Source: Tsukamurella sp. 8F (GTDB lineage: Bacteria; Actinomycetota; Actinomycetes; Mycobacteriales; Mycobacteriaceae). Taken from it: 64,000 bases of DNA. The position numbers and the translations under genes were made by a program. Shown piece after piece: positions 1 to 64,000 of this stretch. The first letter of the stretch is position 1; every line of letters begins with the position of its first letter. The notes beneath the pieces were generated by a model, which saw nothing but the letters and a program-made list of their open reading frames with translations, did no database searches and was not told the DNA's origin. The stretch covers positions 1 through 64,000 of the forward strand of contig NZ_JARFTP010000024.1 in the NCBI RefSeq assembly GCF_029167375.1, in the 5' to 3' direction.

Positions 1-21
1 CCGATCTCCTATTGCGGTCAT
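1..21 (-). CDS. qcrB: Cytochrome bc1 complex cytochrome b subunit, first 7 codons (partial)
   Basis: Only the start codon and six further codons are in the window (M-T-A-I-G-D-R); the gene runs off the left edge on the minus strand. The ATG overlaps the qcrA stop as TGATG, the usual coupling in actinobacterial qcrCAB operons, and the opening residues resemble corynebacterial QcrB. A purine-rich stretch inside the end of qcrA could serve as its ribosome site. Identity rests mainly on gene order (qcrC-qcrA-qcrB), since no functional motif is visible. Confidence 0.6.
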
Positions 22-1199
22 CAGTGCGTCGCCTCCCAGAAGGCCGGTCCGACCTGTTCGATGAAGTCGCCGTTGGCAACCATGTAGCCCTGCTCGTTCA
101 CAGAGATGGGCAGCTGGGCCAGCGCGCGGGCCGCGGGCCCGAACACCGGCTTGCCGTACTCCAGTGCGTTGAACTGCGACTGGTGGCACGGGCACAGGAT
201 GCGGTTGGTCTGCTGCTCGTACAGCGAGGTCGGGCAACCGAAGTGGCTGCAGACCTTGGTGTACGCCCAGTAGTCGCCGTAGTTGAAGTCCTCCTGGCCC
301 TTGCGCTTGACGGCCTTGACGGAGTCCTCGGGTCGCAGGCGGATCAGCATGACGGGGTTGCGGATCGCCTTCACACCGTTGAGGAGACGCTCGCGCGACT
401 CCTCGGTCTCGCCGAAGCCGTCGGAGACGCGCCACGGGAAGACCGTCATCATGCCGCCCGCGTCCATGTCCTCGGGGCGCACCAGCTTGACGACCTCGGG
501 ATCGCCGGTGAAGTTGCGCAGGAAGACGGTCTCGTTCTTGACGTCACCGTAGGTGTTCGTCAGGGAGTCCCAACGGGGCGACCAGCCCGTGTGCCACAGC
601 GGAGACGCAGGGCCCTGCGCCCACGGGTTCTTGATGAGGCCGCCGAGGAAGCCGATGGCGGCGCCCAGGCCCAGCACGCCGACGCCGAATCCGGCGGACG
701 CGATGATCATCTTGCGGCGGGGGAGTGTGGACGTCTCGAGCGCGTTGGTGAACAGCGCGGCGGTGGTCTTCTTGTCGATCTTGGCCGAGCCGCCGGCGTC
801 ATGCCGCTGCTGGACCGCGATCTCCTCCGGGATGAACTTCTTGGTGAACTGCACGGCCGCGACGCCGACGCAGAGCACCGAGATGCCGAAGGTGATGCCG
901 ATGAGCGGGTTGTACACCGTGTACAGCCAGTAGTTCTTGTCGTCGATGCCCTGGTATTGCCACGGCCACCAGATGAAGATGCCGAGGAAGGCCAGCGCGA
1001 AGACACCGGCCAGGACGAACCAGAGCGAGATGGAGCGCGCGGCGCGCTTCTCGGCCTTGGTGCCGGGGACGGGCCAACGGGGCTCGCGATAGACGACCTC
1101 GACACCGTCGAGGGCGGTGCCGAGCTTGACGAGCTCGTCGTTGCCGAGTGTGTCGAGCTCGTCGTCCGACGGGACGTTCTCGAGCGGCTTCGCAGTCAT
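21..1199 (-). CDS. qcrA: Cytochrome bc1 complex Rieske iron-sulfur subunit
   Basis: The 392-residue protein is the Rieske subunit of the menaquinol:cytochrome c reductase, which passes electrons from menaquinol to the diheme cytochrome QcrC. Three hydrophobic segments lie in the N-terminal half (starting near [16 protein letters not shown] and MIIASAGF), the three-helix arrangement typical of actinobacterial QcrA. The C-terminal domain carries both cluster-binding boxes: CSHFGC, then CPCHQSQF about 15 residues later. The start used is the ATG whose first bases overlap the qcrC stop (ATGA), rather than an upstream in-frame ATG that would add 19 basic residues and lie deeper inside qcrC. The product acts in the plasma membrane with QcrB, QcrC and the aa3 oxidase as a supercomplex. 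Confidence 0.96.
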
Positions 1200-2122
1200 C
1201 CCCTGCTCCCAACCCACATCGCGGCCGCCACGACGGCGACGATTCCGATAACCCACATAGCCATGCCCTCGGAGACCGGGCCGAAGCCGCCGAGGCTGTA
1301 GCCGCCGGGCGACGCGGTCTCGGTTGCCGACTTGACGTAGGCGATGATGTTCTTCTTCTCCTCCGGCGACAGCTGGCGGTCCGAGAACTTGGGCATGTTC
1401 TGCGGGCCCGTGAGCATCGCCGTGTAGATCTCCTGCTCGTTGGCCGGTCCGAGCGGGGGCGCGAACTTACCGCCCGAGAGCGCGCCGCCCTGGCCGGTGA
1501 AGTTGTGGCAGGAGGCGCAGTTCAGGCGGAACAGCTCCGACCCCTCAGGGATGCTGTTGCCGCGCAGGGAGGCCTGGGCGACAACGCGGTTGCCGTGGGC
1601 GTCGCGCTTGATCGAGCCGTCGGAGTTGTACTCCCATACGACCGAGGGGCCGCCGCCGATGGACTGGATGTATGCGCCCATCGCATCGATCTGGTGATCG
1701 TCGAACTTGGCCGGCTTGCGCACGATCTGCGCCGAGTTCGCGGTGGCAGGCATGCGGCCGGAGTGCACCTGGAAGTACACGGCGGCGTCGCCGACACCCG
1801 TCAGCGCGGGACCACGGTCCTGGACGCCCTCGAGGTTCGCACCGTGGCACGTGATGCAGGACGTCTCGTAGAGCTGCTTGCCTTCGGTGATAAGCGCCGA
1901 GTCGTTGCCGTCGGCTACGGCGACCTGCGGAGTGGGGCTGACCAGCGCCGCCAGGCCCCCCGCCGCGACGAGTGCGAACAGCAGCAGCGCCGCGCTGGCG
2001 ATGCGACGGCGCAACTTCCGGCGCCGGCGGGTCGCGGCGGCGTCCGCGCGACCGGCGGGCCGGCTGCCGGGGCTGCCGGGCTCGCCTCCCGTGCCGGGGG
2101 TCTCGTTATCGACTGAACTCAT
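1196..2122 (-). CDS. qcrC: Cytochrome bc1 complex diheme cytochrome c subunit
   Basis: A 308-residue membrane-anchored diheme cytochrome c that replaces both cytochrome c1 and soluble cytochrome c in actinobacteria. An N-terminal basic stretch and hydrophobic segment ([15 protein letters not shown]) precede two cytochrome c domains with heme-attachment sites CITCH and CASCH. A C-terminal membrane anchor ([16 protein letters not shown]) follows. The ATG chosen has a good upstream GAGGG ribosome site; longer in-frame versions would run into the ctaE-qcrC spacer. It lies 47 bp downstream of ctaE on the same strand and overlaps qcrA by four bases. Confidence 0.96.
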
Positions 2123-2169
2123 CTGTAATCCCTCTTTTGTCGCGGCTGCGGCGAACGCACCGAACTGCG

Positions 2170-2784
2170 TTAGCGAATCAGGTAGATGACGGCGAACAGG
2201 CCGATCCACACCACGTCGACGAAGTGCCAGTAGTAGCTGACGACGATTGCGGAGGTGGCCTGCGCCGGGGTGAACTTGCTGACGCGCGACCGGGCCAGGA
2301 TGAAGATGAAGGCCACGAGACCGCCGCACACGTGCAGGCCGTGGAAGCCGGTCGCCATGTAGAACACCGAGCCGTACACCGACGAGCTGAGCGTGGTGCC
2401 CTCATGCACCAGGTTCCAGTACTCGTGCCCCTGGCCCGCGATGAACAGTGCGCCCATGAGGAACGACACGAAGTACCAGACCCGGAACTTGAAGACGTCG
2501 CCCTTCTCGGCCGCGAAGACCCCGAGCTGGCAGGTCACGGACGACGCGATCAGGATGATCGTCGGGGGGAGGGCCTGGGTGAGGCTGAGTTCGGTCGGCT
2601 CCGGCGGCCAGCCGTTGGGGCCCGCGCCGGCGCGCGCGACGAAGTACATCGCGAAGAGCCCGGCGAAGAACATGAGCTCGCTCGACAGCCAGACGATCGT
2701 CCCGACGCTGACCATGTTGGGCCGGTTCAGCGAGTGCACGCGCTGGGTGATTCCAGGAGCTGAGGTCGGTGCGGCGCTAGTCAC
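2170..2784 (-). CDS. ctaE: Cytochrome aa3 oxidase subunit III
   Basis: A 204-residue, five-helix cytochrome c oxidase subunit III of the short actinobacterial type. Recognisable segments include [15 protein letters not shown] near the N-terminus, GFHGLHV in the middle and [14 protein letters not shown] at the C-terminus. It is the first gene of the ctaE-qcrC-qcrA-qcrB operon, so oxidase and bc1 subunits are co-expressed. The start is GTG and has no clear ribosome site; a -10-like CATACT lies six bases upstream, which suggests a leaderless transcript. Confidence 0.96.
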
Positions 2785-2790
2785 CCGGCA

Positions 2791-2796
2791 AGTATG
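2791..2796 (-). promoter_or_regulatory. Probable -10 box of leaderless ctaE operon promoter
   Basis: On the minus strand CATACT is followed by six bases and then the GTG of ctaE. This matches the spacing expected if transcription starts at the first base of the start codon. No convincing -35 hexamer is visible. The same layout recurs at trpD, pimB, aroG, the propionyl-CoA synthetase gene, murE and pgeF in this window. Confidence 0.5.
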
Positions 2797-2889
2797 ACGG
2801 GTCGTAGTATCGATTGACTACCCGGGTCGCAGATTGGGCGCGTCGAATCTGCCGGGTGCTTCCGACTGCCCTCGAAGAACGGGGATGCG

Positions 2890-3351
2890 ATGCCCTACGA
2901 CGTCAACGGACGGCCCGTCCGCGACCCTCTGCTCCGCCGCCTCGCGCGGCGTCGTTCGGAGGATTTGACGCCGCGGCACCCCGGTTTGGTTCCCGTCGCG
3001 GAATCGGATGACGATGCCGCTGCGAGCTCGGCCGTGCTGGACGGCTCCGCGGGTTTCGTCGCGGATGCGCAGTCCGTCCTGTGGCACCTGCTCGAGCTGC
3101 CTCCGACCGAGGTCGATCGGGTGCTCGACCTCGTGGGGCAGGACCGCTACGAGCGGGTGCAGGTTCCCGAGGCGGACGCGGTGCGCGCCACCGCGGACGA
3201 TGCGGAAGCCACCGAACTGGTGGCGGTCGCCCGCGTGCAGACGGTGGACGCCATGCACGTGTCGCAGGAGCGGTCGAGGATGGCGGGCGTCACGGCCCGC
3301 CACGGCGGGCATGCACTGCTGTGGCGGGTGCTCCAGGTGGCGACGCAGTAG
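2890..3351 (+). CDS. Conserved hypothetical protein between ctaE and trpD
   Basis: I do not recognise this 153-residue protein. It has no signal peptide or membrane segment. The N-terminus is Arg-rich (residues 14-25, including RRLARRR), followed by an acidic and Ala-rich helical middle, and it ends in a short hydrophobic/basic tail. It is transcribed away from ctaE and stops 19 bp before trpD. A weak GGGG ribosome site sits about six bases before the ATG. Codon use and GC-rich third positions match neighbouring genes, so it is likely real; no function can be assigned. Confidence 0.7.
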   Translation: MPYDVNGRPVRDPLLRRLARRRSEDLTPRHPGLVPVAESDDDAAASSAVLDGSAGFVADAQSVLWHLLELPPTEVDRVLDLVGQDRYERVQVPEADAVRATADDAEATELVAVARVQTVDAMHVSQERSRMAGVTARHGGHALLWRVLQVATQ

Positions 3352-3358
3352 CGCCGAT

Positions 3359-3364
3359 TAGGCT
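3359..3364 (+). promoter_or_regulatory. Probable -10 box of leaderless trpD promoter
   Basis: TAGGCT followed by six bases and then the trpD ATG. No ribosome site precedes the ATG. The arrangement (TAnnnT, 6-7 bases, start codon) is the actinobacterial leaderless layout and is almost identical to the one at murE (TAGGCT, six bases, GTG). Confidence 0.55.
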
Positions 3365-3370
3365 TACGCC

Positions 3371-4411
3371 ATGGATTGGCCGACGGTTCTCACCGAACTC
3401 ACCGCCCATCGCGACCTCACCCCCGAGCAGGCCGCATGGGCGATGACGGAGATCATGAACGACGGGGCGACCCCGTCGCAGATCTCCGCGTTCGGCGTCG
3501 CGCTGAAGATGAAGGGCCCATCGCCGACGGAGGTGCGGGCGCTTGCCGATGTGATGCTCGGGATGACGACGCCGGTGCCTTTCACCGGCCGGGCGATCGA
3601 CATCGTAGGCACAGGCGGCGACCGCTCCCATTCGGTCAACATCTCCACCATGTCGGCGATCGTCGTTGCCGCCGCGGGTGTGAAAGTCGTCAAGCACGGT
3701 AACCGGGCGGCGTCCTCGAAGTCGGGCGGCGCGGACTGCCTCGAGGCGCTCGGGGTCGCGATCGGGCTGGGCGCCGATGCCGTCGCAACCACCGTCGAGG
3801 AGCTGGGTATCGGCTTCTGCCTCGCGAGCGTGTTCCACTCCGGGCTGAGGTTCGCGGGCGCGACGCGCCGGGAGATCGGGATCCCGACGGTGTTCAACGT
3901 CCTGGGCCCCCTGACCAACCCGGCACGCCCGACCGTCGGGCTCGTCGGCTGCGCCTTCGCGGACCTCGCTCCGACGGTGGCGCAGGCATTCGCCGAACGC
4001 GGTGACGACGTACTCGTCGTGCGCGGCGACGACGGGCTCGATGAGCTCACCACAGCTTCGACGTCCACGGTGTGGCGCGTGCACGGCGGTGGTGTGGTCA
4101 CCGAGACGGTAGATCCGACGGTGCTCGGTCTGCCCCGGGTGTCCCTGGACGACCTGAGGGGCGGTGACGCCGCGGTCAACGCTCAGGTGGCGCGCGACCT
4201 GCTGGCCGGGAGGGAGGGGCCGGTCCGCGACGCGGTCCTGCTGAACTCCGCCGGCGCTCTGGCCGCCTATGACGGGTTCGGCGACGGCGAGACCGTGACC
4301 GACGCGCTGCGGCGACAGCTCGACCGTGCCTCCGAGGCCGTCGACTCCGGTGCGGGCGCGGACCTGCTCGAGCGGTGGGTCACGCGCAGCCGAGAGCTCG
4401 CGGCGTCGTGA
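3371..4411 (+). CDS. trpD: Anthranilate phosphoribosyltransferase
   Basis: The 346-residue enzyme transfers the phosphoribosyl group of PRPP to anthranilate, the second step of tryptophan synthesis. Family signatures are all present: the PRPP/Mg loop IVGTGGDRSHSVNIST (about residues 78-93), the substrate motif KHGNRAASSKSGGAD (about 107-121) and the acidic metal site near RGDDGLDE. Length matches the family. The rest of the trp operon is not nearby, as in M. tuberculosis, where trpD also lies apart next to ctaE. It is coupled to the next gene through a GTGA overlap. Confidence 0.97.
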   Translation: MDWPTVLTELTAHRDLTPEQAAWAMTEIMNDGATPSQISAFGVALKMKGPSPTEVRALADVMLGMTTPVPFTGRAIDIVGTGGDRSHSVNISTMSAIVVAAAGVKVVKHGNRAASSKSGGADCLEALGVAIGLGADAVATTVEELGIGFCLASVFHSGLRFAGATRREIGIPTVFNVLGPLTNPARPTVGLVGCAFADLAPTVAQAFAERGDDVLVVRGDDGLDELTTASTSTVWRVHGGGVVTETVDPTVLGLPRVSLDDLRGGDAAVNAQVARDLLAGREGPVRDAVLLNSAGALAAYDGFGDGETVTDALRRQLDRASEAVDSGAGADLLERWVTRSRELAAS

Positions 4412-4863
4412 CGGTCGACAGGGTCCAGGCCGGTGCGGCCGCCCGCGGGCTGGAGGTACGGATCATCGATCGACCCGCGGCCCGAAGTCTGCCCGAGGCG
4501 GCCGAGCTCCTCGGGCTTGCTCCCGCGCAGCTGGTGAAGTCCCTCGTGGTCCGGCGCGGGGATGACGACTATCTGTTCGCGCTGATCCCGGGCGATCGGC
4601 AGATCGCGTGGCCCAAGCTGAGGGCCGCCGTCGGTGTCAACCGGCTCGCGATGCCGCCCGCGGACGAGGCTCTCACCGCCACCGGCTACGAGCGTGGCAC
4701 CATAACGCCGATCGGCGCTCTCGGGGACTGGCCGCTGTACGTCGACGAGCGCATCGGGGGAGAGGTCGCTCTCGGCGCCGGCTCTCACGGTCGCAGCGCG
4801 CTCGTCGACGCCGCCGCGCTGATCGCCGCCTATGGCGCGACCGTCGCGGACATCTCGTCGTAG
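4408..4863 (+). CDS. YbaK/EbsC-type aminoacyl-tRNA deacylase domain protein
   Basis: A 151-residue stand-alone YbaK/prolyl-tRNA editing-like domain; such proteins hydrolyse mischarged aminoacyl-tRNAs in trans. Supporting segments are the early LGLAPAQLVKSLVVR helix with its conserved Lys, the strand YLFALIPGDRQIAWPKL, and the glycine-rich end LGAGSHGRSALVDAAAL. The GTG chosen overlaps the trpD stop (GTGA); a longer ORF from an upstream ATG would lie inside trpD. The tRNA substrate cannot be predicted from the sequence. Confidence 0.85.
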   Translation: MTVDRVQAGAAARGLEVRIIDRPAARSLPEAAELLGLAPAQLVKSLVVRRGDDDYLFALIPGDRQIAWPKLRAAVGVNRLAMPPADEALTATGYERGTITPIGALGDWPLYVDERIGGEVALGAGSHGRSALVDAAALIAAYGATVADISS

Positions 4864-4927
4864 ATCGCGTCTCGCATCGGCATGGCAGGCGGACGCCGCG
4901 TCGATGGCATGGGCCACAGGAGCGGCA

Positions 4928-5203
4928 TCAGTTGCCGATATCGAAGCCCGCGTCTACGTCGGCCGTCGAATATTCGCGGAACGCTATATGGGTCGACGTG
5001 GATTCGACGCCTTCGAGTCGGTTGATGCCATCGGTCACCACGCGCGCGATGTCGTCATGCTGCCGTACCCGGACCTTCGCGATCAAGTCGATGTCCCCGG
5101 CGCACGAGTAGACCTCGGTGACTCCGGAGATGTCCGCCACCGCCTGCGCCGTCTCCGGGATGTGGTGCACGTTCGCCTTGATCAGGACGATGGCGGTGAT
5201 CAC
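4928..5203 (-). CDS. Stand-alone Lrp/AsnC ligand-binding (RAM) domain protein
   Basis: A 91-residue protein consisting only of the regulation-of-amino-acid-metabolism fold found at the C-terminus of Lrp/AsnC regulators. It opens with the strand MITAIVLIKAN and contains the GDIDLIAKVRV and EGVESTSTHIAF segments typical of the effector-binding core. No helix-turn-helix is present, so it cannot bind DNA alone; such proteins may sense amino acids or form hetero-oligomers with full-length regulators. The GTG start has a strong GAGGAGG ribosome site. It is on the same strand as the downstream-starting DEDDh/UvrC gene, 27 bp away. Confidence 0.88.
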   Translation of the reverse strand: MITAIVLIKANVHHIPETAQAVADISGVTEVYSCAGDIDLIAKVRVRQHDDIARVVTDGINRLEGVESTSTHIAFREYSTADVDAGFDIGN

Positions 5204-5230
5204 TGGGGTCCTCCTCGGGATCGGTCCGGC

Positions 5231-7048
5231 TCACGCCGCGCGGGAATGTCTGTTCTCACTGTAGGCGCCGGCTGCAGCCCGCCCGTCGCGCCCGGCCTCG
5301 GCGGCGAGCCGCGCCCAGTCGATCCACCGCCCGGCACCGAGGACCGGCTCGGACCAGCAGATGCCGTCCGGCCCGTGGGTGATGTCCACGATGCGCGTGC
5401 CCGGCCGCAGAACCCAGCGGCGTAGCAGTGCCGATTCCTCTGGGCTGGCACCGTGCAGGGCATCCGAGGGGAACAGGGAACCGTCGCATTCGCCGGCGTA
5501 TTCGGCGCTCGCGCGCAACCGCTCGACGACAGGCAGCGGCGGCACCCCGCGTGGCGCCGTGCCGGCGGCGGCGAGGCGGCCGTGCCGGATCACCGAAAGC
5601 TGCCAGCCCGACGCGCCGTCGGGCTGCGCGATCACGATCTCGGGGACGTCGGAGAAGCGTACGAGTGCGTGCGTGCGCGCCAGAGCGGATATCAGCGCGG
5701 CGACGCGGTCCCGCAGGCGTGCCGCGGACTCGAACAACTCGCGTGCGACCAGGTCGGCGAGCCTGTCCTGCATCTCGGAGAGCGGCTCGTGGCTGCGTCC
5801 CTGAAGCAGTGCCGCCGCGCGGCGCGCCCGGGGACGGTATGCCTCGGCGTCCTCGGGAGCGCTGGAGCTCGCCCGGCATCCTGCGATGGGGACGGCACCG
5901 CGCGTGTCGACCAGACACCGGTGCGTCCCCCCGGCTGCGATGCGCGTCCTGCATGTGCGGATGCCGCAGTACTCGGCGACGAGGTCCGCCACGTCGGCGG
6001 CGTCGCCGCGCTTCGGGACCGGGCCCAGACAGGGCGTGCCTGCCGGGGCGGTCCGGGCGACGGAGAGCCGCGGGAACGCCTCTGTTGTGAGGTGCACCCA
6101 CCAGCCGCGGCGCGGGTACCGGGACCGCCGGTTGTACGGGGGAGTGTGCGCCGCGATCAGACGCAGCTCGCGCGCTGCCGCCTCGAGCGGATGCGCGCAC
6201 TCGACGTAGTCCACGCGCGTGGCAAGCAGCACCATCTCCTTTATGCGGCCGCGCGTCTCGGACGACGTGAAGTAGCTGCGCACGCGGCGGCGAAGGTTCG
6301 ACGCGGTGCCGACGTACAGCACCTCCTCCGCGGGGCCGCGGAACAGGTATACGCCCGGCCGTTCCGGCAGGTGGTCCGCGAGCGAGCGCTTTGCCCGCTG
6401 TGCCGACGTCACGGCCGGTAGGTAGTCCCTCAGCTCACCGAGCGTGTGCACGCCTTGATTGCCGACTCGTGCGATGAGGCCGTGCAGCACGTCGACGGTG
6501 GCACGAGCATCGTCGAGTGCGCGATGTGTCGGTGTGGTGTCCGCCCGGAACAGCCGCGCCAACTCGGACAGCTTCACCGAAGGCGCCTCGTCCCGCGTGA
6601 GCACGCGGCGCGCGAGTTTCACCGTGCACAGCGAGGGCGGTTTCGGCCACGGCGTTCCGGTGGCGTCTGCTGCGGCCCGGAGGAAGCCGAGGTCGAAACG
6701 CGAGTTGTGTGCGACGAGCACCGAGCCGCGGGCGAATTCGAGGAAGGCGGGCAGGACCGAGTCGATGGTAGGTGCGCCCGTGACCATCGCGGTGGTGATC
6801 CCGGTGAGATGCACGATGTGCGGAGCGATGCCGCACTGCGGATCCACCAGCGTGGCGAACTCGCCCAGCACCTCGCCGCCACGGATCTTGACTGCGCCGA
6901 CCTCGGTGATCTTGTCGCCGCCGCCCGGGCTGCCTCCCGTGGTCTCCAGGTCCACCACCACGAAGGTCACGTCGCGGAGGTCGATGTCCCGGTCTGAGCC
7001 GGGCAGCCGGTCGTCGTGCTCCGGCAGGTCCTCGAACGTCAACTGCAT
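5231..7048 (-). CDS. DEDDh exonuclease fused to UvrC-type GIY-YIG domain
   Basis: A 605-residue fusion like M. tuberculosis Rv2191. Residues about 28-195 form a DnaQ-like 3'-5' exonuclease with the DEDDh set: DLETTGG (33-39), AHNSRFD (113-119) and HRALDDA (175-181). Residues about 229-310 form a GIY-YIG nuclease domain (PGVYLF, then LYVGTASNLRRRVRSYF) as in UvrC. A UVR-like helical segment (MQDRLADLVARELFESAARL) follows near 430-450. The UvrC RNase-H-like incision domain and helix-hairpin-helix region are absent, so it cannot replace UvrC. It probably trims or incises DNA in a repair pathway; the exact role of the family is not settled. Confidence 0.93.
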   Translation of the reverse strand: MQLTFEDLPEHDDRLPGSDRDIDLRDVTFVVVDLETTGGSPGGGDKITEVGAVKIRGGEVLGEFATLVDPQCGIAPHIVHLTGITTAMVTGAPTIDSVLPAFLEFARGSVLVAHNSRFDLGFLRAAADATGTPWPKPPSLCTVKLARRVLTRDEAPSVKLSELARLFRADTTPTHRALDDARATVDVLHGLIARVGNQGVHTLGELRDYLPAVTSAQRAKRSLADHLPERPGVYLFRGPAEEVLYVGTASNLRRRVRSYFTSSETRGRIKEMVLLATRVDYVECAHPLEAAARELRLIAAHTPPYNRRSRYPRRGWWVHLTTEAFPRLSVARTAPAGTPCLGPVPKRGDAADVADLVAEYCGIRTCRTRIAAGGTHRCLVDTRGAVPIAGCRASSSAPEDAEAYRPRARRAAALLQGRSHEPLSEMQDRLADLVARELFESAARLRDRVAALISALARTHALVRFSDVPEIVIAQPDGASGWQLSVIRHGRLAAAGTAPRGVPPLPVVERLRASAEYAGECDGSLFPSDALHGASPEESALLRRWVLRPGTRIVDITHGPDGICWSEPVLGAGRWIDWARLAAEAGRDGRAAAGAYSENRHSRAA

Positions 7049-7100
7049 GAGCCGAAGCTATTCCGGGGGTACGACAAGTTGACTACAACCATGTGAGTCT

Positions 7101-7119
7101 CAGACCCTGCCTGGGTCTG
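7101..7119. repeat. Small perfect inverted repeat (7-bp arms)
   Basis: CAGACCC, a five-base loop and GGGTCTG form a perfect hairpin in the divergent spacer between the DEDDh/UvrC gene and the Cys-rich gene. It is too short, and lacks a T tract, to be a convincing terminator; it may be a protein-binding site in the divergent promoter region. Confidence 0.4.
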
Positions 7120-7154
7120 ATGTGACTGGAGTGATTGTCGGTGGCGCGAGTTAC

Positions 7155-7177
7155 TTGTCGGTGGGGCGTCGTAGGTT
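7155..7177 (+). promoter_or_regulatory. PafBC (RecA-NDp) type DNA-damage promoter
   Basis: TTGTCGGTG, eight bases and TAGGTT form an exact match to the actinobacterial LexA-independent DNA-damage promoter consensus TTGTCRGTG-N8-TAnnnT, the site used by PafBC. A second TTGTCGGTG lies exactly 20 bp upstream (7135-7143), followed after eight bases by TACTTG, which fits the -10 except at its last base. The perfect copy points rightwards, so the nearest gene it can drive is the small CxxC protein at 7243, with a leader of about 60 bases. The match is visible; induction by DNA damage is inferred. Confidence 0.75.
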
Positions 7178-7242
7178 TCCGATGACCGCGAGGTGACACG
7201 CCCGAGGCCCTCGGGACCTACGGAAATGAGACGAGGATCACA

Positions 7243-7527
7243 ATGCATATCGACTGCTCCACGTGCGTCGGCAGTCCGCGCGCTTGCGACGGGTGCTCGG
7301 TGGGGTTCCTGCTGGGGCCCGTCGTTGCCGCTACCGGCGGAAACGCGGCCCGGTCGCCGGAGCGAGAGTCGGGGCGGGCAGCCGATAGGGACATAGCTCG
7401 CGCCATCGGTGTGTTCGCCGATGCCGGGATGATCTCCGGGGCGCGGAACGTCCTCGCCGGCGCGCCCGTCGATGCAGCAAGAACGGTGTTTCCGGCCGAT
7501 CGGCATCCTGATTTGAGAGCGGGCTGA
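7243..7527 (+). CDS. Small Cys4 (CxxC-x6-CxxC) conserved hypothetical protein
   Basis: A 94-residue protein opening with MHIDCSTC and CDGC: Cys5, Cys8, Cys15 and Cys18 form a compact CxxC-x6-CxxC motif that could bind zinc or an iron-sulfur cluster. Similar small proteins (start MHVDC, two CxxC pairs, then a hydrophobic stretch) sit near NlpC/P60 genes in other actinobacteria as I recall them, with unknown function. After the hydrophobic segment VGFLLGPVVAAT the protein is polar, ending with a helix that contains DIARAIGVFADAGMIS. A GAGG ribosome site lies about eight bases before the ATG. The upstream promoter looks DNA-damage responsive. Confidence 0.75.
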   Translation: MHIDCSTCVGSPRACDGCSVGFLLGPVVAATGGNAARSPERESGRAADRDIARAIGVFADAGMISGARNVLAGAPVDAARTVFPADRHPDLRAG

Positions 7528-7537
7528 TCCGACACTC

Positions 7538-7556
7538 TTCGGCGGTTCTCGCCGAA
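7538..7556 (+). terminator. Short hairpin after the Cys4 gene
   Basis: TTCGGCG, a GTTCT loop and CGCCGAA form a perfect 7-bp stem 11 bases after the stop codon. No T run follows, so it is a weak candidate terminator or an mRNA 3'-end stabiliser. Confidence 0.4.
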
Positions 7557-7560
7557 CAGG

Positions 7561-7589
7561 TGGACAGGAGCGTATCCGTTTCGTAATCT
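7561..7589 (+). promoter_or_regulatory. Probable promoter of the c-di-AMP riboswitch transcript
   Basis: TGGACA (7561-7566) and TAATCT (7584-7589) are separated by 17 bases, a good housekeeping-sigma promoter. Transcription from about 7596 would give a leader of roughly 200 bases that contains the whole ydaO-type riboswitch before the NlpC/P60 start codon. Confidence 0.6.
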
Positions 7590-7639
7590 TTCTGAGACCT
7601 TGCGGGGCACCCCGGGCTAAACCGGCCCGACCCGACGAG

Positions 7640-7770
7640 GTCGCCGCCTAAGGGACGTCATCGTCCCGCCGGGGACCCACCGAAGCAACACCGGGGTGAA
7701 TCGCGGCCGTATGGCCGAGTAGGGCATCTTCCTCGCCCGAACCCGTCAGCTAACTCGGTCGGCGGTAAGG
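7640..7770 (+). promoter_or_regulatory. ydaO/yuaA c-di-AMP riboswitch
   Basis: The leader of the NlpC/P60 gene carries the conserved core of the ydaO class: GGGGACCCACCGAAGC (about 7671-7686), GGGGTGAATCGCGGC (7693-7707), AGTAGGGC and GAACCCGTCAGCTAACTC (about 7739-7756). The closing helix pairs the CCGCC near 7644 with GGCGG near 7761. In actinobacteria this class sits in front of cell-wall hydrolase genes and senses c-di-AMP, normally turning expression off. No strong terminator separates it from the coding region, so control may be at the ribosome site (GGAGAA at 7781) or by Rho; the mechanism is inferred. Confidence 0.9.
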
Positions 7771-7794
7771 GAGAACAACAGGAGAAGACTCTTC

Positions 7795-8439
7795 GTGGCG
7801 AAACACCGCATGCAGCCGCAGCCCTCTCGCGGGGCGACCGCAGCCCGTGGCGCACTTGCCGCCGGCGCGATCACTCTCGGAACCCTGGCCGTGCCGGCCG
7901 CCAACGCGATGGCCGCCCCGGCGACCGGTTCCCACGAGGCACATAAGCCCGTGGTGAAGAAGGCGAAGAAGGCTCCGGTCAAGAAGGTCGCCAAGAAGGT
8001 TGCGCCGAAGAAGACGGTGAAGACCGTCAAAAAGGCGTCGAAGCCGCTCGTCCAGTCCGCCTCGATCGCCCCGAAGACCATCGAGGTCCATGCGGGCGGC
8101 GCGAAGGCTCAGGCCGTGCAGACCGCTCTGTCCAAGACCGGCATGCCCTACTCGTACGGTTCCGCGGGGCCCAACGCCTTCGACTGCTCGGGTCTCGTCT
8201 ACTACTCGATGAAGTCGGCCGGCATCAGCGTCCCGCGCGACAGCTGGGGTCAGCTCGGCGGCGGCACCCCCGTCTCGCTGAGCAACCTGCAGCCCGGCGA
8301 CGTCATCATCTACAACGGCGGCAGCCACGCCGGCCTCTACATCGGTAACGGCAAGGTCGTGCAGGCCATCAACTACGGCATCCCGGTCAAGGTGACGCCG
8401 CTCGACAACATGAAGGTGTACGCCGCGCGCCGCTACTGA
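7795..8439 (+). CDS. Secreted NlpC/P60 peptidoglycan endopeptidase with Lys-rich linker
   Basis: A 214-residue exported hydrolase that should cut peptide stems of peptidoglycan. A signal sequence occupies residues 1-41 (hydrophobic core near ARGALAAGAITLGTLA, AMA-AP cleavage). A strongly basic linker (about 51-83, repeated PVKK/KKV units) may hold it to anionic wall polymers. The NlpC/P60 domain (about 105-214) has catalytic Cys131 in DCSGL and His178 in GSHAGLYIG; the third polar position appears to be Gln190. The GTG start has a GGAGAA ribosome site. Expression is under the upstream c-di-AMP riboswitch, tying wall hydrolysis to c-di-AMP level. Confidence 0.94.
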   Translation: MAKHRMQPQPSRGATAARGALAAGAITLGTLAVPAANAMAAPATGSHEAHKPVVKKAKKAPVKKVAKKVAPKKTVKTVKKASKPLVQSASIAPKTIEVHAGGAKAQAVQTALSKTGMPYSYGSAGPNAFDCSGLVYYSMKSAGISVPRDSWGQLGGGTPVSLSNLQPGDVIIYNGGSHAGLYIGNGKVVQAINYGIPVKVTPLDNMKVYAARRY

Positions 8440-8493
8440 AGCGCGCAGTTCACCTCGTCGACACCCCGGCGTCGCGTGCGCTCTACCGGTCGG

Positions 8494-8499
8494 TAATCT
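8494..8499 (+). promoter_or_regulatory. Possible -10 box for ripC-like gene
   Basis: TAATCT lies 62 bases upstream of the second NlpC/P60 gene. This hexamer is also the -10 candidate for the riboswitch, aroG and sepF transcripts. No good -35 is visible, so this is only a candidate. Confidence 0.35.
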
Positions 8500-8560
8500 G
8501 GTCGGATGCGCCCCCGGCCCGGGGTGGCTCGACCGCCGATCGGAAGGACCCGCACCTCCT

Positions 8561-9622
8561 GTGCATCCTGCAGTCTCCCGCACGCGATTCGGTGGGCTCG
8601 CACGCGCTGCCGCTCTTTCGACTGCGGCCGTCGTGCTGGTGACCGGCACTGTGGTCGGCTCGGCTGCCGCCGACCCGTCCGGTTCCTCGTCGGATCCCAA
8701 TGCGGTGCTCAGGCACTATAAGGACCTGGCTCGCAAGGCGGAGCAGGCCAACGAGGCGAGCGTCGCAGCGCAGGTGGACTACGACAAGAAGGCTGCGGCG
8801 AAGAAGGCCACCCAGGCGGCCGTCGCCGCCGCTCAGCGTGACGTATCGACCGTCACCGCGGAGCGAGACGCCCTCCAAAGTCGGGTCGACTCCGTTGTGC
8901 GCGCCAACTACGAGGGCGGTCGTACGAACCGCCTGTTCGCCCTCCTGGTCAGCGACTCCCCGCAGCAGATGCTCGACCAGATGTCGACACTCGACTTCCT
9001 CAGTCGCGACGTCGCGAACACTGTCCGGCGTTTCGCGGCCGTCAAATCGCGTGCGCTGCAGGCGCAGCAGAAGGCCCAGCAGGCCACGGCGGCGGCTACT
9101 ACAGCCGCGGCGGACGCTCTCGAGGTCCGCGACGACTGGGCACGTAAGCGTGCTGCCCTCGCGATGGACGCTGCGCGCGTGAAGGCCGTCTACGACTCCC
9201 TCACCAATGCGCAGCGTTCGGCTCTCATCGGGCCGACGGTGCCCTTCGACCCACGGCTCGTTCCCAAGGGTTCGTCGCCGCAGCTGGTGGCCGTGCAGGC
9301 GGCGCTGTCGCGCATCGGCGACCCGTACGAGTGGGGCGGGACCGGCCCGAGCCAGTTCGACTGCTCGGGGCTGATGATGTGGTCGTATCAGCAGGCCGGT
9401 AAGTCACTGCCCCGGACGTCGCAGGCACAGCTCGCAGGCGGCCAGCAGATCTCGCGCAATCAACTGCAGCCCGGCGATCTGGTGATCTACTACTCGTCGG
9501 CGTCCCACGTCGGCATGTACATAGGCAACGGCTACGTCGTGCACGCGCCCACGTTCGGGGTCCCGGTGCAGGTGGTCCCCGTCGATCGTGCCGGGCCCTT
9601 CGACGCCGCCGTCCGCTACTAG
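8561..9622 (+). CDS. ripC: RipC-like NlpC/P60 peptidoglycan endopeptidase with coiled-coil domain
   Basis: A 353-residue secreted hydrolase corresponding in position and layout to M. tuberculosis RipC (Rv2190c). A signal peptide (AALSTAAVVLVTGTVVGSAAA) is followed by a long Ala/Lys/Gln-rich coiled coil (about residues 47-220). This is the region that in RipC-type enzymes is regulated by the FtsEX divisome complex. The NlpC/P60 domain (about 240-353) has catalytic Cys268 in DCSGL, His316 in SHVGMYIG and a third His in VVHAP. The GTG start has a GGAAGGA ribosome site 12 bases upstream. It follows the other hydrolase by about 120 bp and may be partly co-transcribed. Confidence 0.92.
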   Translation: MHPAVSRTRFGGLARAAALSTAAVVLVTGTVVGSAAADPSGSSSDPNAVLRHYKDLARKAEQANEASVAAQVDYDKKAAAKKATQAAVAAAQRDVSTVTAERDALQSRVDSVVRANYEGGRTNRLFALLVSDSPQQMLDQMSTLDFLSRDVANTVRRFAAVKSRALQAQQKAQQATAAATTAAADALEVRDDWARKRAALAMDAARVKAVYDSLTNAQRSALIGPTVPFDPRLVPKGSSPQLVAVQAALSRIGDPYEWGGTGPSQFDCSGLMMWSYQQAGKSLPRTSQAQLAGGQQISRNQLQPGDLVIYYSSASHVGMYIGNGYVVHAPTFGVPVQVVPVDRAGPFDAAVRY

Positions 9623-9669
9623 GCACCCTTCTCGACCAGGTCGCGCCGGAGTCGCGGTGTCGCTGCCGG

Positions 9670-9675
9670 TACGGT
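9670..9675 (+). promoter_or_regulatory. Probable -10 box of leaderless pimB' promoter
   Basis: TACGGT is followed by seven bases and the ATG of pimB'. The layout supports this ATG as the start, rather than the in-frame GTG three codons earlier. Confidence 0.45.
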
Positions 9676-9682
9676 GGTCGCC

Positions 9683-10810
9683 ATGCCGCGGACGCTGTTG
9701 GTGACCAACGACTTCCCGCCCCGACCGGGTGGCATCCAGTCCTACCTCCAGGCGTTCGCGGGTCGGCTGCCCCCCGACGATCTGGTGGTCTATGCGTCGC
9801 GCTGGCGCGGGTGCGAGGAATTCGACGCGGCGCAGCCGTTCGAGGTCGTGCGCCACCCGACAACGCTACTGCTGCCGACGCCGGCCGCGTACCGCAGGGC
9901 GCGAGATCTGGTACGTGCCAACGATATCCGTACCGTATGGTTCGGTGCGGCCGCGCCCTTGGCGCTGCTAGGAGAGCGGCTGCGCCGGGCGGGCGCAGAC
10001 CGCATCGTGGCTTCAACGCACGGTCATGAGGTGGGCTGGTCGATGATCCCGCCGGCTCGTGCGTGCCTGCGCCGGATCGGCGAGACCACCGACGTCGTCA
10101 CGTACGTCAGCCGGTACACCCGCGGGAGGTTCGCCGCCGCGTTCGGCGCAGACTGCGCGCTCGAGCATCTGCCGCCGGGGGTCGACGCGGGCGTGTTCGC
10201 CCCCGACGACGGCGCGCGCGCCGAACTGCGCGCCCGGTACGGCCTCGGCGCCGACGAACCGACGGTGCTCTGCCTGTCCCGTCTCGTGCCGCGGAAGGGG
10301 CAGGACATGCTGTTGCGGGCACTGCCGCGCATTCGCCAGCGGGTGCCCGGCGCGCGGCTCGTGATCGCCGGTGGGGGACCGTACGCCGAGAACCTGCACA
10401 AGCTCGCGGCGGACGTCGGGGTCTCGGAACACGTCGTGTTCACCGGCTCGGTTCCCGCGGGAGAGCTTGCGGCACATCACAATCTGGGCGACGTCTTCGC
10501 GATGCCATGCCGCACGCGCGGCGCGGGGCTCGACGTCGAAGGCCTGGGCATCGTGTTCCTCGAGGCGTCGGCGAGTGGGAAGCCCGTCGTCGCAGGGGAT
10601 TCCGGTGGCGCGCCGGAGACGGTGCGCGAGGGCCAGACCGGCCACGTCGTGCCCGGGCGGGACGTCCCGCGCATCGCCGACGCGGTCGCCGACCTGCTCG
10701 CCGACCCGGACCGCGCGGCCGAGATGGGCCGTGCCGGCCGGGCGTACGTAGAGGAGGCGTTCGACTGGCGCCGCCTCGGCGCGCGCCTGCAGAGCATCCT
10801 GGCCGAGTGA
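9683..10810 (+). CDS. pimB: Phosphatidylinositol monomannoside mannosyltransferase PimB'
   Basis: A 375-residue GT-B (GT4 family) glycosyltransferase matching Rv2188c, which adds the second mannose to PIM1 using GDP-mannose at the cytoplasmic face of the membrane. The N-terminal domain begins TLLVTNDFPPRPGGIQSYL (acceptor side). The C-terminal domain carries the nucleotide-sugar signature with LSRLVPRKGQDMLLRALP and EGLGIVFLEASASGKPVV, including the conserved E-x7-E pair. It belongs to lipomannan/lipoarabinomannan synthesis together with mptA (24910-26436) in this window. It converges with fadD15, with a single base between the stop codons. Confidence 0.93.
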   Translation: MPRTLLVTNDFPPRPGGIQSYLQAFAGRLPPDDLVVYASRWRGCEEFDAAQPFEVVRHPTTLLLPTPAAYRRARDLVRANDIRTVWFGAAAPLALLGERLRRAGADRIVASTHGHEVGWSMIPPARACLRRIGETTDVVTYVSRYTRGRFAAAFGADCALEHLPPGVDAGVFAPDDGARAELRARYGLGADEPTVLCLSRLVPRKGQDMLLRALPRIRQRVPGARLVIAGGGPYAENLHKLAADVGVSEHVVFTGSVPAGELAAHHNLGDVFAMPCRTRGAGLDVEGLGIVFLEASASGKPVVAGDSGGAPETVREGQTGHVVPGRDVPRIADAVADLLADPDRAAEMGRAGRAYVEEAFDWRRLGARLQSILAE

Positions 10811-10811
10811 A

Positions 10812-12641
10812 CTACCTCGCGTAGATCGAGGCGATGTCGTCGGCGTACTTCTGCGCCACGACGTTTCGCTTCACCTTGAGCGTCGGCGTCATCTCACCGG
10901 TCTCCTCGGTGAAGTCCTCGGGGAGCAGGCGCCATTTCTTGATCGCCTCGGCGTGCGAGACGGTCTGGTTGGCGACGGCGACCGCCCCGTCGATCTCGGC
11001 CTTCAGATCAGGATCGTCCCGAAGGTCGGCGACGGTGGCCGACTCGGGCTTACCCTTCTCACTCTTCCAAGCAGGGAAGACCTCGGGATCGATGGTCACC
11101 AGCGCCGCGATGAAGGGCTGCTGGTCGCCGACGACCATCGCCTGGGAGATGAGGCGGTTGCTGCGGAGCGCGTCCTCGAGCCCGGCGGGGGAGACGTTCT
11201 TGCCGCCCGCCGTGACGATGAGCTCCTTCTTACGGCCCGTGATGGAGACGTACCCGTCGGCGTCGATCGCGCCCAGGTCGCCGGTGTGGAACCAGCCGTC
11301 CTCGAGCGCGTCCGCGGTGGCCTCCTCGTTGCCCCAGTATCCGCGGAACACCACGGACCCCTTGAGCAGGAGCTCGCCGTCGTCGGCGATCTTGACGGAC
11401 TGGCCGGGAAGTGGACGGCCCACCGTCCCGATGCGCTGTGCATTCGGCTGGTTCACCGCCACTGCGGCCGTGGATTCGGTCAGACCGTAGCCCTCTAGGA
11501 TGGTCAGGCCGGCGCCCCGGAAGAAATGGCCGAGGCGCGCGCCGAGCGGCGCCCCACCCGAGATCGCGACGGTGCAGCGGCCTCCGAGCGCCGCCTTGAG
11601 CTTGGAGTAGACCAGCTTGTCGAAGACGGTGTGCTTCGCCGTGAGCAGCAGGCCCGGCCTTCCCTCGTCGAGCGCTTTGGAGTACTCGATCGCCGTCTGC
11701 GCGGCGATCTCGAAGATCTTGCCCTTCCCGCCGTCGTTGGCGCTCTTCTCGACGCCGGCGTAGACCTTCTCGAACACGCGAGGCACCGACAGGACGATTC
11801 CCGGCTGGAACACCGCGAACTGTGGGACCAGATTCTTGGTGTCGTTGAAGTGGCCGACCACGGTGCCGCCCTTGAAGCATGCGATCGACACTGCGCGGGC
11901 GAGGACGTGCGCCATCGGCAGGAAGAACAGAGCGGAGTTGCCCGGCTTACGAACCACGTCGCCGATGTCGGACTCGAGGATCGCGTCGACCTCGCTGATG
12001 AGGTTCGAGTGCGTGAGCTCGCAGCCCTTCGGCCGTCCGGTGGTTCCCGAGGTGTAGATCAGCGTCGCGACGTCCGAGCTGCGGACGCCGGCGCGGCGCG
12101 CGTGCACCTCGTCCTCGCTGATCCCCTCACCCTCGGCAGTGAGCGTCTCCACGGCGCCCTTCTCGGCGTCCGCCGCATCCTTGCCACCCTCGGTCGCGTC
12201 TATCCGCAGCACGCGCTCGACGTCGGACAGACTGTCGAGCGTTGCGACCTCGGCTGCCTGCTTGTCGCCCTCGATGATGAGCAGCACGGCCTTGGAGTCC
12301 CGCAGGATCCAATCGATCTGGCCTGACGAGCTCGTCTCGTAGACCGGGACCGTCACGGCGCCGGCGGCCCAGATCGCGTAATCGATGAGGGGCCATTCGT
12401 AGCGCGTCGAGGAGACGAGCGCGACGCGATCGCCGGGCTGTACCCCCTGCGCCACGAGGCCCTTGGCGACGCCGAGCACCTCATCGGTGAACTGCCGCGT
12501 GGTCACCGGCCGCCAGTGTTCACCGACCAGGCGCTTGATCCGGACGCTCTGGGGCGCGGTGCGGGCGAGGTCGAGCAGGATGTCCACTGTCGAAGCGTCC
12601 TCGGGGACGGTGAAGTTGGCAGGCACAGCGATCTCGCGCAC
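10812..12641 (-). CDS. fadD15: Long-chain fatty-acid-CoA ligase, FadD15-like
   Basis: A 609-residue AMP-forming acyl-CoA synthetase that activates long-chain fatty acids. It has the AMP-binding P-loop YTSGTTGRPKG, the LEGYGLTESTAAVAV adenine motif, the GWFHTGDLG motif and the C-terminal GRKKELIVTAGGKNVSP hinge. A conserved catalytic-type Lys lies in the final TPTLKVKRN segment. Its position between pimB' and the SRPBCC pair matches Rv2187 of M. tuberculosis, where FadD15 makes acyl-CoA. The GTG start has a GGAGG ribosome site. The gene converges with pimB'. Confidence 0.94.
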   Translation of the reverse strand: MREIAVPANFTVPEDASTVDILLDLARTAPQSVRIKRLVGEHWRPVTTRQFTDEVLGVAKGLVAQGVQPGDRVALVSSTRYEWPLIDYAIWAAGAVTVPVYETSSSGQIDWILRDSKAVLLIIEGDKQAAEVATLDSLSDVERVLRIDATEGGKDAADAEKGAVETLTAEGEGISEDEVHARRAGVRSSDVATLIYTSGTTGRPKGCELTHSNLISEVDAILESDIGDVVRKPGNSALFFLPMAHVLARAVSIACFKGGTVVGHFNDTKNLVPQFAVFQPGIVLSVPRVFEKVYAGVEKSANDGGKGKIFEIAAQTAIEYSKALDEGRPGLLLTAKHTVFDKLVYSKLKAALGGRCTVAISGGAPLGARLGHFFRGAGLTILEGYGLTESTAAVAVNQPNAQRIGTVGRPLPGQSVKIADDGELLLKGSVVFRGYWGNEEATADALEDGWFHTGDLGAIDADGYVSITGRKKELIVTAGGKNVSPAGLEDALRSNRLISQAMVVGDQQPFIAALVTIDPEVFPAWKSEKGKPESATVADLRDDPDLKAEIDGAVAVANQTVSHAEAIKKWRLLPEDFTEETGEMTPTLKVKRNVVAQKYADDIASIYAR

Positions 12642-12787
12642 GCGATCCTCCGGTCGGCTCGGAATGTGAGGGTTGCCTGAACCCTACACCGTGGTCATTC
12701 GCGTCCCGGGCGATCACGAATGCCTGGCAGAGGCCCTGCAAGGCCGGGCGCCGTGAGCCCGTCGGGGGGATGTGCCAGTCTTATGAC

Positions 12788-13240
12788 GTGAGCACCATCC
12801 AAGTCGCAGACGAGGCATTCGTCGCCGCGGCGCCGGCGCGCGTGGCCGCCGCTCTGGCGCACCCGGCCCGGTGGCGTAAGTGGTTCCCCGATCTCACACT
12901 GGAGGTGACGGAGGACCGCGGTGAGCTCGGGCTGCGCTGGCGCGTGTCGGGCGACGTCGTCGGTACGTCGGAGATGTGGATCGAGCCGCTGCTGGACGGT
13001 AGCCTGCTCCACTACTTCCTGCACGCGGAGCCGAACTCACCGCTGACGCCCGGCCAGGCCGCGGCACAGACTCGGGATCGCCGGGTCGCGGGGCACTCCG
13101 CGATGTTCGATGTGAAGTTCGCGGCGGAGGAGGGGCGCCGACTGGGCGAGCCCGCCGCCGCGGCACAGGCCCCGCCGCCGTTGTCGGACGGCGCGACGGG
13201 CGGAGCACCACGCCACAGCAACCGGGAGGCGAAGCAATGA
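12788..13240 (+). CDS. SRPBCC-fold hypothetical protein (first of pair)
   Basis: About 150 residues with a START/SRPBCC-like opening (STIQVADEAFVAAAPARVAAAL, then WRKWFPDLTLEV), a fold that forms a deep hydrophobic pocket for lipids or polyketides. The C-terminal 40 residues are Ala/Pro-rich and probably disordered. The start chosen is a GTG that gives the domain its normal N-terminus; an ATG six codons upstream is also possible and has a G-rich stretch before it. The stop overlaps the next gene as ATGA. It matches the position of Rv2186c. No ligand or reaction can be named. Confidence 0.8.
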   Translation: MSTIQVADEAFVAAAPARVAAALAHPARWRKWFPDLTLEVTEDRGELGLRWRVSGDVVGTSEMWIEPLLDGSLLHYFLHAEPNSPLTPGQAAAQTRDRRVAGHSAMFDVKFAAEEGRRLGEPAAAAQAPPPLSDGATGGAPRHSNREAKQ

Positions 13241-13683
13241 GCGACCGCACGCAGGCGTCCATAGTCGTCGACGCGCCCGCCGAGCGCGTGATGGCGGCGA
13301 TCGCGGACTTCGACAACTACCCCAAGTGGGTGGCGACGGCGAAGGAGGTGACCGTCCTCGAACGCTCGGCGGACGGTCGGCCTGCGCGAGTGCGATTCGT
13401 GATCGACGCCGGCTTCCTCAAGGACACGTACGAGCTGGTCTATACGTGGGAGGCGGGCGGCCGGGCCGTCAGCTGGGAGCTCGCGGAGTCGACGATGCAG
13501 CGCAGCCAGCACGGCAGCTACGAGTTGAGATCCTCCGTAGACGGCGCCTCCACCACCGTCACCTATACCCTCGAGGTGACCGTGCACATCCCGATGCTCG
13601 GGATGCTGCGGCGCAAGGCGGAGAAGACCATCACGGACACCGCGCTCAAGGAGCTCAAGCGCCACGTCGAGGGCAGCGAGTAG
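13237..13683 (+). CDS. SRPBCC/polyketide cyclase-like protein (second of pair)
   Basis: A 148-residue single-domain SRPBCC protein like Rv2185c. Typical features are the opening strand QASIVVDAPAERVMAAIADF, the FDNYPKWV turn, and a long C-terminal helix (KTITDTALKELKRHVEG). It is translationally coupled to the preceding SRPBCC gene (ATGA) and to the ArsA-like gene, whose GTG starts immediately after the TAG. The family binds hydrophobic ligands; the ligand here is unknown. Mycobacterial neighbours suggest an envelope-lipid context. Confidence 0.88.
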   Translation: MSDRTQASIVVDAPAERVMAAIADFDNYPKWVATAKEVTVLERSADGRPARVRFVIDAGFLKDTYELVYTWEAGGRAVSWELAESTMQRSQHGSYELRSSVDGASTTVTYTLEVTVHIPMLGMLRRKAEKTITDTALKELKRHVEGSE

Positions 13684-14967
13684 GTGCCGGGCGGGCAGGT
13701 CCCCGTCGCGCCGCGCACCGTGCTGGTGGCGGGCGCGGGGGGCGCGGGCAGGACCGCGGTGGCGTGCGCGCTCGCGGCCCGCGGTGCCGCGGCCGGACGG
13801 CGCGTGCTGCTGATCTCTATCGGCCGCGTCGCAGACCCGCTGACGGCCACACCCGCAGCCGGCTACGACCACGTCCACCTCAATCCCATCCGGCTGCTCG
13901 CGGACTGGTGGGAGCGCACCGCCAGGGCCGTTGCGGCCTCGCGTCCGATGCGAGGCGACGGCGAACCCCCGGGTTTCGACCCCTTCGTGCTCGAACCCCC
14001 GGAGATCACGGGGCTCGCCGACGCGGAGCACCTGCTCACGCTCGCCGCGGTGCACCGGTACGCCACAGGCGAGGGCGGGTACGACGACGTGCTCGTCGAC
14101 GCGCCGGGATTCGAGCACCTCGCCGCCCTGCTGACCGCGCCGGCTACCGTCGCCGCCTATCTGGAGCGCGTATGGCCGCGGCACGTGCGCCTCTCGGGAC
14201 CGGCCACCGACGGGCCGGCGACCGGCGCGCTCGCCGGGCTCATCCTCGCCGAGCGGCTGACGGTCCTGGCCGAGCAACTCGCCGCGTTCGTCGGGGACCG
14301 GGACGCGCTGCGGCTGCTGTACGTCCTCGTCGCCGACGGCGGCCGGATCCCCCGGGCACGGTCCGAGCTCGCCGCCCTCGAGGTGCTGGGCCTGCGACCC
14401 GCGGCGATCGTGCTCAATCGGGTGCTGCGCGCGGATTCCCGCTTCGCACACGATCTTCCGCATCCGGCGTTGCAGTGGTTCGCGCGCCGACTCGCGGATC
14501 AGGAGGCCGCGCTGAGCGGCGCCGCCGAGTTCGGCGCGGCTCTTGCGCGGCCGGTGCTGACCGTCGACGAGGCGCCGGCCCCCCTGGCGGACGCCGCGGA
14601 CGCGGGACGGCTCGATGTGTCCCGCCCGGGCGGATCGGACACCGAATCCGGCGGACCGGCGGCGGGCGACGTGCTGTCGTTGCTCGGTAGCGACGACGCT
14701 GCGCCCCCGGCGGTACGACACGTCGGCGGGACCGGGCTGGATGCTCGATACGAGTGGACCGTCGAGCTGCCGCTCGTCGACCCGGCGACGATAGGCCTGG
14801 GCCGGGTCGAGGAGGATGTCGTGATCGACGCCGAAGGCGTCCGCCGGCGGATACGGCTCCCGTCGGTCCTGCGCAGATGCGTCGTCGAGGGCGCCTCCTA
14901 CTCCGATGACGCCCTGCACGTGAGTTTCGTCCCAGATCCGGAGGTGTGGCCCCGTGGCGGAGCATGA
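13684..14967 (+). CDS. ArsA/Get3-like P-loop protein with degenerate Walker A
   Basis: A 427-residue relative of ArsA/Get3 ATPases at the Rv2184c position. The N-terminus reads LVAGAGGAGRTAVACALA where ArsA has GKGGVGKT: both lysines of the deviant Walker A are replaced, by Ala and Arg. A DAPGFEHLAALLTAP segment corresponds to the ArsA switch II/signature (DTAPTGHTLRLL in canonical members). The last about 75 residues (YEWTVELPLVDPATIGL onward) resemble the HSP20-like C-terminal domain of ArsA proteins. ATP hydrolysis is doubtful given the P-loop; it may be a membrane-protein or lipid-handling factor with the flanking SRPBCC proteins. Confidence 0.82.
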   Translation: MPGGQVPVAPRTVLVAGAGGAGRTAVACALAARGAAAGRRVLLISIGRVADPLTATPAAGYDHVHLNPIRLLADWWERTARAVAASRPMRGDGEPPGFDPFVLEPPEITGLADAEHLLTLAAVHRYATGEGGYDDVLVDAPGFEHLAALLTAPATVAAYLERVWPRHVRLSGPATDGPATGALAGLILAERLTVLAEQLAAFVGDRDALRLLYVLVADGGRIPRARSELAALEVLGLRPAAIVLNRVLRADSRFAHDLPHPALQWFARRLADQEAALSGAAEFGAALARPVLTVDEAPAPLADAADAGRLDVSRPGGSDTESGGPAAGDVLSLLGSDDAAPPAVRHVGGTGLDARYEWTVELPLVDPATIGLGRVEEDVVIDAEGVRRRIRLPSVLRRCVVEGASYSDDALHVSFVPDPEVWPRGGA

Positions 14968-15475
14968 CACCCCCGGCGAGGCCGGTCCGTGGGGCGATCC
15001 GCGGATCGACGAGTTCTATCTCGCGGCTACCCGCTTTCTCGAGTCGATGCGGCCGTGGGTCGCTGCGGGCATGGCCGAGCACCTCGCGCATCCCCGGGGC
15101 GAGCCGGGTGCGTGCCGACTGTGTGCCGCCGTAGACGCGGTGGCCGACCCCGCCGAGCAGCTGCTGCGTGACGCGACGGCCGGTCTCGCCGAGCTGGGGA
15201 CCCTGGTCTTCGAGGAGCTGATGCGCCTCATCGAGGAATTGTTCGGGCGCGTCAGCCTCACCATCGAGCAGATCCGGGAGCGCTACACCGCGTCCTCGTC
15301 GACGCCCGCCGACGAGGACGACACCGAGACCGAGGGCGGGGTGCCGTCGGACGGGCCCGGCCCAGCCGTCGACGGCGCCGGGCCGGGCCCGAGTGGACGT
15401 GCAGCCCGCGGCGGACGAGGTTACGTGCCGATCGAAGTATCCGTCGAAACGCCTCGCAACGAGGAGGAAGAGTGA
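14954..15475 (+). CDS. Conserved hypothetical protein (Rv2183c-like)
   Basis: A 173-residue protein overlapping the ArsA-like gene by 14 bases, so expression is coupled. Residues 18-60 and 63-105 are amphipathic helices, with a CRLC pair (PGACRLCAAVDAVADP) that could bind metal. The C-terminal third is low-complexity (Pro, Gly, Asp, Glu) and ends EEEE. There is no signal peptide. Position and length match Rv2183c; I can assign no function. Its stop overlaps the next gene (GTGA). Confidence 0.8.
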   Translation: MAEHDTPGEAGPWGDPRIDEFYLAATRFLESMRPWVAAGMAEHLAHPRGEPGACRLCAAVDAVADPAEQLLRDATAGLAELGTLVFEELMRLIEELFGRVSLTIEQIRERYTASSSTPADEDDTETEGGVPSDGPGPAVDGAGPGPSGRAARGGRGYVPIEVSVETPRNEEEE

Positions 15476-16440
15476 ACCAGGGACCCGCGACGATCGGCAT
15501 CGATATCGGCGGCACGTCGGTGCGTGCGGGTGTGGTCGACGCCGAGGGCACGATGCTCGACTCGGCGCGCGCCGAGACCCCGCGCAGCGCCAGTGCCGTC
15601 GAGCGGTGCCTCGACCGGCTCGTCGGCGAGCTCGCCGGACGCAACGACGTTGCCGCGGTCGGTCTTGCGGTGGCGGGTTTCCTCGACCCCGAGCGCAAGC
15701 ACGTGGCGTTCGCGCCACACCTCCCGTGGCGCGACGCCGCGGTCCCCGACGAGATGAGCGCGCGCATCGGCCTGCCCGTGGTGATGGAGCACGACGCCAA
15801 CTCCGCGGCCTGGGCCGAGTACGCGTACGGCGGCGCGAAGGGTGCGGAGGTGACATGCGTCGTCGCGATCGGGACGGGCATCGGCGCGGCGCTGATCGTG
15901 GACGGGAAGCTGTTCCGGGGCGCCTTCGGGGTCGCGCCGGAGCTCGGCCACCTGCAGGTGGTACCCGACGGACGTCCATGCACGTGTGGCAAGCAGGGCT
16001 GCTGGGAGCGGTACTGCAGCGGCACCGCGCTCGTGGAGACCGCTATCGACATGATGGCGCCCTCGGGCACGCACGGCCTGCTGATGGCACGCGAGGTCGC
16101 GGCTGATCCGGGCTCCCTGACCGGGCGCCGCGTGGCCGCGGCGGCAGAGGCGGGCGACCCTGTGGCCCTGGACGTGATGGCCGACTTCGCGAAGTGGCTG
16201 GGAGTCGGCCTGGCGATGGTCAGCGACATCTTCGATCCGGATCTGATCGTGCTGTCCGGGGGCGTGGGCTCGGCGTCGCGGCTGTACCTCGATGACGCAC
16301 GCGATCACTACGCGCGGCTGCTCACCGGGGCGAAGTACCGGCGCAAGGCGCGGATCCGTGCGACCGAACTGGGGGAGCGCGCAGGCATGCTCGGAGCCGC
16401 GGCGATCGCACGCGAGACGGTGGCATCCGCCGGGCGGTAA
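15472..16440 (+). CDS. ROK-family sugar kinase (probable glucokinase)
   Basis: A 322-residue ROK kinase. It has the N-terminal phosphate loop IGIDIGGTSVRAGVVD, the sugar-binding site EHDANSAAWAE with catalytic Asp, and a second phosphate loop VVAIGTGIGAALI. The ROK zinc motif CTCGKQGCWERYCSG is intact, as is the adenosine-site LSGGVG. Glucose is the most likely substrate (ROK glucokinases of actinobacteria), but N-acetyl sugars cannot be excluded. It closes the SRPBCC-ArsA-like unit through a GTGA overlap. Confidence 0.9.
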   Translation: MNQGPATIGIDIGGTSVRAGVVDAEGTMLDSARAETPRSASAVERCLDRLVGELAGRNDVAAVGLAVAGFLDPERKHVAFAPHLPWRDAAVPDEMSARIGLPVVMEHDANSAAWAEYAYGGAKGAEVTCVVAIGTGIGAALIVDGKLFRGAFGVAPELGHLQVVPDGRPCTCGKQGCWERYCSGTALVETAIDMMAPSGTHGLLMAREVAADPGSLTGRRVAAAAEAGDPVALDVMADFAKWLGVGLAMVSDIFDPDLIVLSGGVGSASRLYLDDARDHYARLLTGAKYRRKARIRATELGERAGMLGAAAIARETVASAGR

Positions 16441-16483
16441 GGTGATCGGCGACGGATCGGCTACTGCTTAGGAGCGGCGCGGG

Positions 16484-17188
16484 ATGTGGTGGATGGTCTT
16501 CAAGTGGGTTGTGATCGGGCCTGTTCTGCGGGTCATCGGGCGCCCGCGGGTGGAGGGCCTCGAGAACCTGCCGAAGAACGGCTCGGCGATCGTCGCGAGT
16601 AACCATCTCGCGGTGATGGACTCGTTCTTCCTGCCGCTCATGGTGCCGCGGCGCATCCGGTTCCTCGCGAAGTCCGAGTACTTCACGGGTAAGGGCCCCA
16701 AGGGGGTCTTCCAGAAGTGGTTCTTCACCTCGGTCGGGTGCATACCGATCCACCGCGGTAGCGCCGGTGCGGCGCAGGACGCGCTCGACGCGGGCGTCGG
16801 AGTGCTGCAGTCGGGCGAGCTGCTCGGCCTGTACCCGGAGGGCACGCGAAGCCCCGACGGCCGCCTGTTCAAGGGCAAGACGGGCATGGCCCGCATGGCT
16901 CTGGAGACGGGCGCGAAGATCATCCCCGTCGCGATGGTGAACACCGAGAAGTTCAATCCGCCCGGTACCACGCTGCCGCGGTTCACTCACGTGAAGGTGA
17001 GGATCGGTGAGCCGCTGGACTTCTCGCGGTTCGATGGAATGGCGGGAAACCGGTTCATCGAGCGCGCGATCACCGACGAGGTGATGTACGAGCTGATGCG
17101 ACTGTCGGGCCAACCCTATGTGGACGTGTACGCCGCCGACGTCAAGAACGGGGTGGTGGAGGCGCCCGGCGGCGAGAGCGCCGCCTAG
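16484..17188 (+). CDS. 1-acyl-sn-glycerol-3-phosphate acyltransferase family protein
   Basis: A 234-residue PlsC-type acyltransferase that should transfer a fatty acyl chain to lysophosphatidic acid or a related acceptor at the membrane. Block I NHLAVMD (the HX4D catalytic pair), block III YPEGTRSPDGRLFKGKTG and block IV IIPVAM are all present. The N-terminus (WWMVFKWVVIGPVLRVIG) is a membrane-interacting helix. It corresponds to Rv2182c. With FadD15 and PimB' nearby, a role in phospholipid or PIM acylation is plausible but not shown. Confidence 0.92.
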   Translation: MWWMVFKWVVIGPVLRVIGRPRVEGLENLPKNGSAIVASNHLAVMDSFFLPLMVPRRIRFLAKSEYFTGKGPKGVFQKWFFTSVGCIPIHRGSAGAAQDALDAGVGVLQSGELLGLYPEGTRSPDGRLFKGKTGMARMALETGAKIIPVAMVNTEKFNPPGTTLPRFTHVKVRIGEPLDFSRFDGMAGNRFIERAITDEVMYELMRLSGQPYVDVYAADVKNGVVEAPGGESAA

Positions 17189-17214
17189 GGGCGACGGGGG
17201 ATCGGCGGAGCGGT

Positions 17215-17688
17215 TTGCGGTACTTCTATGACACCGAATTCATCGAGGACGGGCGCACCATCGAACTGGTGTCCATCGGGATAGTGGGCGAGGACGGTCG
17301 CGAGTTCTACGCCGTCTCCACGGAATTCGATCCGGAGGCCGCCGGGCCGTGGGTGCGGGCGAACGTGCTGCCGAAGCTGCCCCCGCCTGCGTCGAAGCTG
17401 TGGCGCTCGCGTGCGCGGATCCGCGACGAGGTTCTCGAGTTCCTGACGGCGGGGCCGGGCGACGTCGAGCTGTGGGCGTGGGTCGCGGCCTACGACCACG
17501 TCGCGCTCTGCCAGCTGTGGGGGCCGATGACTGCGTTGCCGCGCGCCGTCCCGCGGTTCACGCGCGAGCTGAAGCAGCTGTGGGACGAACAGGGACGGCC
17601 GTACCTGCCCGCGGCACCGTCGGACGCCCACGATGCGCTCGCCGACGCTCGGCACAACCTGGCGAAGTACCGGGCCATCGTCGGCTAG
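17215..17688 (+). CDS. 3'-exoribonuclease, RNase AS type
   Basis: A 157-residue DEDDh-fold nuclease like Rv2179c, the founding RNase AS, which trims adenylate-containing single-stranded RNA 3' ends. The acidic residues fall in FYDTEFIEDG (D, E), AAYDHVALCQLW and SDAHDALADAR (H, D). The start is a rare TTG; no ATG or GTG gives the conserved N-terminal MRYFYDTEF. It lies 26 bp downstream of the acyltransferase gene, probably in the same transcript. Confidence 0.92.
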   Translation: MRYFYDTEFIEDGRTIELVSIGIVGEDGREFYAVSTEFDPEAAGPWVRANVLPKLPPPASKLWRSRARIRDEVLEFLTAGPGDVELWAWVAAYDHVALCQLWGPMTALPRAVPRFTRELKQLWDEQGRPYLPAAPSDAHDALADARHNLAKYRAIVG

Positions 17689-17694
17689 TAATCT
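17689..17694 (+). promoter_or_regulatory. Probable -10 box of leaderless aroG promoter
   Basis: TAATCT overlaps the end of the RNase AS gene and is followed by seven bases and the GTG of aroG. No ribosome site is visible, which agrees with leaderless translation. Confidence 0.45.
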
Positions 17695-17698
17695 CTGA

Positions 17699-19105
<1,407 letters not shown>

Positions 19106-19170
19106 GGCTTTCGCCGCCGTCGCTGAACTGCTCGAGCGTGTGATCCCGCCCGGCGGCCGCGTGTGGTGGG

Positions 19171-19176
19171 TAGTTT
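19171..19176 (+). promoter_or_regulatory. Probable -10 box of leaderless prpE-like promoter
   Basis: TAGTTT is followed by seven bases and an ATG, which gives the normal acyl-CoA synthetase N-terminus (MGAYADEYRRS). This supports the start used. Confidence 0.45.
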
Positions 19177-19183
19177 CGAGGTC

Positions 19184-21058
19184 ATGGGTGCGTACGCAGA
19201 CGAATACCGCCGAAGCATGGAGGACCCCACTGGGTTCTGGGCCGAACAGGCCGCCGCGATCGATTGGGTCACTCCGCCCGAGCGCGTCCTCGACGACGCG
19301 CGGGCGCCGCTGTACTCGTGGTTCCCGGACGCGGAGCTGAACACCTGTGTGAACGCCGTCGATCGCCACGTCGCGGCCGGACGTGGCGATCAGATCGCCG
19401 TCATCCACGACTCCGCGATCACCGGTGAGGTACAGAAGGTCACCTACCGCGAGTTGCAGGATCGTGTGGCGCGTTTCGCCGGCGCGCTCGCCGCGCTGGG
19501 CGTCGCCAAGGGCGACCGAGTAGTGGTCTACCTGCCCATGATCACGGAGGCCGTGATCGCGATGCTCGCGTGCGCCCGGCTCGGCGCGGTGCACTCGGTG
19601 GTGTTCGGCGGGTTCGCGGCCCCGGAGCTCGCGGCCCGGCTCGACGATGCCCGACCGAAGGTGATCGTCACGGCGTCGTGTGGGTTGGAGGCGGCGAAGG
19701 TGCTGCCGTACCTGCCGATCGTGCACGCGGCGATCGACGTGGCCGTCGAGGAGCCCGAGGCCGTCGTAGTGCTGCAGCGGCCTCAGCTGAGGGCGGATCT
19801 GGGGCGGCTCGACGTGGACTGGGAGGACGCCGTCGCCCACGCGGCGCCCGCCGAACCGGTGCCGGTGCAGGCCACGGATCCGCTCTACATCCTCTACACG
19901 TCCGGCACCACCGGCAGGCCCAAGGGCGTGGTCCGGGACAACGGTGGACACGCTGTGGCGCTTGCCTACTCGATGCGCGCGGTCTACGACGTGCGACCGG
20001 GCGAGGTGTGGTGGACCGCATCCGACGTGGGCTGGGTGGTGGGGCACTCGTACATCGTCTACGCGCCGCTGCTGATCGGTGCGACCACCGTCGTGTACGA
20101 GGGCAAGCCGGTGGGTACGCCCGACGCGGGTGCGTTCTGGCGGGTCGTCGAGCGCCACCGGGTAGTCGCTCTCTTCACCGCTCCCACTGCCCTGCGGGCC
20201 ATCCGCAAGGAGGACCCGGAAGCGGAACTGCTTGCGCGCAGCGATACCTCGACGCTGCGCACGCTGTTCATGGCGGGCGAGCGCCTGGACCCTGACACGT
20301 ATGCGTGGGCGTCCGAGAAGCTCGGCGTCCCGGTGGTCGACCACTGGTGGCAGACCGAGACCGGGTGGCCCGTCTCCGCGAATCTCCGTGGGCTGGAGCC
20401 GATGCCGATCAAACCGGGCTCGTCGACCGTGCCCGTCCCCGGTTACGGTGTGCGGATCGTCGACGATCGCGGGACGGAGGCGGAGGCCGGGGCCGAAGGG
20501 GCCGTGGTGATCTCGCTTCCGATGCCGCCGGGGACGCTCGCCACGCTGTGGGGTGACGACCAGCGCTTCATCGACTCGTACCTGTCGACGTTCGACGGCT
20601 ACTACCTCACCGGCGACGGTGGCTACATCGACTCCGACGGCTACCTGTTCGTCATGGGCCGCACCGACGATGTCATGAACGTTGCAGGGCACAGGCTCTC
20701 GACCGGGTCCATGGAGGCGGTGATCGCCTCGCATCCCGCTGTTGCGGAGTGCGCCGTGATCGGTGTGGCCGACCCGCTCAAGGGACAGGTCCCCCGGGCT
20801 CTCGTGGTGCTCAAGGCCGGCGTGGCGATCGACCCCGACACCCTGTGCGACGAGGTAGTGGCCCGCGTCCGCGACACCATCGGTGCCGTGGCCGCGCTCC
20901 GGGAGGTCGTAGTGGTCCAGGGGCTGCCCAAGACCCGTTCCGGCAAGATCCTGCGCCGATCCATGCGGGCCCTCGCCGAGGGCCGCAACGAGGCCGTGCC
21001 GTCGACGATCGAGGATCCGGCCGTGCTCGAGAGTCTGCGGGGCACGTTGTCGCCGTAG
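19184..21058 (+). CDS. prpE: Propionyl-CoA synthetase (PrpE/ACSS3-type)
   Basis: A 624-residue AMP-forming short-chain acyl-CoA synthetase. The opening DEYRRSMEDPTGFWAEQAAA, YILYTSGTTGRPKGVVRD (P-loop), ASDVGWVVGHSYIVYAPL, HWWQTETGWP and the C-terminal GLPKTRSGKILRRS (acetylatable Lys) match PrpE/ACSS3 more closely than AcsA. It probably makes propionyl-CoA from propionate, possibly also acetyl-CoA. No methylcitrate-cycle genes are adjacent. In M. tuberculosis this locus carries no such gene between aroG and pknL, so it is an insertion relative to that order. Regulation by Lys acetylation is typical of the family. Confidence 0.9.
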   Translation: MGAYADEYRRSMEDPTGFWAEQAAAIDWVTPPERVLDDARAPLYSWFPDAELNTCVNAVDRHVAAGRGDQIAVIHDSAITGEVQKVTYRELQDRVARFAGALAALGVAKGDRVVVYLPMITEAVIAMLACARLGAVHSVVFGGFAAPELAARLDDARPKVIVTASCGLEAAKVLPYLPIVHAAIDVAVEEPEAVVVLQRPQLRADLGRLDVDWEDAVAHAAPAEPVPVQATDPLYILYTSGTTGRPKGVVRDNGGHAVALAYSMRAVYDVRPGEVWWTASDVGWVVGHSYIVYAPLLIGATTVVYEGKPVGTPDAGAFWRVVERHRVVALFTAPTALRAIRKEDPEAELLARSDTSTLRTLFMAGERLDPDTYAWASEKLGVPVVDHWWQTETGWPVSANLRGLEPMPIKPGSSTVPVPGYGVRIVDDRGTEAEAGAEGAVVISLPMPPGTLATLWGDDQRFIDSYLSTFDGYYLTGDGGYIDSDGYLFVMGRTDDVMNVAGHRLSTGSMEAVIASHPAVAECAVIGVADPLKGQVPRALVVLKAGVAIDPDTLCDEVVARVRDTIGAVAALREVVVVQGLPKTRSGKILRRSMRALAEGRNEAVPSTIEDPAVLESLRGTLSP

Positions 21059-21111
21059 CGTTCGCGCTCGCGCTGAGCGCAACCCGGCGAGAAGTCGGGC
21101 GAAGGGGTTAC

Positions 21112-22122
21112 ATGGCAGTCATGACGAACCGATACGTGATCGTCGGTGCGGGCGCCATCGGCGGCGGGATCGGCGGCCTGCTCGCGCGCGCCGGCATCCC
21201 CACCGTGCTCGTCGCCCGCGGCGCGCACCTCGATCGATTGCGCGACGCGGGCCTGCGTGTCCGAACGCCCGACCTTGACTTCACGACGGCGGTCACCGTC
21301 GCGGGCTCACCCGCGGACGTAGTGCTCACCGACGACGACGTCCTGGTCTTCGCGACCAAGACCCACCAGATCGAGGCGGCATTGGCGGAGTGGGCCGATG
21401 CTCCGGTGGGTGACCGCACCGCCGGGGAGGCGCTGCCCGCTCTCATCGCGCTCAACGGGGTCGAGGCCGAGCACCGCGCGCAGCGCTGGTTCGCCCGCGT
21501 CTACGGCGTGTGTGTGTGGATGCCGGCGACGTTCCTCACCCCCGGCGAGGTGCTCGTCGGGGGGACGCCCCTGCGCGGGATCCTGCACACGAGCCGCGTC
21601 CCCGCCGCGCTGGCCGACGACGATGACCGCGCCCTGCTGGGAGCCGTCGCCGCAGACTGGGGACGGGCGGGATTCGAGGTGCCGCTGCCCGACGACGTGC
21701 TGCCCTGGAAGTACCGCAAGCTGCTGAACAACCTCGTGAACGCGAACCAGGCGCTGCTCGGGACAGTCGACGGTGATATCGCGCGCGCCGTCCGGGACGA
21801 GGCGGAGACGATCTACGCGGCGGCCGGGATCGGCATCAACTCCGAGGAGGAGGAGCAGGCCTCGCGCGCACGATTGCAGGTGCAGCCCGTGCCCGGAGCT
21901 CCGGAGCAGCTCGGCGGGTCCACGTGGCAGTCGCTCGCGCGTGGGGCGGGAACCACCGAGGTCGACTTCCTCAACGGCGAGATCGTGACGCTCGCCCACG
22001 GGCTCGGCCTGCGCGCACCCGTGAACGGGGGGCTGGCTCGTGCGATGCGCCGCGCGAGCGCGGAAGGCACCGGGCCCGGTGCGATCACCGCGGCCGAACT
22101 CGCTGCTGCTCTGGGGCTCTAG
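21112..22122 (+). CDS. 2-dehydropantoate 2-reductase family protein
   Basis: A 336-residue ApbA/PanE-family oxidoreductase. The N-terminal Rossmann motif VGAGAIGGGIGGLLARAG binds NADPH, and KTHQIEAAL carries the family's nucleotide-contacting Lys. The C-terminal domain has WKYRKLLNNLVNANQALLG (catalytic Lys region) and an acidic/Arg helix. Two starts are possible nine bases apart; the first ATG has GAAGGGG four bases upstream and is used. It may be ketopantoate reductase for pantothenate/CoA, but many relatives act on other 2-oxo acids. The family call is firm and the substrate is not. Confidence 0.82.
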   Translation: MAVMTNRYVIVGAGAIGGGIGGLLARAGIPTVLVARGAHLDRLRDAGLRVRTPDLDFTTAVTVAGSPADVVLTDDDVLVFATKTHQIEAALAEWADAPVGDRTAGEALPALIALNGVEAEHRAQRWFARVYGVCVWMPATFLTPGEVLVGGTPLRGILHTSRVPAALADDDDRALLGAVAADWGRAGFEVPLPDDVLPWKYRKLLNNLVNANQALLGTVDGDIARAVRDEAETIYAAAGIGINSEEEEQASRARLQVQPVPGAPEQLGGSTWQSLARGAGTTEVDFLNGEIVTLAHGLGLRAPVNGGLARAMRRASAEGTGPGAITAAELAAALGL

Positions 22123-22150
22123 GCCCGGAGGGTCGGGCGTGGCCGGCGGC

Positions 22151-24370
22151 TCAGGGGATCGCCGTCACGGTGACGGTGCGCCCGGGCTCGACCTGCGACC
22201 CGCCGCTCGGTGACTGCCAGATGACCTGGGAGCTGTCGGAACTCAGGATCGATTGCACCTTCACCTGCAACCCCATCCCCTGGAGGGTGCTCTTCGCCTG
22301 ACCGACGCTCATGCCGGTCACCGAGGGCACCACGACCTTGCGGGAGACGGTGAGTGTCACGGTGTTGTTCGCCGGATCGACGTGTGAGCCGACGGGCGGG
22401 CTGACCGATGTCACAAGGGACGAGTCGCCGTCGTCGCCTGAGACCTGCACATCGAACCCGGCGTCCTGCAGGGCCTGCTGGGCGTCGGCGCGGGTCTTGC
22501 CGGTCACGTTGGGCACCGTCAGCGCGTTGGAGATCAGCAGCGTCACGCTGCCGCCGCGATTCACCTGGCCGGACGGGTCCGTACCCGCGACCCGTCCGGC
22601 GTCCACGCCGGAGTCGAACTGCTGCTTCGTCCCCGATACCGTGAGGCCCGCGCGCGTTATCGCCGTGCGGGCATCGTCCTCGGACTGGCCACGTACATCG
22701 GGGATGGTGACCGGGTGGTTGCCGGCCGAGGCGACGACCGTGACCTGTGCCCCGACCGTCATGCGCGTGCCGGGCGTGGGCGACAGGCCGACGACGCCGC
22801 CCTCGGGGACGCTCTCGCTGAACTGCCGCGGGCCGTGGACGGGCGTCAGGCCGTGGTCGCGCAGCAGCTTGTCGACGGTATCGGGACTCGCCCCCGCCTG
22901 GAACTGCGGTACGACCGGGCGGCCGAGCGAGTACTTCAGGGTCACCGACGAGAACCGTGATACGCGGGCCCCCGACGGTGGTTCGACCCCAGTCACCTTG
23001 TTCTCGGCGATGTCGTTGCTGTACGTGCCGGACTCGGAGACCTCCAATCCGGCGTGCTCGAGGGCCGAGACCGCTGCCGTCTTATCCAGCCCGGACACGG
23101 ACGGCACGTTGGTGAACCGCCCCGCGCCGAGCCACCATCCGCCGAGCGCGAGGAGGAGTGCGAGGATCGCGATCACGGCCACGAGCACGTAGGTCCGGGT
23201 GCGCCGGCGGCGGCGCGGAGCCACCTCCTCGGGCAGCGGTTCGTGCATCGTCTCCGCGCGGGTCGCGTGCCGGCCGTCGGCGGGGCCGGCGACCCGGTGC
23301 GCGGGACCTGCGCCCAGCCCGAACGCGGGCTCCACGAGCGTCGGCGCGGGGCCGTCCGCGACGGGTGGCGGCAGGTCGGACATCGGCATAGGGCCCGCGG
23401 GGCCGACCATGCCCGTCGGCTCGGCGGCGGACGGGATGTGCGGCTGGTTCCGCTGTGCGTCGTACATCGCTGCGGCGGCGCGCTGCTCGGCGCTGGACCG
23501 GGGCGCGGGCACAGTGAAGGCGGGCAAGTGCAGGCGGTCCGACAGCTCGGCCAGCGCAGCACCCATGGACTCCCCGTCCTCGAACCGCTGCTCGGGATCC
23601 CTGGCCGTCGCGCGCGCCACGAACTCGTCGAGTTCGGGCGGGACCCCCGCGATCGCTTCGCTGGGCGGCGGGACGTCGTTGTGCAGGCGCTGGTAGGCGA
23701 GTGAGATCGCGGTGTCGCCGGTGAAAGGCACGTCACCGGTGAGCAACTCGTAGATCATGATGCCGCTCGAGTAGACGTCCGAGCGCGGGTCGGCCGTGCC
23801 GTACTCCACCTGCTCCGGCGACAGGTACGCGGCGGTTCCCAGGATCACGGACGAGCTCGTCACCGACGCCGCGGCGATGGCTCGGACCAGTCCGAAGTCG
23901 GCGATCTTCACCTCGCCGCCCTCGGAGATCAGGATGTTCTCCGGCTTGACGTCGCGGTGCACCAGCCCGGCGCGGTGGGCGGTGCCCAGAGCGCCCAGGA
24001 CGGGGGCCATGACCGCTGCCACGGCATGCGGCGGCATGGGACCGCGCTCGGCCAGCAGCTCGCGCAGCGTCCCGCCCGTCACCAACTCCATGACCAGGAA
24101 CGCGAGCTCACCGTCGACCCCCTGGTCGTAGACCGCCACCAGCCCAGGGTCCTTGAGCTTGGCCACCGACCGCGCCTCGAACTCGAACCTGGACACGAAC
24201 TGCCTGTCCTCGGCGTACTTCGGGTCCATCACCTTGATGGCGATCGGTCGGTCCAGCCGCAGGTCGAGCCCCATGTACACGGTCGACATGCCGCCGCGCG
24301 CGATCACGGCGTCGATGCGGTAGCGCTGGTCGATGCGCGCGCCGATCAGGCGGTCGCGGGGGGCGTTCAC
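22151..24370 (-). CDS. pknL: Serine/threonine protein kinase PknL with five PASTA domains
   Basis: A 739-residue membrane kinase. The kinase domain (about residues 15-280) has Lys46 in IAIKVM, HRDVKPEN with Asp140, the DFG at 158-160 and a Thr/Ser-rich activation loop (VTSSSVILGTAAYLSPEQ). A Pro/Ala-rich linker leads to one transmembrane helix (TYVLVAVIAILALLLALGGW, about 392-412). The extracellular part holds five PASTA repeats beginning near NVPSVSGL, VVPQFQAG, TIPDVRGQ, TVPNVTGK and VVPSVTGM, which should bind muropeptides or lipid II. M. tuberculosis PknL lacks PASTA; corynebacterial PknL has them. The GTG start gives the M. tuberculosis-like N-terminus; an upstream ATG would add 31 residues. 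Confidence 0.94.
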   Translation of the reverse strand: MNAPRDRLIGARIDQRYRIDAVIARGGMSTVYMGLDLRLDRPIAIKVMDPKYAEDRQFVSRFEFEARSVAKLKDPGLVAVYDQGVDGELAFLVMELVTGGTLRELLAERGPMPPHAVAAVMAPVLGALGTAHRAGLVHRDVKPENILISEGGEVKIADFGLVRAIAAASVTSSSVILGTAAYLSPEQVEYGTADPRSDVYSSGIMIYELLTGDVPFTGDTAISLAYQRLHNDVPPPSEAIAGVPPELDEFVARATARDPEQRFEDGESMGAALAELSDRLHLPAFTVPAPRSSAEQRAAAAMYDAQRNQPHIPSAAEPTGMVGPAGPMPMSDLPPPVADGPAPTLVEPAFGLGAGPAHRVAGPADGRHATRAETMHEPLPEEVAPRRRRRTRTYVLVAVIAILALLLALGGWWLGAGRFTNVPSVSGLDKTAAVSALEHAGLEVSESGTYSNDIAENKVTGVEPPSGARVSRFSSVTLKYSLGRPVVPQFQAGASPDTVDKLLRDHGLTPVHGPRQFSESVPEGGVVGLSPTPGTRMTVGAQVTVVASAGNHPVTIPDVRGQSEDDARTAITRAGLTVSGTKQQFDSGVDAGRVAGTDPSGQVNRGGSVTLLISNALTVPNVTGKTRADAQQALQDAGFDVQVSGDDGDSSLVTSVSPPVGSHVDPANNTVTLTVSRKVVVPSVTGMSVGQAKSTLQGMGLQVKVQSILSSDSSQVIWQSPSGGSQVEPGRTVTVTAIP

Positions 24371-24541
24371 CTCGCTCGTGGTCCTCTCTGCGTGACGGAC
24401 GGCCGCACGGCCGACGGCGCCGGGAGCTTCCCGAGCCGACAGTTCAGCGTAGCGACCGGGCACGACAAGTCCGGTTCGGCACTCTCGGCGCCGGAAGACG
24501 TAGCCGGATCGTGACCTCGAGGGGGTGGGTCCCGAGGCGGG

Positions 24542-24547
24542 TAGAGT
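24542..24547 (+). promoter_or_regulatory. Probable -10 box of leaderless Rv2175c-like promoter
   Basis: TAGAGT is followed by seven bases and a GTG. This supports the GTG start of the DNA-binding protein and places its promoter in the 184-bp divergent spacer shared with pknL. Confidence 0.45.
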
Positions 24548-24554
24548 GCCGCCG

Positions 24555-24941
24555 GTGAGTGCGATTCCGTACGTCGCGGCCGGCGTGCTGCCCGATACCG
24601 TCCCGACCTACTCCCTCGACACCGTCGCGAAGGGCCTCCGGGTCTCACCGTCGAAGGTGCTCCAGTACATCCGGGACGGCCGGCTGATCGCCGTGCGCCG
24701 CGGTGGCGACCTCCATGTACCCCAGGCCTTCTTCGGCGAGGTGGACGGCCGTTTCGCCGTGGCCAAGCACCTCGCCGGTCTATTGAGCGTGCTGGCCGAC
24801 GGCGGGTTCACGATCGACGAGGCGATGCGTTGGCTGTTCGAGGAGCAGGAGGACCTCGAGGGCGGCGCCGCGCCGATCGACGTCCTGCATACCGATCACG
24901 CGCGCGAGGTCATTCGCCGGGCGCAGTCGCTGGCGTTCTGA
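24555..24941 (+). CDS. Rv2175c-like helix-turn-helix DNA-binding protein (PknL partner)
   Basis: A 128-residue protein divergent from pknL, exactly as Rv2175c is in M. tuberculosis, where it is a PknL substrate whose DNA binding is lost on phosphorylation. The winged-helix region (YSLDTVAKGLRVSPSKVLQYIRDGRL) resembles MerR/excisionase folds, followed by VRRGGDLHVPQAFF and a C-terminal helical domain with MRWLFEEQEDLEGG and REVIRRAQSLAF. The Thr-rich N-terminus phosphorylated in Rv2175c is only partly conserved (PTYSLDT). Its 3' end overlaps the convergent mptA by 32 bases. Confidence 0.88.
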   Translation: MSAIPYVAAGVLPDTVPTYSLDTVAKGLRVSPSKVLQYIRDGRLIAVRRGGDLHVPQAFFGEVDGRFAVAKHLAGLLSVLADGGFTIDEAMRWLFEEQEDLEGGAAPIDVLHTDHAREVIRRAQSLAF

Positions 24942-26436
24942 CCGGCGGCAGCTCCGACAGTCCGAGGAACTCCCGCACGTGCAGCGGGTCGGGCCGCAGC
25001 AGCGACCACCCTGTCAGCACGCCGAGCGCCGCCGCGAGGAGCACGTTCCACCACGAGTACAGGCCGATGGACCCCGTGGGCATGAAAACGGCCATCACCC
25101 AGGTGACGCAGCCGGCCACGACCGCCATCGCGCGCGGCGACAGCGTCATCCCGGCCGACACCGCGAGCGGCCATGTGTAGTACCAGGGCAGCGATGCGGG
25201 GGAGAGCAGGCACACCGCCAGCAGCGACCAGACGATGCCCTCCACGTTGCGCTTCTCGTCCTGCCGGAATCGCCACCACAGAGTCAGGAGAGCGATCACC
25301 AGGGCGGCCACGCCGAGGGTGCGCGTCACCGCCAGCACCGGCATCAGGTTGAGTGCGGTGAACGGGCTGGCCACGAGCGTCACCAGCTGCGCGAGCGCGG
25401 TCGGGATCGAGATGTAGTTGATGATCTTGATCGCCCCGGCCAGCGCCTTGAGCCACCCGATGCCCACGCCGGCGGCGAGCGTGAAACCCGCGAACACCGC
25501 GGCGAAGAGCAGTACCGACGACACTCCGACCCGCACGAAGTCCCACACCGGACCGCGCGTTCTGGCTTCGTCGCTCCGGTCCTCACGGAGGTGGTGGTAC
25601 CAGATCCAGACGACGAACGGCAGCGCGATGCCCGCCGTGCCCTTCACCGCGACGGCGACCGCGAGCACCGCAACCCCCGCTACGTGCTTGCGGTCGAGCA
25701 CCAGCACGATGCCCGCGAGCAGCAGGCCGACCATGAGGGTCTCGTTGTGCACGCCGCCGATGAGGTGGATGACGAGCAGCGGGTTGAGCACGCTGAACCA
25801 TGTCGCGACTGCGGGGCGCACGCCGAGTCGCCACGCAAGCGCAGGCACGCCCCACACCATGAGCGCGAGGCCGGGCAGCATCACGATGCGCAGCGCGATC
25901 GTCCCGAGCGTGACGTCGTCGCCGCACAACTGCGTGACGAACTTGGCGAGGAGGATGAAGGCGGGACCGTACGGCGCGGTCGTGGTCGTCCAGATGCCGC
26001 TCACGTCGTCGAGGATCGGGTTGGGGTCGACGACCGGGCCGACCTGATACGGGTCGAGCCCGTCGCGCAGCAACGCGCCCTGCGCCAGATACGAATACGC
26101 GTCGCGGGAGTACAGCGGGACCGCGATGAGCAGCGGGACCACCCAGAGCACCAGGGTGCCGCGCAGCTCGGGCAGGCCGATGCGGCCGGCGAGCGTGAAT
26201 CGGCCGAGTCGCACCCACGAGACGACGAATACCGCGATGCCGACCCAGAACGCGATCGACGACAACATCAGCCCGTGCCCGAAGCGCAGCCACGACAGGT
26301 GGGTCTCCTCGAGCGCCACATCGTGCACGCGGACGGCTGCTGCGCCGAAGCTTCCGATCGTGATCAGCACCGAGGCGGCGCAGCCGGTCAGGGCGGGGCG
26401 TCCCTCGGGGCCGCGCAGGAAGTCGCGGAAGCTCAT
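24910..26436 (-). CDS. mptA: Alpha-(1->6)-mannopyranosyltransferase MptA
   Basis: A 508-residue polytopic GT-C glycosyltransferase like Rv2174, which uses polyprenyl-phosphomannose to extend the mannan backbone of lipomannan on the outer face of the membrane. About a dozen hydrophobic segments are visible. The first extracytoplasmic loop has the GT-C-type acidic region, and SRDAYSYLAQGALLRDGLDPY and TAPYGPAFILLAKF are typical of the family. A GGAGGG ribosome site precedes the ATG. It is two bases downstream of the polyprenyl synthase stop, so they form one operon. Confidence 0.93.
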   Translation of the reverse strand: MSFRDFLRGPEGRPALTGCAASVLITIGSFGAAAVRVHDVALEETHLSWLRFGHGLMLSSIAFWVGIAVFVVSWVRLGRFTLAGRIGLPELRGTLVLWVVPLLIAVPLYSRDAYSYLAQGALLRDGLDPYQVGPVVDPNPILDDVSGIWTTTTAPYGPAFILLAKFVTQLCGDDVTLGTIALRIVMLPGLALMVWGVPALAWRLGVRPAVATWFSVLNPLLVIHLIGGVHNETLMVGLLLAGIVLVLDRKHVAGVAVLAVAVAVKGTAGIALPFVVWIWYHHLREDRSDEARTRGPVWDFVRVGVSSVLLFAAVFAGFTLAAGVGIGWLKALAGAIKIINYISIPTALAQLVTLVASPFTALNLMPVLAVTRTLGVAALVIALLTLWWRFRQDEKRNVEGIVWSLLAVCLLSPASLPWYYTWPLAVSAGMTLSPRAMAVVAGCVTWVMAVFMPTGSIGLYSWWNVLLAAALGVLTGWSLLRPDPLHVREFLGLSELPPVRTPATAPGE

Positions 26437-26438
26437 GG

Positions 26439-27509
26439 TCACGCCCTCCGATCGGCGAGTACGGCGGCAAGGCCGGACAGGACGGTCCGGGCACCGTCGG
26501 GTATGGGCGCGGCCGCGACGGCGGACGTGGCCCGGCGCGTCAGCTCCGCGATCCGCTCCTCGGCGTGCGCGACGGCGCCGGTCTCGACGAGCGCCGCTCG
26601 CGCGGCGAGCACACCGTCGTCGCCCAGGTCCGTGCCGACGAGCCCACGTAGGCGTTCCGCGGCCGAACCGCCCGCGGCGAGCGCGTCCGCCAGCATCGGC
26701 GTGCGCTTGCCGGACCGCAGGTCGTCCCCGGACGGCTTGCCGGTGACCGCCGGGTCCCCGAACGCGCCCAACAGGTCGTCTCGCAGCTGGAACGCGATAC
26801 CCAGGTCCACGCCGATCGCGCGCAGGGCGTCGACCGTGCCCGGATCCGCGCCGGCCAGCTCGGCCCCTACATGCAGCGGACGCTCGACGGTGTAGCCGGC
26901 CGTCTTGAACCGCACGACGCGCTCCGCTGCCTCCGGGCTCTCGTCCCCCGACGCCTCGCCGACGATGTCCAGATACTGCCCGCCGAGGACTTCGGTGCGC
27001 ATCGCGGCCCATGCCCCTGCGGCGCGCGCATAGGCCGCGTGCGACAGGCCCGCGTCCCGGTACATGTCGTCGGCCCACGCGAGCGCCAGGTCGCCGAGCA
27101 GGATCCCGACGGCCTCGCCGAACCTGTCGGCCGACCCCGCCCAGCCGTTCTCGACGTGCAGCGCGGCGAACTCGCGGTGTGTGGTCGGGTGCCCGCGGCG
27201 GGTGTGGGACGCGTCGATGATGTCGTCGTGGATGAGGGCGCAGGCCTGGACGAACTCGAGCGATGAGCACGCGCGCCGTGCCTCCCGCGATTCGGGATCA
27301 CCGCCGCCCGCGAGCCAGCCCGCCCATGCGAACGCCGGCCTGATCCGCTTGCCTCCGCGCAGGACGAATCTCTCCAGCCCCGACACGGCGTCGGCGAAGG
27401 CGGGCCCGACGGTCTCGACCATCGCCCGACGCTCCGCGACGAAGGTCTCCAGCTCCGGCTGCACCGCTGCGGCGATGTCGGCGAGGGTGGTGGCGGGCTG
27501 AGTTCCCAT
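26439..27509 (-). CDS. idsA2: Polyprenyl (geranylgeranyl-type) diphosphate synthase
   Basis: A 356-residue trans-isoprenyl diphosphate synthase at the Rv2173 position. The first Asp-rich motif is in LIHDDIIDAS, and the second site reads QLRDDLLGAFGD, which lacks the last Asp of DDxxD but has the form usual in actinobacterial IdsA proteins. GGKRIRP (isopentenyl diphosphate binding) and a KTAGYTVERPL region are also present. It probably makes C15-C20 prenyl diphosphates for decaprenyl phosphate, the lipid carrier used by the adjacent MptA. Its ATG is only 11 bp from the divergent metF ATG. Confidence 0.93.
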   Translation of the reverse strand: MGTQPATTLADIAAAVQPELETFVAERRAMVETVGPAFADAVSGLERFVLRGGKRIRPAFAWAGWLAGGGDPESREARRACSSLEFVQACALIHDDIIDASHTRRGHPTTHREFAALHVENGWAGSADRFGEAVGILLGDLALAWADDMYRDAGLSHAAYARAAGAWAAMRTEVLGGQYLDIVGEASGDESPEAAERVVRFKTAGYTVERPLHVGAELAGADPGTVDALRAIGVDLGIAFQLRDDLLGAFGDPAVTGKPSGDDLRSGKRTPMLADALAAGGSAAERLRGLVGTDLGDDGVLAARAALVETGAVAHAEERIAELTRRATSAVAAAPIPDGARTVLSGLAAVLADRRA

Positions 27510-27523
27510 AGGAGAAATCTATG
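27507..27523. promoter_or_regulatory. Inverted repeat containing both divergent start codons (idsA2/metF)
   Basis: CATAG, seven bases and CTATG form a perfect inverted repeat whose arms contain the start codons of the two divergent genes. The metF ribosome site (GGAGA) fills the centre. Read on the minus strand, TAGATT lies seven bases before the idsA2 ATG and could be its -10 box for a leaderless message. With only 11 bp between starts, promoter elements of each gene must lie partly in the other gene. Confidence 0.5.
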
Positions 27524-28501
27524 CTGGGCGACGTGACGGAAGACAACCGGGACGCGCCGGGAGCGCGCCAGACGGTGACGGAACCCACGGTGGGTGCCCG
27601 TGTGCGGGCGCAGCGCGCGGCGGGGCGTATGCCGTTCTCTGTGGAGTTCATGCCACCGCGCGACGCCGACGGGGAGGCGCGGCTGTGGCGTGCGCTGCGC
27701 ACGTTCGAGCGGATGGACCCCGCCTTCGCCTCGATGACCTACGGAGCGGGCGGGTCCACGCGCGAGCGCACAGTGCGCGTCACCGGCGAGATGGTGGCTA
27801 CCACGCAACTGCTGCCGGTGGCGCACCTCACAGCTGTGAACCACAGCGTCGACGAGCTGCGTCAGCTCGTGGGCGCGTACGCCGACCAGGGTGTGCGCAA
27901 CCTACTGGTGTTGCGTGGTGACCCGCCCGGAGACCCGCTCGGCGAATGGGTGAAGCACCCGCGCGGCGTCGAGTACGCGTCGGAGCTGGTAGCGCTCGTC
28001 CGCGAGCTGGGCGATTTCACCGTAGGCGTTGCGGCCTTCCCCGAGGGGCACTACCGCGCGACCAGTATCGAATCCGATACGCGATTCCTGGTGGACAAGC
28101 TGCGGGCCGGCGCGGACTACTCGATCACGCAGATGTTCTTCGAGGTCGACGACTACCTTCGGCTGCGCGACCGCGTCGCCGCGCTCGACCCCGAGCAGGG
28201 CGCCAAGCCGATCATCCCGAGCATCATGCCGGTCACGTCGCTGCGCAGCGTCTCGCGCATGGCCGAGCTGTCGAACGCGAAGATCCCCGCGGACATCCGA
28301 GCCACCCTGCAGACCGCTGCGGGCGACGGGCCTGAGGAGAACCGCGCCGCGGTGCGGGCCGCGGGCATCGAGATCGCGACGTCGATCGCACAGCGGCTGA
28401 TCGACGAGGGGACGCCCAGCCTGCACTTCTGCACGTTGAACTTCGCCAAGGCGACGAGCGAGGTGCTGGGCAACCTCGGGATGATCCCGGCGCGGGTCTA
28501 G
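27521..28501 (+). CDS. metF: 5,10-methylenetetrahydrofolate reductase
   Basis: A 326-residue MTHFR-family TIM-barrel enzyme, which reduces 5,10-methylenetetrahydrofolate to the 5-methyl form for methionine synthesis. Signatures are FSVEFMPPRD (folate-site Glu), ASMTYGAGGSTRERT, HLTAVNHS, NLLVLRGDPPGD (flavin-binding region), VGVAAFPEGHYRA and SITQMFFEVDDYLRLRDR. The ATG has a GGAGA ribosome site five bases upstream. It matches Rv2172c. It ends four bases from the convergent lppM-like gene. Confidence 0.92.
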   Translation: MLGDVTEDNRDAPGARQTVTEPTVGARVRAQRAAGRMPFSVEFMPPRDADGEARLWRALRTFERMDPAFASMTYGAGGSTRERTVRVTGEMVATTQLLPVAHLTAVNHSVDELRQLVGAYADQGVRNLLVLRGDPPGDPLGEWVKHPRGVEYASELVALVRELGDFTVGVAAFPEGHYRATSIESDTRFLVDKLRAGADYSITQMFFEVDDYLRLRDRVAALDPEQGAKPIIPSIMPVTSLRSVSRMAELSNAKIPADIRATLQTAAGDGPEENRAAVRAAGIEIATSIAQRLIDEGTPSLHFCTLNFAKATSEVLGNLGMIPARV

Positions 28502-28505
28502 CGGC

Positions 28506-29267
28506 TCAGCGGCCGAGCTTCTCCCGGAGCCACTGGGGTAGCTCGATCAGCGACTCGGCCGGGCCGTCGGAGCCCGGCTTCGGGCTGCGGTCCCGGTGCG
28601 TGTAAGCCACGGCGCCGACGGCCGCGGCGATGAGCACGGTGATCAGTGCGGTGATCCAGGCCCACTTGGTGAACGACTGGATCGACGGGTCGGCGTACTG
28701 GCTCTCGGACGTCATGGTCGCCGAAGCCCCTGCCTGCAGGTTCCAGGTGACCGTGTCGTCGCTGTCCTGTTGGCCGTTGGTCGCCGTGACGGGGCCCGGG
28801 AACTGCACCGACACGGTGACGACGGCGCTGCCCTTGGCGAGCGACGTCAGGTCCGCGGTACCGGACAGCACGACCGTGGAGCCGGTGCGCGCCACGGTCA
28901 TCTTCATGGATGCCGACGACTCGGGCAGCGATTGCGATATCAGGTCGCCCAGTTGGTTGAACTGCCCGAACGTCAGCGGGCCGAAGGTCAGCTGCGTGCC
29001 CACCTTGCCCGCCGCATCGTAGCCCGCGACGGAGGCGACGCCGGTGAGCTCCGTCGGCACCGACAGCTGCGGTCCCTTGGGATCGGCGGCCGGCACCTGG
29101 GCCGCCACGATCCGGCCGTACACCCGGTCTCCGGCCTGGGGGTCGGGGGAGCACGCCGCGAGCGCGGGCAGGCACACCGCGAGCAGCAGGACCGCGACCG
29201 CGAGGACGCGGGGAAGGCGCTGTCGCGCGGGGAGCTCGGTCGGGAGTTCGGCACGCACGTGTGACAT
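28506..29267 (-). CDS. lppM: LppM-like lipoprotein
   Basis: A 253-residue membrane lipoprotein corresponding to Rv2171. A signal peptide (RVLAVAVLLLAVCLPA) ends in a lipobox LAAC, with the Cys near residue 39. The mature part is a beta-rich domain with repeated Thr/Ser/Val strands and a WNLQAGASATM segment. A C-terminal transmembrane helix (WAWITALITVLIAAAVGAVAYT) is followed by a short charged tail. LppM in M. tuberculosis affects phagosome trafficking; the biochemical role is unknown. The ATG was chosen for the correct distance to the lipobox. Confidence 0.88.
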   Translation of the reverse strand: MSHVRAELPTELPARQRLPRVLAVAVLLLAVCLPALAACSPDPQAGDRVYGRIVAAQVPAADPKGPQLSVPTELTGVASVAGYDAAGKVGTQLTFGPLTFGQFNQLGDLISQSLPESSASMKMTVARTGSTVVLSGTADLTSLAKGSAVVTVSVQFPGPVTATNGQQDSDDTVTWNLQAGASATMTSESQYADPSIQSFTKWAWITALITVLIAAAVGAVAYTHRDRSPKPGSDGPAESLIELPQWLREKLGR

Positions 29268-29325
29268 CGTGCCAGTTCCCGCGGGCGGCGGTGGCATGTG
29301 CCCGCCCGGCGCGTCCGCTCGCCGG

Positions 29326-30906
29326 TCAGCGTCGACGCCGCACGAGACGGGTGAGCGGACCGGTGGCGCCTTGCAGGTCCCGGGCGACGAGTCGCGCCGC
29401 GGTGCGGCCCGATGCACCGCTGACGCCTCCGCCCGGGTGCGTGGACGCGCCGGTCAGGACGAGCCCGGGCGCCCCCGGGACCCGCTGGCCCGCCAGCTCG
29501 GGCAGGGGCCGGAACAGCAGCATGTCGTGCAGCGTCATCTCCACGTGCATCACGTTCCCGCCGACGAGGCCGAGTTCCGATTCGAGTGTGTCGGGCGTCT
29601 GCACGTGCCGGTGCCGGACGGCGGCGGAGAGACCGGGAGCCCACCGATCCGCCTCGGCGAGCACGCGGTCCGCCTCGGCCGCCGCGGTGTCGGGCCAGGA
29701 GCCGGTGCGAAGACGGTATGGATACCACTGCGACCACAGCGTCACCGAGTGTTCGCCGGGCGGAGCGATCGACGGGTCGAGGGTCGAGAACGCCATCGAC
29801 AGCACCGCGGGACGCGTGGGCGTCAGCCCCGCGAGCATCTCGCCGCGGGCCCGGGCGAGCTGCCCGCGGTCGGACACGAGCAGGCCCAGACCCGCCTGGT
29901 CGGACGCGGGCACACCGTCGAACGCGGGCATCGTGGTCGTCCCCAAGCGCAGCACCATCCCGACGCCGGGCCCTACCTCGATCCGGCGACGCCAGTTCGC
30001 GACAGACGTGCGTCCGCCGGCCTCGAGCAGGTCCAGCGTGGTGAGGATGTGGCAGCCGGCGAGGACCGTGCGGGCGTGGACGGGCCCGGCCGCGGTCTCG
30101 ACGCGCCATCCGTCGCCGTCGAGGGCGAGTGCGGTCACGGCCCGTCCCACGTGGACTGTGGCACCGTCGGAGCCGAGACGCGAGAGGAGAGCCGACGTAA
30201 GGGCCCCGCTGCCGCCGATCGCACGCCCGGGCGGTAGGTCGTGCATCAGCGCGGCGAAGCCGACCATCGGCGCGGTTCCGGGCTCGTTCATCGCGGGACC
30301 CGACTGCGAACCGAACCACGCGAGCGCCGCCTTGAGGCGCTCGTCGTCGAAGTAGTCGTCCAGTAGTGCGTCCCCGGACTGCAGGAACGCGCGGGACATG
30401 CCGGCGACGGTGTCCCTGCCGCGCGCGGGCCAGAACGCCCGCCCCAGGCCGGCGGGGGTCGCGGCCGTGCCGAACGCCGACATCATGGCCCTGGCGCGCG
30501 GGCGCCAGTCGGTCACGAATCGGCGATATGCGCGCGCGTCGCGGTCGCCGGAGGCCCGGGCGATCGATGCGCAGGTCGCGTCCAGGTCGACACGGAAGAC
30601 GATCGGCGGGGCGTGTGGCTCCTCGGGAGGCGGGGGAGCGAACGCCCATGGGTCGCAGTCCAGGTAGGTGAGGCCGTGGTCCGCCAGCTGCAGTTCTTCG
30701 ACGATGCCGGTGTGCCGGATCATCAGGTGTGCGGAGGAGCCGCGGTCGACGCGGTATCCGGGAAAGCGCTCGACAGTGGATACGGCCCCACCGGGTACGG
30801 AGTCCCGCTCGAACACGGTGACGGAGTGTCCAGCTCGGGCGAGGTACGCAGCCCCTACCAGCGCGTTGTGACCGGACCCTACGACGGCGCAGTCGACGTC
30901 GGTCAC
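29326..30906 (-). CDS. Phytoene desaturase-family FAD-dependent oxidoreductase
   Basis: A 526-residue flavoprotein of the CrtI/PYROXD2-like group. The N-terminal dinucleotide site is VVGSGHNALVGAAYLARAGHSVTVFER and the C-terminal FAD motif includes LVLTGASTHPGGGVSGASGR. The region GPAMNEPGTAPMVGFAALMHD is typical of this group. Whether it acts on a carotenoid or another polyene cannot be told; no phytoene synthase is nearby, although the polyprenyl synthase is about 2 kb away. The GTG start overlaps the stop of the upstream GNAT gene (GTGA). Confidence 0.88.
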   Translation of the reverse strand: MTDVDCAVVGSGHNALVGAAYLARAGHSVTVFERDSVPGGAVSTVERFPGYRVDRGSSAHLMIRHTGIVEELQLADHGLTYLDCDPWAFAPPPPEEPHAPPIVFRVDLDATCASIARASGDRDARAYRRFVTDWRPRARAMMSAFGTAATPAGLGRAFWPARGRDTVAGMSRAFLQSGDALLDDYFDDERLKAALAWFGSQSGPAMNEPGTAPMVGFAALMHDLPPGRAIGGSGALTSALLSRLGSDGATVHVGRAVTALALDGDGWRVETAAGPVHARTVLAGCHILTTLDLLEAGGRTSVANWRRRIEVGPGVGMVLRLGTTTMPAFDGVPASDQAGLGLLVSDRGQLARARGEMLAGLTPTRPAVLSMAFSTLDPSIAPPGEHSVTLWSQWYPYRLRTGSWPDTAAAEADRVLAEADRWAPGLSAAVRHRHVQTPDTLESELGLVGGNVMHVEMTLHDMLLFRPLPELAGQRVPGAPGLVLTGASTHPGGGVSGASGRTAARLVARDLQGATGPLTRLVRRRR

Positions 30907-31577
30907 CCGGCGGGGCCGGGTTGCGGGGCGGCCGATCGCGCGGAGGCGGGTCGGGACGCCAGCGGCAGGGTGCGCCCGAGGACGGCGAAAGGGCGGGGGT
31001 CGCCGGAGAAACGGAAGTCGCGCAGGACGTCGGTGAACCCACAGCGCCGGTAGAGGCGCCAGGCGCGGTTCTCCTCGCCGGGGACCTCGGGCGTCGAGAG
31101 CAGGACCCGGGGCTCGGGGCGGTCGGTGAGCAGTGCATGCAGCAACCGGCTGCCGATACCGTGGCCCTGCGCGCTCGGGTGCACGTGCAGTTCGGTGAGT
31201 TCGAAGTACCGGGCCGACAACTCGTCGACCTGGCGAGCGCCGTAGCCGCGTTGTCGCAGCCCGAGCCGGAGCTGGTGGTTCCACCACTGATCCCGCTCGC
31301 CGCTGTAGCCGTACGCGATACCCACCAGATGGTCGACTGCCCCCTCCGGCGTGGGCAGCGCGGTGATCGCGCCGAAGGCGGCGAAGCCGTCACGTCCGAG
31401 GTGCTCGCGCCACATGGGTGCGCGGTGGGTCTCGGTCCCCCGCGGATAGTCCATCGCGGTCACGTAGATCTCCAGCGCAGCGGGCAGCCACAGGGTTGCG
31501 TCGTGCGGTGAGAGTTCGACGATCCGTGTGTCGCGGTAGTCGGCGGCGGGCGCGCCGGGTCGTGCTGCCGAGTCCAT
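30903..31577 (-). CDS. GNAT-family N-acetyltransferase
   Basis: A 224-residue GCN5-related acetyltransferase like Rv2170. The acetyl-CoA site is ELTELHVHPSAQGHGIGSRLLHAL (motif A with the Q/R-x-x-G-x-G/A pyrophosphate loop), followed by EENRAWRLYRRCGF (motif B). The acceptor is unknown; the M. tuberculosis relative has been linked to acetylation of a metabolic enzyme. It is the first gene of a two-gene unit with the FAD oxidoreductase. Confidence 0.88.
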   Translation of the reverse strand: MDSAARPGAPAADYRDTRIVELSPHDATLWLPAALEIYVTAMDYPRGTETHRAPMWREHLGRDGFAAFGAITALPTPEGAVDHLVGIAYGYSGERDQWWNHQLRLGLRQRGYGARQVDELSARYFELTELHVHPSAQGHGIGSRLLHALLTDRPEPRVLLSTPEVPGEENRAWRLYRRCGFTDVLRDFRFSGDPRPFAVLGRTLPLASRPASARSAAPQPGPAG

Positions 31578-31634
31578 CCCGCCCTCCTCGTTCGGCCTGG
31601 CCCGTTCGGGCCCGTGCGCCGGGCCCGGGTCGCC

Positions 31635-31662
31635 TTGACGTGTCGGGGACCCAGGCTATATT
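31635..31662 (+). promoter_or_regulatory. Strong -35/-10 promoter upstream of the HEPN-family gene
   Basis: TTGACG (31635-31640) and TATATT (31657-31662) are 16 bases apart, the best housekeeping-like promoter in the window. Transcription should start near 31669, exactly where the LexA-like box begins, giving a leader of about 115 bases to the ATG at 31785. Confidence 0.7.
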
Positions 31663-31670
31663 AGAAGGTA

Positions 31671-31686
31671 TCGAATGGAAGTTCGA
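31671..31686 (+). promoter_or_regulatory. LexA-like SOS box on the HEPN-family gene promoter
   Basis: TCGAAT-N4-GTTCGA matches the mycobacterial/corynebacterial SOS box TCGAAC-N4-GTTCGA with one change in the twelve defined bases. The symmetry extends outward to TATCGAA/TTCGATA (31669-31675 and 31682-31688). A further half-site GTTCGATAAC lies 20 bp downstream (31701-31710). The box covers the predicted transcription start, a position where LexA would block the promoter. LexA binding is inferred. Confidence 0.7.
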
Positions 31687-31784
31687 TAAACGGGTCAGTT
31701 GTTCGATAACCTGCGCCAGACGTGGCGTGTCCACCGAGCGCGGCCCGGTGCCGGCGGGCTGGCATGGAACGAGGGAAGCGTTAC

Positions 31785-32354
31785 ATGTCAGACCCGTCCG
31801 GTACGAAGACGGTGACGGATCGAGGCTCGCGAAAGGGGGCGGACATGACCGAGACGACGACGCCGGCGATGGCCGGGGCGGTGCCGCAGGGGGCAGAGGC
31901 GAAGGCCGCGGTGTATACGGCGCATTCGCGAGGCGATGTGCTACGCGGTGTGCGCGCGAGCCGCACCGGTCGGGCGCGTGCGGCGAGCACCCGCACGGGT
32001 TCACTGGCGATGCTCGACCGAGCCGACCAGTTCCTGTCCCGCGCCGGCGGGGAGGCGCCCACAGAGGACCAGTTCCGCGAGATCTATCTGGCGGCACTGC
32101 GCGGTGCGGCCGCCGTACTCGCCGAGCGGGAGACCGGGGTTCGACGTCCTTCACGCAACGCCTGGCTGAGGCTGGCCAAGGCGGCACCGGCGTACCAGGA
32201 GTGGGCGTCTTACTTCACGGCGGTGTCCGGGGTGGTAGCGGCTCTCGAGACGACGTCGGGTCGCACCGTGTCTCATGATGAGGTGGCTACCCTGCACGCG
32301 CGGGTCCAGACCTTCCTGAACGCGGTCGAGGCGGATCTGGAGGCGGCGGCCTGA
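31785..32354 (+). CDS. SAV_6107-family HEPN-domain protein
   Basis: A 189-residue helical protein whose C-terminal part (about residues 70-189) matches the actinobacterial SAV_6107 HEPN family: LAMLDRADQFLSRA, REIYLAALRGAAAVLAERE, RNAWLRLAKAAP, EWASYFTAVS and VQTFLNAVEADLE. HEPN folds bind nucleotides or cut RNA, but the Rx4-6H RNase motif is not seen here. The N-terminal 65 residues are Thr/Ala/Arg-rich and probably disordered. The first ATG has GAGGGAAG upstream; a second ATG at 31845 also has a G-rich ribosome site and may be used. A promoter with an SOS-like box precedes it. Confidence 0.82.
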   Translation: MSDPSGTKTVTDRGSRKGADMTETTTPAMAGAVPQGAEAKAAVYTAHSRGDVLRGVRASRTGRARAASTRTGSLAMLDRADQFLSRAGGEAPTEDQFREIYLAALRGAAAVLAERETGVRRPSRNAWLRLAKAAPAYQEWASYFTAVSGVVAALETTSGRTVSHDEVATLHARVQTFLNAVEADLEAAA

Positions 32355-32561
32355 CTCGAGTCCGGCGGGGGCCGAGTGAGCAGGGGAAGCGGTCCGATCC
32401 ACACCGCGCGGCCGGGTTCTCAGCGTGACGCGCGGTAGTAGACTTGCAGCAGGTCAGTGGTCCCGGGCCCGGAAGCCTCGTATCATTGGCGGTGGGATCC
32501 GTACGGAAGCGGATTCTGTACAGGAACAAGGTCGACCCCATTAGTGCTAAAGGAGGGGAAC

Positions 32562-32969
32562 GTGCCACTCTCCGAGCACGAGCAGCGCATGCTCGATCAG
32601 ATCGAGAGCGCGCTCTACGCTGAGGACCCCAAGTTCGCATCGAGCGTGCGCGGGAGCCGGATCTCACGGGTTCCGGGGAAGCGTCGGATCTTTGCAGGGG
32701 TCGGTTTCATCGTTGGCCTGGTACTTCTCGTCACCGGCCTGTTGCTTCAAGCGGTCCAGCTCCAGGTGGCCGTCGGCATCGTGGGGTTCCTCCTGATGTT
32801 CGGCTCCCTGGTCTACCTCCTTTGGTCCGGCGGGACCAAGGGGCCGGTCGGCGCGGTCCGTTCAGACGGCACCGTCGGCCCGAAGCCCGGCAAGAAGAGC
32901 TCCAAGGGCGGCGACGGTCGCAGCTTCAGTAAGCGTATGGAGGACCGTTTCAGGCACCGGTTCGAGTAG
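32562..32969 (+). CDS. DUF3040 membrane protein (Rv2169c-like)
   Basis: A 135-residue small membrane protein. The start PLSEHEQRMLDQIESALYAEDPKFASSV is the hallmark of DUF3040. Two adjacent transmembrane helices follow (IFAGVGFIVGLVLLVTGLLL and VAVGIVGFLLMFGSLVYLL), then a basic, Gly/Lys-rich cytoplasmic tail ending RFRHRFE. The GTG start has an excellent AGGAGGGG ribosome site. Such genes are found just upstream of mraZ throughout Mycobacteriales; the function is unknown. Confidence 0.9.
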   Translation: MPLSEHEQRMLDQIESALYAEDPKFASSVRGSRISRVPGKRRIFAGVGFIVGLVLLVTGLLLQAVQLQVAVGIVGFLLMFGSLVYLLWSGGTKGPVGAVRSDGTVGPKPGKKSSKGGDGRSFSKRMEDRFRHRFE

Positions 32970-33118
32970 TCGGCGCGCCCCGGTCGGCCGGTGCTCACCG
33001 GGTTTCGCTACCGGCGAACGCAAGCTTGCGCGCATGATGTCGGCGGCAAGGCCGGTAGCCGCGCGGCATTCGTGAGGCCGGACTCGGCGCCGCTTCTATC
33101 GGCTCATATCGTGTCTCG

Positions 33119-33151
33119 TAAGGCCGCCACCCTACCGGGGTGGCGGCCTTA
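33119..33151. terminator. Strong hairpin isolating the dcw cluster
   Basis: A 14-bp perfect stem with arms TAAGGCCGCCACCC and GGGTGGCGGCCTTA and a five-base TACCG loop. There is no long T tract, which is common for actinobacterial terminators. It lies 150 bp after DUF3040 and would stop read-through into mraZ. Confidence 0.75.
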
Positions 33152-33376
33152 ATCGTGTCTGGGCCTCCTTGGCGCGCTGACGCCCCACTCGCGCCCCACC
33201 GCGCCCCACCCGGCCCCTAGATCCCCACTTCTCCCCACTCTGTGACATCTCCGCAGGTAGCCAAGTCACATACGTCACTGAAATGCACTGGCGTGAGGGA
33301 AAATCGCTGGCCACCCATCGTGCGACGCGCGGACCCCGGTCGCTTCCCCCACCGTCAACCACTACCTTGACCTGCA

Positions 33377-33382
33377 TATACT
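33377..33382 (+). promoter_or_regulatory. Probable -10 box of the mraZ/dcw promoter
   Basis: TATACT, with a weak GTCAAC 17 bases upstream, predicts a start near 33389 and a leader of about 130 bases to the mraZ GTG. The MraZ box array lies in that leader. Confidence 0.55.
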
Positions 33383-33412
33383 CGTGGAAAGCCCCGAAAT
33401 TTCGTGCGCGTC

Positions 33413-33446
33413 GTGGTTGAAAGTGGTGAATCGTGGGGTAAAGTGG
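33413..33446 (+). promoter_or_regulatory. MraZ box array (four GTGG repeats, 10-bp period)
   Basis: GTGG occurs at 33413, 33423, 33433 and 33443, each exactly 10 bp apart with variable six-base spacers. MraZ is known to bind short G-rich direct repeats (TGGGN class) with 10-bp phasing upstream of its own gene. The array sits about 75 bp before the mraZ start and just downstream of the predicted promoter, so it fits autoregulation of the cluster. Confidence 0.8.
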
Positions 33447-33521
33447 GGCGCAGCGGAGAGGGAGTACGACCCAGGGGCCCGATCCGGAACACACCCCCAG
33501 AGCGGGAGGCGGGAGGTTGCC

Positions 33522-33956
33522 GTGGCGTTCACGGGTACCTACACGCCGAAGCTCGACGACAAGGGTCGCCTGACCCTGCCTGCCAAGTACCGCGACGAAC
33601 TCGCGGGAGGAATCACCATCACGAAAGGACAGGACCGCAGCCTCACCGTCTACCCCAAGGCGGAGTTCGAACGGATCTCCGAGAAGGCCGACGCGATCGA
33701 GTGGACCGACCCGGCCGGGCGCGCCTTCTACCGCAACTTCTTCGCCAGCTCCGACGAGCAACGACCCGATGCCCAGGGCCGGATCACCCTGTCGAACGAT
33801 CATCGACGCTACGCAGGCCTGACCAAGGAATGCGTGGTCGTGGGATCCCGGCGGTTCCTGGAGATCTGGGACGCGGAGGCCTGGGACGTCTACCAGGCCG
33901 CGCATGAGGAGGACTACTCGCAACCCCAGTCGGACGCCCTCAGATCGATCTTCTGA
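33522..33956 (+). CDS. mraZ: Transcriptional regulator MraZ
   Basis: A 144-residue AbrB-fold DNA-binding protein and first gene of the dcw cluster. Both MraZ half-domains are visible: [21 protein letters not shown] near the N-terminus and the second repeat, [21 protein letters not shown], in the middle. It forms octamer rings that bind phased repeats upstream of mraZ. The GTG used has a GGGAGG ribosome site; a longer ORF from 33384 would run through the operator repeats. Confidence 0.96.
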
Positions 33957-34099
33957 GTGTCCCGGCACACCGCGGTGGCCCGTGGCCTGCGCCCGAACGG
34001 CCCTGACGCACTTCCCCAGCGCCAGGTACGGATCGGGCGGGGACCAAGGATCATCGCCGCGCTTCCCACAGAACACGACGCGACTTCAGGAGTTCCCCC

Positions 34100-35179
34100 A
34101 TGCCCGCAGACGGTGCCGACGAGGTGGGGGCCTCCCGTGCCTACGGGCACGTCCCCGTTCTCGCCGCCCGGGCGCGGGAACTGTTCGCCCCGGCGCTGGG
34201 AGCGGCCCCCGACCAGGCGCGGGTAGTCGGTGCGGACGGTGCCGGCCGGGTGTACGTGGACGGAACTCTCGGGCTGGGCGGCCACAGCGAGATGATGCTG
34301 CGGGCGTTCCCCGCGCTCACCGTCGTCGGCCTGGACCGGGACACTCGCGCGATCGCGACGGCAACCGAACGCCTCGCGCCGTTCGGCGACCGGTTCGTGG
34401 CCGTGCACACCCGCTACGACGGCATCGCAGATGCGCTCGCGGGCCTGGGCATCCCCGCCGCCGATGCGATCCTGTTCGACCTCGGCGTCTCCTCGATGCA
34501 GTTGGATCAGACCGATCGCGGGTTCGCATACTCGGTCGACGCTCCACTCGACATGCGCATGGATCCGACCGACGAGCTGACCGCCGCCGACGTTCTCAAC
34601 ACGTACGAGGCTCGCGATCTCGCACGTGTGCTGCGCACGTACGGCGAGGAGAAGTTCGCGTCGAAGATCGCCGCCGCCGTGGTTCGCGAGCGGGTGCGCG
34701 AGCCGTTCACGACCAGCGGCCGCCTCGTCGAACTGCTGTATGCCACCATCCCCGCGCCGGCGCGGCGGACCGGGGGGCACCCTGCCAAGCGCACGTTCCA
34801 GGCACTGCGGATCGAGGTCAATCGCGAGCTCGCATCCCTGGAGGCGGCCGTGCCCGCCGGCCTGGACGTGCTCGCGCCCGGCGGCCGCATCGTGTTCATG
34901 AGCTATCAGTCGCTCGAGGATCGCATCGTCAAAGCCGCGCTGGCCGAACGCACCCGGTCCACGACGCCCGCCGGGCTACCGGTGGATCTGCCCGGTACCG
35001 CCCCTACGTTCCGGCTGCTCACCCGTGGTGCAGAACGCGCCACCGAGCAGGAGATCGCCGACAACCCGCGCGCCGCGCCCGTCCGCATGCGTGCGGCCGA
35101 GCGGCTCGCCAGTCTCGACGCTCCGCTCGCGAACCCCGTCACGCCACACCAGACCACGCCGACCACGAAGAGGAGCTGA
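34100..35179 (+). CDS. rsmH: 16S rRNA (cytosine(1402)-N(4))-methyltransferase
   Basis: A 359-residue SAM-dependent methyltransferase that modifies C1402 of 16S rRNA near the P site. Signatures: [31 protein letters not shown] (SAM site), [31 protein letters not shown] and [16 protein letters not shown]. An AGGAG ribosome site lies seven bases before the ATG. A 143-bp spacer separates it from mraZ, larger than elsewhere in the cluster. Confidence 0.97.
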
Positions 35180-35184
35180 GCGCG

Positions 35185-36042
35185 ATGACCATCACGTCGG
35201 ATCCCCGCCCAGGTGCCCGCGCAGCGTCCCCCCGCCGCGCGGACCGCACGCGGGACGGACGCAGCAGGACACGGTCGGCAGCGGCGCAGCGCGCGATCGA
35301 GCGCCGCGACCGCCGCAGGCAGGCCCAGGACGCGGCCGCCGCGTCGGGCCGGTTCGTTCGGGAGACACCCAGCGAGCGAGCCCTGCGTCGGCACCGTGAG
35401 GGCGGGTACTCGGCGCGCCGCATCGTCGCGCGCATCCCTTCCGCGCCCGCCGCGATGGCCCGCCGGGTCCCGTTCATGGTCGGCGTCTGCCTCTTGGTCG
35501 CGGCAGGTCTGGCCCTGACCCTGTGGCTGTCTACGGGGAGCGCGGAGAAGGCCTACGCGCTCGGTCGCCAATCCGATATCAACCAGGCCCTGACGGAGCG
35601 CCGCGCCGGGCTCGAACGCGATGTGAAGGCGGGGGAGAGCGCTCCGGATCTCGCAGAGCGCGCCACTCAGCTGGGCATGGTGCCCGCGGGCGACCTCCCG
35701 GTGCTCATGCAGGGCGCCAGGGGCAAGGTGAAGGTGGTCGGCACGCCCAAGCCGGCCACCGGTACGGCGCCCGCACCACTCAATGCGCCGCCCGCGGGTG
35801 GCACGCCGACAGGACCGAATCCCGGGCAGCCGCGCTCCGGCGGTGAACAATTGGTCACCATGAACTCCGGTACTCCCGCTGTGCCCAACACGGCAGCGCC
35901 GGCGAACGGTACGCCGTCCCCGGCTCCCACCACCCAGGCCCAGCCGGGCCCACAGGCCCAGCAGCCGCAGGCCCAACAGGGCCGGCCCCAGGCGCAGCAG
36001 ACCCAGACACAGCAGACTCAGGCACCCCAGGGGGCCCGGTGA
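35185..36042 (+). CDS. ftsL: FtsL-like divisome membrane protein (Rv2164c-like)
   Basis: A 285-residue bitopic protein at the ftsL position. An Arg-rich cytoplasmic domain (residues 1-90), one transmembrane helix (FMVGVCLLVAAGLALTLWL, about 96-114) and a short extracytoplasmic coiled coil (QSDINQALTERRAGLERDV) fit FtsL, which links FtsQ/FtsB to the FtsW-FtsI synthase. The last 100 residues are low-complexity Pro/Gln/Ala (repeated QAQQ), an extension typical of mycolate-bacteria homologues. AGGAGC lies eight bases before the ATG. It is coupled to ftsI by GTGA. Confidence 0.85.
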   Translation: MTITSDPRPGARAASPRRADRTRDGRSRTRSAAAQRAIERRDRRRQAQDAAAASGRFVRETPSERALRRHREGGYSARRIVARIPSAPAAMARRVPFMVGVCLLVAAGLALTLWLSTGSAEKAYALGRQSDINQALTERRAGLERDVKAGESAPDLAERATQLGMVPAGDLPVLMQGARGKVKVVGTPKPATGTAPAPLNAPPAGGTPTGPNPGQPRSGGEQLVTMNSGTPAVPNTAAPANGTPSPAPTTQAQPGPQAQQPQAQQGRPQAQQTQTQQTQAPQGAR

Positions 36043-38006
36043 CGCGTTCGATGCAGCCGCCGCGCGGCACGCGCCGTGGCCGTCCCCAGGCCGGCCGACC
36101 GCAGCCGGCGAGGGGGCGGTCTCAGCCGACCAGGGGCAACGCACAGCGACAGGCTCGCCCGCAGGCGGCCCGGGCACGGATGAAGAGCGGCGCCGGCCTC
36201 CCGCTGGCGACGAAGTACCTGCGCCGCAACCGATTCGGCGGCGCCGTGATCCTGGCTGTCTTCACCGCGATCGCGCTGTGGCTCGCGGTGGTGCAGTTCG
36301 TGCAGGCGCCCGGCCTCTCGGCGCGCGCGGCTGATCAGCGCGAGGTCTACGAGGTGCTGCCCGCGACGCGCGGTGCCATCGTCGACCGCAACGGGCAGCC
36401 GATCGCGTTCACGCTCGAGGCCAAGTCGCTGACCTTCCAGCCGCAGGCGGTCCGCAAGCAACTGCAGGACGCCTACACCAAAGACCCGAAGAAGAACCCG
36501 GAGCCCGAGCAGCGGCTCAAGGACATCGCGCACAAGATCGCGCAGGTGCTGGGTAGCGAGGTGGACGAGCAGAAGGTTCTCGATCAGCTGAACAGCAACG
36601 AGACGTTCGTCTACATCGCCCGCGGCGTCGATCCCGCGAAGGCGTCCCAGATCACCGACGAGTACAGCGAGGTCGGGGCTGAGCGACAGAGCATCCGCAA
36701 CTACCCGGGCGGCTCGCTCGCGGCCAACGTCGTCGGCTCGACGGGGTGGGACGGGCACGGTTTGGTCGGCCTGGAGTCGTCGCTGGACTCGGTGTTGGCG
36801 GGTAAGGACGGCTCCGAGGTCTACGACCGCGGCTCCGACGGCGCGGTCATCCCGGGCAGTACCCGCGACGTGCACCCCGCGGTCAACGGCTCCAAGGTGA
36901 CGCTGACGCTCGACAACGACGTCCAGTTCTTCGTCCAGCAGGCTGTCCAGTCGGCGTACAAGAAGTCGGGCGCCAAGGGCGTGCAGGCGGTGGTGATGGA
37001 CGCCAAGACCGGCCAGGTTCTGGCGATGGCCAACAACAACACCTTCAACCCCGCGCTCGGCATGGCCAATCAGGCTCCGGACGCCCAACTCGGCAACCCC
37101 TCTGTGAGCACTCCCTTCGAGCCGGGCTCGGTGAACAAGATCGTCACCGCGTCGGCCGCGATCGACAACAACCTCACGAACCCGAACGAGGTCCTGCACG
37201 TGCCCGGTTCGATCCGGATGGCAGGTGTGACGGTCAACGACGCGTGGGTGCACGGTGTGGCGCCCTACACCACGACCGGCATCTTCGGTAAGTCCTCGAA
37301 CGTCGGCACCCTGATGCTCGCTCAGCGGGTGGGGGAGAAGCGCTACGCGGACTACCTGCAGCGTTTCGGCCTGGGCCAGGCGTCCGGCCTGGGCCTGCCG
37401 GGGGAGAGCCCGGGTTCGGTCATGCCGCAGAGCCAATGGTCGGGAGGCACGTTCGCGAACCTACCCATCGGCCAGGGCCTGTCGATGACGCTGCTCCAGA
37501 TGACGGGGATGTACCAGGCTCTCGCCAACGGTGGTGAGCGCATCCAGCCGCGCATCCTCCAGTCCGTGGCGGGCGCCGACAACCCGGTCGCGCAGGCCAA
37601 GACCGACCAGGTGATGAGCCCGAACTCGGCCAAGACGGTCCTGGATATGTTCCGCGCGGCGCTGCAGGACGACCCGACCGGGCTCCAGGAGGGCACGGGT
37701 GCGAAGGGCGCCGTCGCCGGATACCAGATCAGCGGCAAGACGGGTACGGCGCAGCAGGTCGATCCGGTGACCCATGCGTACTCGAATTCGAAGTACAACA
37801 TCACGTTCGCCGGGATCGCGCCCACCAACGACCCCCGCTTCGTCGTCGGCATAATGATGGACGCGCCCACTCGCAGTTCGGACGGCACGGGAGGCGAGTC
37901 CGCGGCCCCGCTGTTCCACGACATCGCCGCGTACCTCCTGCAGAAGAACAGCGTTCCACTGTCCCCGCCGGCGCCGAAGCTGACGCTGCAGGCGGGTTGG
38001 CAGTAG
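36039..38006 (+). CDS. ftsI: Septal peptidoglycan transpeptidase FtsI (PBP3, PbpB)
   Basis: A 655-residue class B penicillin-binding protein that cross-links septal peptidoglycan with FtsW. A long Arg/Gln-rich cytoplasmic tail (1-60) precedes the membrane anchor (VILAVFTAIALWLAVVQFV). The pedestal has RGAIVDRNGQPIAF. The transpeptidase domain has Ser364 in EPGSVNKI (SxxK), KSSN at about 418-421 (SxN) and KTG at about 567-569 in SGKTGTAQQ. The GTG overlaps the ftsL-like stop. Confidence 0.97.
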   Translation: MTRSMQPPRGTRRGRPQAGRPQPARGRSQPTRGNAQRQARPQAARARMKSGAGLPLATKYLRRNRFGGAVILAVFTAIALWLAVVQFVQAPGLSARAADQREVYEVLPATRGAIVDRNGQPIAFTLEAKSLTFQPQAVRKQLQDAYTKDPKKNPEPEQRLKDIAHKIAQVLGSEVDEQKVLDQLNSNETFVYIARGVDPAKASQITDEYSEVGAERQSIRNYPGGSLAANVVGSTGWDGHGLVGLESSLDSVLAGKDGSEVYDRGSDGAVIPGSTRDVHPAVNGSKVTLTLDNDVQFFVQQAVQSAYKKSGAKGVQAVVMDAKTGQVLAMANNNTFNPALGMANQAPDAQLGNPSVSTPFEPGSVNKIVTASAAIDNNLTNPNEVLHVPGSIRMAGVTVNDAWVHGVAPYTTTGIFGKSSNVGTLMLAQRVGEKRYADYLQRFGLGQASGLGLPGESPGSVMPQSQWSGGTFANLPIGQGLSMTLLQMTGMYQALANGGERIQPRILQSVAGADNPVAQAKTDQVMSPNSAKTVLDMFRAALQDDPTGLQEGTGAKGAVAGYQISGKTGTAQQVDPVTHAYSNSKYNITFAGIAPTNDPRFVVGIMMDAPTRSSDGTGGESAAPLFHDIAAYLLQKNSVPLSPPAPKLTLQAGWQ

Positions 38007-38022
38007 ACGCCCAGGAGACGGG

Positions 38023-38028
38023 TAGGCT
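38023..38028 (+). promoter_or_regulatory. Probable -10 box of internal leaderless murE promoter
   Basis: TAGGCT, six bases, then the murE GTG; there is no ribosome site in the 28-bp ftsI-murE gap. This suggests a separate promoter inside the dcw cluster that feeds the Mur ligases. Confidence 0.5.
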
Positions 38029-38034
38029 ACGCCG

Positions 38035-39666
38035 GTGCCTGAATCGGATCCGACTCGACCGACCAACGTGGCCGGGGCGACTCTGGGCGCCCTGGCGGCG
38101 GCCGTTCCGGACCTGCGCATCGCTCGCGAGGACGCCGAGACGTTGGTGACCGGCGCGACGGTTCGAGCCCAGTCCGTGCAGCGGGGAGACCTGTTCGCCG
38201 GAGTGCCGGGCATGACCACGCACGGCGCGCGGTTCGTCGGCGACGCCGCCGGGCGGGGTGCGGTCGCCGTGCTGACCGACCCCGACGGTGCGGCGCTGCT
38301 GGCCGGGCCCGACGGTGCACGGCTCCTTCCGCCACAGGGGCTGCCGGTCGTCGTCCACGAGGATCCGCGTCACGTGCTCGGCCCGGTCGCCGCCGTCGTC
38401 TACGGCGATCCCTCGACGCGCTTCACGCTGGTTGGAATCACCGGCACCTCCGGCAAGACGACGACGAGCTACCTCGTCGACGCGGCGCTGGGCGCGGCGG
38501 GGAATACGACGGGGCTGGTCGGCACCGTCGGGACACGGATCGCGGGCGAGGTCATCGCGACCTCGCTCACCACGCCCGAGGGCAGCGCGTTGCAGGGACT
38601 GTTCGCGGTCATGGTCGAACGCGGGGTCACCGCAGCCGTCATGGAGGTCAGTTCGCACGCGCTGGATCAGAACCGGGCGGGCGGCACCAGGTTCGCCGTG
38701 GGTGCCTTCACCAACCTCAGCCAGGACCACCTCGACTACCACCCGACGATCGAGGACTACTTCCAGGCCAAGTCCCGACTGTTCGTGCCGGTCGAGCCCG
38801 GCGACCCGGTTTGTGCTCACGCGGTGATCTGCGTCGACGACGACTGGGGCCGCCGGATGGCCGACCTGCGCCGCGCCGCGGGCCTGCCGCTCAGCACGGT
38901 CGCCACGAACTCGCCGACCGACGCCTCCGCCGCCGACTGGACCACGGGGGATGTCGTGGTCGCCGCCGACGGCTCGCAGTCCTTCACGCTGACCGGCCCA
39001 GGCGGAACGGCGGATGTCACCATCGCGCTGCCTGGCCGCTACAACGTGGCCAACGCTGCGCTGGCGCTCGCCGTCGCCCACGCGGCGGGAGCCGACCTGG
39101 CCGCCGCCGCAGCGGGTGTCGCGCTCGTGGCGGTGCCCGGCCGGGTCCAGCGGATCGACCGTGGCCAGGACTTCCTCGCGGTCGTCGACTACGCGCATAA
39201 GCCCGCGGCCGTCGAGGCGGTCATCGCGACGCTGCGCGCCCAGACCCCGGGCCGCATCGGCATCGTCGTCGGCGCTGGCGGTGACCGCGACCGCGGCAAG
39301 CGGCCTCTTATGGGCGCGGCCGCCGCGCGTGGGGCCGAGCTGGTGGTCGTCACAGACGACAACCCCCGCACCGAGGAGCCGGGTGCGATCCGTGCGGCCG
39401 TGCTCGACGGTGCCCGTGCGGCCGTCGCGGCGGGCGAGGGCCGCGGCGGAGGCGAGGTGCGTGAGGTCGGCGACCGGCGCGCCGCGATAGCGGCCGCGGT
39501 CGCGTGGGCGCGTCCGGGCGACGTCGTCCTGATCGCAGGCAAGGGGCACGAGCCGGGCCAGGAGATCGCCGGCGTCAAGCACCCGTTCGACGACCGCGAC
39601 GAGTTGGCGCGCGCAATCGATGCGCGCCTGCGCGGGTCCGTCGACGCCGGACCGGACCGGGCCTGA
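38035..39666 (+). CDS. murE: UDP-MurNAc-L-Ala-D-Glu:meso-diaminopimelate ligase
   Basis: A 543-residue Mur ligase adding meso-diaminopimelate to the UDP-MurNAc dipeptide. The ATP loop is GITGTSGKTTTSYLVDAA. The UDP-substrate region has TTPEGSALQGLF and EVSSHALDQNR, and the carbamylated Lys region is YFQAKSRLF. The DNPR motif (VVTDDNPRTEEPG) is diagnostic for diaminopimelate rather than lysine, as expected for mycolate-containing bacteria. GKGHEPGQEI closes the C-terminal domain. Confidence 0.97.
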   Translation: MPESDPTRPTNVAGATLGALAAAVPDLRIAREDAETLVTGATVRAQSVQRGDLFAGVPGMTTHGARFVGDAAGRGAVAVLTDPDGAALLAGPDGARLLPPQGLPVVVHEDPRHVLGPVAAVVYGDPSTRFTLVGITGTSGKTTTSYLVDAALGAAGNTTGLVGTVGTRIAGEVIATSLTTPEGSALQGLFAVMVERGVTAAVMEVSSHALDQNRAGGTRFAVGAFTNLSQDHLDYHPTIEDYFQAKSRLFVPVEPGDPVCAHAVICVDDDWGRRMADLRRAAGLPLSTVATNSPTDASAADWTTGDVVVAADGSQSFTLTGPGGTADVTIALPGRYNVANAALALAVAHAAGADLAAAAAGVALVAVPGRVQRIDRGQDFLAVVDYAHKPAAVEAVIATLRAQTPGRIGIVVGAGGDRDRGKRPLMGAAAARGAELVVVTDDNPRTEEPGAIRAAVLDGARAAVAAGEGRGGGEVREVGDRRAAIAAAVAWARPGDVVLIAGKGHEPGQEIAGVKHPFDDRDELARAIDARLRGSVDAGPDRA

Positions 39667-39699
39667 GCCCGCGTCCGTCCGGATCTGGAAGGAGAACAG

Positions 39700-41262
39700 T
39701 TGATCCCCCTGACGCTGCGTGAGGTCGCCGACATCGTCGGCGGCGAGCTGCACGATGCGCCCGACCCGTCCATCCGGATCACCGGCACCGTCGAGTTCGA
39801 CTCCCGCGAGATCGGCCCGGGCGGGCTGTTCCTGGCCCTACCGGGAGCGCGTGTGGACGGGCACGACTTCGCCGCCGCTGCCGTCGAGAAGGGTGCGGCC
39901 GCGGTCCTCGCAGCGCGCCCCGTGGGTGTGCCGGCCATCGTCGTGCCGGTGACCGGGGAGACCGACAATCGGGTCATGGCACTCGAGAGCGACGCCGACG
40001 GTGCGGGGGCCGCCGTCCTGGGCGCGCTCGCGGCACTCGCGAACCACGTGGTGCGTGCGCTCGCGGATCCGTCGCGACCGAACGGCGGTCTCACCGTGGT
40101 CGGCGTGACCGGCTCGGCGGGTAAGACCTCGACCAAAGATCTCATCGCTGCCGTGCTGCGCCCGCTCGGCGAGACGGTCGCACCGCCCGGTTCGTTCAAC
40201 AACGAGATCGGCCATCCCTGGACGGCGTTGCGCGCCAACGAATCCACACGCTTCCTGGTGCTCGAGATGTCGGCGCGCGGCCCCGGCCACATCGCGGCCC
40301 TGGCCCGCGTCGCGCCGCCGCGCATCGGAGTCGAGCTCAACGTCGGCACCGCGCACCTGGGCGAGTTCGGTTCGCGGGCGGCCATCGCACAGGCCAAGGG
40401 CGAGCTGGTCGAGGCACTCCCGGAGACGGGCGTCGCGGTACTCAATGCCGACGACGACGCGGTCGCCGCGATGGCGCCGAGGACGTCTGCGCGTGTCGTG
40501 AGCTACGGCTTCGGCGAGACTCCCGACGTGCGGGCCGCGGACGTCTCCCTCGACGGCCGGGCGCGCGCGGCGTTCACGCTGCACGCCCGCGGCGACGAGG
40601 CGGCGGTGCAGTTGCTCGTGCACGGCGAGCACCAGGTGCACAACGCGCTGGCCGCGGCCGCGGTGGCGCTCGAGTGCGGCGCGACCGTCGCCGGCGTCGC
40701 CGAGAGCCTGTCGGGCGCGACGGCGGCGTCGCCGCGCCGGATGGACGTGACGACGGCGGAGAACGGCGTCACGGTGATCAACGACTCCTACAACGCCAAC
40801 CCGGATGCGGTCCGCGCCGCCCTGCGCTCGCTCGCACAGATGGCCCGGTTCGCGCCCGAAGGCTCGCCCGCCGCCGAGAAGCGCCGGACGTGGGCGGTCC
40901 TGGGCGAGATGGGCGAGCTGGGCGACGAATCCATCGCGGAACACGACAAGGTCGGACGGTACGCGGTGCGCCTCGACATCTCGCAGCTCGTATGTGTCGG
41001 ACCGTCCCGGTCGGTACGCGCGCTGTGGCAGGGAGCGGTACAGGAGGGCTCCTGGGGAGCCGAGGCCGTGCGGGTGGACACGCGGGAAGAGGCCGTGGCC
41101 CTGCTCACGGAGCAGGTGCGCCCGGGTGACCTCGTTTTGGTGAAGGCGTCCAAATCCGAGAAGATGTGGACCGTGGCGGAAGCCGTCACCGCGCTGGGCA
41201 CGACCGCGCCCGGCACGTCGGACCCCGCACAGAGGGGCGTTACGACCGAGGGGAATTCGTAA
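39700..41262 (+). CDS. murF: UDP-MurNAc-tripeptide:D-Ala-D-Ala ligase
   Basis: A 520-residue Mur ligase that adds D-Ala-D-Ala to finish the UDP-MurNAc pentapeptide. Visible features are [16 protein letters not shown], the ATP loop [34 protein letters not shown], the catalytic-region [12 protein letters not shown] and [16 protein letters not shown]. The start codon is TTG with a strong GGAGAA ribosome site; the family's N-terminus ([14 protein letters not shown]) begins right after it. The C-terminus overlaps nothing; mraY follows after one base. Confidence 0.96.
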
Positions 41263-41263
41263 G

Positions 41264-42343
41264 GTGAAGCAAATCCTGTTCGCGGGCGGGATCTCGCTGG
41301 CGGTGGCCATCATGCTCACGCCGGTGCTCATCAAGATCTTCTCCCGGCAGGGTTTCGGCCAGGAGATCCGGGTCGAGGGCCCGCAGAGCCACCAGACCAA
41401 GCGCGGCACGCCGTCGATGGGCGGCGTGGCGATCGTGGTCGCACTGTGGTGCGGTTACCTGGGGGCACACCTGGTGGGCCTGGGAAGCGGACCGGGCCCG
41501 TCGGCATCCGGCCTGCTGGTGCTGGGGCTCGCCTCCGCCCTCGCCTTCGTCGGCTTCCTCGACGACTTCATCAAGATCCGCAAGCAGCGCAACCTCGGCC
41601 TGAACAAGACCGCGAAGCTGGTGGGCCAGGCGGTCTCCGCGATCGTGTTCGGGGTCCTGGTGCTGCAGTTCCGGGACGGCGGCACCGGGCCTGCGAGCCC
41701 ACACCTGAGCTACACGCGTGACATCAACGAGCTCTCCATGGTGCCGATCGTCTTCGTGCTGTTCTGCCTGTTCGTCATCTGGTCGTGGTCGAACGCCGTC
41801 AACTTCACCGACGGCCTGGACGGGCTCGCTGCCGGGTCGATGGCCATGGTCCTCGGCTCCTATGTACTCATGACGTTCTGGCAGTACCGCAACGCGTGCG
41901 TGGGCGGGCCGAAGGGGATGACGGCGGGCTGCTACGACGTGCGCGACCCGCTCGACCTCGCCCTGGTCGCCGTCGCCGCGGGCGGCGGCTGCCTCGGGTT
42001 CCTGTGGTGGAACGCAGCTCCCGCGAAGATCTTCATGGGCGACACGGGTTCGCTCATGCTGGGCGGTCTGCTGGCCGGACTCTCCATCACGACCCGCACC
42101 GAGTTGCTCGCCATCGTGATCGGCGCGCTGTTCGTGGCCGAGATGGTGTCGGTGGTGACGCAGATCGCGGTCTTCCGGACCACGGGCCGGCGCGTGTTCC
42201 GCATGGCGCCGTTCCATCATCACTTCGAGTTGGCGGGGTGGGCGGAGACCACCGTGATCATCCGGTTCTGGCTCCTCACGGCCATCGCGTGCGCGTTGGG
42301 CCTGGGCCTGTTCTACATCGAGTTCCTCGGCAGCGCGGGCTGA
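41264..42343 (+). CDS. mraY: Phospho-MurNAc-pentapeptide translocase
   Basis: A 359-residue polytopic enzyme that links phospho-MurNAc-pentapeptide to decaprenyl phosphate, giving lipid I. About ten transmembrane segments are visible. Signature loops are [29 protein letters not shown] (Asp-Asp Mg site), [12 protein letters not shown] (catalytic Asp) and [12 protein letters not shown], plus [12 protein letters not shown] near the end. The start is GTG. Its stop overlaps murD as TGATG. Confidence 0.97.
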
Positions 42344-43785
42344 TGCAGCCGTACCTCGAACCGGGCGCCGAGGTCCTCGTCGCCGGGGCGGGTGTCACGG
42401 GGCCGGCCGTCGCCCGGGCGCTCCGGACACTCGGAGTGCGGCCCACGATCGCCGACGGCAAGCCTGCGGCGCGCGAGAAGGCGGCGACCGAGGTGCCGGA
42501 CGTGGCGGTCCTCGACCTCGAGCGCGCGGATCCATCCCGATTCGCCGCCGTCGTGTGCGCGCCGGGTTTCCGGCCCGACTCCCCGCTGCTGGTCGCCGCG
42601 CAGGCCGCCGGAGTGCCGGTGGTCGGTGATGTCGAACTCGCGTGGCAGGCGGACCGGGCGGGCCTGTTCGGCGCGCCACGCACGTGGCTCGTGGTGACCG
42701 GCACCAACGGGAAGACCACGACCACATCGATGCTGGAGGCGATCCTGCGGCGCGCGGGCCTCGCCGCGGTCGCATGCGGCAACATCGGCCGCACGGTCAT
42801 CGACGCGGTCGCCGACCCCGCTGATCACCGCGTGCTGGCGATAGAGCTGTCGTCGTTCCAGCTGCACTGGGCGCCGAATATCCATCCGCGCGCAGGCGTC
42901 GTGCTCAACGTCGCCGAAGACCACCTCGACTGGCACGGCTCGATGGAGGCGTACACCGCGGACAAGGCGCGCGCCCTGCGGGGTGACGTAGCGGTGATCG
43001 GGTTGGACGACCCGGTGGCGTCCGCGCTGTCGGGCCCCGAGGTCACCGTCGGCTTCACCACCGGCGAGCCCGGCCCGGGGCAGTACGGTGTCCGCGACGG
43101 CGTGCTGGTCGACGGCAGTGGTGCCCGGATCCTGCCGGCCGCCGACGTCGTGCCCGCCAGCCCCGCGGGTGTAGCCGACGCCCTCGCGGCCGCCGCGCTG
43201 GCCGCCGCCGTCGGCGTACCGCCGTCCACGTCCGGCGCCGCCCTCGCCGCGTTCGAGGTGGGCGGGCACCGCGCGCAGCCGGTGGCGACGGTGCGCGGGG
43301 TCATCTACATAGACGACTCGAAGGCGACGAACCCGCACGCGGCTCGGGTCTCGCTCTCGGCGCACGAGCGCGTCGTGTGGATCGCGGGTGGACAGCTCAA
43401 GGGCGCCGACGTCGCGCCGCTCGTCGCCGATACGGCGCCGCGGTTGGCCGGAGCGGTCCTGTTGGGCGTCGACGCGGGTGTGATCGCGGAGGCATTGGCG
43501 CGACACGCGCCGGATGTCCCGGTGGTTCGGGTATCTACGGGTGACGATGGAGATGTGTCTCCAGTGACTGATGTTGCGCGACTGACCACAGTGACGGCGC
43601 CGAGCGGGCCGGACGCGGCAATGGACGTCGCCGTCCGCGCCGCCGCACGCATGGCCGAGGAGGGCGGCGCGTCCGCGGTGCTACTCGCGCCCGCCGCCGC
43701 ATCGCTGGACATGTTCACGTCCTACGGCCACCGCGGCGACGCGTTCGCCACCTCCGCCCGCGCACTGGCAGGGGAACGCGCATGA
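42343..43785 (+). CDS. murD: UDP-MurNAc-L-Ala:D-glutamate ligase
   Basis: A 480-residue Mur ligase adding D-Glu. It has an N-terminal UMP-binding Rossmann region (LVAGAGVTGPAVARAL), the ATP loop VTGTNGKTTTTSMLEAIL, GNIGRTVID, ELSSFQLHWAP, NVAEDHLDWHGSMEAY with the carbamylated-Lys region following, and the C-terminal YIDDSKATNPHAA. The ATG overlaps the mraY stop and the 3' end overlaps ftsW (ATGA), so it is coupled on both sides. Confidence 0.97.
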   Translation: MQPYLEPGAEVLVAGAGVTGPAVARALRTLGVRPTIADGKPAAREKAATEVPDVAVLDLERADPSRFAAVVCAPGFRPDSPLLVAAQAAGVPVVGDVELAWQADRAGLFGAPRTWLVVTGTNGKTTTTSMLEAILRRAGLAAVACGNIGRTVIDAVADPADHRVLAIELSSFQLHWAPNIHPRAGVVLNVAEDHLDWHGSMEAYTADKARALRGDVAVIGLDDPVASALSGPEVTVGFTTGEPGPGQYGVRDGVLVDGSGARILPAADVVPASPAGVADALAAAALAAAVGVPPSTSGAALAAFEVGGHRAQPVATVRGVIYIDDSKATNPHAARVSLSAHERVVWIAGGQLKGADVAPLVADTAPRLAGAVLLGVDAGVIAEALARHAPDVPVVRVSTGDDGDVSPVTDVARLTTVTAPSGPDAAMDVAVRAAARMAEEGGASAVLLAPAAASLDMFTSYGHRGDAFATSARALAGERA

Positions 43786-45575
43786 GCGAGGCCGTCGGAG
43801 ACGGTGCCCGGACGGCCACTGAACAGGACCACGACGACTTCGACGACGAGTTCGAACCGAGCGCGCCCGAGAGCACCGAATTCGATGCGCAGCCAGGCGA
43901 CGAGGCGAACGAGCCCGCCGAGCCCCGCCGCAACGCGGGCGAACTGGTACGCGACGGCGCCTCCGGAGTCCGGACGGCCGTATCGAACGTGCTGCTGGCG
44001 CTCGACCGTCCGCTGGCGTCGTTCCACATCGTGGTCGGCCTGACGATGGTGCTCACCGTGATGGGCGTGATCATGGTGCTGTCCGCGTCGTCGGTCGAGG
44101 ACTACACGCGCAACGGTTCGGCGTACGGCCTCTTCTTCAGCCAGGTCATGTATGCGGTGATCGGCCTGGTCGCGTTCCTGGTGGCGATGCACATGCCGAT
44201 GCGCTTCCTCCGGCGGATCTCGCTGTTCGTCGTCGTCGTGTCCCTGATCCTGCTGGTCGCGGTGCTGGTGCCGGGCATCGGCACGATGGTCGACGGCGGT
44301 CGCCGCTGGATCGAGATGGGCCCGATCACCCTGCAGCCCTCGGAGCTCGCAAAGGTCGCGCTGATCCTGTGGGGCGCGCATCTGCTCGCGGATAAGCGCC
44401 CCGACTCGACGCTCAAGGAGCTGACGGTGCCGCTGGTGCCCGTGGGCCTGCTGATCGCCGCGCTCATCGCGAAGGAGCCGAACCTGTCGACCGCGATCAT
44501 CATCGCGATCGTCGTCGGTACCCTGCTGTACTTCGCCGGGCTGCCGGTGCGGATCTTCGTGAGCCTCATCGCGGCCGGAGTCGCCGCAGCCATCATCCTC
44601 GCGTTCACCGAGGGCTACCGGTCGGCGCGCGTGCGCTCGTTCATCGGCGGTTTCACCGGGGCGGCCAACGACCACCTCGGCGCCGACTACCAGACCACCC
44701 AGGCCAAGTACTCGCTCGCGGACGGCGGATTCTTCGGCGTCGGGCTCGGCGGCTCGAAGGCCAAGTGGAACTACCTGCCCAATGCGAAGAACGACTTCAT
44801 CTTCGCGATCATCGGCGAGGAACTCGGCTACGTGGGTGCGGCGGTGACGATCGCGATGTTCGCGCTGCTCACGTGGGTGGGCCTGCGAATCGCGCGGCGC
44901 AATGCGGACCCGTTCGTCCGGCTCACGGCCGCGACCATCACGACGCTGATCGCGACGCAGGCGATCATCAACATGGGCTACGTCGTCGGGCTGCTGCCCG
45001 TGACCGGTATCCAGCTCCCGCTGCTCTCCGCGGGCGGTAACTCGATCATCATGGTGCTGTTCATGTTCGGCCTGCTGGCGAGCGCTGCCAGGCACGAACC
45101 CGAGGCGGTGGCGGCACTGAGCACCGGTCGCGACAGCCGCTTCGGGCGCTGGATGCGGTTGCCCACGCCGCGACCCTACGTCGCGCCGTACCGTGCAACC
45201 CCCGACCCCCGCCGCGGGAAGGGGCGCCCCGGACCGGGCGCGGCCGGCCCCCGTGGCGCACGCGTCGCGAGCCCTGAGATGTACCGTCGCGCACCGCGCG
45301 GGGCGGGATCGTACGGCCGCGTCTCCGGCCCGTCGCCCTACGACCGTCAGCCCTATGACGACCCCAGGTGGGGCCGCCCGGCGCCCCGCACCGCCGGACG
45401 TCCTGCGCCCCGCACCAGTGGCGGCCCGGCGCCCCGCACCAGTGGACGCTCCGCGTCCGTGGCCCAGCCCTGGCGCCGTGGCGGCGTCGGCCAGGCACAG
45501 GGCCGCTCCGCCCGGTCCGAGGGCCGTTCGGCCGAGCCTCGCGCCACCCGCACCGACCGGAGGAGACGATCCTGA
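43782..45575 (+). CDS. ftsW: Septal peptidoglycan glycosyltransferase FtsW
   Basis: A 597-residue SEDS polymerase that polymerises lipid II at the septum with FtsI. An acidic cytoplasmic N-terminus (1-85) is followed by about ten transmembrane helices. Conserved SEDS pieces include [29 protein letters not shown], the catalytic-Asp loop region [17 protein letters not shown] and [19 protein letters not shown]. The 130-residue C-terminal tail is Arg/Pro/Gly-rich with repeats of the form RPAPRTxG (about residues 527-555), probably a disordered interaction tail. The stop overlaps the likely CTG start of murG. Confidence 0.96.
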
Positions 45576-46657
45576 GCACGCCCACCCGGCCCGCATCGGT
45601 GGTCGTGGCCGGCGGCGGCACCGCCGGCCACATCGAACCCGCGATGGCCGTGGCCGATGCGGTCCAGCGGATCGACCCGGACGCACGTATCACGGCCCTC
45701 GGCACCCCGAAGGGGCTCGAGGGCCGTCTCGTGCCCGAGCGCGGCTACCGGCTCGAGATGATCCCGCCGGTGCCGCTACCTCGCAAACCGGGCCGGGACC
45801 TGCTCGAGCTGCCCGCGCGCGTCGTGGGTGCGGTGCGCCGCACGCGCCAGGTGCTGCGCGAGGTGGAGGCCGATGTGGTGGTCGGCTTCGGCGGCTACGT
45901 CGCGCTGCCCGCGTATCTCGCGGCGCGCAGCCTGAGGCTGCCCGTCGTCATCCACGAGGCGAACGCCCGCGCCGGCGTCGCCAACAAGGTGGGCGCGCGC
46001 CTCGCAACCGAGGTCTTCGCGGCCGTGCCCGACTCAGGCATCCGCGGCCGAGTCGTGGGCATGCCCGTGCGGGAGGCCATCACCTCGCTCGACCGCCGGG
46101 GGCTGCGCGCCGAGGCGCGTGCCCACTTCGGTCTGCCGGGCGACGGCCCCGTGGTCCTCGTGTTCGGCGGCAGCCAGGGCGCGCTGCGGCTGAACGAGGG
46201 GATCTCCGGCGCGGCGCCGGAGCTCGCGTCGGCGGGGGTCGGCGTGCTGCACGCGTACGGGCCCAAGAACACCCTCGACGTCAGCGAGCCCGGCTACGTG
46301 GCCGTGCCGTATCTGACCCGCATGGACCTGGCCTATGCCGCGGCGGACCTGGCCGTCTGCCGGTCGGGGGCCATGACCGTGGCCGAGGTCGCGTCGGTCG
46401 GCCTGCCGGCGGTGTACGTGCCGCTCCCGCACGGCAACGGCGAGCAGGCGCTCAACGCGCGGCCCGTGGTCGACGCGGGGGGTGGCATCATGGTTGCCGA
46501 CAGCGACTTCACCCCGGGCTACGTCCGCGACACCGTGGCGCCGCTCGCCCTCGACGGCGACCGGCTCGCCGCGATGGGGACGGCGGCCGCGGGATGCGGT
46601 CACCGGGACGCTGCGGGCACCGTCGCCGCGGCGGCGCTGGACCTCGCCCGGCGCTGA
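45572..46657 (+). CDS. murG: Lipid II synthase MurG (GlcNAc transferase), probable CTG start
   Basis: A 361-residue GT28 enzyme transferring GlcNAc to lipid I on the inner membrane face. Signatures are [59 protein letters not shown] and the UDP-GlcNAc site with [26 protein letters not shown]. The best ribosome site (AGGAGA, 45561-45566) points to a CTG at 45572 that overlaps the ftsW stop as CTGA. The next in-frame GTG (45599) lacks a ribosome site and would begin the protein four residues before the first glycine motif. The upstream ATG at 45368 lies deep in ftsW. Confidence 0.93.
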
Positions 46658-46706
46658 GATTCGAGACGCCGCGGCCGGGAGCTTCAGCCACGGCACGAGA
46701 GAGAAG

Positions 46707-48197
46707 ATGGGACTGCAGTCGGTGACATCGGTACAGGCGGGCCTGCCCGAGCGGTTGCGACGCGTGCACATGGTGGGTATCGGCGGAGCCGGTATGTCCG
46801 GGATCGCTCGGATCCTGCTCGCGCGCGGGGGTCAGGTCTCCGGCTCGGACGCCAAGGAGAGCCGGGGTGTTCTGGCACTGCGGGCGCGCGGCGCGCAGAT
46901 CGCGGTCGGCCACAGCCCTGAGGCGCTGGATCTGCTCGAGGGCGGCCCCTCGGTCGTGGTCACGACGCACGCCGCCATCCCGAAGGACAACCCCGAGCTC
47001 GTGGAGGCGCGCCGGCGCGGCATCCCCGTGATCCTGCGGCCGGAGGTCCTCGCCGACCTCATGGAGGGCTATCGGACCCTGCTCGTATCCGGCACCCACG
47101 GCAAGACGTCGACGACGTCGATGGCGGTCGTCGGCCTGCAGCACTGCGGCGCGAACCCCTCGTTCGCGGTGGGCGGCGAGCTCAACGAGTCCGGCACCAA
47201 CGCGTTCCACGGCAGCGGCGACGTCTTCGTGGCGGAGGCCGACGAGTCCGACGGCTCACTCCTGCAGTACTCGCCCGACGTCGTAGTGGTCACCAACGTC
47301 GAGGCCGACCACCTGGACTTCTTCGGCACCGCCGAGAAGTACGTCGAGGTGTTCGACGCGTTCCTCGCACGCGTGCGCCCGGGTGGCGCCGTCGTCGCGT
47401 GCCTCGACGACCCGGGATCAGCCTCGCTCGCGCAGCGCAACCACGCCGCCCTTCGGACGCGCGGGGTCTCCGTCTTCGGCTATGGAGAGGGGCTGCACAC
47501 CGACCTGGCGCCCGACGTCACGTTGATCGCGACCCTCGTGGACTACAAGCCGCGTGCCGAGGGCGGCCTGCTGCGCGTCCGGTTCTCCGACGAGCACCGC
47601 ACGGTGAGCGAGCGCGCGTTGGTCCTCTCGGTGCCCGGTAAACACATGGCGCTCAATGCTATCGGCGCCACCATCGCGTCGGTGTGCCTGGGCTACCCGA
47701 CGCCCAAGGTGATCGAGGGTATCGAGAGCTTCGGGGGAGTGCACCGCCGGTTCCAGCTGCGCGGCACCGAGAGCGGCGTACGGGTCTTCGACGACTACGC
47801 CCATCACCCGACCGAGGTCCGCGCGGTCCTCACCGCAGCCCGCGATATGACGGAGAAGACCGGCGAAGGCTCACGCGTGATCGTGGTGTTCCAGCCGCAC
47901 CTGTACTCCCGTACCGAATCGTTCGCGGAGGAGTTCGGCACGGCCCTCTCGCTCGCCGACGAGGCCGTCGTGCTGGACGTGTACGGCGCGCGCGAAGAGC
48001 CCGTCCCCGGCGTGACGGGCAAGCTGATCGCCGACCACGTGACCGCCACGGTCCACTACGAGCCCAACGTGTCCCGCGTTCCGTCGACGGTCAAGGGACT
48101 GGCACGGCCGGGCGATATCGTCATCACGATGGGCGCGGGGGATGTGACCCTCCAGGGGCCCGCGATCCTCACAGCTCTTGCCGAGGCGGGCCGTTGA
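46707..48197 (+). CDS. murC: UDP-N-acetylmuramate:L-alanine ligase
   Basis: A 496-residue Mur ligase attaching L-Ala to UDP-MurNAc. Signatures: [47 protein letters not shown] (ATP loop), [40 protein letters not shown] and [14 protein letters not shown]. The ATG used has a GAGAGAGAAG stretch just upstream, 49 bp after murG. A later GTG (giving TSVQAG) is the alternative. The 3' end overlaps the ftsQ TTG. Confidence 0.96.
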
Positions 48198-48904
48198 GTT
48201 CTCGCGTCGAGGGGAGCCGCCGCCGGATCCCGGGGCTGTTGCCGCTGCTGGTCGCCTTCGGGGCGGTGGCTGTGCTCGTGGGCATCGTCGCCGCCCTGTA
48301 TTTCAGCCCGCTGCTGTCCGTACGCAGTGTCGAGGTGACCGGCGCGACCAATGCGCCGCAGGATCGCGTCGCCGCGGCCGTCGACGGGCTGAAGGGGAGG
48401 CCGCTGATGCAACTGCAGCGGTCGGAGCGAGACGCCGCCGCGGTGCGCGTCGCCGAGGTGAGCCCATGGATCGACAGTGCGACGGTGACCGTCAAGTACC
48501 CGTCGTCGGTCGTCGTGCACGTGGTGGAGCGGGAGGTCGTCGCGTACGCGTCCATCCGCGGCGCGACCGCGCTCGTCGACGCCAAGGGCACCCCCTTCCT
48601 GCAGGTGGCCAAGCCGCCCTCGTTCACGCCCCGGCTGACGACGTCGAATCCGTCGTCCGGTGATGCAGACACCCGCGCCGCACTCGCGGTGCTCACGTCC
48701 CTGCCCGCCGATCTGCGCGGCCAGGTCAAGGAGATCGGGGCCGAGTCGCCCGCCGCTGTGCGTATCGTCCTGCACGACAAGCGGATCGTGCTCTGGGGCG
48801 ACGACACCCTGACAGGCGAGAAGGCCACTGCGCTGCGGACGGTCCTCACTCGCCCGGGCCACGAGTACACCGTCGTCAACCCCGCGGTGCCGACGGCCAA
48901 GTAG
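48194..48904 (+). CDS. ftsQ: Cell division protein FtsQ
   Basis: A 236-residue bitopic divisome protein. A very short cytoplasmic tail (about 13 residues) precedes one transmembrane helix ([23 protein letters not shown]). The POTRA domain begins [22 protein letters not shown] and the beta domain has [24 protein letters not shown] and [12 protein letters not shown]. The TTG start overlaps the murC stop (TTGA) behind GAGGCGGG. It is about 80 residues shorter than M. tuberculosis FtsQ, and the loss is all in the N-terminal cytoplasmic tail. Confidence 0.93.
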
Positions 48905-49039
48905 ATCGGTTCGACACGACGCCCCGGTGACGAGAGCGCTCTGTCCCGACACCACATGGTCGCCTGGCCCGATGAGATTCCGAGGGAATTCCCCGACACG
49001 CGGCGCGCCTAACAGACGCGACCGGTGTCGGCGCATACG

Positions 49040-49068
49040 TTGTTCCACGAGCAGCTACTTGACATAAT
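49040..49068 (+). promoter_or_regulatory. Candidate ftsZ promoter
   Basis: The 287-bp ftsQ-ftsZ spacer is the largest inside the cluster and holds no gene. TTGTTC (49040-49045) and CATAAT (49063-49068) are 17 bases apart in an AT-rich island, giving a leader of about 115 bases. A second TAGGGT about 25 bases further on could be another -10 box. Several promoters in front of ftsZ are usual in actinobacteria. Confidence 0.5.
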
Positions 49069-49191
49069 TCTAAGCCTGTGGTTGAGGTTTAGGGTTTGCC
49101 CGGGTGGCGGGCCTCGCCGGGCCGCGCTCCCCACAACGAAGACGCACCCACCACGAAGACTCACCATCGATACCAGGAAGGCGACAGCGCT

Positions 49192-50355
49192 ATGACGCCC
49201 CCGCACAACTACCTCGCCGTAATCAAGGTCGTCGGCATCGGCGGTGGCGGCGTGAACGCCGTTAACCGGATGATCGAGCAGGGCCTCAAGGGCGTTGAGT
49301 TCATCGCGATCAACACCGATGCCCAGGCCCTCATCATGAGCGACGCCGACGTCAAGCTCGACGTCGGGCGCGACTCCACCCGCGGGCTCGGCGCCGGCGC
49401 CGACCCCGAGGTGGGACGCAAGGCCGCCGAGGACGCCAAGGACGAGATCGAGGAGCTCCTCAAGGGAGCCGACATGGTCTTCGTCACCGCGGGTGAAGGA
49501 GGCGGCACCGGCACCGGCGGCGCCCCCGTCGTCGCGTCGATCGCCCGGAAGCTCGGCGCACTCACCGTCGGCGTCGTGACCCGCCCCTTCACGTTCGAGG
49601 GTGCGCGCCGCGGCAAGCAGGCCGAACAGGGCATCACCTCCCTGCGTGAGGCTTGCGACACCCTCATCGTGATTCCCAACGACCGGCTGCTGCAGCTGGG
49701 CGACGCCAATGTCTCCGCGCTGGACGCCTTCAAGAGCGCCGACGAGGTCCTCCTCAACGGTGTCCAGGGCATCACCGACCTGATCACCACTCCGGGCCTG
49801 ATCAACGTCGACTTCGCGGACGTCAAGTCAGTGATGGCCGGCGCGGGCAGCGCCCTGATGGGTATCGGCTCCTCGCGTGGCGAGGGTCGTGCGCTCAAGG
49901 CCGCCGAGGCCGCGGTCAACTCGCCGCTGCTGGAGACGTCGATGGATGGTGCCCACGGCGTCCTCATCTCGATCGCCGGCGGCAGCGACCTCGGGCTGTT
50001 CGAGATCAACGAGGCGGCATCACTGGTGCAGGAGGCCTCGCATCCGGACGCGAACATCATCTTCGGCACCGTGATCGACGACAACCTCGGGGACGAGGTG
50101 CGCATCACCGTGGTCGCGGCGGGATTCGACGGCACCGCGACGCCCAAGCAGCGTCCCGCCCAGGGGGCCGCGCCGCGTCAGGCGCAGCATGCGGCCGAGC
50201 CGGAGCCCGATCAGCAGTCGGCAGCGCGTCCGCGCAGCAACGTCTTCGCCCAGCCCCCGCGCCAGGGTGATCCGTTCGCTCAGCCGGCGCGCGCGCAGCG
50301 GCCGCGATACGACGACGACCTGGACGTGGACGTCCCGGACTTCATGCGTCGCTGA
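49192..50355 (+). CDS. ftsZ: Cell division protein FtsZ
   Basis: A 387-residue tubulin homologue that forms the Z ring. The N-terminus has [17 protein letters not shown], the GTP signature [10 protein letters not shown] is at 101-110, and the synergy loop is in [21 protein letters not shown] Gln/Pro-rich linker (about 320-370) leads to the conserved C-terminal peptide ([13 protein letters not shown]), which binds SepF and FtsW in actinobacteria. An AGGAAGG ribosome site lies about ten bases before the ATG. A strong terminator follows. Confidence 0.98.
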
Positions 50356-50371
50356 CCTCCCGGAACGCACA

Positions 50372-50415
50372 GCGGGCACGCACCTATACTGGGTGCGTGC
50401 CCGCTTCTTTTTCTT
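50372..50415 (+). terminator. ftsZ terminator with an embedded promoter for the next gene
   Basis: A perfect 13-bp stem (GCGGGCACGCACC, 50372-50384, with GGTGCGTGCCCGC, 50392-50404), a seven-base loop and a T-rich run make a textbook intrinsic terminator 17 bases after the ftsZ stop. The loop contains TATACT, and six bases later, inside the right arm, comes the GTG of pgeF. The same bases therefore appear to be terminator, -10 box and start codon region. Confidence 0.85.
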
Positions 50416-51173
50416 CTGAGCCAAATGCATTGCCCGGCAATGATTTTCGTGTGCGAAGGGTGATCACCACCCGCGCGGGCGGCTTCTCCGGGCCGCCCTA
50501 TGCGTCGTTCAACCTCGGCGACCACGTGGGCGACGACCCGGCCGCCGTCGCCGCGAACCGCAGTCGCCTCGCGCAATCGATATCGGTGCCCGAGGAGCGG
50601 ATGGTGTGGATGGAGCAGATCCACAGCCGCACGGTCGCCATCGTCGACGGTCCGCAGGACGGCCCGGTCGAGGCGTGCGACGGCATCGTGACGAACGTGC
50701 CAGGGTTGGCCCTTGCCGTGCTCACTGCGGACTGCGTGCCCCTCCTGCTCTCGGACGACGACGCCGGGGTCGTCGCCGCCGTGCACGCCGGTCGCGTGGG
50801 TGCGCGCATCGGCATCGTTCCTCGCGCCCTCGAGGCGATGGTGTCGCTGGGCGCGGCGCCCGAGCGGATCGGCGCGTTCCTCGGGCCGGCCGCGAGCGGG
50901 GCCGAGTACGAGGTCCCAGCGGACATGGCCGCCGACGTGGAGAAGCATCTGCCTGGCAGCCGGTGCCGCACGCACAAGGGCACGCACGGCCTCGACCTGC
51001 GGGCCGGCATCAGGAGGCAGCTCGAGGCGGCGGGCATCGGGGGAGTCGCGGTCGACCCGCGCTGCACCATCACGGACGCCTCCCTGTTCTCGCACCGCCG
51101 CGGCGCCCCCACGGGGCGGCTCGCGTCGGTGATCTGGATGGACCCGACGAGCCGGACGGAAGCGAGCGCATGA
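50397..51173 (+). CDS. pgeF: YfiH/PgeF-family peptidoglycan editing factor (laccase-domain) protein
   Basis: A 258-residue cytoplasmic protein of the YfiH/DUF152 family (Rv2149c-like). In E. coli the homologue removes mis-incorporated L-Ser from UDP-MurNAc peptides; other members are described as purine nucleosidases. Metal/active-site residues are in MEQIHS, LTADCVPLLL and AAVHAGRVG, and the C-terminus has DPRCTITDASLFSHRR. The start at 50397 is within the terminator stem, with a leaderless -10 (TATACT); a GTG further in (before RRVITTRAGG) is an alternative. It is coupled to yggS by ATGA. Confidence 0.9.
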   Translation: MPASFSSEPNALPGNDFRVRRVITTRAGGFSGPPYASFNLGDHVGDDPAAVAANRSRLAQSISVPEERMVWMEQIHSRTVAIVDGPQDGPVEACDGIVTNVPGLALAVLTADCVPLLLSDDDAGVVAAVHAGRVGARIGIVPRALEAMVSLGAAPERIGAFLGPAASGAEYEVPADMAADVEKHLPGSRCRTHKGTHGLDLRAGIRRQLEAAGIGGVAVDPRCTITDASLFSHRRGAPTGRLASVIWMDPTSRTEASA

Positions 51174-51880
51174 CCAGGCGCGACGAGCTGGCCTCGGGTC
51201 TGAAGGCCACGCGCGAGCGTATCGACGAGGCGTGCCGGGCGGCCGGACGAGAGCCGGGCGAGGTGCAGTTGCTCCCCGTCACCAAGTTCTTCCCCGCGTC
51301 CGACGCCGCGCTGCTCGCCGAGCTGGGATGCACCGACGTCGGCGAGAACCGCGAGCAGGAGGCGGCGAGGAAGGCGGCAGAGCTGCCACAGCTGCGGTGG
51401 CACATGCTGGGCCACATTCAGCGCAACAAGGCGAAGTCGGTCGCCCGGTGGGCGACGCTCGTGCATTCGTGCGACAGTGCGCGGCTCGCGACGGCCCTCG
51501 ACCGGTCGGCGATCGCGGCGCGCGATGCGGGCGAGCGCGACGGTCGCCTGCCCGTGCTCGTGCAGGTCAGCCTCGATGGCGACCCCGATCGCGGCGGCGT
51601 TCCCGTCGGCGACTTCGATGCGCTGGTGGCACAGGTTGCGGACGCCGACGGTCTCGAGCTCACCGGCGTGATGGGTGTCCCTCCCCTCGCCTGGGAGCCG
51701 GAGCGTGCCTTCGCGGACCTGGCCGAGAAATGGCGTGGCATACGGACGCAGTACCCCGGGGCGACGATGCTGTCGGCCGGCATGTCCGGTGATCTCGAAC
51801 TCGCCGTGCGATTCGGCTCGACGTGCGTGCGTGTCGGAACCGCGATTCTCGGTGCACGGCCCGTAATCTCTCAGCCATAA
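51170..51880 (+). CDS. yggS: YggS-family pyridoxal phosphate homeostasis protein
   Basis: A 236-residue alanine-racemase-fold PLP-binding protein (PLPBP), Rv2148c-like, which controls free PLP levels and has no known catalytic activity. The PLP lysine is in LLPVTKFFPASD. Other family pieces are DVGENREQEAARKAAEL, RWHMLGHIQRNKAKSVARWATLVHSCDS and the phosphate-binding LSAGMSGDLELAVRFGSTCVRVGTAILG. Its ATG overlaps the pgeF stop. Confidence 0.95.
   Translation: MTRRDELASGLKATRERIDEACRAAGREPGEVQLLPVTKFFPASDAALLAELGCTDVGENREQEAARKAAELPQLRWHMLGHIQRNKAKSVARWATLVHSCDSARLATALDRSAIAARDAGERDGRLPVLVQVSLDGDPDRGGVPVGDFDALVAQVADADGLELTGVMGVPPLAWEPERAFADLAEKWRGIRTQYPGATMLSAGMSGDLELAVRFGSTCVRVGTAILGARPVISQP
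51864..51869 (+). promoter_or_regulatory. Possible -10 box for sepF
   Basis: TAATCT at the end of yggS could start a sepF transcript with a leader of about 64 bases. No clear -35 is visible. Confidence 0.35.
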
Positions 51881-51939
51881 CGTCAGTCACAGCAGTCACA
51901 CGGCCGACGAAGGCGCGCCGAGGGAAGGTCACGATTTCG

Positions 51940-52617
51940 ATGAGCACACTGCACAAGGTCAAGCAGTACTTCGGCATGGTGCCGCTGGAGGAGTACGACG
52001 ACCGTTACCTCGACAGCGCCACCCCCGAGCCGCGGGCACACGCGGCTCGGCGGCGGAACCTGGACGACGAGTACGACGGCTACGAGGGCGATTACCGTCC
52101 CGCGTACCACGGCGACCGCGGCTACGGGTACGGCGGCCGGGAGGACGACTACGACTACGGACGTGGGCGCGACTACGGCTACGAGGAGGCGTATGAGCCT
52201 GCACCGCGACCGGCCCGCCTGGAGCCGCTGCGTTCGCCCGAGCGCCTGGACGCCCGCGCCGATCTGCACCGCCCGGCTCCGACGACCCGCGGAGCGCTCG
52301 CGGTCGACCCCCGCGTCGAGCAGGCGGCGGATGTGAGCGCGCTGTCCCGGATCGTGACGCTGAAGCCGTCCGCGTACGAGGACGCCCGAACGATCGGCGA
52401 GAAGTACCGCGAAGGTACGCCCGTCGTCATGGATCTCACGGCTATGGAGAACGCTGACGCCAAGCGTCTCGTCGACTTCGCGGCCGGGCTCGCGTTCGCG
52501 CTGCGTGGTTCGTTCGACCGTCTCGCGCCCAAGGTCTTCATCCTGTCGACCGCCGACATCGATGTGACGGCCGAGGAGCGGGCACGGATCGCCGAATCCG
52601 GCTTCTACACCAACTGA
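51940..52617 (+). CDS. sepF: Cell division protein SepF
   Basis: A 225-residue FtsZ membrane tether. The N-terminal amphipathic helix region (STLHKVKQYFGMVPLEEY) should bind the membrane. The middle (about residues 40-90) is a Tyr/Gly/Asp-rich low-complexity linker with at least fifteen tyrosines. The C-terminal SepF domain (about 135-225) has RIVTLKPSAYEDARTIGEKY, VMDLTAMENADAKRLVDFAAG and LSTADIDVTAEERARIAESG. A GGGAAGG ribosome site precedes the ATG. It is essential in actinobacteria because FtsA and ZipA are absent. Confidence 0.96.
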   Translation: MSTLHKVKQYFGMVPLEEYDDRYLDSATPEPRAHAARRRNLDDEYDGYEGDYRPAYHGDRGYGYGGREDDYDYGRGRDYGYEEAYEPAPRPARLEPLRSPERLDARADLHRPAPTTRGALAVDPRVEQAADVSALSRIVTLKPSAYEDARTIGEKYREGTPVVMDLTAMENADAKRLVDFAAGLAFALRGSFDRLAPKVFILSTADIDVTAEERARIAESGFYTN

Positions 52618-52682
52618 CACACCGCTACCCGGTGTGGTAGGGCCGCTTAGCCCGAGCATCCACCACCGGAGAGACACCGGTC

Positions 52683-52718
52683 CGAGCCCCCTGCGCATGC
52701 GCCGCGCAAGGGGGCTCG
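52683..52718 (+). terminator. Hairpin after sepF
   Basis: CGAGCCCCCTGCGC pairs with GCGCAAGGGGGCTCG through one bulged A, forming a stable stem 65 bases after the sepF stop. It probably ends the dcw transcript; no T tract follows. Confidence 0.65.
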
Positions 52719-52767
52719 CGGCGTTCGTCAGGGCCTCGCGACGTTCGACGGCCGCGGATCAGGCAGA

Positions 52768-53058
52768 GTGGTAACCGTGCATGGTCTGTTACTCGCGATC
52801 CACGTGTTCCTGGTGCTGTTCCTCGTACTGCTCCTGATACGCCTGGTGTTCGAGGTTGTTAAGTCGCTGGCCCGGGACTGGAATCCGTCGGGCTTCGGTG
52901 TGGTGCTGCTCGAGGCCGTGTTCACGGTCACGGATCCACCGATCAAGCTGTTACGCCGCCTGATCCCGCCGATCCGCCTCGGAGCCGTCCGTTTGGACCT
53001 GTCGATGCTGGTCCTGTTCATCCTGATCGGCATCCTGCAGCAGGTGATCCCGTACTGA
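52768..53058 (+). CDS. YggT-family membrane protein
   Basis: A 96-residue membrane protein with two hydrophobic segments (LLLAIHVFLVLFLVLLLIRLVF and LSMLVLFILIGILQQVIPY) flanking the conserved DPPIKLLRRLIPP loop of the YggT family (Rv2146c-like). The family occurs between sepF and divIVA in many Gram-positive bacteria; the function is unknown but is tied to envelope growth by context. GTG start; a second GTG two codons later is possible. Confidence 0.9.
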   Translation: MVTVHGLLLAIHVFLVLFLVLLLIRLVFEVVKSLARDWNPSGFGVVLLEAVFTVTDPPIKLLRRLIPPIRLGAVRLDLSMLVLFILIGILQQVIPY

Positions 53059-53203
53059 TCCGCAGGAGTGATTCGGGCATTTTGGCTTGTATGTGACTAG
53101 GTGATGAGGAACGAACGGGTCTAGTGTGACAGGATGTGCTCTAGTTACAGTGTTATCCGACTGACTTGAGCAGCATCGACCGCCGACGTGAGGGGAAAGA
53201 GAA

Positions 53204-54064
53204 ATGACGCTGACACCCGCTGATGTGCACAATGTGGCGTTCAGCAAGCCACCCATCGGCAAGCGCGGGTACAACGAGGACGAGGTGGACCAGTTCCTCG
53301 ATCTCGTCGAGACCGAGCTCGCGCGGCTGGTCGAGGAGAACTCGGACCTGAAGCAGCGCAACGCCGAGCTCGAGCGTGAGCTCGCAGACGCCAAGAAGGC
53401 CAAGCCCGCCGCCGCCCCGACGGCAGCGGCGCCGGAGCCGTCCAGCAGCAGCACGGTCGCCTTCGCGAAGCCGGCCACCGAGGACGCGGCTCCGGCCGAC
53501 GCCACTCCGGCCGCGACCACACCGCTGGCCGCTACGGGCGCGCCGACCAAGTCCGCCGCCGAGCTCGAGGAGCACCAGCTTCGTGCTGCTCGCGTCCTCG
53601 CGATGGCGCAGGACACGGCCGACCGTCTCACCACCAACTCGCGCCAGGAGGCCGAGCAGCTGGTGGCGGACGCCCGTCAGAAGTCCGACGCGATGGTCGC
53701 CGACGCGCGGCAGAAGTCCGAGTCCATGCTCGCGGACGCGCGCCAGCGCTCGGACGCCATGCTCGCGGACGCCCAGACGCGCTCGGAGAACCAGCTGCGC
53801 CAGTCGCAGGAGAAGGCCGACGCTCTGCAGGCCGATGCCGAGCGCAAGCACACCGAGATCATGGGCACGATCAACCAGCAGCGCACCGTGCTGGAGGGGC
53901 GGATCGAGCAGCTCAAGACCTACGAGCGCGAGTACCGTACTCGCCTGAAGACCTACCTGGAGGGCCAGCTCGAGGAGCTGTCCTCGCTGCGCAGCGCGGC
54001 GCCCGTCGATCATGGGACCGGTCAGGGCTTCAACGATCCGGGCAACGCGTCGTTCAACAAGTAA
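53204..54064 (+). CDS. wag31: Polar growth protein DivIVA (Wag31)
   Basis: A 286-residue coiled-coil protein that marks poles and directs peptidoglycan and mycolate synthesis there. The N-terminal DivIVA domain ([20 protein letters not shown], then [18 protein letters not shown]) binds curved membrane. A Pro/Ala-rich linker (about 65-115) is followed by a coiled coil with four near-perfect 11-residue repeats of the type [11 protein letters not shown] (about 152-195), ending in [15 protein letters not shown]. In mycobacteria Wag31 is phosphorylated by PknA/B on a Thr in the linker. GAGGGG precedes the ATG. Confidence 0.96.
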
Positions 54065-54100
54065 CGAGTCGGCGCCCGCCGGGCAGATGAGGGGATACGG

Positions 54101-54952
54101 ATGCTGATAGCCGCGCTCGCAGCGACGGTGATCGGGTTCGTCCTGCTCGTCGTCGCGCTCATCACCGCCAACATGTGGCTGGCGGTGGCGTGTGTCGCGG
54201 TGAGTGTCGTCGGCGTCCTCCTGCTGCTCGGAGATGTTCTGACGTACCGCCGCGCCGAACGCGACCCCGGCGGTCGGGACACGGGTGGTGGCCGCGGGGG
54301 TACCGCGGCCGGTGCGGCGGGTGCCGTCGGCGCGGCGGGTGCTGCTTCCGCCGCACATTCGAAGGCCGACCACGAATCCGGAGCGGCTGCCGCGGATTCT
54401 GCGACCGGGGCCCCCGTGGCCGCCGACGCCGGTGCGGCGGACCCCACACGCGGCGACGAATGGTCCACCGAGGACGTCGGCGGGACTTCGCCCGATAGCG
54501 CGGGCGAAGAGAGCGCTCCGGGCCCCGCTGTCGGGCACGAGGAGTTCGGCCACCACGACGAGACGCCGACCCGGGACTTCTCGATCGATTACGGCCGCGT
54601 ATCGGCCGTGCAGTGGGCGCACGAGGGTGCCGCCGATACTGACGACGAGGGGGAGCAGGAGCTCTACGGCTCGGACGTCCAGGGGCGCGCAGGATCGTCC
54701 GAGCGGTCCGGTTCGCCGGCACGGTCCGGCGGCTACGACCCCGACAAGACCGACTTCATCGAGCGAGTGGAGGACGCTCCGTCCTGGGGTTCGGACTCCT
54801 GGCAGCATCCCGACGCGGACTCGTCGGCCGCGGAAGAGACTGCGAACCGGGCAGCCCGTCCACGGGACGAGACCCCGGAGACACGCGACGTGCGGCGGCC
54901 CTCGCCGACCGACAGCACGACGGAGTTCCCCCGTCCCGACTTGGACGACTGA
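54101..54952 (+). CDS. Hypothetical membrane protein with long acidic tail
   Basis: A 283-residue protein with two N-terminal transmembrane helices (LIAALAATVIGFVLLVVALI and MWLAVACVAVSVVGVLLLL) and a long hydrophilic tail. The tail starts Gly/Ala-rich (about 57-105), then becomes acidic and Ser/Thr/Asp/Glu-rich, ending TTEFPRPDLDD. A short ordered-looking segment (FSIDYGRVSAVQWAHEG) is in the middle. Position after wag31 suggests relation to Rv2144c-like membrane proteins. No function can be assigned; it could be a polar membrane adaptor. Confidence 0.75.
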   Translation: MLIAALAATVIGFVLLVVALITANMWLAVACVAVSVVGVLLLLGDVLTYRRAERDPGGRDTGGGRGGTAAGAAGAVGAAGAASAAHSKADHESGAAAADSATGAPVAADAGAADPTRGDEWSTEDVGGTSPDSAGEESAPGPAVGHEEFGHHDETPTRDFSIDYGRVSAVQWAHEGAADTDDEGEQELYGSDVQGRAGSSERSGSPARSGGYDPDKTDFIERVEDAPSWGSDSWQHPDADSSAAEETANRAARPRDETPETRDVRRPSPTDSTTEFPRPDLDD

Positions 54953-55046
54953 CGTCGGTACGAGCCACGGTGCACTGTGTACGGTGTCCGACCGGTCGCG
55001 GCGCATGTACCTGCAGCACGTGGAATAACCGGTGGGGCACGTCCCT

Positions 55047-55052
55047 TACACT
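55047..55052 (+). promoter_or_regulatory. Probable -10 box of ileS leader transcript
   Basis: TACACT lies about 210 bases upstream of ileS, just before the T-box leader; transcription would start near 55059. The -35 region is weak. Confidence 0.5.
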
Positions 55053-55058
55053 GGTATC

Positions 55059-55267
55059 TGCATCGATCCGGCTATCACCGGGGAGCATCCGGAAGAACGG
55101 GCGCGAGCCTCAGTAGAACCGGACGGGCGCGGCCCGTCACAGCCGAACGAAGTGGCTGCATCCGTCTCGCGGTGCGGCAAGCGGGGTGGTACCGCGGTAC
55201 CCGGCGACGCCGGGCGTCGTCCCCGTGCCAGGCAGGCACGAGCGACGAGGCATGAGGAGACGACGCC
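55059..55267 (+). promoter_or_regulatory. Translational T-box riboswitch (isoleucine) upstream of ileS
   Basis: The 315-bp gap before ileS holds a T-box leader. The specifier loop region GATCCGGCTATCACCGGGG carries the Ile codon ATC (55074-55076), followed by the stem I/linker AGCATCCGGAAGAACGG typical of actinobacterial ileS leaders. The T-box core TGGTACCGCG is at 55187-55196. GGCGTCGTC (55213-55221) is complementary to GACGACGCC (55259-55267), which abuts the GTG and covers part of the GAGGAG ribosome site. Uncharged tRNA-Ile should free the ribosome site, so control is translational. Confidence 0.9.
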
Positions 55268-58200
55268 GTGGGTGAGCAGACCCGCCCCTATCCCAAGACC
55301 GACATGACCGGCTCCGGCGCGGTCGGTAGCCCATCGTTCCCCGACCTCGAGGAGCGCGTTCTGGCCTACTGGGCGAAGGACGACACGTTCCGCAGGTCGA
55401 TCGAGGGGCGCGAGGGTGCCGAGGAGTTCGTCTTCTACGACGGCCCGCCGTTCGCCAACGGGCTGCCGCATTACGGCCACCTGCTCACGGGCTACGTCAA
55501 GGATCTGATCCCGCGCTACCGAACCATGCGCGGCTACAAGGTCGACCGGCGCTTCGGTTGGGACACCCACGGCCTCCCGGCAGAGCTCGAGGCCGAGCGC
55601 CAGCTCGGGATAACCGACAAGTCCGAGATCGAGACCATGGGCGTGGAGAAGTTCAACGACTACTGCCGCACGTCGGTGCTCCGGTACACGGACCAGTGGC
55701 GTGACTACGTGACCCGCCAGGCGCGCTGGGTCGACTTCGACAACGACTACAAGACGCTCGACATCGACTTCATGGAGTCGGTGATGTGGGCGTTCAAGAG
55801 CCTCTACGACAAGGGTCTGATCTACCAGGGCTATCGCGTGCTGCCGTACTCCTGGTCTGAGCAGACCCCGCTCTCCAACGCCGAGTCCAAGCTCGACGAT
55901 GCGTACAAGATGCGCCAGGACCCGGCGGTCACCGTGGGTATGCCGTTGCGTACCAAGGGGACGAAGCTCGAGGCCCTCGACGGCGTGCAGGCGCTCATCT
56001 GGACTACCACGCCGTGGACCCTGCCGTCGAACCTCGCCATCGCGGTGCACCCCGAGCTCGACTACGTGCACGTCGTCGGCGCCGACGGTGGCGAGTATCT
56101 GTTGGCCGAGGCGCGACTGCCCCAGTACGCGCGGGAGCTGGGGGATGAGCCGCCGGTCAAGGGACGCTACAAGGGGGCGGATCTCGAATTCGCCGCTTAC
56201 GAACCGCCTTTCGACTTCTTCGCGGGGCACCCCAAGGCTCACGTGACGTTGCTGGCCGACTACGTAACCACCGATTCCGGCACCGGCGTTGTCCACCTCG
56301 CGCCCGCATTCGGTGAGGAGGACATGGACCTCGCCACGGGCGCGTACGGCATCGAGGTGGTGCAGCCGCTGGACCCGGGCGGAAAGTTCACATCCGCGGT
56401 GCCGCCGTACGAGGGGATGCTCGTCTTCGACGCGAACCCGGTGATCATCAAGGACCTCAAGGCCGCCGGAAAGCTGTTGCGGCACGAGACGATCGAGCAC
56501 AGCTATCCGCACAGCTGGCGCTCCGGGCAACCGCTCATCTACATGGCCGTGACGTCCTGGTTCGTCGAGGTGACGCGCGTCCGCGATCGCATGGTCGAGC
56601 TCAACCAGCAGATCACGTGGGTGCCCGAGCACATCCGCGACGGTCAGTTCGGCAAGTGGCTGGAGGGCGCGCACGACTGGAGTATCAGCCGGAACCGTTA
56701 CTGGGGCGCGCCGATACCGGTCTGGGTGTCGGACGATCCGCAGTACCCGCGCGTCGACGTCTACGGCTCGCTCGATGAACTGGAGCGTGACTTCGGCGTG
56801 CGCCCCGCCAACCTGCATCGTCCCTACATCGACGAGCTGACCCGACCCAACCCGGACGACCCGAGTGGGCGCTCGACGATGCGCCGCGTGCCCGAGGTAC
56901 TGGACTGCTGGTTCGAGTCGGGGTCGATGCCGTTCGCTCAGGTGCATTACCCGTTCGAGAATCAGGCCTGGTTCGAGACGCACTACCCGGGCGACTTCAT
57001 CGTCGAGTACAACGGGCAGACCCGCGCCTGGTTCTACTACCTGCATGTGCTGGCGACGGCGCTGTTCGACCGCCCGTCCTTCCGCACGTGCGCGGCGCAC
57101 GGAATCGTGCTCGGCGACGACGGCCTCAAGATGTCGAAGAGCAAGCGCAACTATCCGGACGTCAACGAGGTGTTGGGTCGCGACGGCTCCGACGCGATGC
57201 GCTGGTTCCTCATGGCCAGCCCGATCCTGCGCGGCGGAAACCTGGTCGTCACCGAGCAGGGTATCCGGGAGGGCGTCCGCCAGGCGCTGCTGCCGCTGTG
57301 GAACGCGTACAGTTTCTTCGCGCTGTACGCGGAGGGTGAGGCGACATGGCGCACCGATTCGGTGGACCCGCTGGACCGGTACATCCTGGCGAAGCTGGCG
57401 CTGACGCGCGACGCCGTGACGGCGGCGCTCGAGGTCACGCGGATCGACGACGCATGCGACGAGATCCGGTTGTTCCTCGACGCTCTGACCAATTGGTATG
57501 TGCGCCGCTCGCGTTCGCGTTTCTGGGAGGGCAGCGACAAGGACGCCTTCGACACCCTCTACACCGTTCTCGAGACCGTGTGCCGCATCGCCGCTCCGCT
57601 GCTCCCGATGGCGACCGAGGTCATCTGGCGTGGTCTCACGGGGCGCGAATCGGTGCATCTCGCGGACTGGCCCGAGGCGGACGCGCTGCCACACGACGAC
57701 GAGCTCGTCGCCGCGATGGACGATGTGCGCGAGGTGTGTTCGGCTGCATCGTCGGTGCGCAAGGCGAACCGGTTGCGCGTGCGGCTCCCGCTGCACGAGC
57801 TCACCGTCGCCGGCCCGAACTCGGAGCGGCTCGAGCCGCTCAAGGCACTCATCCGCGACGAGGTCAACGTCAAGGACGTCCGGTTGTCCACCGACACCGA
57901 GCGATTCGGCCGCGTCGAGCTCGCTGTCAACGCCCGCGCGGCCGGTCCGCGCCTAGGCAAGGACGTCCAGACGGTCATCAAGGCTGCCAAGGCCGGTGAC
58001 TGGTCCGAGTCGGGCGGAGCGATCACCGTCGGTGGGGTACCGATGCAGGAGGGCGAGTACACGCGCAGGCTCGTTGCGACGCAGCCGGATTCGACGGCTG
58101 AGCTGCCGGGAGGCGCGGGCCTGGTGGTTCTCGACCTCACGGTGACCGAGGACCTGGAGGCCGAAGGCTGGGCCAAGGATCGGATCCGCGAGCTGCAGGA

Positions 58201-58420
58201 GGCGCGCCGGGCGGCGAACCTCGATGTGTCCGACCGTATCTCGCTTGTGCTCGCAGTGCCCGCCGACCGCCAGGAGTGGGCGCTACGGCACCGCGCTCTC
58301 ATCGCTGGCGAGGTGCTCGCCACGTCGTTCGAGGTCGTAGACGATCTGCCTGTGGGTACAGACGGTGCGGACCCGGTCGACGTCGGCGACGGCGTGACCG
58401 CGAAGCTCACTGTGGCGTAG
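55268..58420 (+). CDS. ileS: Isoleucyl-tRNA synthetase
   Basis: A 1050-residue class Ia synthetase that charges tRNA-Ile. The HIGH-type motif reads GLPHYGH (about residues 65-71) in [18 protein letters not shown], and KMSKS is intact near 621 ([12 protein letters not shown]). The CP1 editing domain has [13 protein letters not shown] and a [22 protein letters not shown] segment. The length and the anticodon-binding region fit the actinobacterial/eukaryote-like IleS type. Expression is under the upstream T-box. In M. tuberculosis ileS is elsewhere; adjacency to divIVA is shared with Corynebacterium. Confidence 0.97.
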
Positions 58421-58428
58421 GCGGTCCC

Positions 58429-59829
58429 ATGGCCGCCCGCTGGGTGCTGCACTTCGACATGGACGCGTTCTTCGCATCCGTGGAGCAGCTCACGCGGCCG
58501 ACTCTGCGCGGCCGTCCGGTCCTCGTCGGGGGGCTGGGCGGCCGCGGCGTCGTCGCCGGTGCGAGTTACGAGGCCCGCGTGTACGGCGCGCGCTCGGCGA
58601 TGCCGATGCACCAGGCGCGCAGGCTCGTCGGGAACGGAGCCGTCGTCCTGCCGCCGCGGGGCGCGGTCTATTCGGCGGCCAGCCGCCGCGTCTTCGGGGC
58701 CGTCCGCGAGCTCGTACCCGTACTCGAGACCCTGTCCTTCGATGAGGCGTTCGGGGAGCCGGAGGAACTGGCCGGCGCCGAGAAGCCCGACGTCGTCGCG
58801 TTCGCCGAGAACCTGCGCGCCCGGATCCGCGTAGCGACCGGCCTCACGGCGTCGGTGGGCGCGGGTGCGGGCAAACAGACGGCGAAGATCGCTTCCGGGC
58901 TGGCCAAGCCGGACGGCGTGCTGGTGATCGCGCCGCACGAGCAGCAGGCCGTGCTGGACCCGCTTCCCGTGCGGAAGCTGTGGGGGATAGGCCCGGTGGC
59001 AGGGGATCGTTTGGCGCGCTTGGGGATCGAGACCATCGGGCAGTTCGCGGCGCTGTCGGATGTCGAAGTGGCGTCGGTGCTGGGAACTACGGTCGGGCCC
59101 GCTTTGCAGTCGCTGGCCCGCGGCGTCGACGATCGACCCGTCACGGTCCGCGCCGAGGCGAAGCAGATCAGCGCCGAGCACACGCTCGAGCGCGATGTCA
59201 CCTCCCTCCCGGCTCTGCGTCGGGAGATCGAGCGCAGTTGCGACGGCGCTCTGCGCCGGCTCGAGCGGGACGGGCGTGGGGCGCGCACCGTGGTGCTCAA
59301 GCTCAAGCGGTCGGACATGTCGATCCTCACGCGCTCGGCGACGCTGCCATACGCGACGACGGACCGCACCGCGCTCCTCGCGCAGGCGCAGCGGCTCGCT
59401 CTCGATCCCGTGGACGTGGGAGCGATCCGGCTCGTCGGCGTCGGATTCTCGGGCCTGAGTACCGTCGAACAATTCGCGCTCTTTCCAGAGTTCGACGGTG
59501 TCGCTCCGGCCGCCGGGACGTCGGGAGTCGACGCGAGCGTCGAGCCCGAAAGCGGGCCGCACGACGACGGAGCGTCGGCGCCGGGCCCGGCCGCCGGTAC
59601 GGCGGTTCCGACGGAGCAGCGGTGGCGGACGGGAATGGACGTACGGCACAGCGAATTCGGTCATGGATGGATACAGGGCTCGGGACACGGCGTAGTGTCG
59701 GTGAGATTCGAGACCCGGACGACGGGTCCGGGGCGCGTGCGGTCGTTCCCAGTGGACGATCAGGGGCTCGTGGAGGCCGATCCGATCGACTCGCTCGACT
59801 GGCCGGACCACGACGGTGACAGTGGATGA
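58429..59829 (+). CDS. dinB: DNA polymerase IV (Y family, DinB/DinX-like)
   Basis: A 466-residue translesion polymerase. Catalytic motifs are [12 protein letters not shown] (about residues 8-19) and SFDEAFGE (Asp-Glu pair), with [30 protein letters not shown] and the helix-hairpin-helix [17 protein letters not shown]. The little-finger domain ends near 365; a Gly/Ala/Pro linker and an extra C-terminal domain of about 80 residues ([16 protein letters not shown]) follow, as in Rv1537 (DinX). It lies eight bases after ileS. I see no SOS box or PafBC site before it, so it probably shares the ileS transcript. Confidence 0.94.
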
Positions 59830-59866
59830 ACTAGAGGTGATCCGAATCTCTCTGAACCCGTGTATA

Positions 59867-59909
59867 TGCAAACGACGTATCGGTCGGTTACGGTAGTGAA
59901 CCGTTTGCA
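59867..59909. promoter_or_regulatory. Nested inverted repeat upstream of the PAS-GGDEF gene
   Basis: An outer perfect repeat TGCAAACG/CGTTTGCA (59867-59874 and 59902-59909) encloses an inner CGGTT/AACCG stem (59885-59889 and 59899-59903). TACGGT at 59889-59894 could be a -10 box in the loop. It may be an operator over the promoter of the next gene, or the dinB terminator; the lack of a T run favours an operator. Confidence 0.5.
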
Positions 59910-59955
59910 GTCGGAATGAGGCCGAAGACCACGGTCACCAGGGGGAAAGGACGCG

Positions 59956-60792
59956 ATGCAGAGGGAAACCATGCCCGAGCTCGACGCCGACGCCTACTGG
60001 TCGCTGCTCGCGGCCACCGACCTGGCGGTCGTGATCCACGGCGAGGACGGCGCCGTCGTGCAGGCCAACCCAGCGTTCGCCGCGATGCTCGGCTACACGC
60101 TGGAGGAGGCGCTCCAGCTGGACTCGTCGCGTGTGGTGCACCCGGACGACCTCTCGGTCCGCAACGCACAGGCCGACGACATGTTCGCGGGCCTTTCCCA
60201 GGGTGGTGTAGTGCACCGGCGCCTGCTGCACAAGAGCGGTGCGGTGATCCGTGCCCGGGTGCGCAAGGCGGTCGTGCACCGCGGTGACGAGGTGCTGGTA
60301 CTGACGATCATCGAGGAGTGGGGGCCGCTCGGCGACCTCGAACACGATGTGCGGCACGACGCGCTCACGGGTCTGCTCAACCGTCGCGGCCTGTGTGAGG
60401 CGGCGCGCGCCACGTATCCCTACCGGCCCACCTACCTCGCAATGGCCGATGTCGACGATCTGAAGGCGGTCAACGACACCCGCGGCCACGCGGCCGGAGA
60501 TCGGCTGCTGCGTGCGGTGGCGGATGCTCTCCGGGGCGCGCCACTGCCGGGTGCATTGATCGCGCGCTGGTCCGGCGACGAGTTCGTCGTGCTGGTTCCT
60601 GCGGGGGAGGACGGCTCCGGGCCCGCCGACATCGCCGACGTGATCACCGCCGTCACCACGGGTGCCATGGAAGCTCGACGCCCGTGTGTGTCGGTAGGCG
60701 TCACGGTCTTCGATCCCGAGATGGAGGATCTGGACGCCGCCCTCATCCGCGCCGATCGCGAGATGTACTCGGCCAAGCGCGACTACTGCTGA
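59956..60792 (+). CDS. PAS-GGDEF protein, probable diguanylate cyclase
   Basis: A 278-residue soluble signalling protein. Residues about 15-120 form a PAS sensor (VVIHGEDGAVVQANPAFAAMLGYTLEEAL, then HPDDLSVRNAQADDMF). The GGDEF domain (about 130-278) has DALTGLLNRRGLCEA, ADVDDLKAVNDTRGHAAGDRLL and the active-site loop RWSGDEFVVLVP, a SGDEF variant compatible with activity. The second half-site and the C-terminal ADREMYSAKR are present; there is no EAL domain and no obvious RxxD inhibitory site. It should make c-di-GMP, with the ligand sensed by PAS unknown. GGGGGAAAGGA precedes the ATG. Confidence 0.92.
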   Translation: MQRETMPELDADAYWSLLAATDLAVVIHGEDGAVVQANPAFAAMLGYTLEEALQLDSSRVVHPDDLSVRNAQADDMFAGLSQGGVVHRRLLHKSGAVIRARVRKAVVHRGDEVLVLTIIEEWGPLGDLEHDVRHDALTGLLNRRGLCEAARATYPYRPTYLAMADVDDLKAVNDTRGHAAGDRLLRAVADALRGAPLPGALIARWSGDEFVVLVPAGEDGSGPADIADVITAVTTGAMEARRPCVSVGVTVFDPEMEDLDAALIRADREMYSAKRDYC

Positions 60793-60837
60793 ACCCAGCA
60801 GATCACCCGCTGCCTGCCATAACCTGGCGAAGCACCC

Positions 60838-61773
60838 TCACACCGCGAAGTACGTCGTGATCCACTGTTCTCCGACACCGGACGCGAGGAGCGCGAGCAG
60901 CGCGATCCGCGCCTGGCCCGCGCGTAGCCGCCGGGACAGCACGGCGCCCGCCTGCATCAGGTCGAGCGCGCCGCCGCCGCCGCCGTATTCGGCGTCGACG
61001 ACGCCCTCGCACACGCGCGTGCAGACAACGACCGGAACGCCCGCCTCGACGACGTCCCGTACGGCGTCCGCCACCGCGGTCGTCGTGTTCCCGCCGCCCG
61101 TCGCCTGCAGGACCACGCCGTCGACGCCTGCGGCGACGACGCCGCGGAGCACTGCACCGTCGGCGCCCGGATAGGACGACACCACCTCGACTCGCAGGCC
61201 CGCGACAGGACGCGGTGAGAGCAGCATCCGTCGTGGCACGGGCGCCGGCACCTCCGCCCCGCCCGCAAAGGGCTGAGGCCGCGACGTGTGCACCTTCGAG
61301 ACGCCCCGCACCGTCCGGAGTGAGCCGCCGAAGCAGAGCAGTACGCCGTATCCGCGCAGCGACGGATCGGCCGCGGCCGCGATGGCGGCGGCGAGGTTGG
61401 CGGGGCCGTCCGGCTCCGGCGCGTCCGCGGCGCGCTGTGCCCCCGTGAACACGATGGGCCGCGGGTCCGCGTGTGACAGGTCCACGAGGAGCGAGGTCTC
61501 CTCCATGGTGTCCGTACCGTGCGTCACGACGACGCCTGCCACGCCCGGGTCGGCCAGCTCGTCGGCGACGGCCTCGCGCACGGCGTCCAGCTGCTCCAGC
61601 GTGAGGGCCGACGAGTCCACGGTGAACAGGTCCCGCGTCGCGACCTCCACGTCGGCGGGCGCAAGCCCCGCGACCAGGTCCGCCGACGTGACACTCGCCA
61701 CCGCCGCCCCCGTGTCGTCGCGGCGGCTCGCGATGGTTCCTCCGGTGGACAGGACGGCGACACGGGTGGTCAT
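60838..61773 (-). CDS. ansA: L-asparaginase
   Basis: A 311-residue type I/II bacterial asparaginase that hydrolyses asparagine to aspartate and ammonia. The catalytic threonines are in VLSTGGTIAS and VVTHGTDTMEETS, with the Lys/Asp partners in the latter block; GVDGVVLQATGGGNTTT is the C-terminal dimer region. There is no signal peptide, so it is probably cytoplasmic. In M. tuberculosis ansA (Rv1538c) also lies between dinX and lspA. The gene converges with the PAS-GGDEF gene and diverges from the lipoprotein. Confidence 0.93.
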   Translation of the reverse strand: MTTRVAVLSTGGTIASRRDDTGAAVASVTSADLVAGLAPADVEVATRDLFTVDSSALTLEQLDAVREAVADELADPGVAGVVVTHGTDTMEETSLLVDLSHADPRPIVFTGAQRAADAPEPDGPANLAAAIAAAADPSLRGYGVLLCFGGSLRTVRGVSKVHTSRPQPFAGGAEVPAPVPRRMLLSPRPVAGLRVEVVSSYPGADGAVLRGVVAAGVDGVVLQATGGGNTTTAVADAVRDVVEAGVPVVVCTRVCEGVVDAEYGGGGGALDLMQAGAVLSRRLRAGQARIALLALLASGVGEQWITTYFAV

Positions 61774-61888
61774 GCGAGCAGCTTCGACGCTCCGGCCGGA
61801 TCGGTCAATACGGCCGCGGGTGGAGATCGGTTGGCATAGTGGTCTACGTTGACCAGCCGACGACCACCGCAGCAAAGGACAGTGTGAC

Positions 61889-62386
61889 GTGAAGTACGGC
61901 AAGACCCTGGTGGCCACGATGGCGGCGCTCGCGGCCGTGTCCCTGGCGGGGTGCTCGTCCGGTGACGACCTGAAGCCGCCGCCCCCGCTCAGCGCAACCG
62001 CCGCCGCGGACCAGGCGGATTCGACGTCCGCCAACAAGGCGCCCACCGCGGCGCAGCTCGAGGCCATGCTGAACCGGGCCATCGACCCGGACGTGCCCTC
62101 GAAGGAGAAGATCGATCTGGTGCAGGGCGCGACCGCCGCCGACGCGCCGATGTTCGACGAACTGGTCAAGATCCGCAAGGACAACCCGAAGTTCACGTGG
62201 CAGCTGGGCACGCCGAAGCTCGCTACGCCCGGACAGGCGACGGCGACCGTGTCGGCCATGGTCAACGGGCAGAACCAGAGCGCCGATGTGACCTTCGTTT
62301 TCGACGACGGCAAGTGGAAGCTCCAGCGCACCTACGCATGCGGCATGCTGCAGCAGCTGGGTCGCTCCACCCCTTCCTGCGGCTAG
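61889..62386 (+). CDS. MTB12-like secreted lipoprotein
   Basis: A 165-residue lipoprotein: signal peptide (TLVATMAALAAVSLAGC) with lipobox LAGC, then a Pro/Ala/Ser linker and a small alpha/beta domain. The domain segments PTAAQLEAMLNRAIDPDVPS, KEKIDLVQGA, FTWQLGTPKLATPG and WKLQRTYACGML resemble the low-molecular-weight antigen MTB12 family of mycobacteria, which has a NTF2/cystatin-like fold and unknown function. A Cys pair near the end (ACGML, SCG) could form a disulfide. GTG start with AAAGGA upstream. Confidence 0.87.
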   Translation: MKYGKTLVATMAALAAVSLAGCSSGDDLKPPPPLSATAAADQADSTSANKAPTAAQLEAMLNRAIDPDVPSKEKIDLVQGATAADAPMFDELVKIRKDNPKFTWQLGTPKLATPGQATATVSAMVNGQNQSADVTFVFDDGKWKLQRTYACGMLQQLGRSTPSCG

Positions 62387-62413
62387 GCCCCCGCGGGAAG
62401 GACCGGCGCAGGA

Positions 62414-63403
62414 TCAGCCCCCGAACCGGTACGTGAAACCGGTCTTCTGCACGAGGGTGCGGCCCTGCTCGTCGCCGGTCAGGGTGCGGCCACCCTGCAA
62501 CGTCACACCGCCCGCGGTGGGGAGCGGCAGGCCGGCGTCGAGATCGACGTCGGCCGGTCCCTCGGACGTGTAGCTCGTGATCGCCAGCTGCGTGTTGCTG
62601 CCGGGCACCCGGAAGACCGAGTCGTCGGGGGACTCGTCCACGTGGGCGGTGAGTTCGACGGTGCCCGAGACCCCGACGGTCTTCGCCGTCACCGTCATCG
62701 TCTGGGTGAGGTCGGTCTCCCCGGTCAGCCGGCGGGTGACGGTCCACCGCGCGCCAGCGCCCACGGGATCCGCGGGTAGCGCGACCGTGCGGCTGAGAGT
62801 CTGCAGCAGGGCCTGTTCGAAGGTCGACTGTGCCTCCGCCGCCACGCCCGCCGGCGGTGCGAGGGTGATAGACCTCGCCTGCCCGTCGCTGGTCGCGCGC
62901 AGGTGCCCGACGGTGCCCGCCTCCGGCGAGAGTGACTGTGTCAGAGCCGGATCCGTGGACGTAGGGGCCCCGAAGAACAGCGCGACGTCGCCCGGGTCCG
63001 AGCACGACGGCTGGGCCGTGATCGGAAGCGTGACGTCACGGTTGCCGCCGGACGGCTGGTCCCCGGTCACCTGGGACACCTGCAGGGAGTTGGTGAACAG
63101 CTTCGTGACCTGCGTACGGGCGGGACGCTGCGCCAGCAGCCGCCGGGGCTCGGAGCCCGGATCCGTGACCTTCACGGTCGCGGCGGGGATGTCGACGGTG
63201 ACCGCGCCCGGCGCAGGCTGTGGCAGCGCCGTGGCGCATCCCGCCGATGCGGCGGGTGCCGGGACGGAGGGCCGCGGCGGTGCACTGCCGGGGCCGGAGC
63301 TCGGCGAGGCGCCGGGTCCGGACGCGCCGCACGCGGCGACGGTGGACAACGGCAGGACCAGGGCCGCGACCAGATGTCTGCGGCGGGCTCGGGAGGCACT
63401 CAT
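62414..63403 (-). CDS. Hypothetical lipoprotein
   Basis: A 329-residue putative lipoprotein I cannot place in a named family with confidence. The signal peptide (RRRHLVAALVLPLSTVAAC) has a VAAC lipobox. A Ser/Pro/Gly-rich linker (about 27-60) leads to a beta-rich domain with GAGARWTVTRRLTGETDLTQTMTV-type strands and a C-terminal YRFGG. The phrase VGAGARWTV is reminiscent of secreted DUF6263-type proteins, a weak guess. It is convergent with the MTB12-like gene and divergent from lspA. Confidence 0.75.
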   Translation of the reverse strand: MSASRARRRHLVAALVLPLSTVAACGASGPGASPSSGPGSAPPRPSVPAPAASAGCATALPQPAPGAVTVDIPAATVKVTDPGSEPRRLLAQRPARTQVTKLFTNSLQVSQVTGDQPSGGNRDVTLPITAQPSCSDPGDVALFFGAPTSTDPALTQSLSPEAGTVGHLRATSDGQARSITLAPPAGVAAEAQSTFEQALLQTLSRTVALPADPVGAGARWTVTRRLTGETDLTQTMTVTAKTVGVSGTVELTAHVDESPDDSVFRVPGSNTQLAITSYTSEGPADVDLDAGLPLPTAGGVTLQGGRTLTGDEQGRTLVQKTGFTYRFGG

Positions 63404-63455
63404 ATCGGGTGCGACGGTACCGGCCTGCGGCCACCACGCCACCGCGTAGGGGATC

Positions 63456-64000
63456 ATGGACGGCATGGACTTCGAACCCGTCGGCACCGGCGACGACCGA
63501 CCCGGCACGGTGCCCACTCCCCGACGCGCGCATACACGCCTCGTGCTCGCGGGCGTCGCGGCTGCGGTGATCGCCCTCGACATCCTGACGAAGTGCCTGG
63601 TCGTGGCGAAGATCGATCCCGAACATCCGGTGCGCATCATCGGCGACGCGGTGACCCTGCGCCTGATCCGCAACTCCGGCGCAGCGTTCTCGATGGCCAC
63701 GGGGATGACCTGGGTGCTCTCGCTCATCGCGATCGGCGTCATCGTGTGGGTGATCCGCATGGGCTCGCGGCTGCAGTCGCTGTGGTGGGCGGTGGGCCTC
63801 GGCCTCGTCGTCGGCGGTGCGAGCGGCAACCTGATCGATCGCATCTTCCGCTCGCCCGGCGTGCTGCGTGGCCACGTCGTCGACTTCGTGTCTGTCGGGT
63901 GGTGGCCCGTCTTCAATGTGGCCGACTCGGCCATCTGCTGCGCGGCCGTGCTGCTGGTGGGGCTGACGGTGTTCGGTCGTGACCCGTACGAGGGCTTCGC
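63456..64000 (+). CDS. lspA: Prolipoprotein signal peptidase LspA (3' end outside window)
   Basis: The first 181 residues of an aspartyl membrane protease that cleaves signal peptides of diacylated prolipoproteins, including the two just upstream. Four transmembrane segments are visible. Conserved blocks are [43 protein letters not shown] (catalytic Asp) and [11 protein letters not shown] (catalytic Asp). The first ATG has AGGGG four bases upstream; an ATG three codons later is the alternative. The gene continues past the right edge. Confidence 0.94.

Follow-up and report, generated by a model that had tools for sequence, protein, structure and literature searches.

A putative damage-inducible promoter with LexA and PafBC-type signals in front of a SAV_6107-type HEPN gene in Tsukamurella sp. 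8F

The gene of a SAV_6107-type HEPN protein in Tsukamurella sp. 8F, analyzed here within a window of 64,000 nt (the whole stretch of contig NZ_JARFTP010000024.1 from position 1 to 64,000), is preceded by a LexA (SOS) box located over the predicted transcription start. LexA control of this promoter, proposed earlier in a reading of the window sequence, is strongly supported by conservation of the box (16/16 genus genomes, 101/130 family homologues, 38/40 class regions), and we regard it as very highly probable. The same promoter carries a candidate PafBC-type element, and outside the family the gene often lies in operon-like arrays with genes of error-prone polymerases. The best joint explanation, which we consider moderately probable, is a damage-inducible promoter driving a HEPN protein that lacks the RNase motif and would be an accessory of translesion synthesis; the promoter logic is well supported, and the function of the protein is what we infer from its motifs and neighbours.

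Table 1. Features of the HEPN promoter and its surroundings in the window
Feature	Position	Strand	Remarks
Sigma-70-type -35 hexamer TTGACG	31635..31640	+	kept in 15/16 genus genomes; TTGACC in L016
PafBC/RecA-NDp-like -26 element GTGTCGGGG	31640..31648	+	two mismatches to TTGTCRGTG; 8 bp before -10
-10 hexamer TATATT	31657..31662	+	16/16 genus genomes; common to both promoter readings
LexA (SOS) box TCGAATGGAAGTTCGA	31671..31686	+	over predicted transcription start; conserved in genus, family and class
Half-site GTTCGATAAC	31701..31710	+	no conservation; probably chance
Probable ribosome-binding site GAGGGAAG	31771..31778	+	upstream in 15/16 genus genomes
HEPN_SAV_6107 gene, 189 aa	31785..32354	+	HEPN domain within the C-terminal half
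Divergent GNAT acetyltransferase gene	30903..31577	-	Pfam; kept in 15/15 family neighbourhoods; a less likely target of the box than the HEPN gene
DUF3040 gene, downstream neighbour	32457..32969	+	Pfam 8.4e-27; synteny 15/15; true start probably inside the ORF
mraZ, first division-cluster gene	33384..33956	+	Pfam 3.6e-37; synteny 15/15; ORF start uncertain

The promoter is built as the sequence-only reading had described it: the -35 and -10 hexamers are separated by a 16 bp spacer and followed by a box one base off the SOS consensus (31635-31686 in total), and the box is framed by the outer symmetry TATCGAA/TTCGATA at 31669-31688. The box letters are TCGAAT-GGAA-GTTCGA, the consensus of the mycobacterial SOS box being TCGAAC-N4-GTTCGA. 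The most likely start codon of the HEPN gene is the ATG at 31785, with GAGGGAAG ending 6 bases ahead; GTG occupies this place in 14/16 genus genomes. A leader block (about CATCGGATTGGCGCRCAYGTTCTGGCGCCGG) between the box and the start codon is common to 14/16 genus members (L018-L031) and absent from the window (31687-31784) and from L016; it is possibly a structured or translated leader.

Taken from the sequence of the window and the genome alone, the box is weak evidence, not clearly in excess over chance. The 4.68-Mb genome contains 30 sites with one mismatch to TCGAACN4GTTCGA and no exact one (the reversed control pattern gives 7), and the window contains one such one-mismatch site and eight sites with at most two mismatches, with 3.0 expected. 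It is the conservation across relatives that rules out a chance palindrome and indicates a real box. In particular, a profile search finds the PF18726 gene in all 16 genus genomes, and in each of them TCGAA[T/C]N4[G/A]TTCGA stands straight after the invariant TATATT, with one half-site off consensus (the left in 15 genomes, the right in L020). Past the box, the sequences of the window, of L016 and of the other 14 genomes diverge strongly, so the box is kept amid changing surroundings. The half-site GTTCGATAAC, also named in the sequence-only reading, is indeed present, but is not conserved in the other 15 genus genomes, and we reject it as a second operator. In 14 of the 15 lexA regions of the genus (L032-L046) a pair of imperfect boxes is present (e.g. 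GAGAACTTCTGTTCGA and TCGAACAGATGTTTGT), with 47 bp between the two; L039 has a single box.

At the family level, the gene is present in 141/151 genomes, one copy per genome. Among the homologues outside the genus, 130 of 131 were read (G155 was left out), and in the 450 bp ahead of the domain the best-matching LexA site is exact in 83 and has one mismatch in 18, two mismatches in 14, and three or more in 15 of them. Upstream of SAV_6107 homologues, where the sequence-only reading had suggested looking for the box, it is found with 0-1 mismatch in 101/130 cases. Shuffled sequences (20 per sequence) give 0 exact, 0.5 one-mismatch and 3.95 two-mismatch sites, and the next 450 bp upstream give 1, 0 and 7, respectively. 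Genera g4, g5 and g8 (10, 2 and 2 genomes) have no match with fewer than three mismatches within 450 bp, and in genus g3 (probably Corynebacterium) the best match deviates by one or two mismatches in each of the 9 loci read.

PF18726 is found in 142 of 197 sampled class genomes (72/91 genera). Within 500 bp upstream, 8 of the best 30 of these 142 loci have a LexA box with 0-1 mismatch. When the search extends to 1.7 kb, presumably up to the operon start, 40 class regions from 29 families (hand-chosen rather than random, mostly one or two per family, and partly overlapping the 30 best loci) yield an exact box in 30 and a one-mismatch box in 8 cases; the downstream controls yield 0 exact and 1 one-mismatch box among 39. 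The two regions without the box are Streptomyces-like (L254, L255) and contain TTGTCRGTG with 0 and 1 mismatch. This 9-mer is exact in 71/75 named Streptomycetaceae loci, where a one-mismatch LexA box occurs in 2/75 and an exact one in 0/75. These 75 are what is left of 80 named loci after setting apart five that are not from Streptomycetaceae, of which L322 and L335 have exact LexA boxes; in L285, L308 and L346 a search of 420 bp showed no box. Streptomyces recA promoters presumably carry a motif like TTGTCAGTGGC. Given the LexA boxes throughout the class and the PafBC motif in Streptomyces-type loci, damage-type control appears to be widely shared, with a predicted LexA/PafBC balance that shifts between lineages.

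The consensus tTGTCRgtg-N8-TannnT has been described for LexA/RecA-independent damage-induced genes (PMC5656591), and PafBC-dependent promoters have been characterized by a -26 motif and sigma adaptation (PMC11804915). The -26 element of the window, which had escaped the sequence-only reading together with the polymerase operons of relatives, keeps the TGTC core and the correct spacing to the -10 hexamer. In 17/30 family genera, 50% or more of the loci carry the -26 motif with the -10 hexamer set 7-8 bp before the box; 11/30 genera have no composite at all. The PafBC motif with 0-1 mismatch occurs within 520 bp upstream of 74/146 homologues, versus 0.2 per shuffle run. The strict composite TGTCRGNG-N8-TANNNT-N7/8-TCGAAYN4GTTCGA is found in 59/146 loci, and the loose one (TGTC, TA...T and the box) in 74/146, including 9/16 in the genus.

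Moreover, the composite is nearly exclusive to this gene. Across 151 whole genomes the strict form occurs 59 times in 58 genomes (0 times for the reversed control), with 58/59 occurrences located at the HEPN gene by coordinates, and in 57 of the 58 genomes no other gene carries one; in the genome of the window the sole composite match is 31641-31686. The only strict composite away from the HEPN gene (L408, G069:C25:145969) has as neighbours an ORF that by eye resembles a transporter and other ORFs without assignment; visual inspection of its ORF list revealed no clear damage gene, and it was dismissed as a second target. Profile search detects a PafC-type HTH in 150/151 family genomes; the genome of the window has five HTH_PafC matches (the best at 1.8e-33), which may in part represent different WYL regulators. 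We consider it highly likely that PafBC acts at the composite promoters of the family.

For this species the chances of such input seem about even. Within the genus the TGTC core is kept in 9/16 genomes, including the window, and lost in 7/16, and TTGACG is kept in 15/16; hence PafBC input in Tsukamurella is possibly fading and may be weak or gone, giving way to an ordinary -35 element. Loose composites are also rare in g9 (1/9), g11 (1/9) and g19 (0/8); no PafBC-like motif was found among the loci read in g3, and in g23 such a motif is combined with an 18-bp gap between the -10 hexamer and the LexA box. In seven of the eight g19 loci (L114, L145-L147, L149, L156, L159) an exact LexA box is accompanied by a PafBC-like motif about 120-165 bp downstream, a layout resembling the two promoters of mycobacterial recA. 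In its -26-like element and the spacing of this element to the -10 hexamer, the HEPN promoter resembles PafBC/RecA-independent promoters such as mycobacterial recA P1. However, in mycobacterial recA the two controls act on two promoters, P1 and P2 (PMC5656591), whereas at the HEPN locus both are predicted on one promoter, with 7-8 bp between the -10 hexamer and the box (18 bp in g23).

The mechanism that we propose is as follows. In undamaged cells LexA would occupy 31671-31686 over the transcription start and block RNA polymerase. RecA filaments formed on single-stranded DNA would then trigger self-cleavage of LexA, opening the promoter, and where the -26 element is intact, PafBC activated by single-stranded DNA would recruit the sigma-A polymerase to the same start. 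The induced HEPN protein would bind protein or nucleic acid, rather than cut RNA, and so aid translesion DNA synthesis.

The product, as the sequence-only reading had recognized, belongs to the SAV_6107 family: it matches Pfam HEPN_SAV_6107 (PF18726) with E = 4.4e-22 to 5.7e-22 and a profile score of 78.9 bits, versus the curated cut-off of 27.2. The gene is common in high-GC Gram-positive bacteria. The predicted model and the Pfam match point to a HEPN fold, and a second look with VIA-align supports it; with Foldseek alone, no PDB structure reached E <= 0.001, the best match (8.6e-2) being a HepT toxin. A shared HEPN fold by itself shows no function.

The sequence-only reading had suggested a damage checkpoint or toxin-like, RNA-targeting effector, which under the same LexA-controlled promoter would slow growth or division. 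This idea seems unlikely, since the family is listed with "No" for conservation of the Rx4-6H motif (PMC3710099, Table 1), an alignment of 146 homologues has no conserved histidine, and Rx4-6H spacing, present somewhere in 94/186 sequences, never forms a conserved column. Moreover, no antitoxin, of the MNT type or any other, is seen among the recurring neighbour clusters identified in the 40 class regions, a minority of whose ORFs were scanned, and the frequent partners outside the family are translesion polymerases. Lacking the HEPN RNase motif, the protein is more likely a translesion-synthesis accessory than a toxin.

In particular, a dnaE of the error-prone type starts less than 700 bp from the HEPN domain start in 19/40 class regions (17 families), and DUF6504 lies upstream of the HEPN gene in 15 of these 19. 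DinB is found downstream in four regions (L224, L228, L230, L239), and two f18 regions (L233, L262) have there an ImuB-like gene of the IMS family with DnaE after it. Together, 25/40 regions have an array of error-prone DnaE, DinB or ImuB with the HEPN gene, and 15/40 have no such polymerase within the searched stretch. For the dnaE of L251 the best match is "error-prone DNA polymerase" with 613 bits, which is below the cut-off of 939 and near the 602 bits of the DnaE1 model. G304 and G237 each possess a pair of PF07733 genes, and in both genomes one of the pair is adjacent to the HEPN gene. In a DnaE tree (19 of 21 listed matches, with a warning of long branches), the HEPN-adjacent DnaE (three rows) joins a second DnaE from a Streptomyces, branching separately from the DnaE1-like clade and from the group formed by two DnaE2-like genes of the window genome. 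The latter two (G000:C41:10494 and G000:C28:22587; L273, L281) group together, and the PF07733 domain of the former is preceded, at a distance of 1.1 kb, by a one-mismatch LexA box (C41:9402). DUF6504 could be "ImuB-C", a guess made by eye; profile comparison with two ImuB-like proteins, based on shallow alignments, gave no support, and a literature search for DUF6504 found no paper.

These arrays, together with the missing RNase residues, are the ground for viewing the HEPN protein as a translesion accessory. Taken alone, the proposal that it assists error-prone synthesis, e.g. as an adaptor, is tentative and falls slightly short of an even chance. In the family, including the window, the order GNAT-HEPN-DUF3040-MraZ-MraW is retained in 15/15 neighbourhoods (tblastn with the window protein missed the gene in 3/15, where the profile match stands), with GNAT and DUF3040 flanking the HEPN gene and no polymerase adjoining it; the gene is therefore not classed as a member of the mutasome components. 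The location beside the division cluster, to which the sequence-only reading had drawn attention, is thus conserved, but says little about division, as dinB lies between the HEPN and DUF3040 genes in some other families. The order there is HEPN-methyltransferase-DinB-DUF3040 (L228, L239, L230), and in L224 the same without the methyltransferase. Such an order suggests an earlier neighbourhood that included dinB, of which the position beside the division cluster in the window would be what is left.

The identity of the repressor can also be questioned. A regulator other than LexA might recognize ATCGAA-N6-TTCGAT in the genus, the likeness to the SOS box being secondary: one half-site is always off consensus there (TCGAAT in 15, ATTCGA in L020), several members have symmetric outer bases (e.g. 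GTGATCGAA...TTCGATCAC), and nowhere does the genome contain a box that matches the consensus exactly. Yet at this place in the promoter many other family genera match the LexA consensus in full, the validated LexA sites listed in PMC9380542 include one with an ATTC half at S. venezuelae recA, and the lexA and recA sites of the Tsukamurella sp. 8F genome itself deviate from consensus more than the HEPN-promoter box, so that this alternative is very unlikely. Least credible of all is that the box serves the divergent GNAT gene with the HEPN gene as a bystander: the distance from the GNAT start to the beginning of the box is indeed only about 93 bp, and the genes are adjacent in 15/15 family neighbourhoods, but the GNAT cluster was not picked up in the 19 HEPN-dnaE class regions, all of which (19/19) have a box with 0-1 mismatch upstream, and the fixed 7-8 bp between the -10 hexamer and the box points the promoter towards the HEPN gene.

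LexA control of the HEPN promoter, our preferred reading, agrees with data on Corynebacterium glutamicum, where cg2381 is one of the 48 genes assigned to the LexA regulon by Jochmann et al. 2009, and is induced by ciprofloxacin (M = 3.86, equal to 3.86 for recA; PMC5055667). Since mraZ is cg2378 there (PMC5055667), gene order and Pfam content indicate that cg2381 is most likely this HEPN gene; C. glutamicum carries PF18726 in the control profile search. Contrary to the sequence-only reading, a member of the family has thus probably been described as a LexA target already. As in the actinobacterial SOS regulon, of which cg2381 is a listed member, the box has the LexA sequence and lies over the predicted start, but in Tsukamurella one half-site is off consensus and binding is predicted. 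Another difference is that the gene is missing from g30 (probably Mycobacterium), where PF18726 is found in 0/9 genomes and PafC is present, so the gene is dispensable for a damage response.

By family membership and fold the protein corresponds to HEPN-M (SAV_6107), PF18726, listed in Table 1 of PMC3710099 only as actinobacterial, with no architecture or operon noted there; damage control and polymerase neighbours are added to this listing here. The HEPN-adjacent DnaE probably fits the DnaE2B group of PMC12926913: it is an additional DnaE in, for example, G304 and G237, and its clade is separate from those of DnaE1 and of the two DnaE2-like genes of the window genome. The partners to which DnaE2B is linked in the relevant part of that paper are ImuB-C, PolY and RecA, the HEPN protein not being named among them, and HEPN has 0 occurrences in its text. 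Our literature search found no paper tying the SAV_6107 family to polymerases or PafBC, and among the matches listed for PafBC, DnaE2 or the mutasome none included HEPN.

A small gene without an assigned function is thus, judging by sequence, under very consistent damage control. Much of the work on actinobacterial damage responses has been done in Mycobacterium, and the absence of the gene from the nine g30 genomes may explain its being overlooked. The polymerase neighbours provide a handle on which proteins besides ImuA and ImuB complete mutasomes of the DnaE2 type, above all those with DnaE2B; the part of PMC12926913 that treats them gives, in some cases, ImuB-C as the sole partner or names none. 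The composite promoter, in turn, offers a natural setting in which to test how repression by LexA combines with sigma adaptation by PafBC at one start site. In the broadest, and still more tentative, interpretation, which we hold possible at somewhat less than even chances, SAV_6107-type HEPN proteins would belong, so far unrecognised, to the core of the machinery for mutagenesis in actinobacteria, as an adaptor without catalytic activity working with polymerases of the DnaE2 type or DinB under both known damage sensors, LexA and PafBC, which in the family of the window would act via a single composite promoter.
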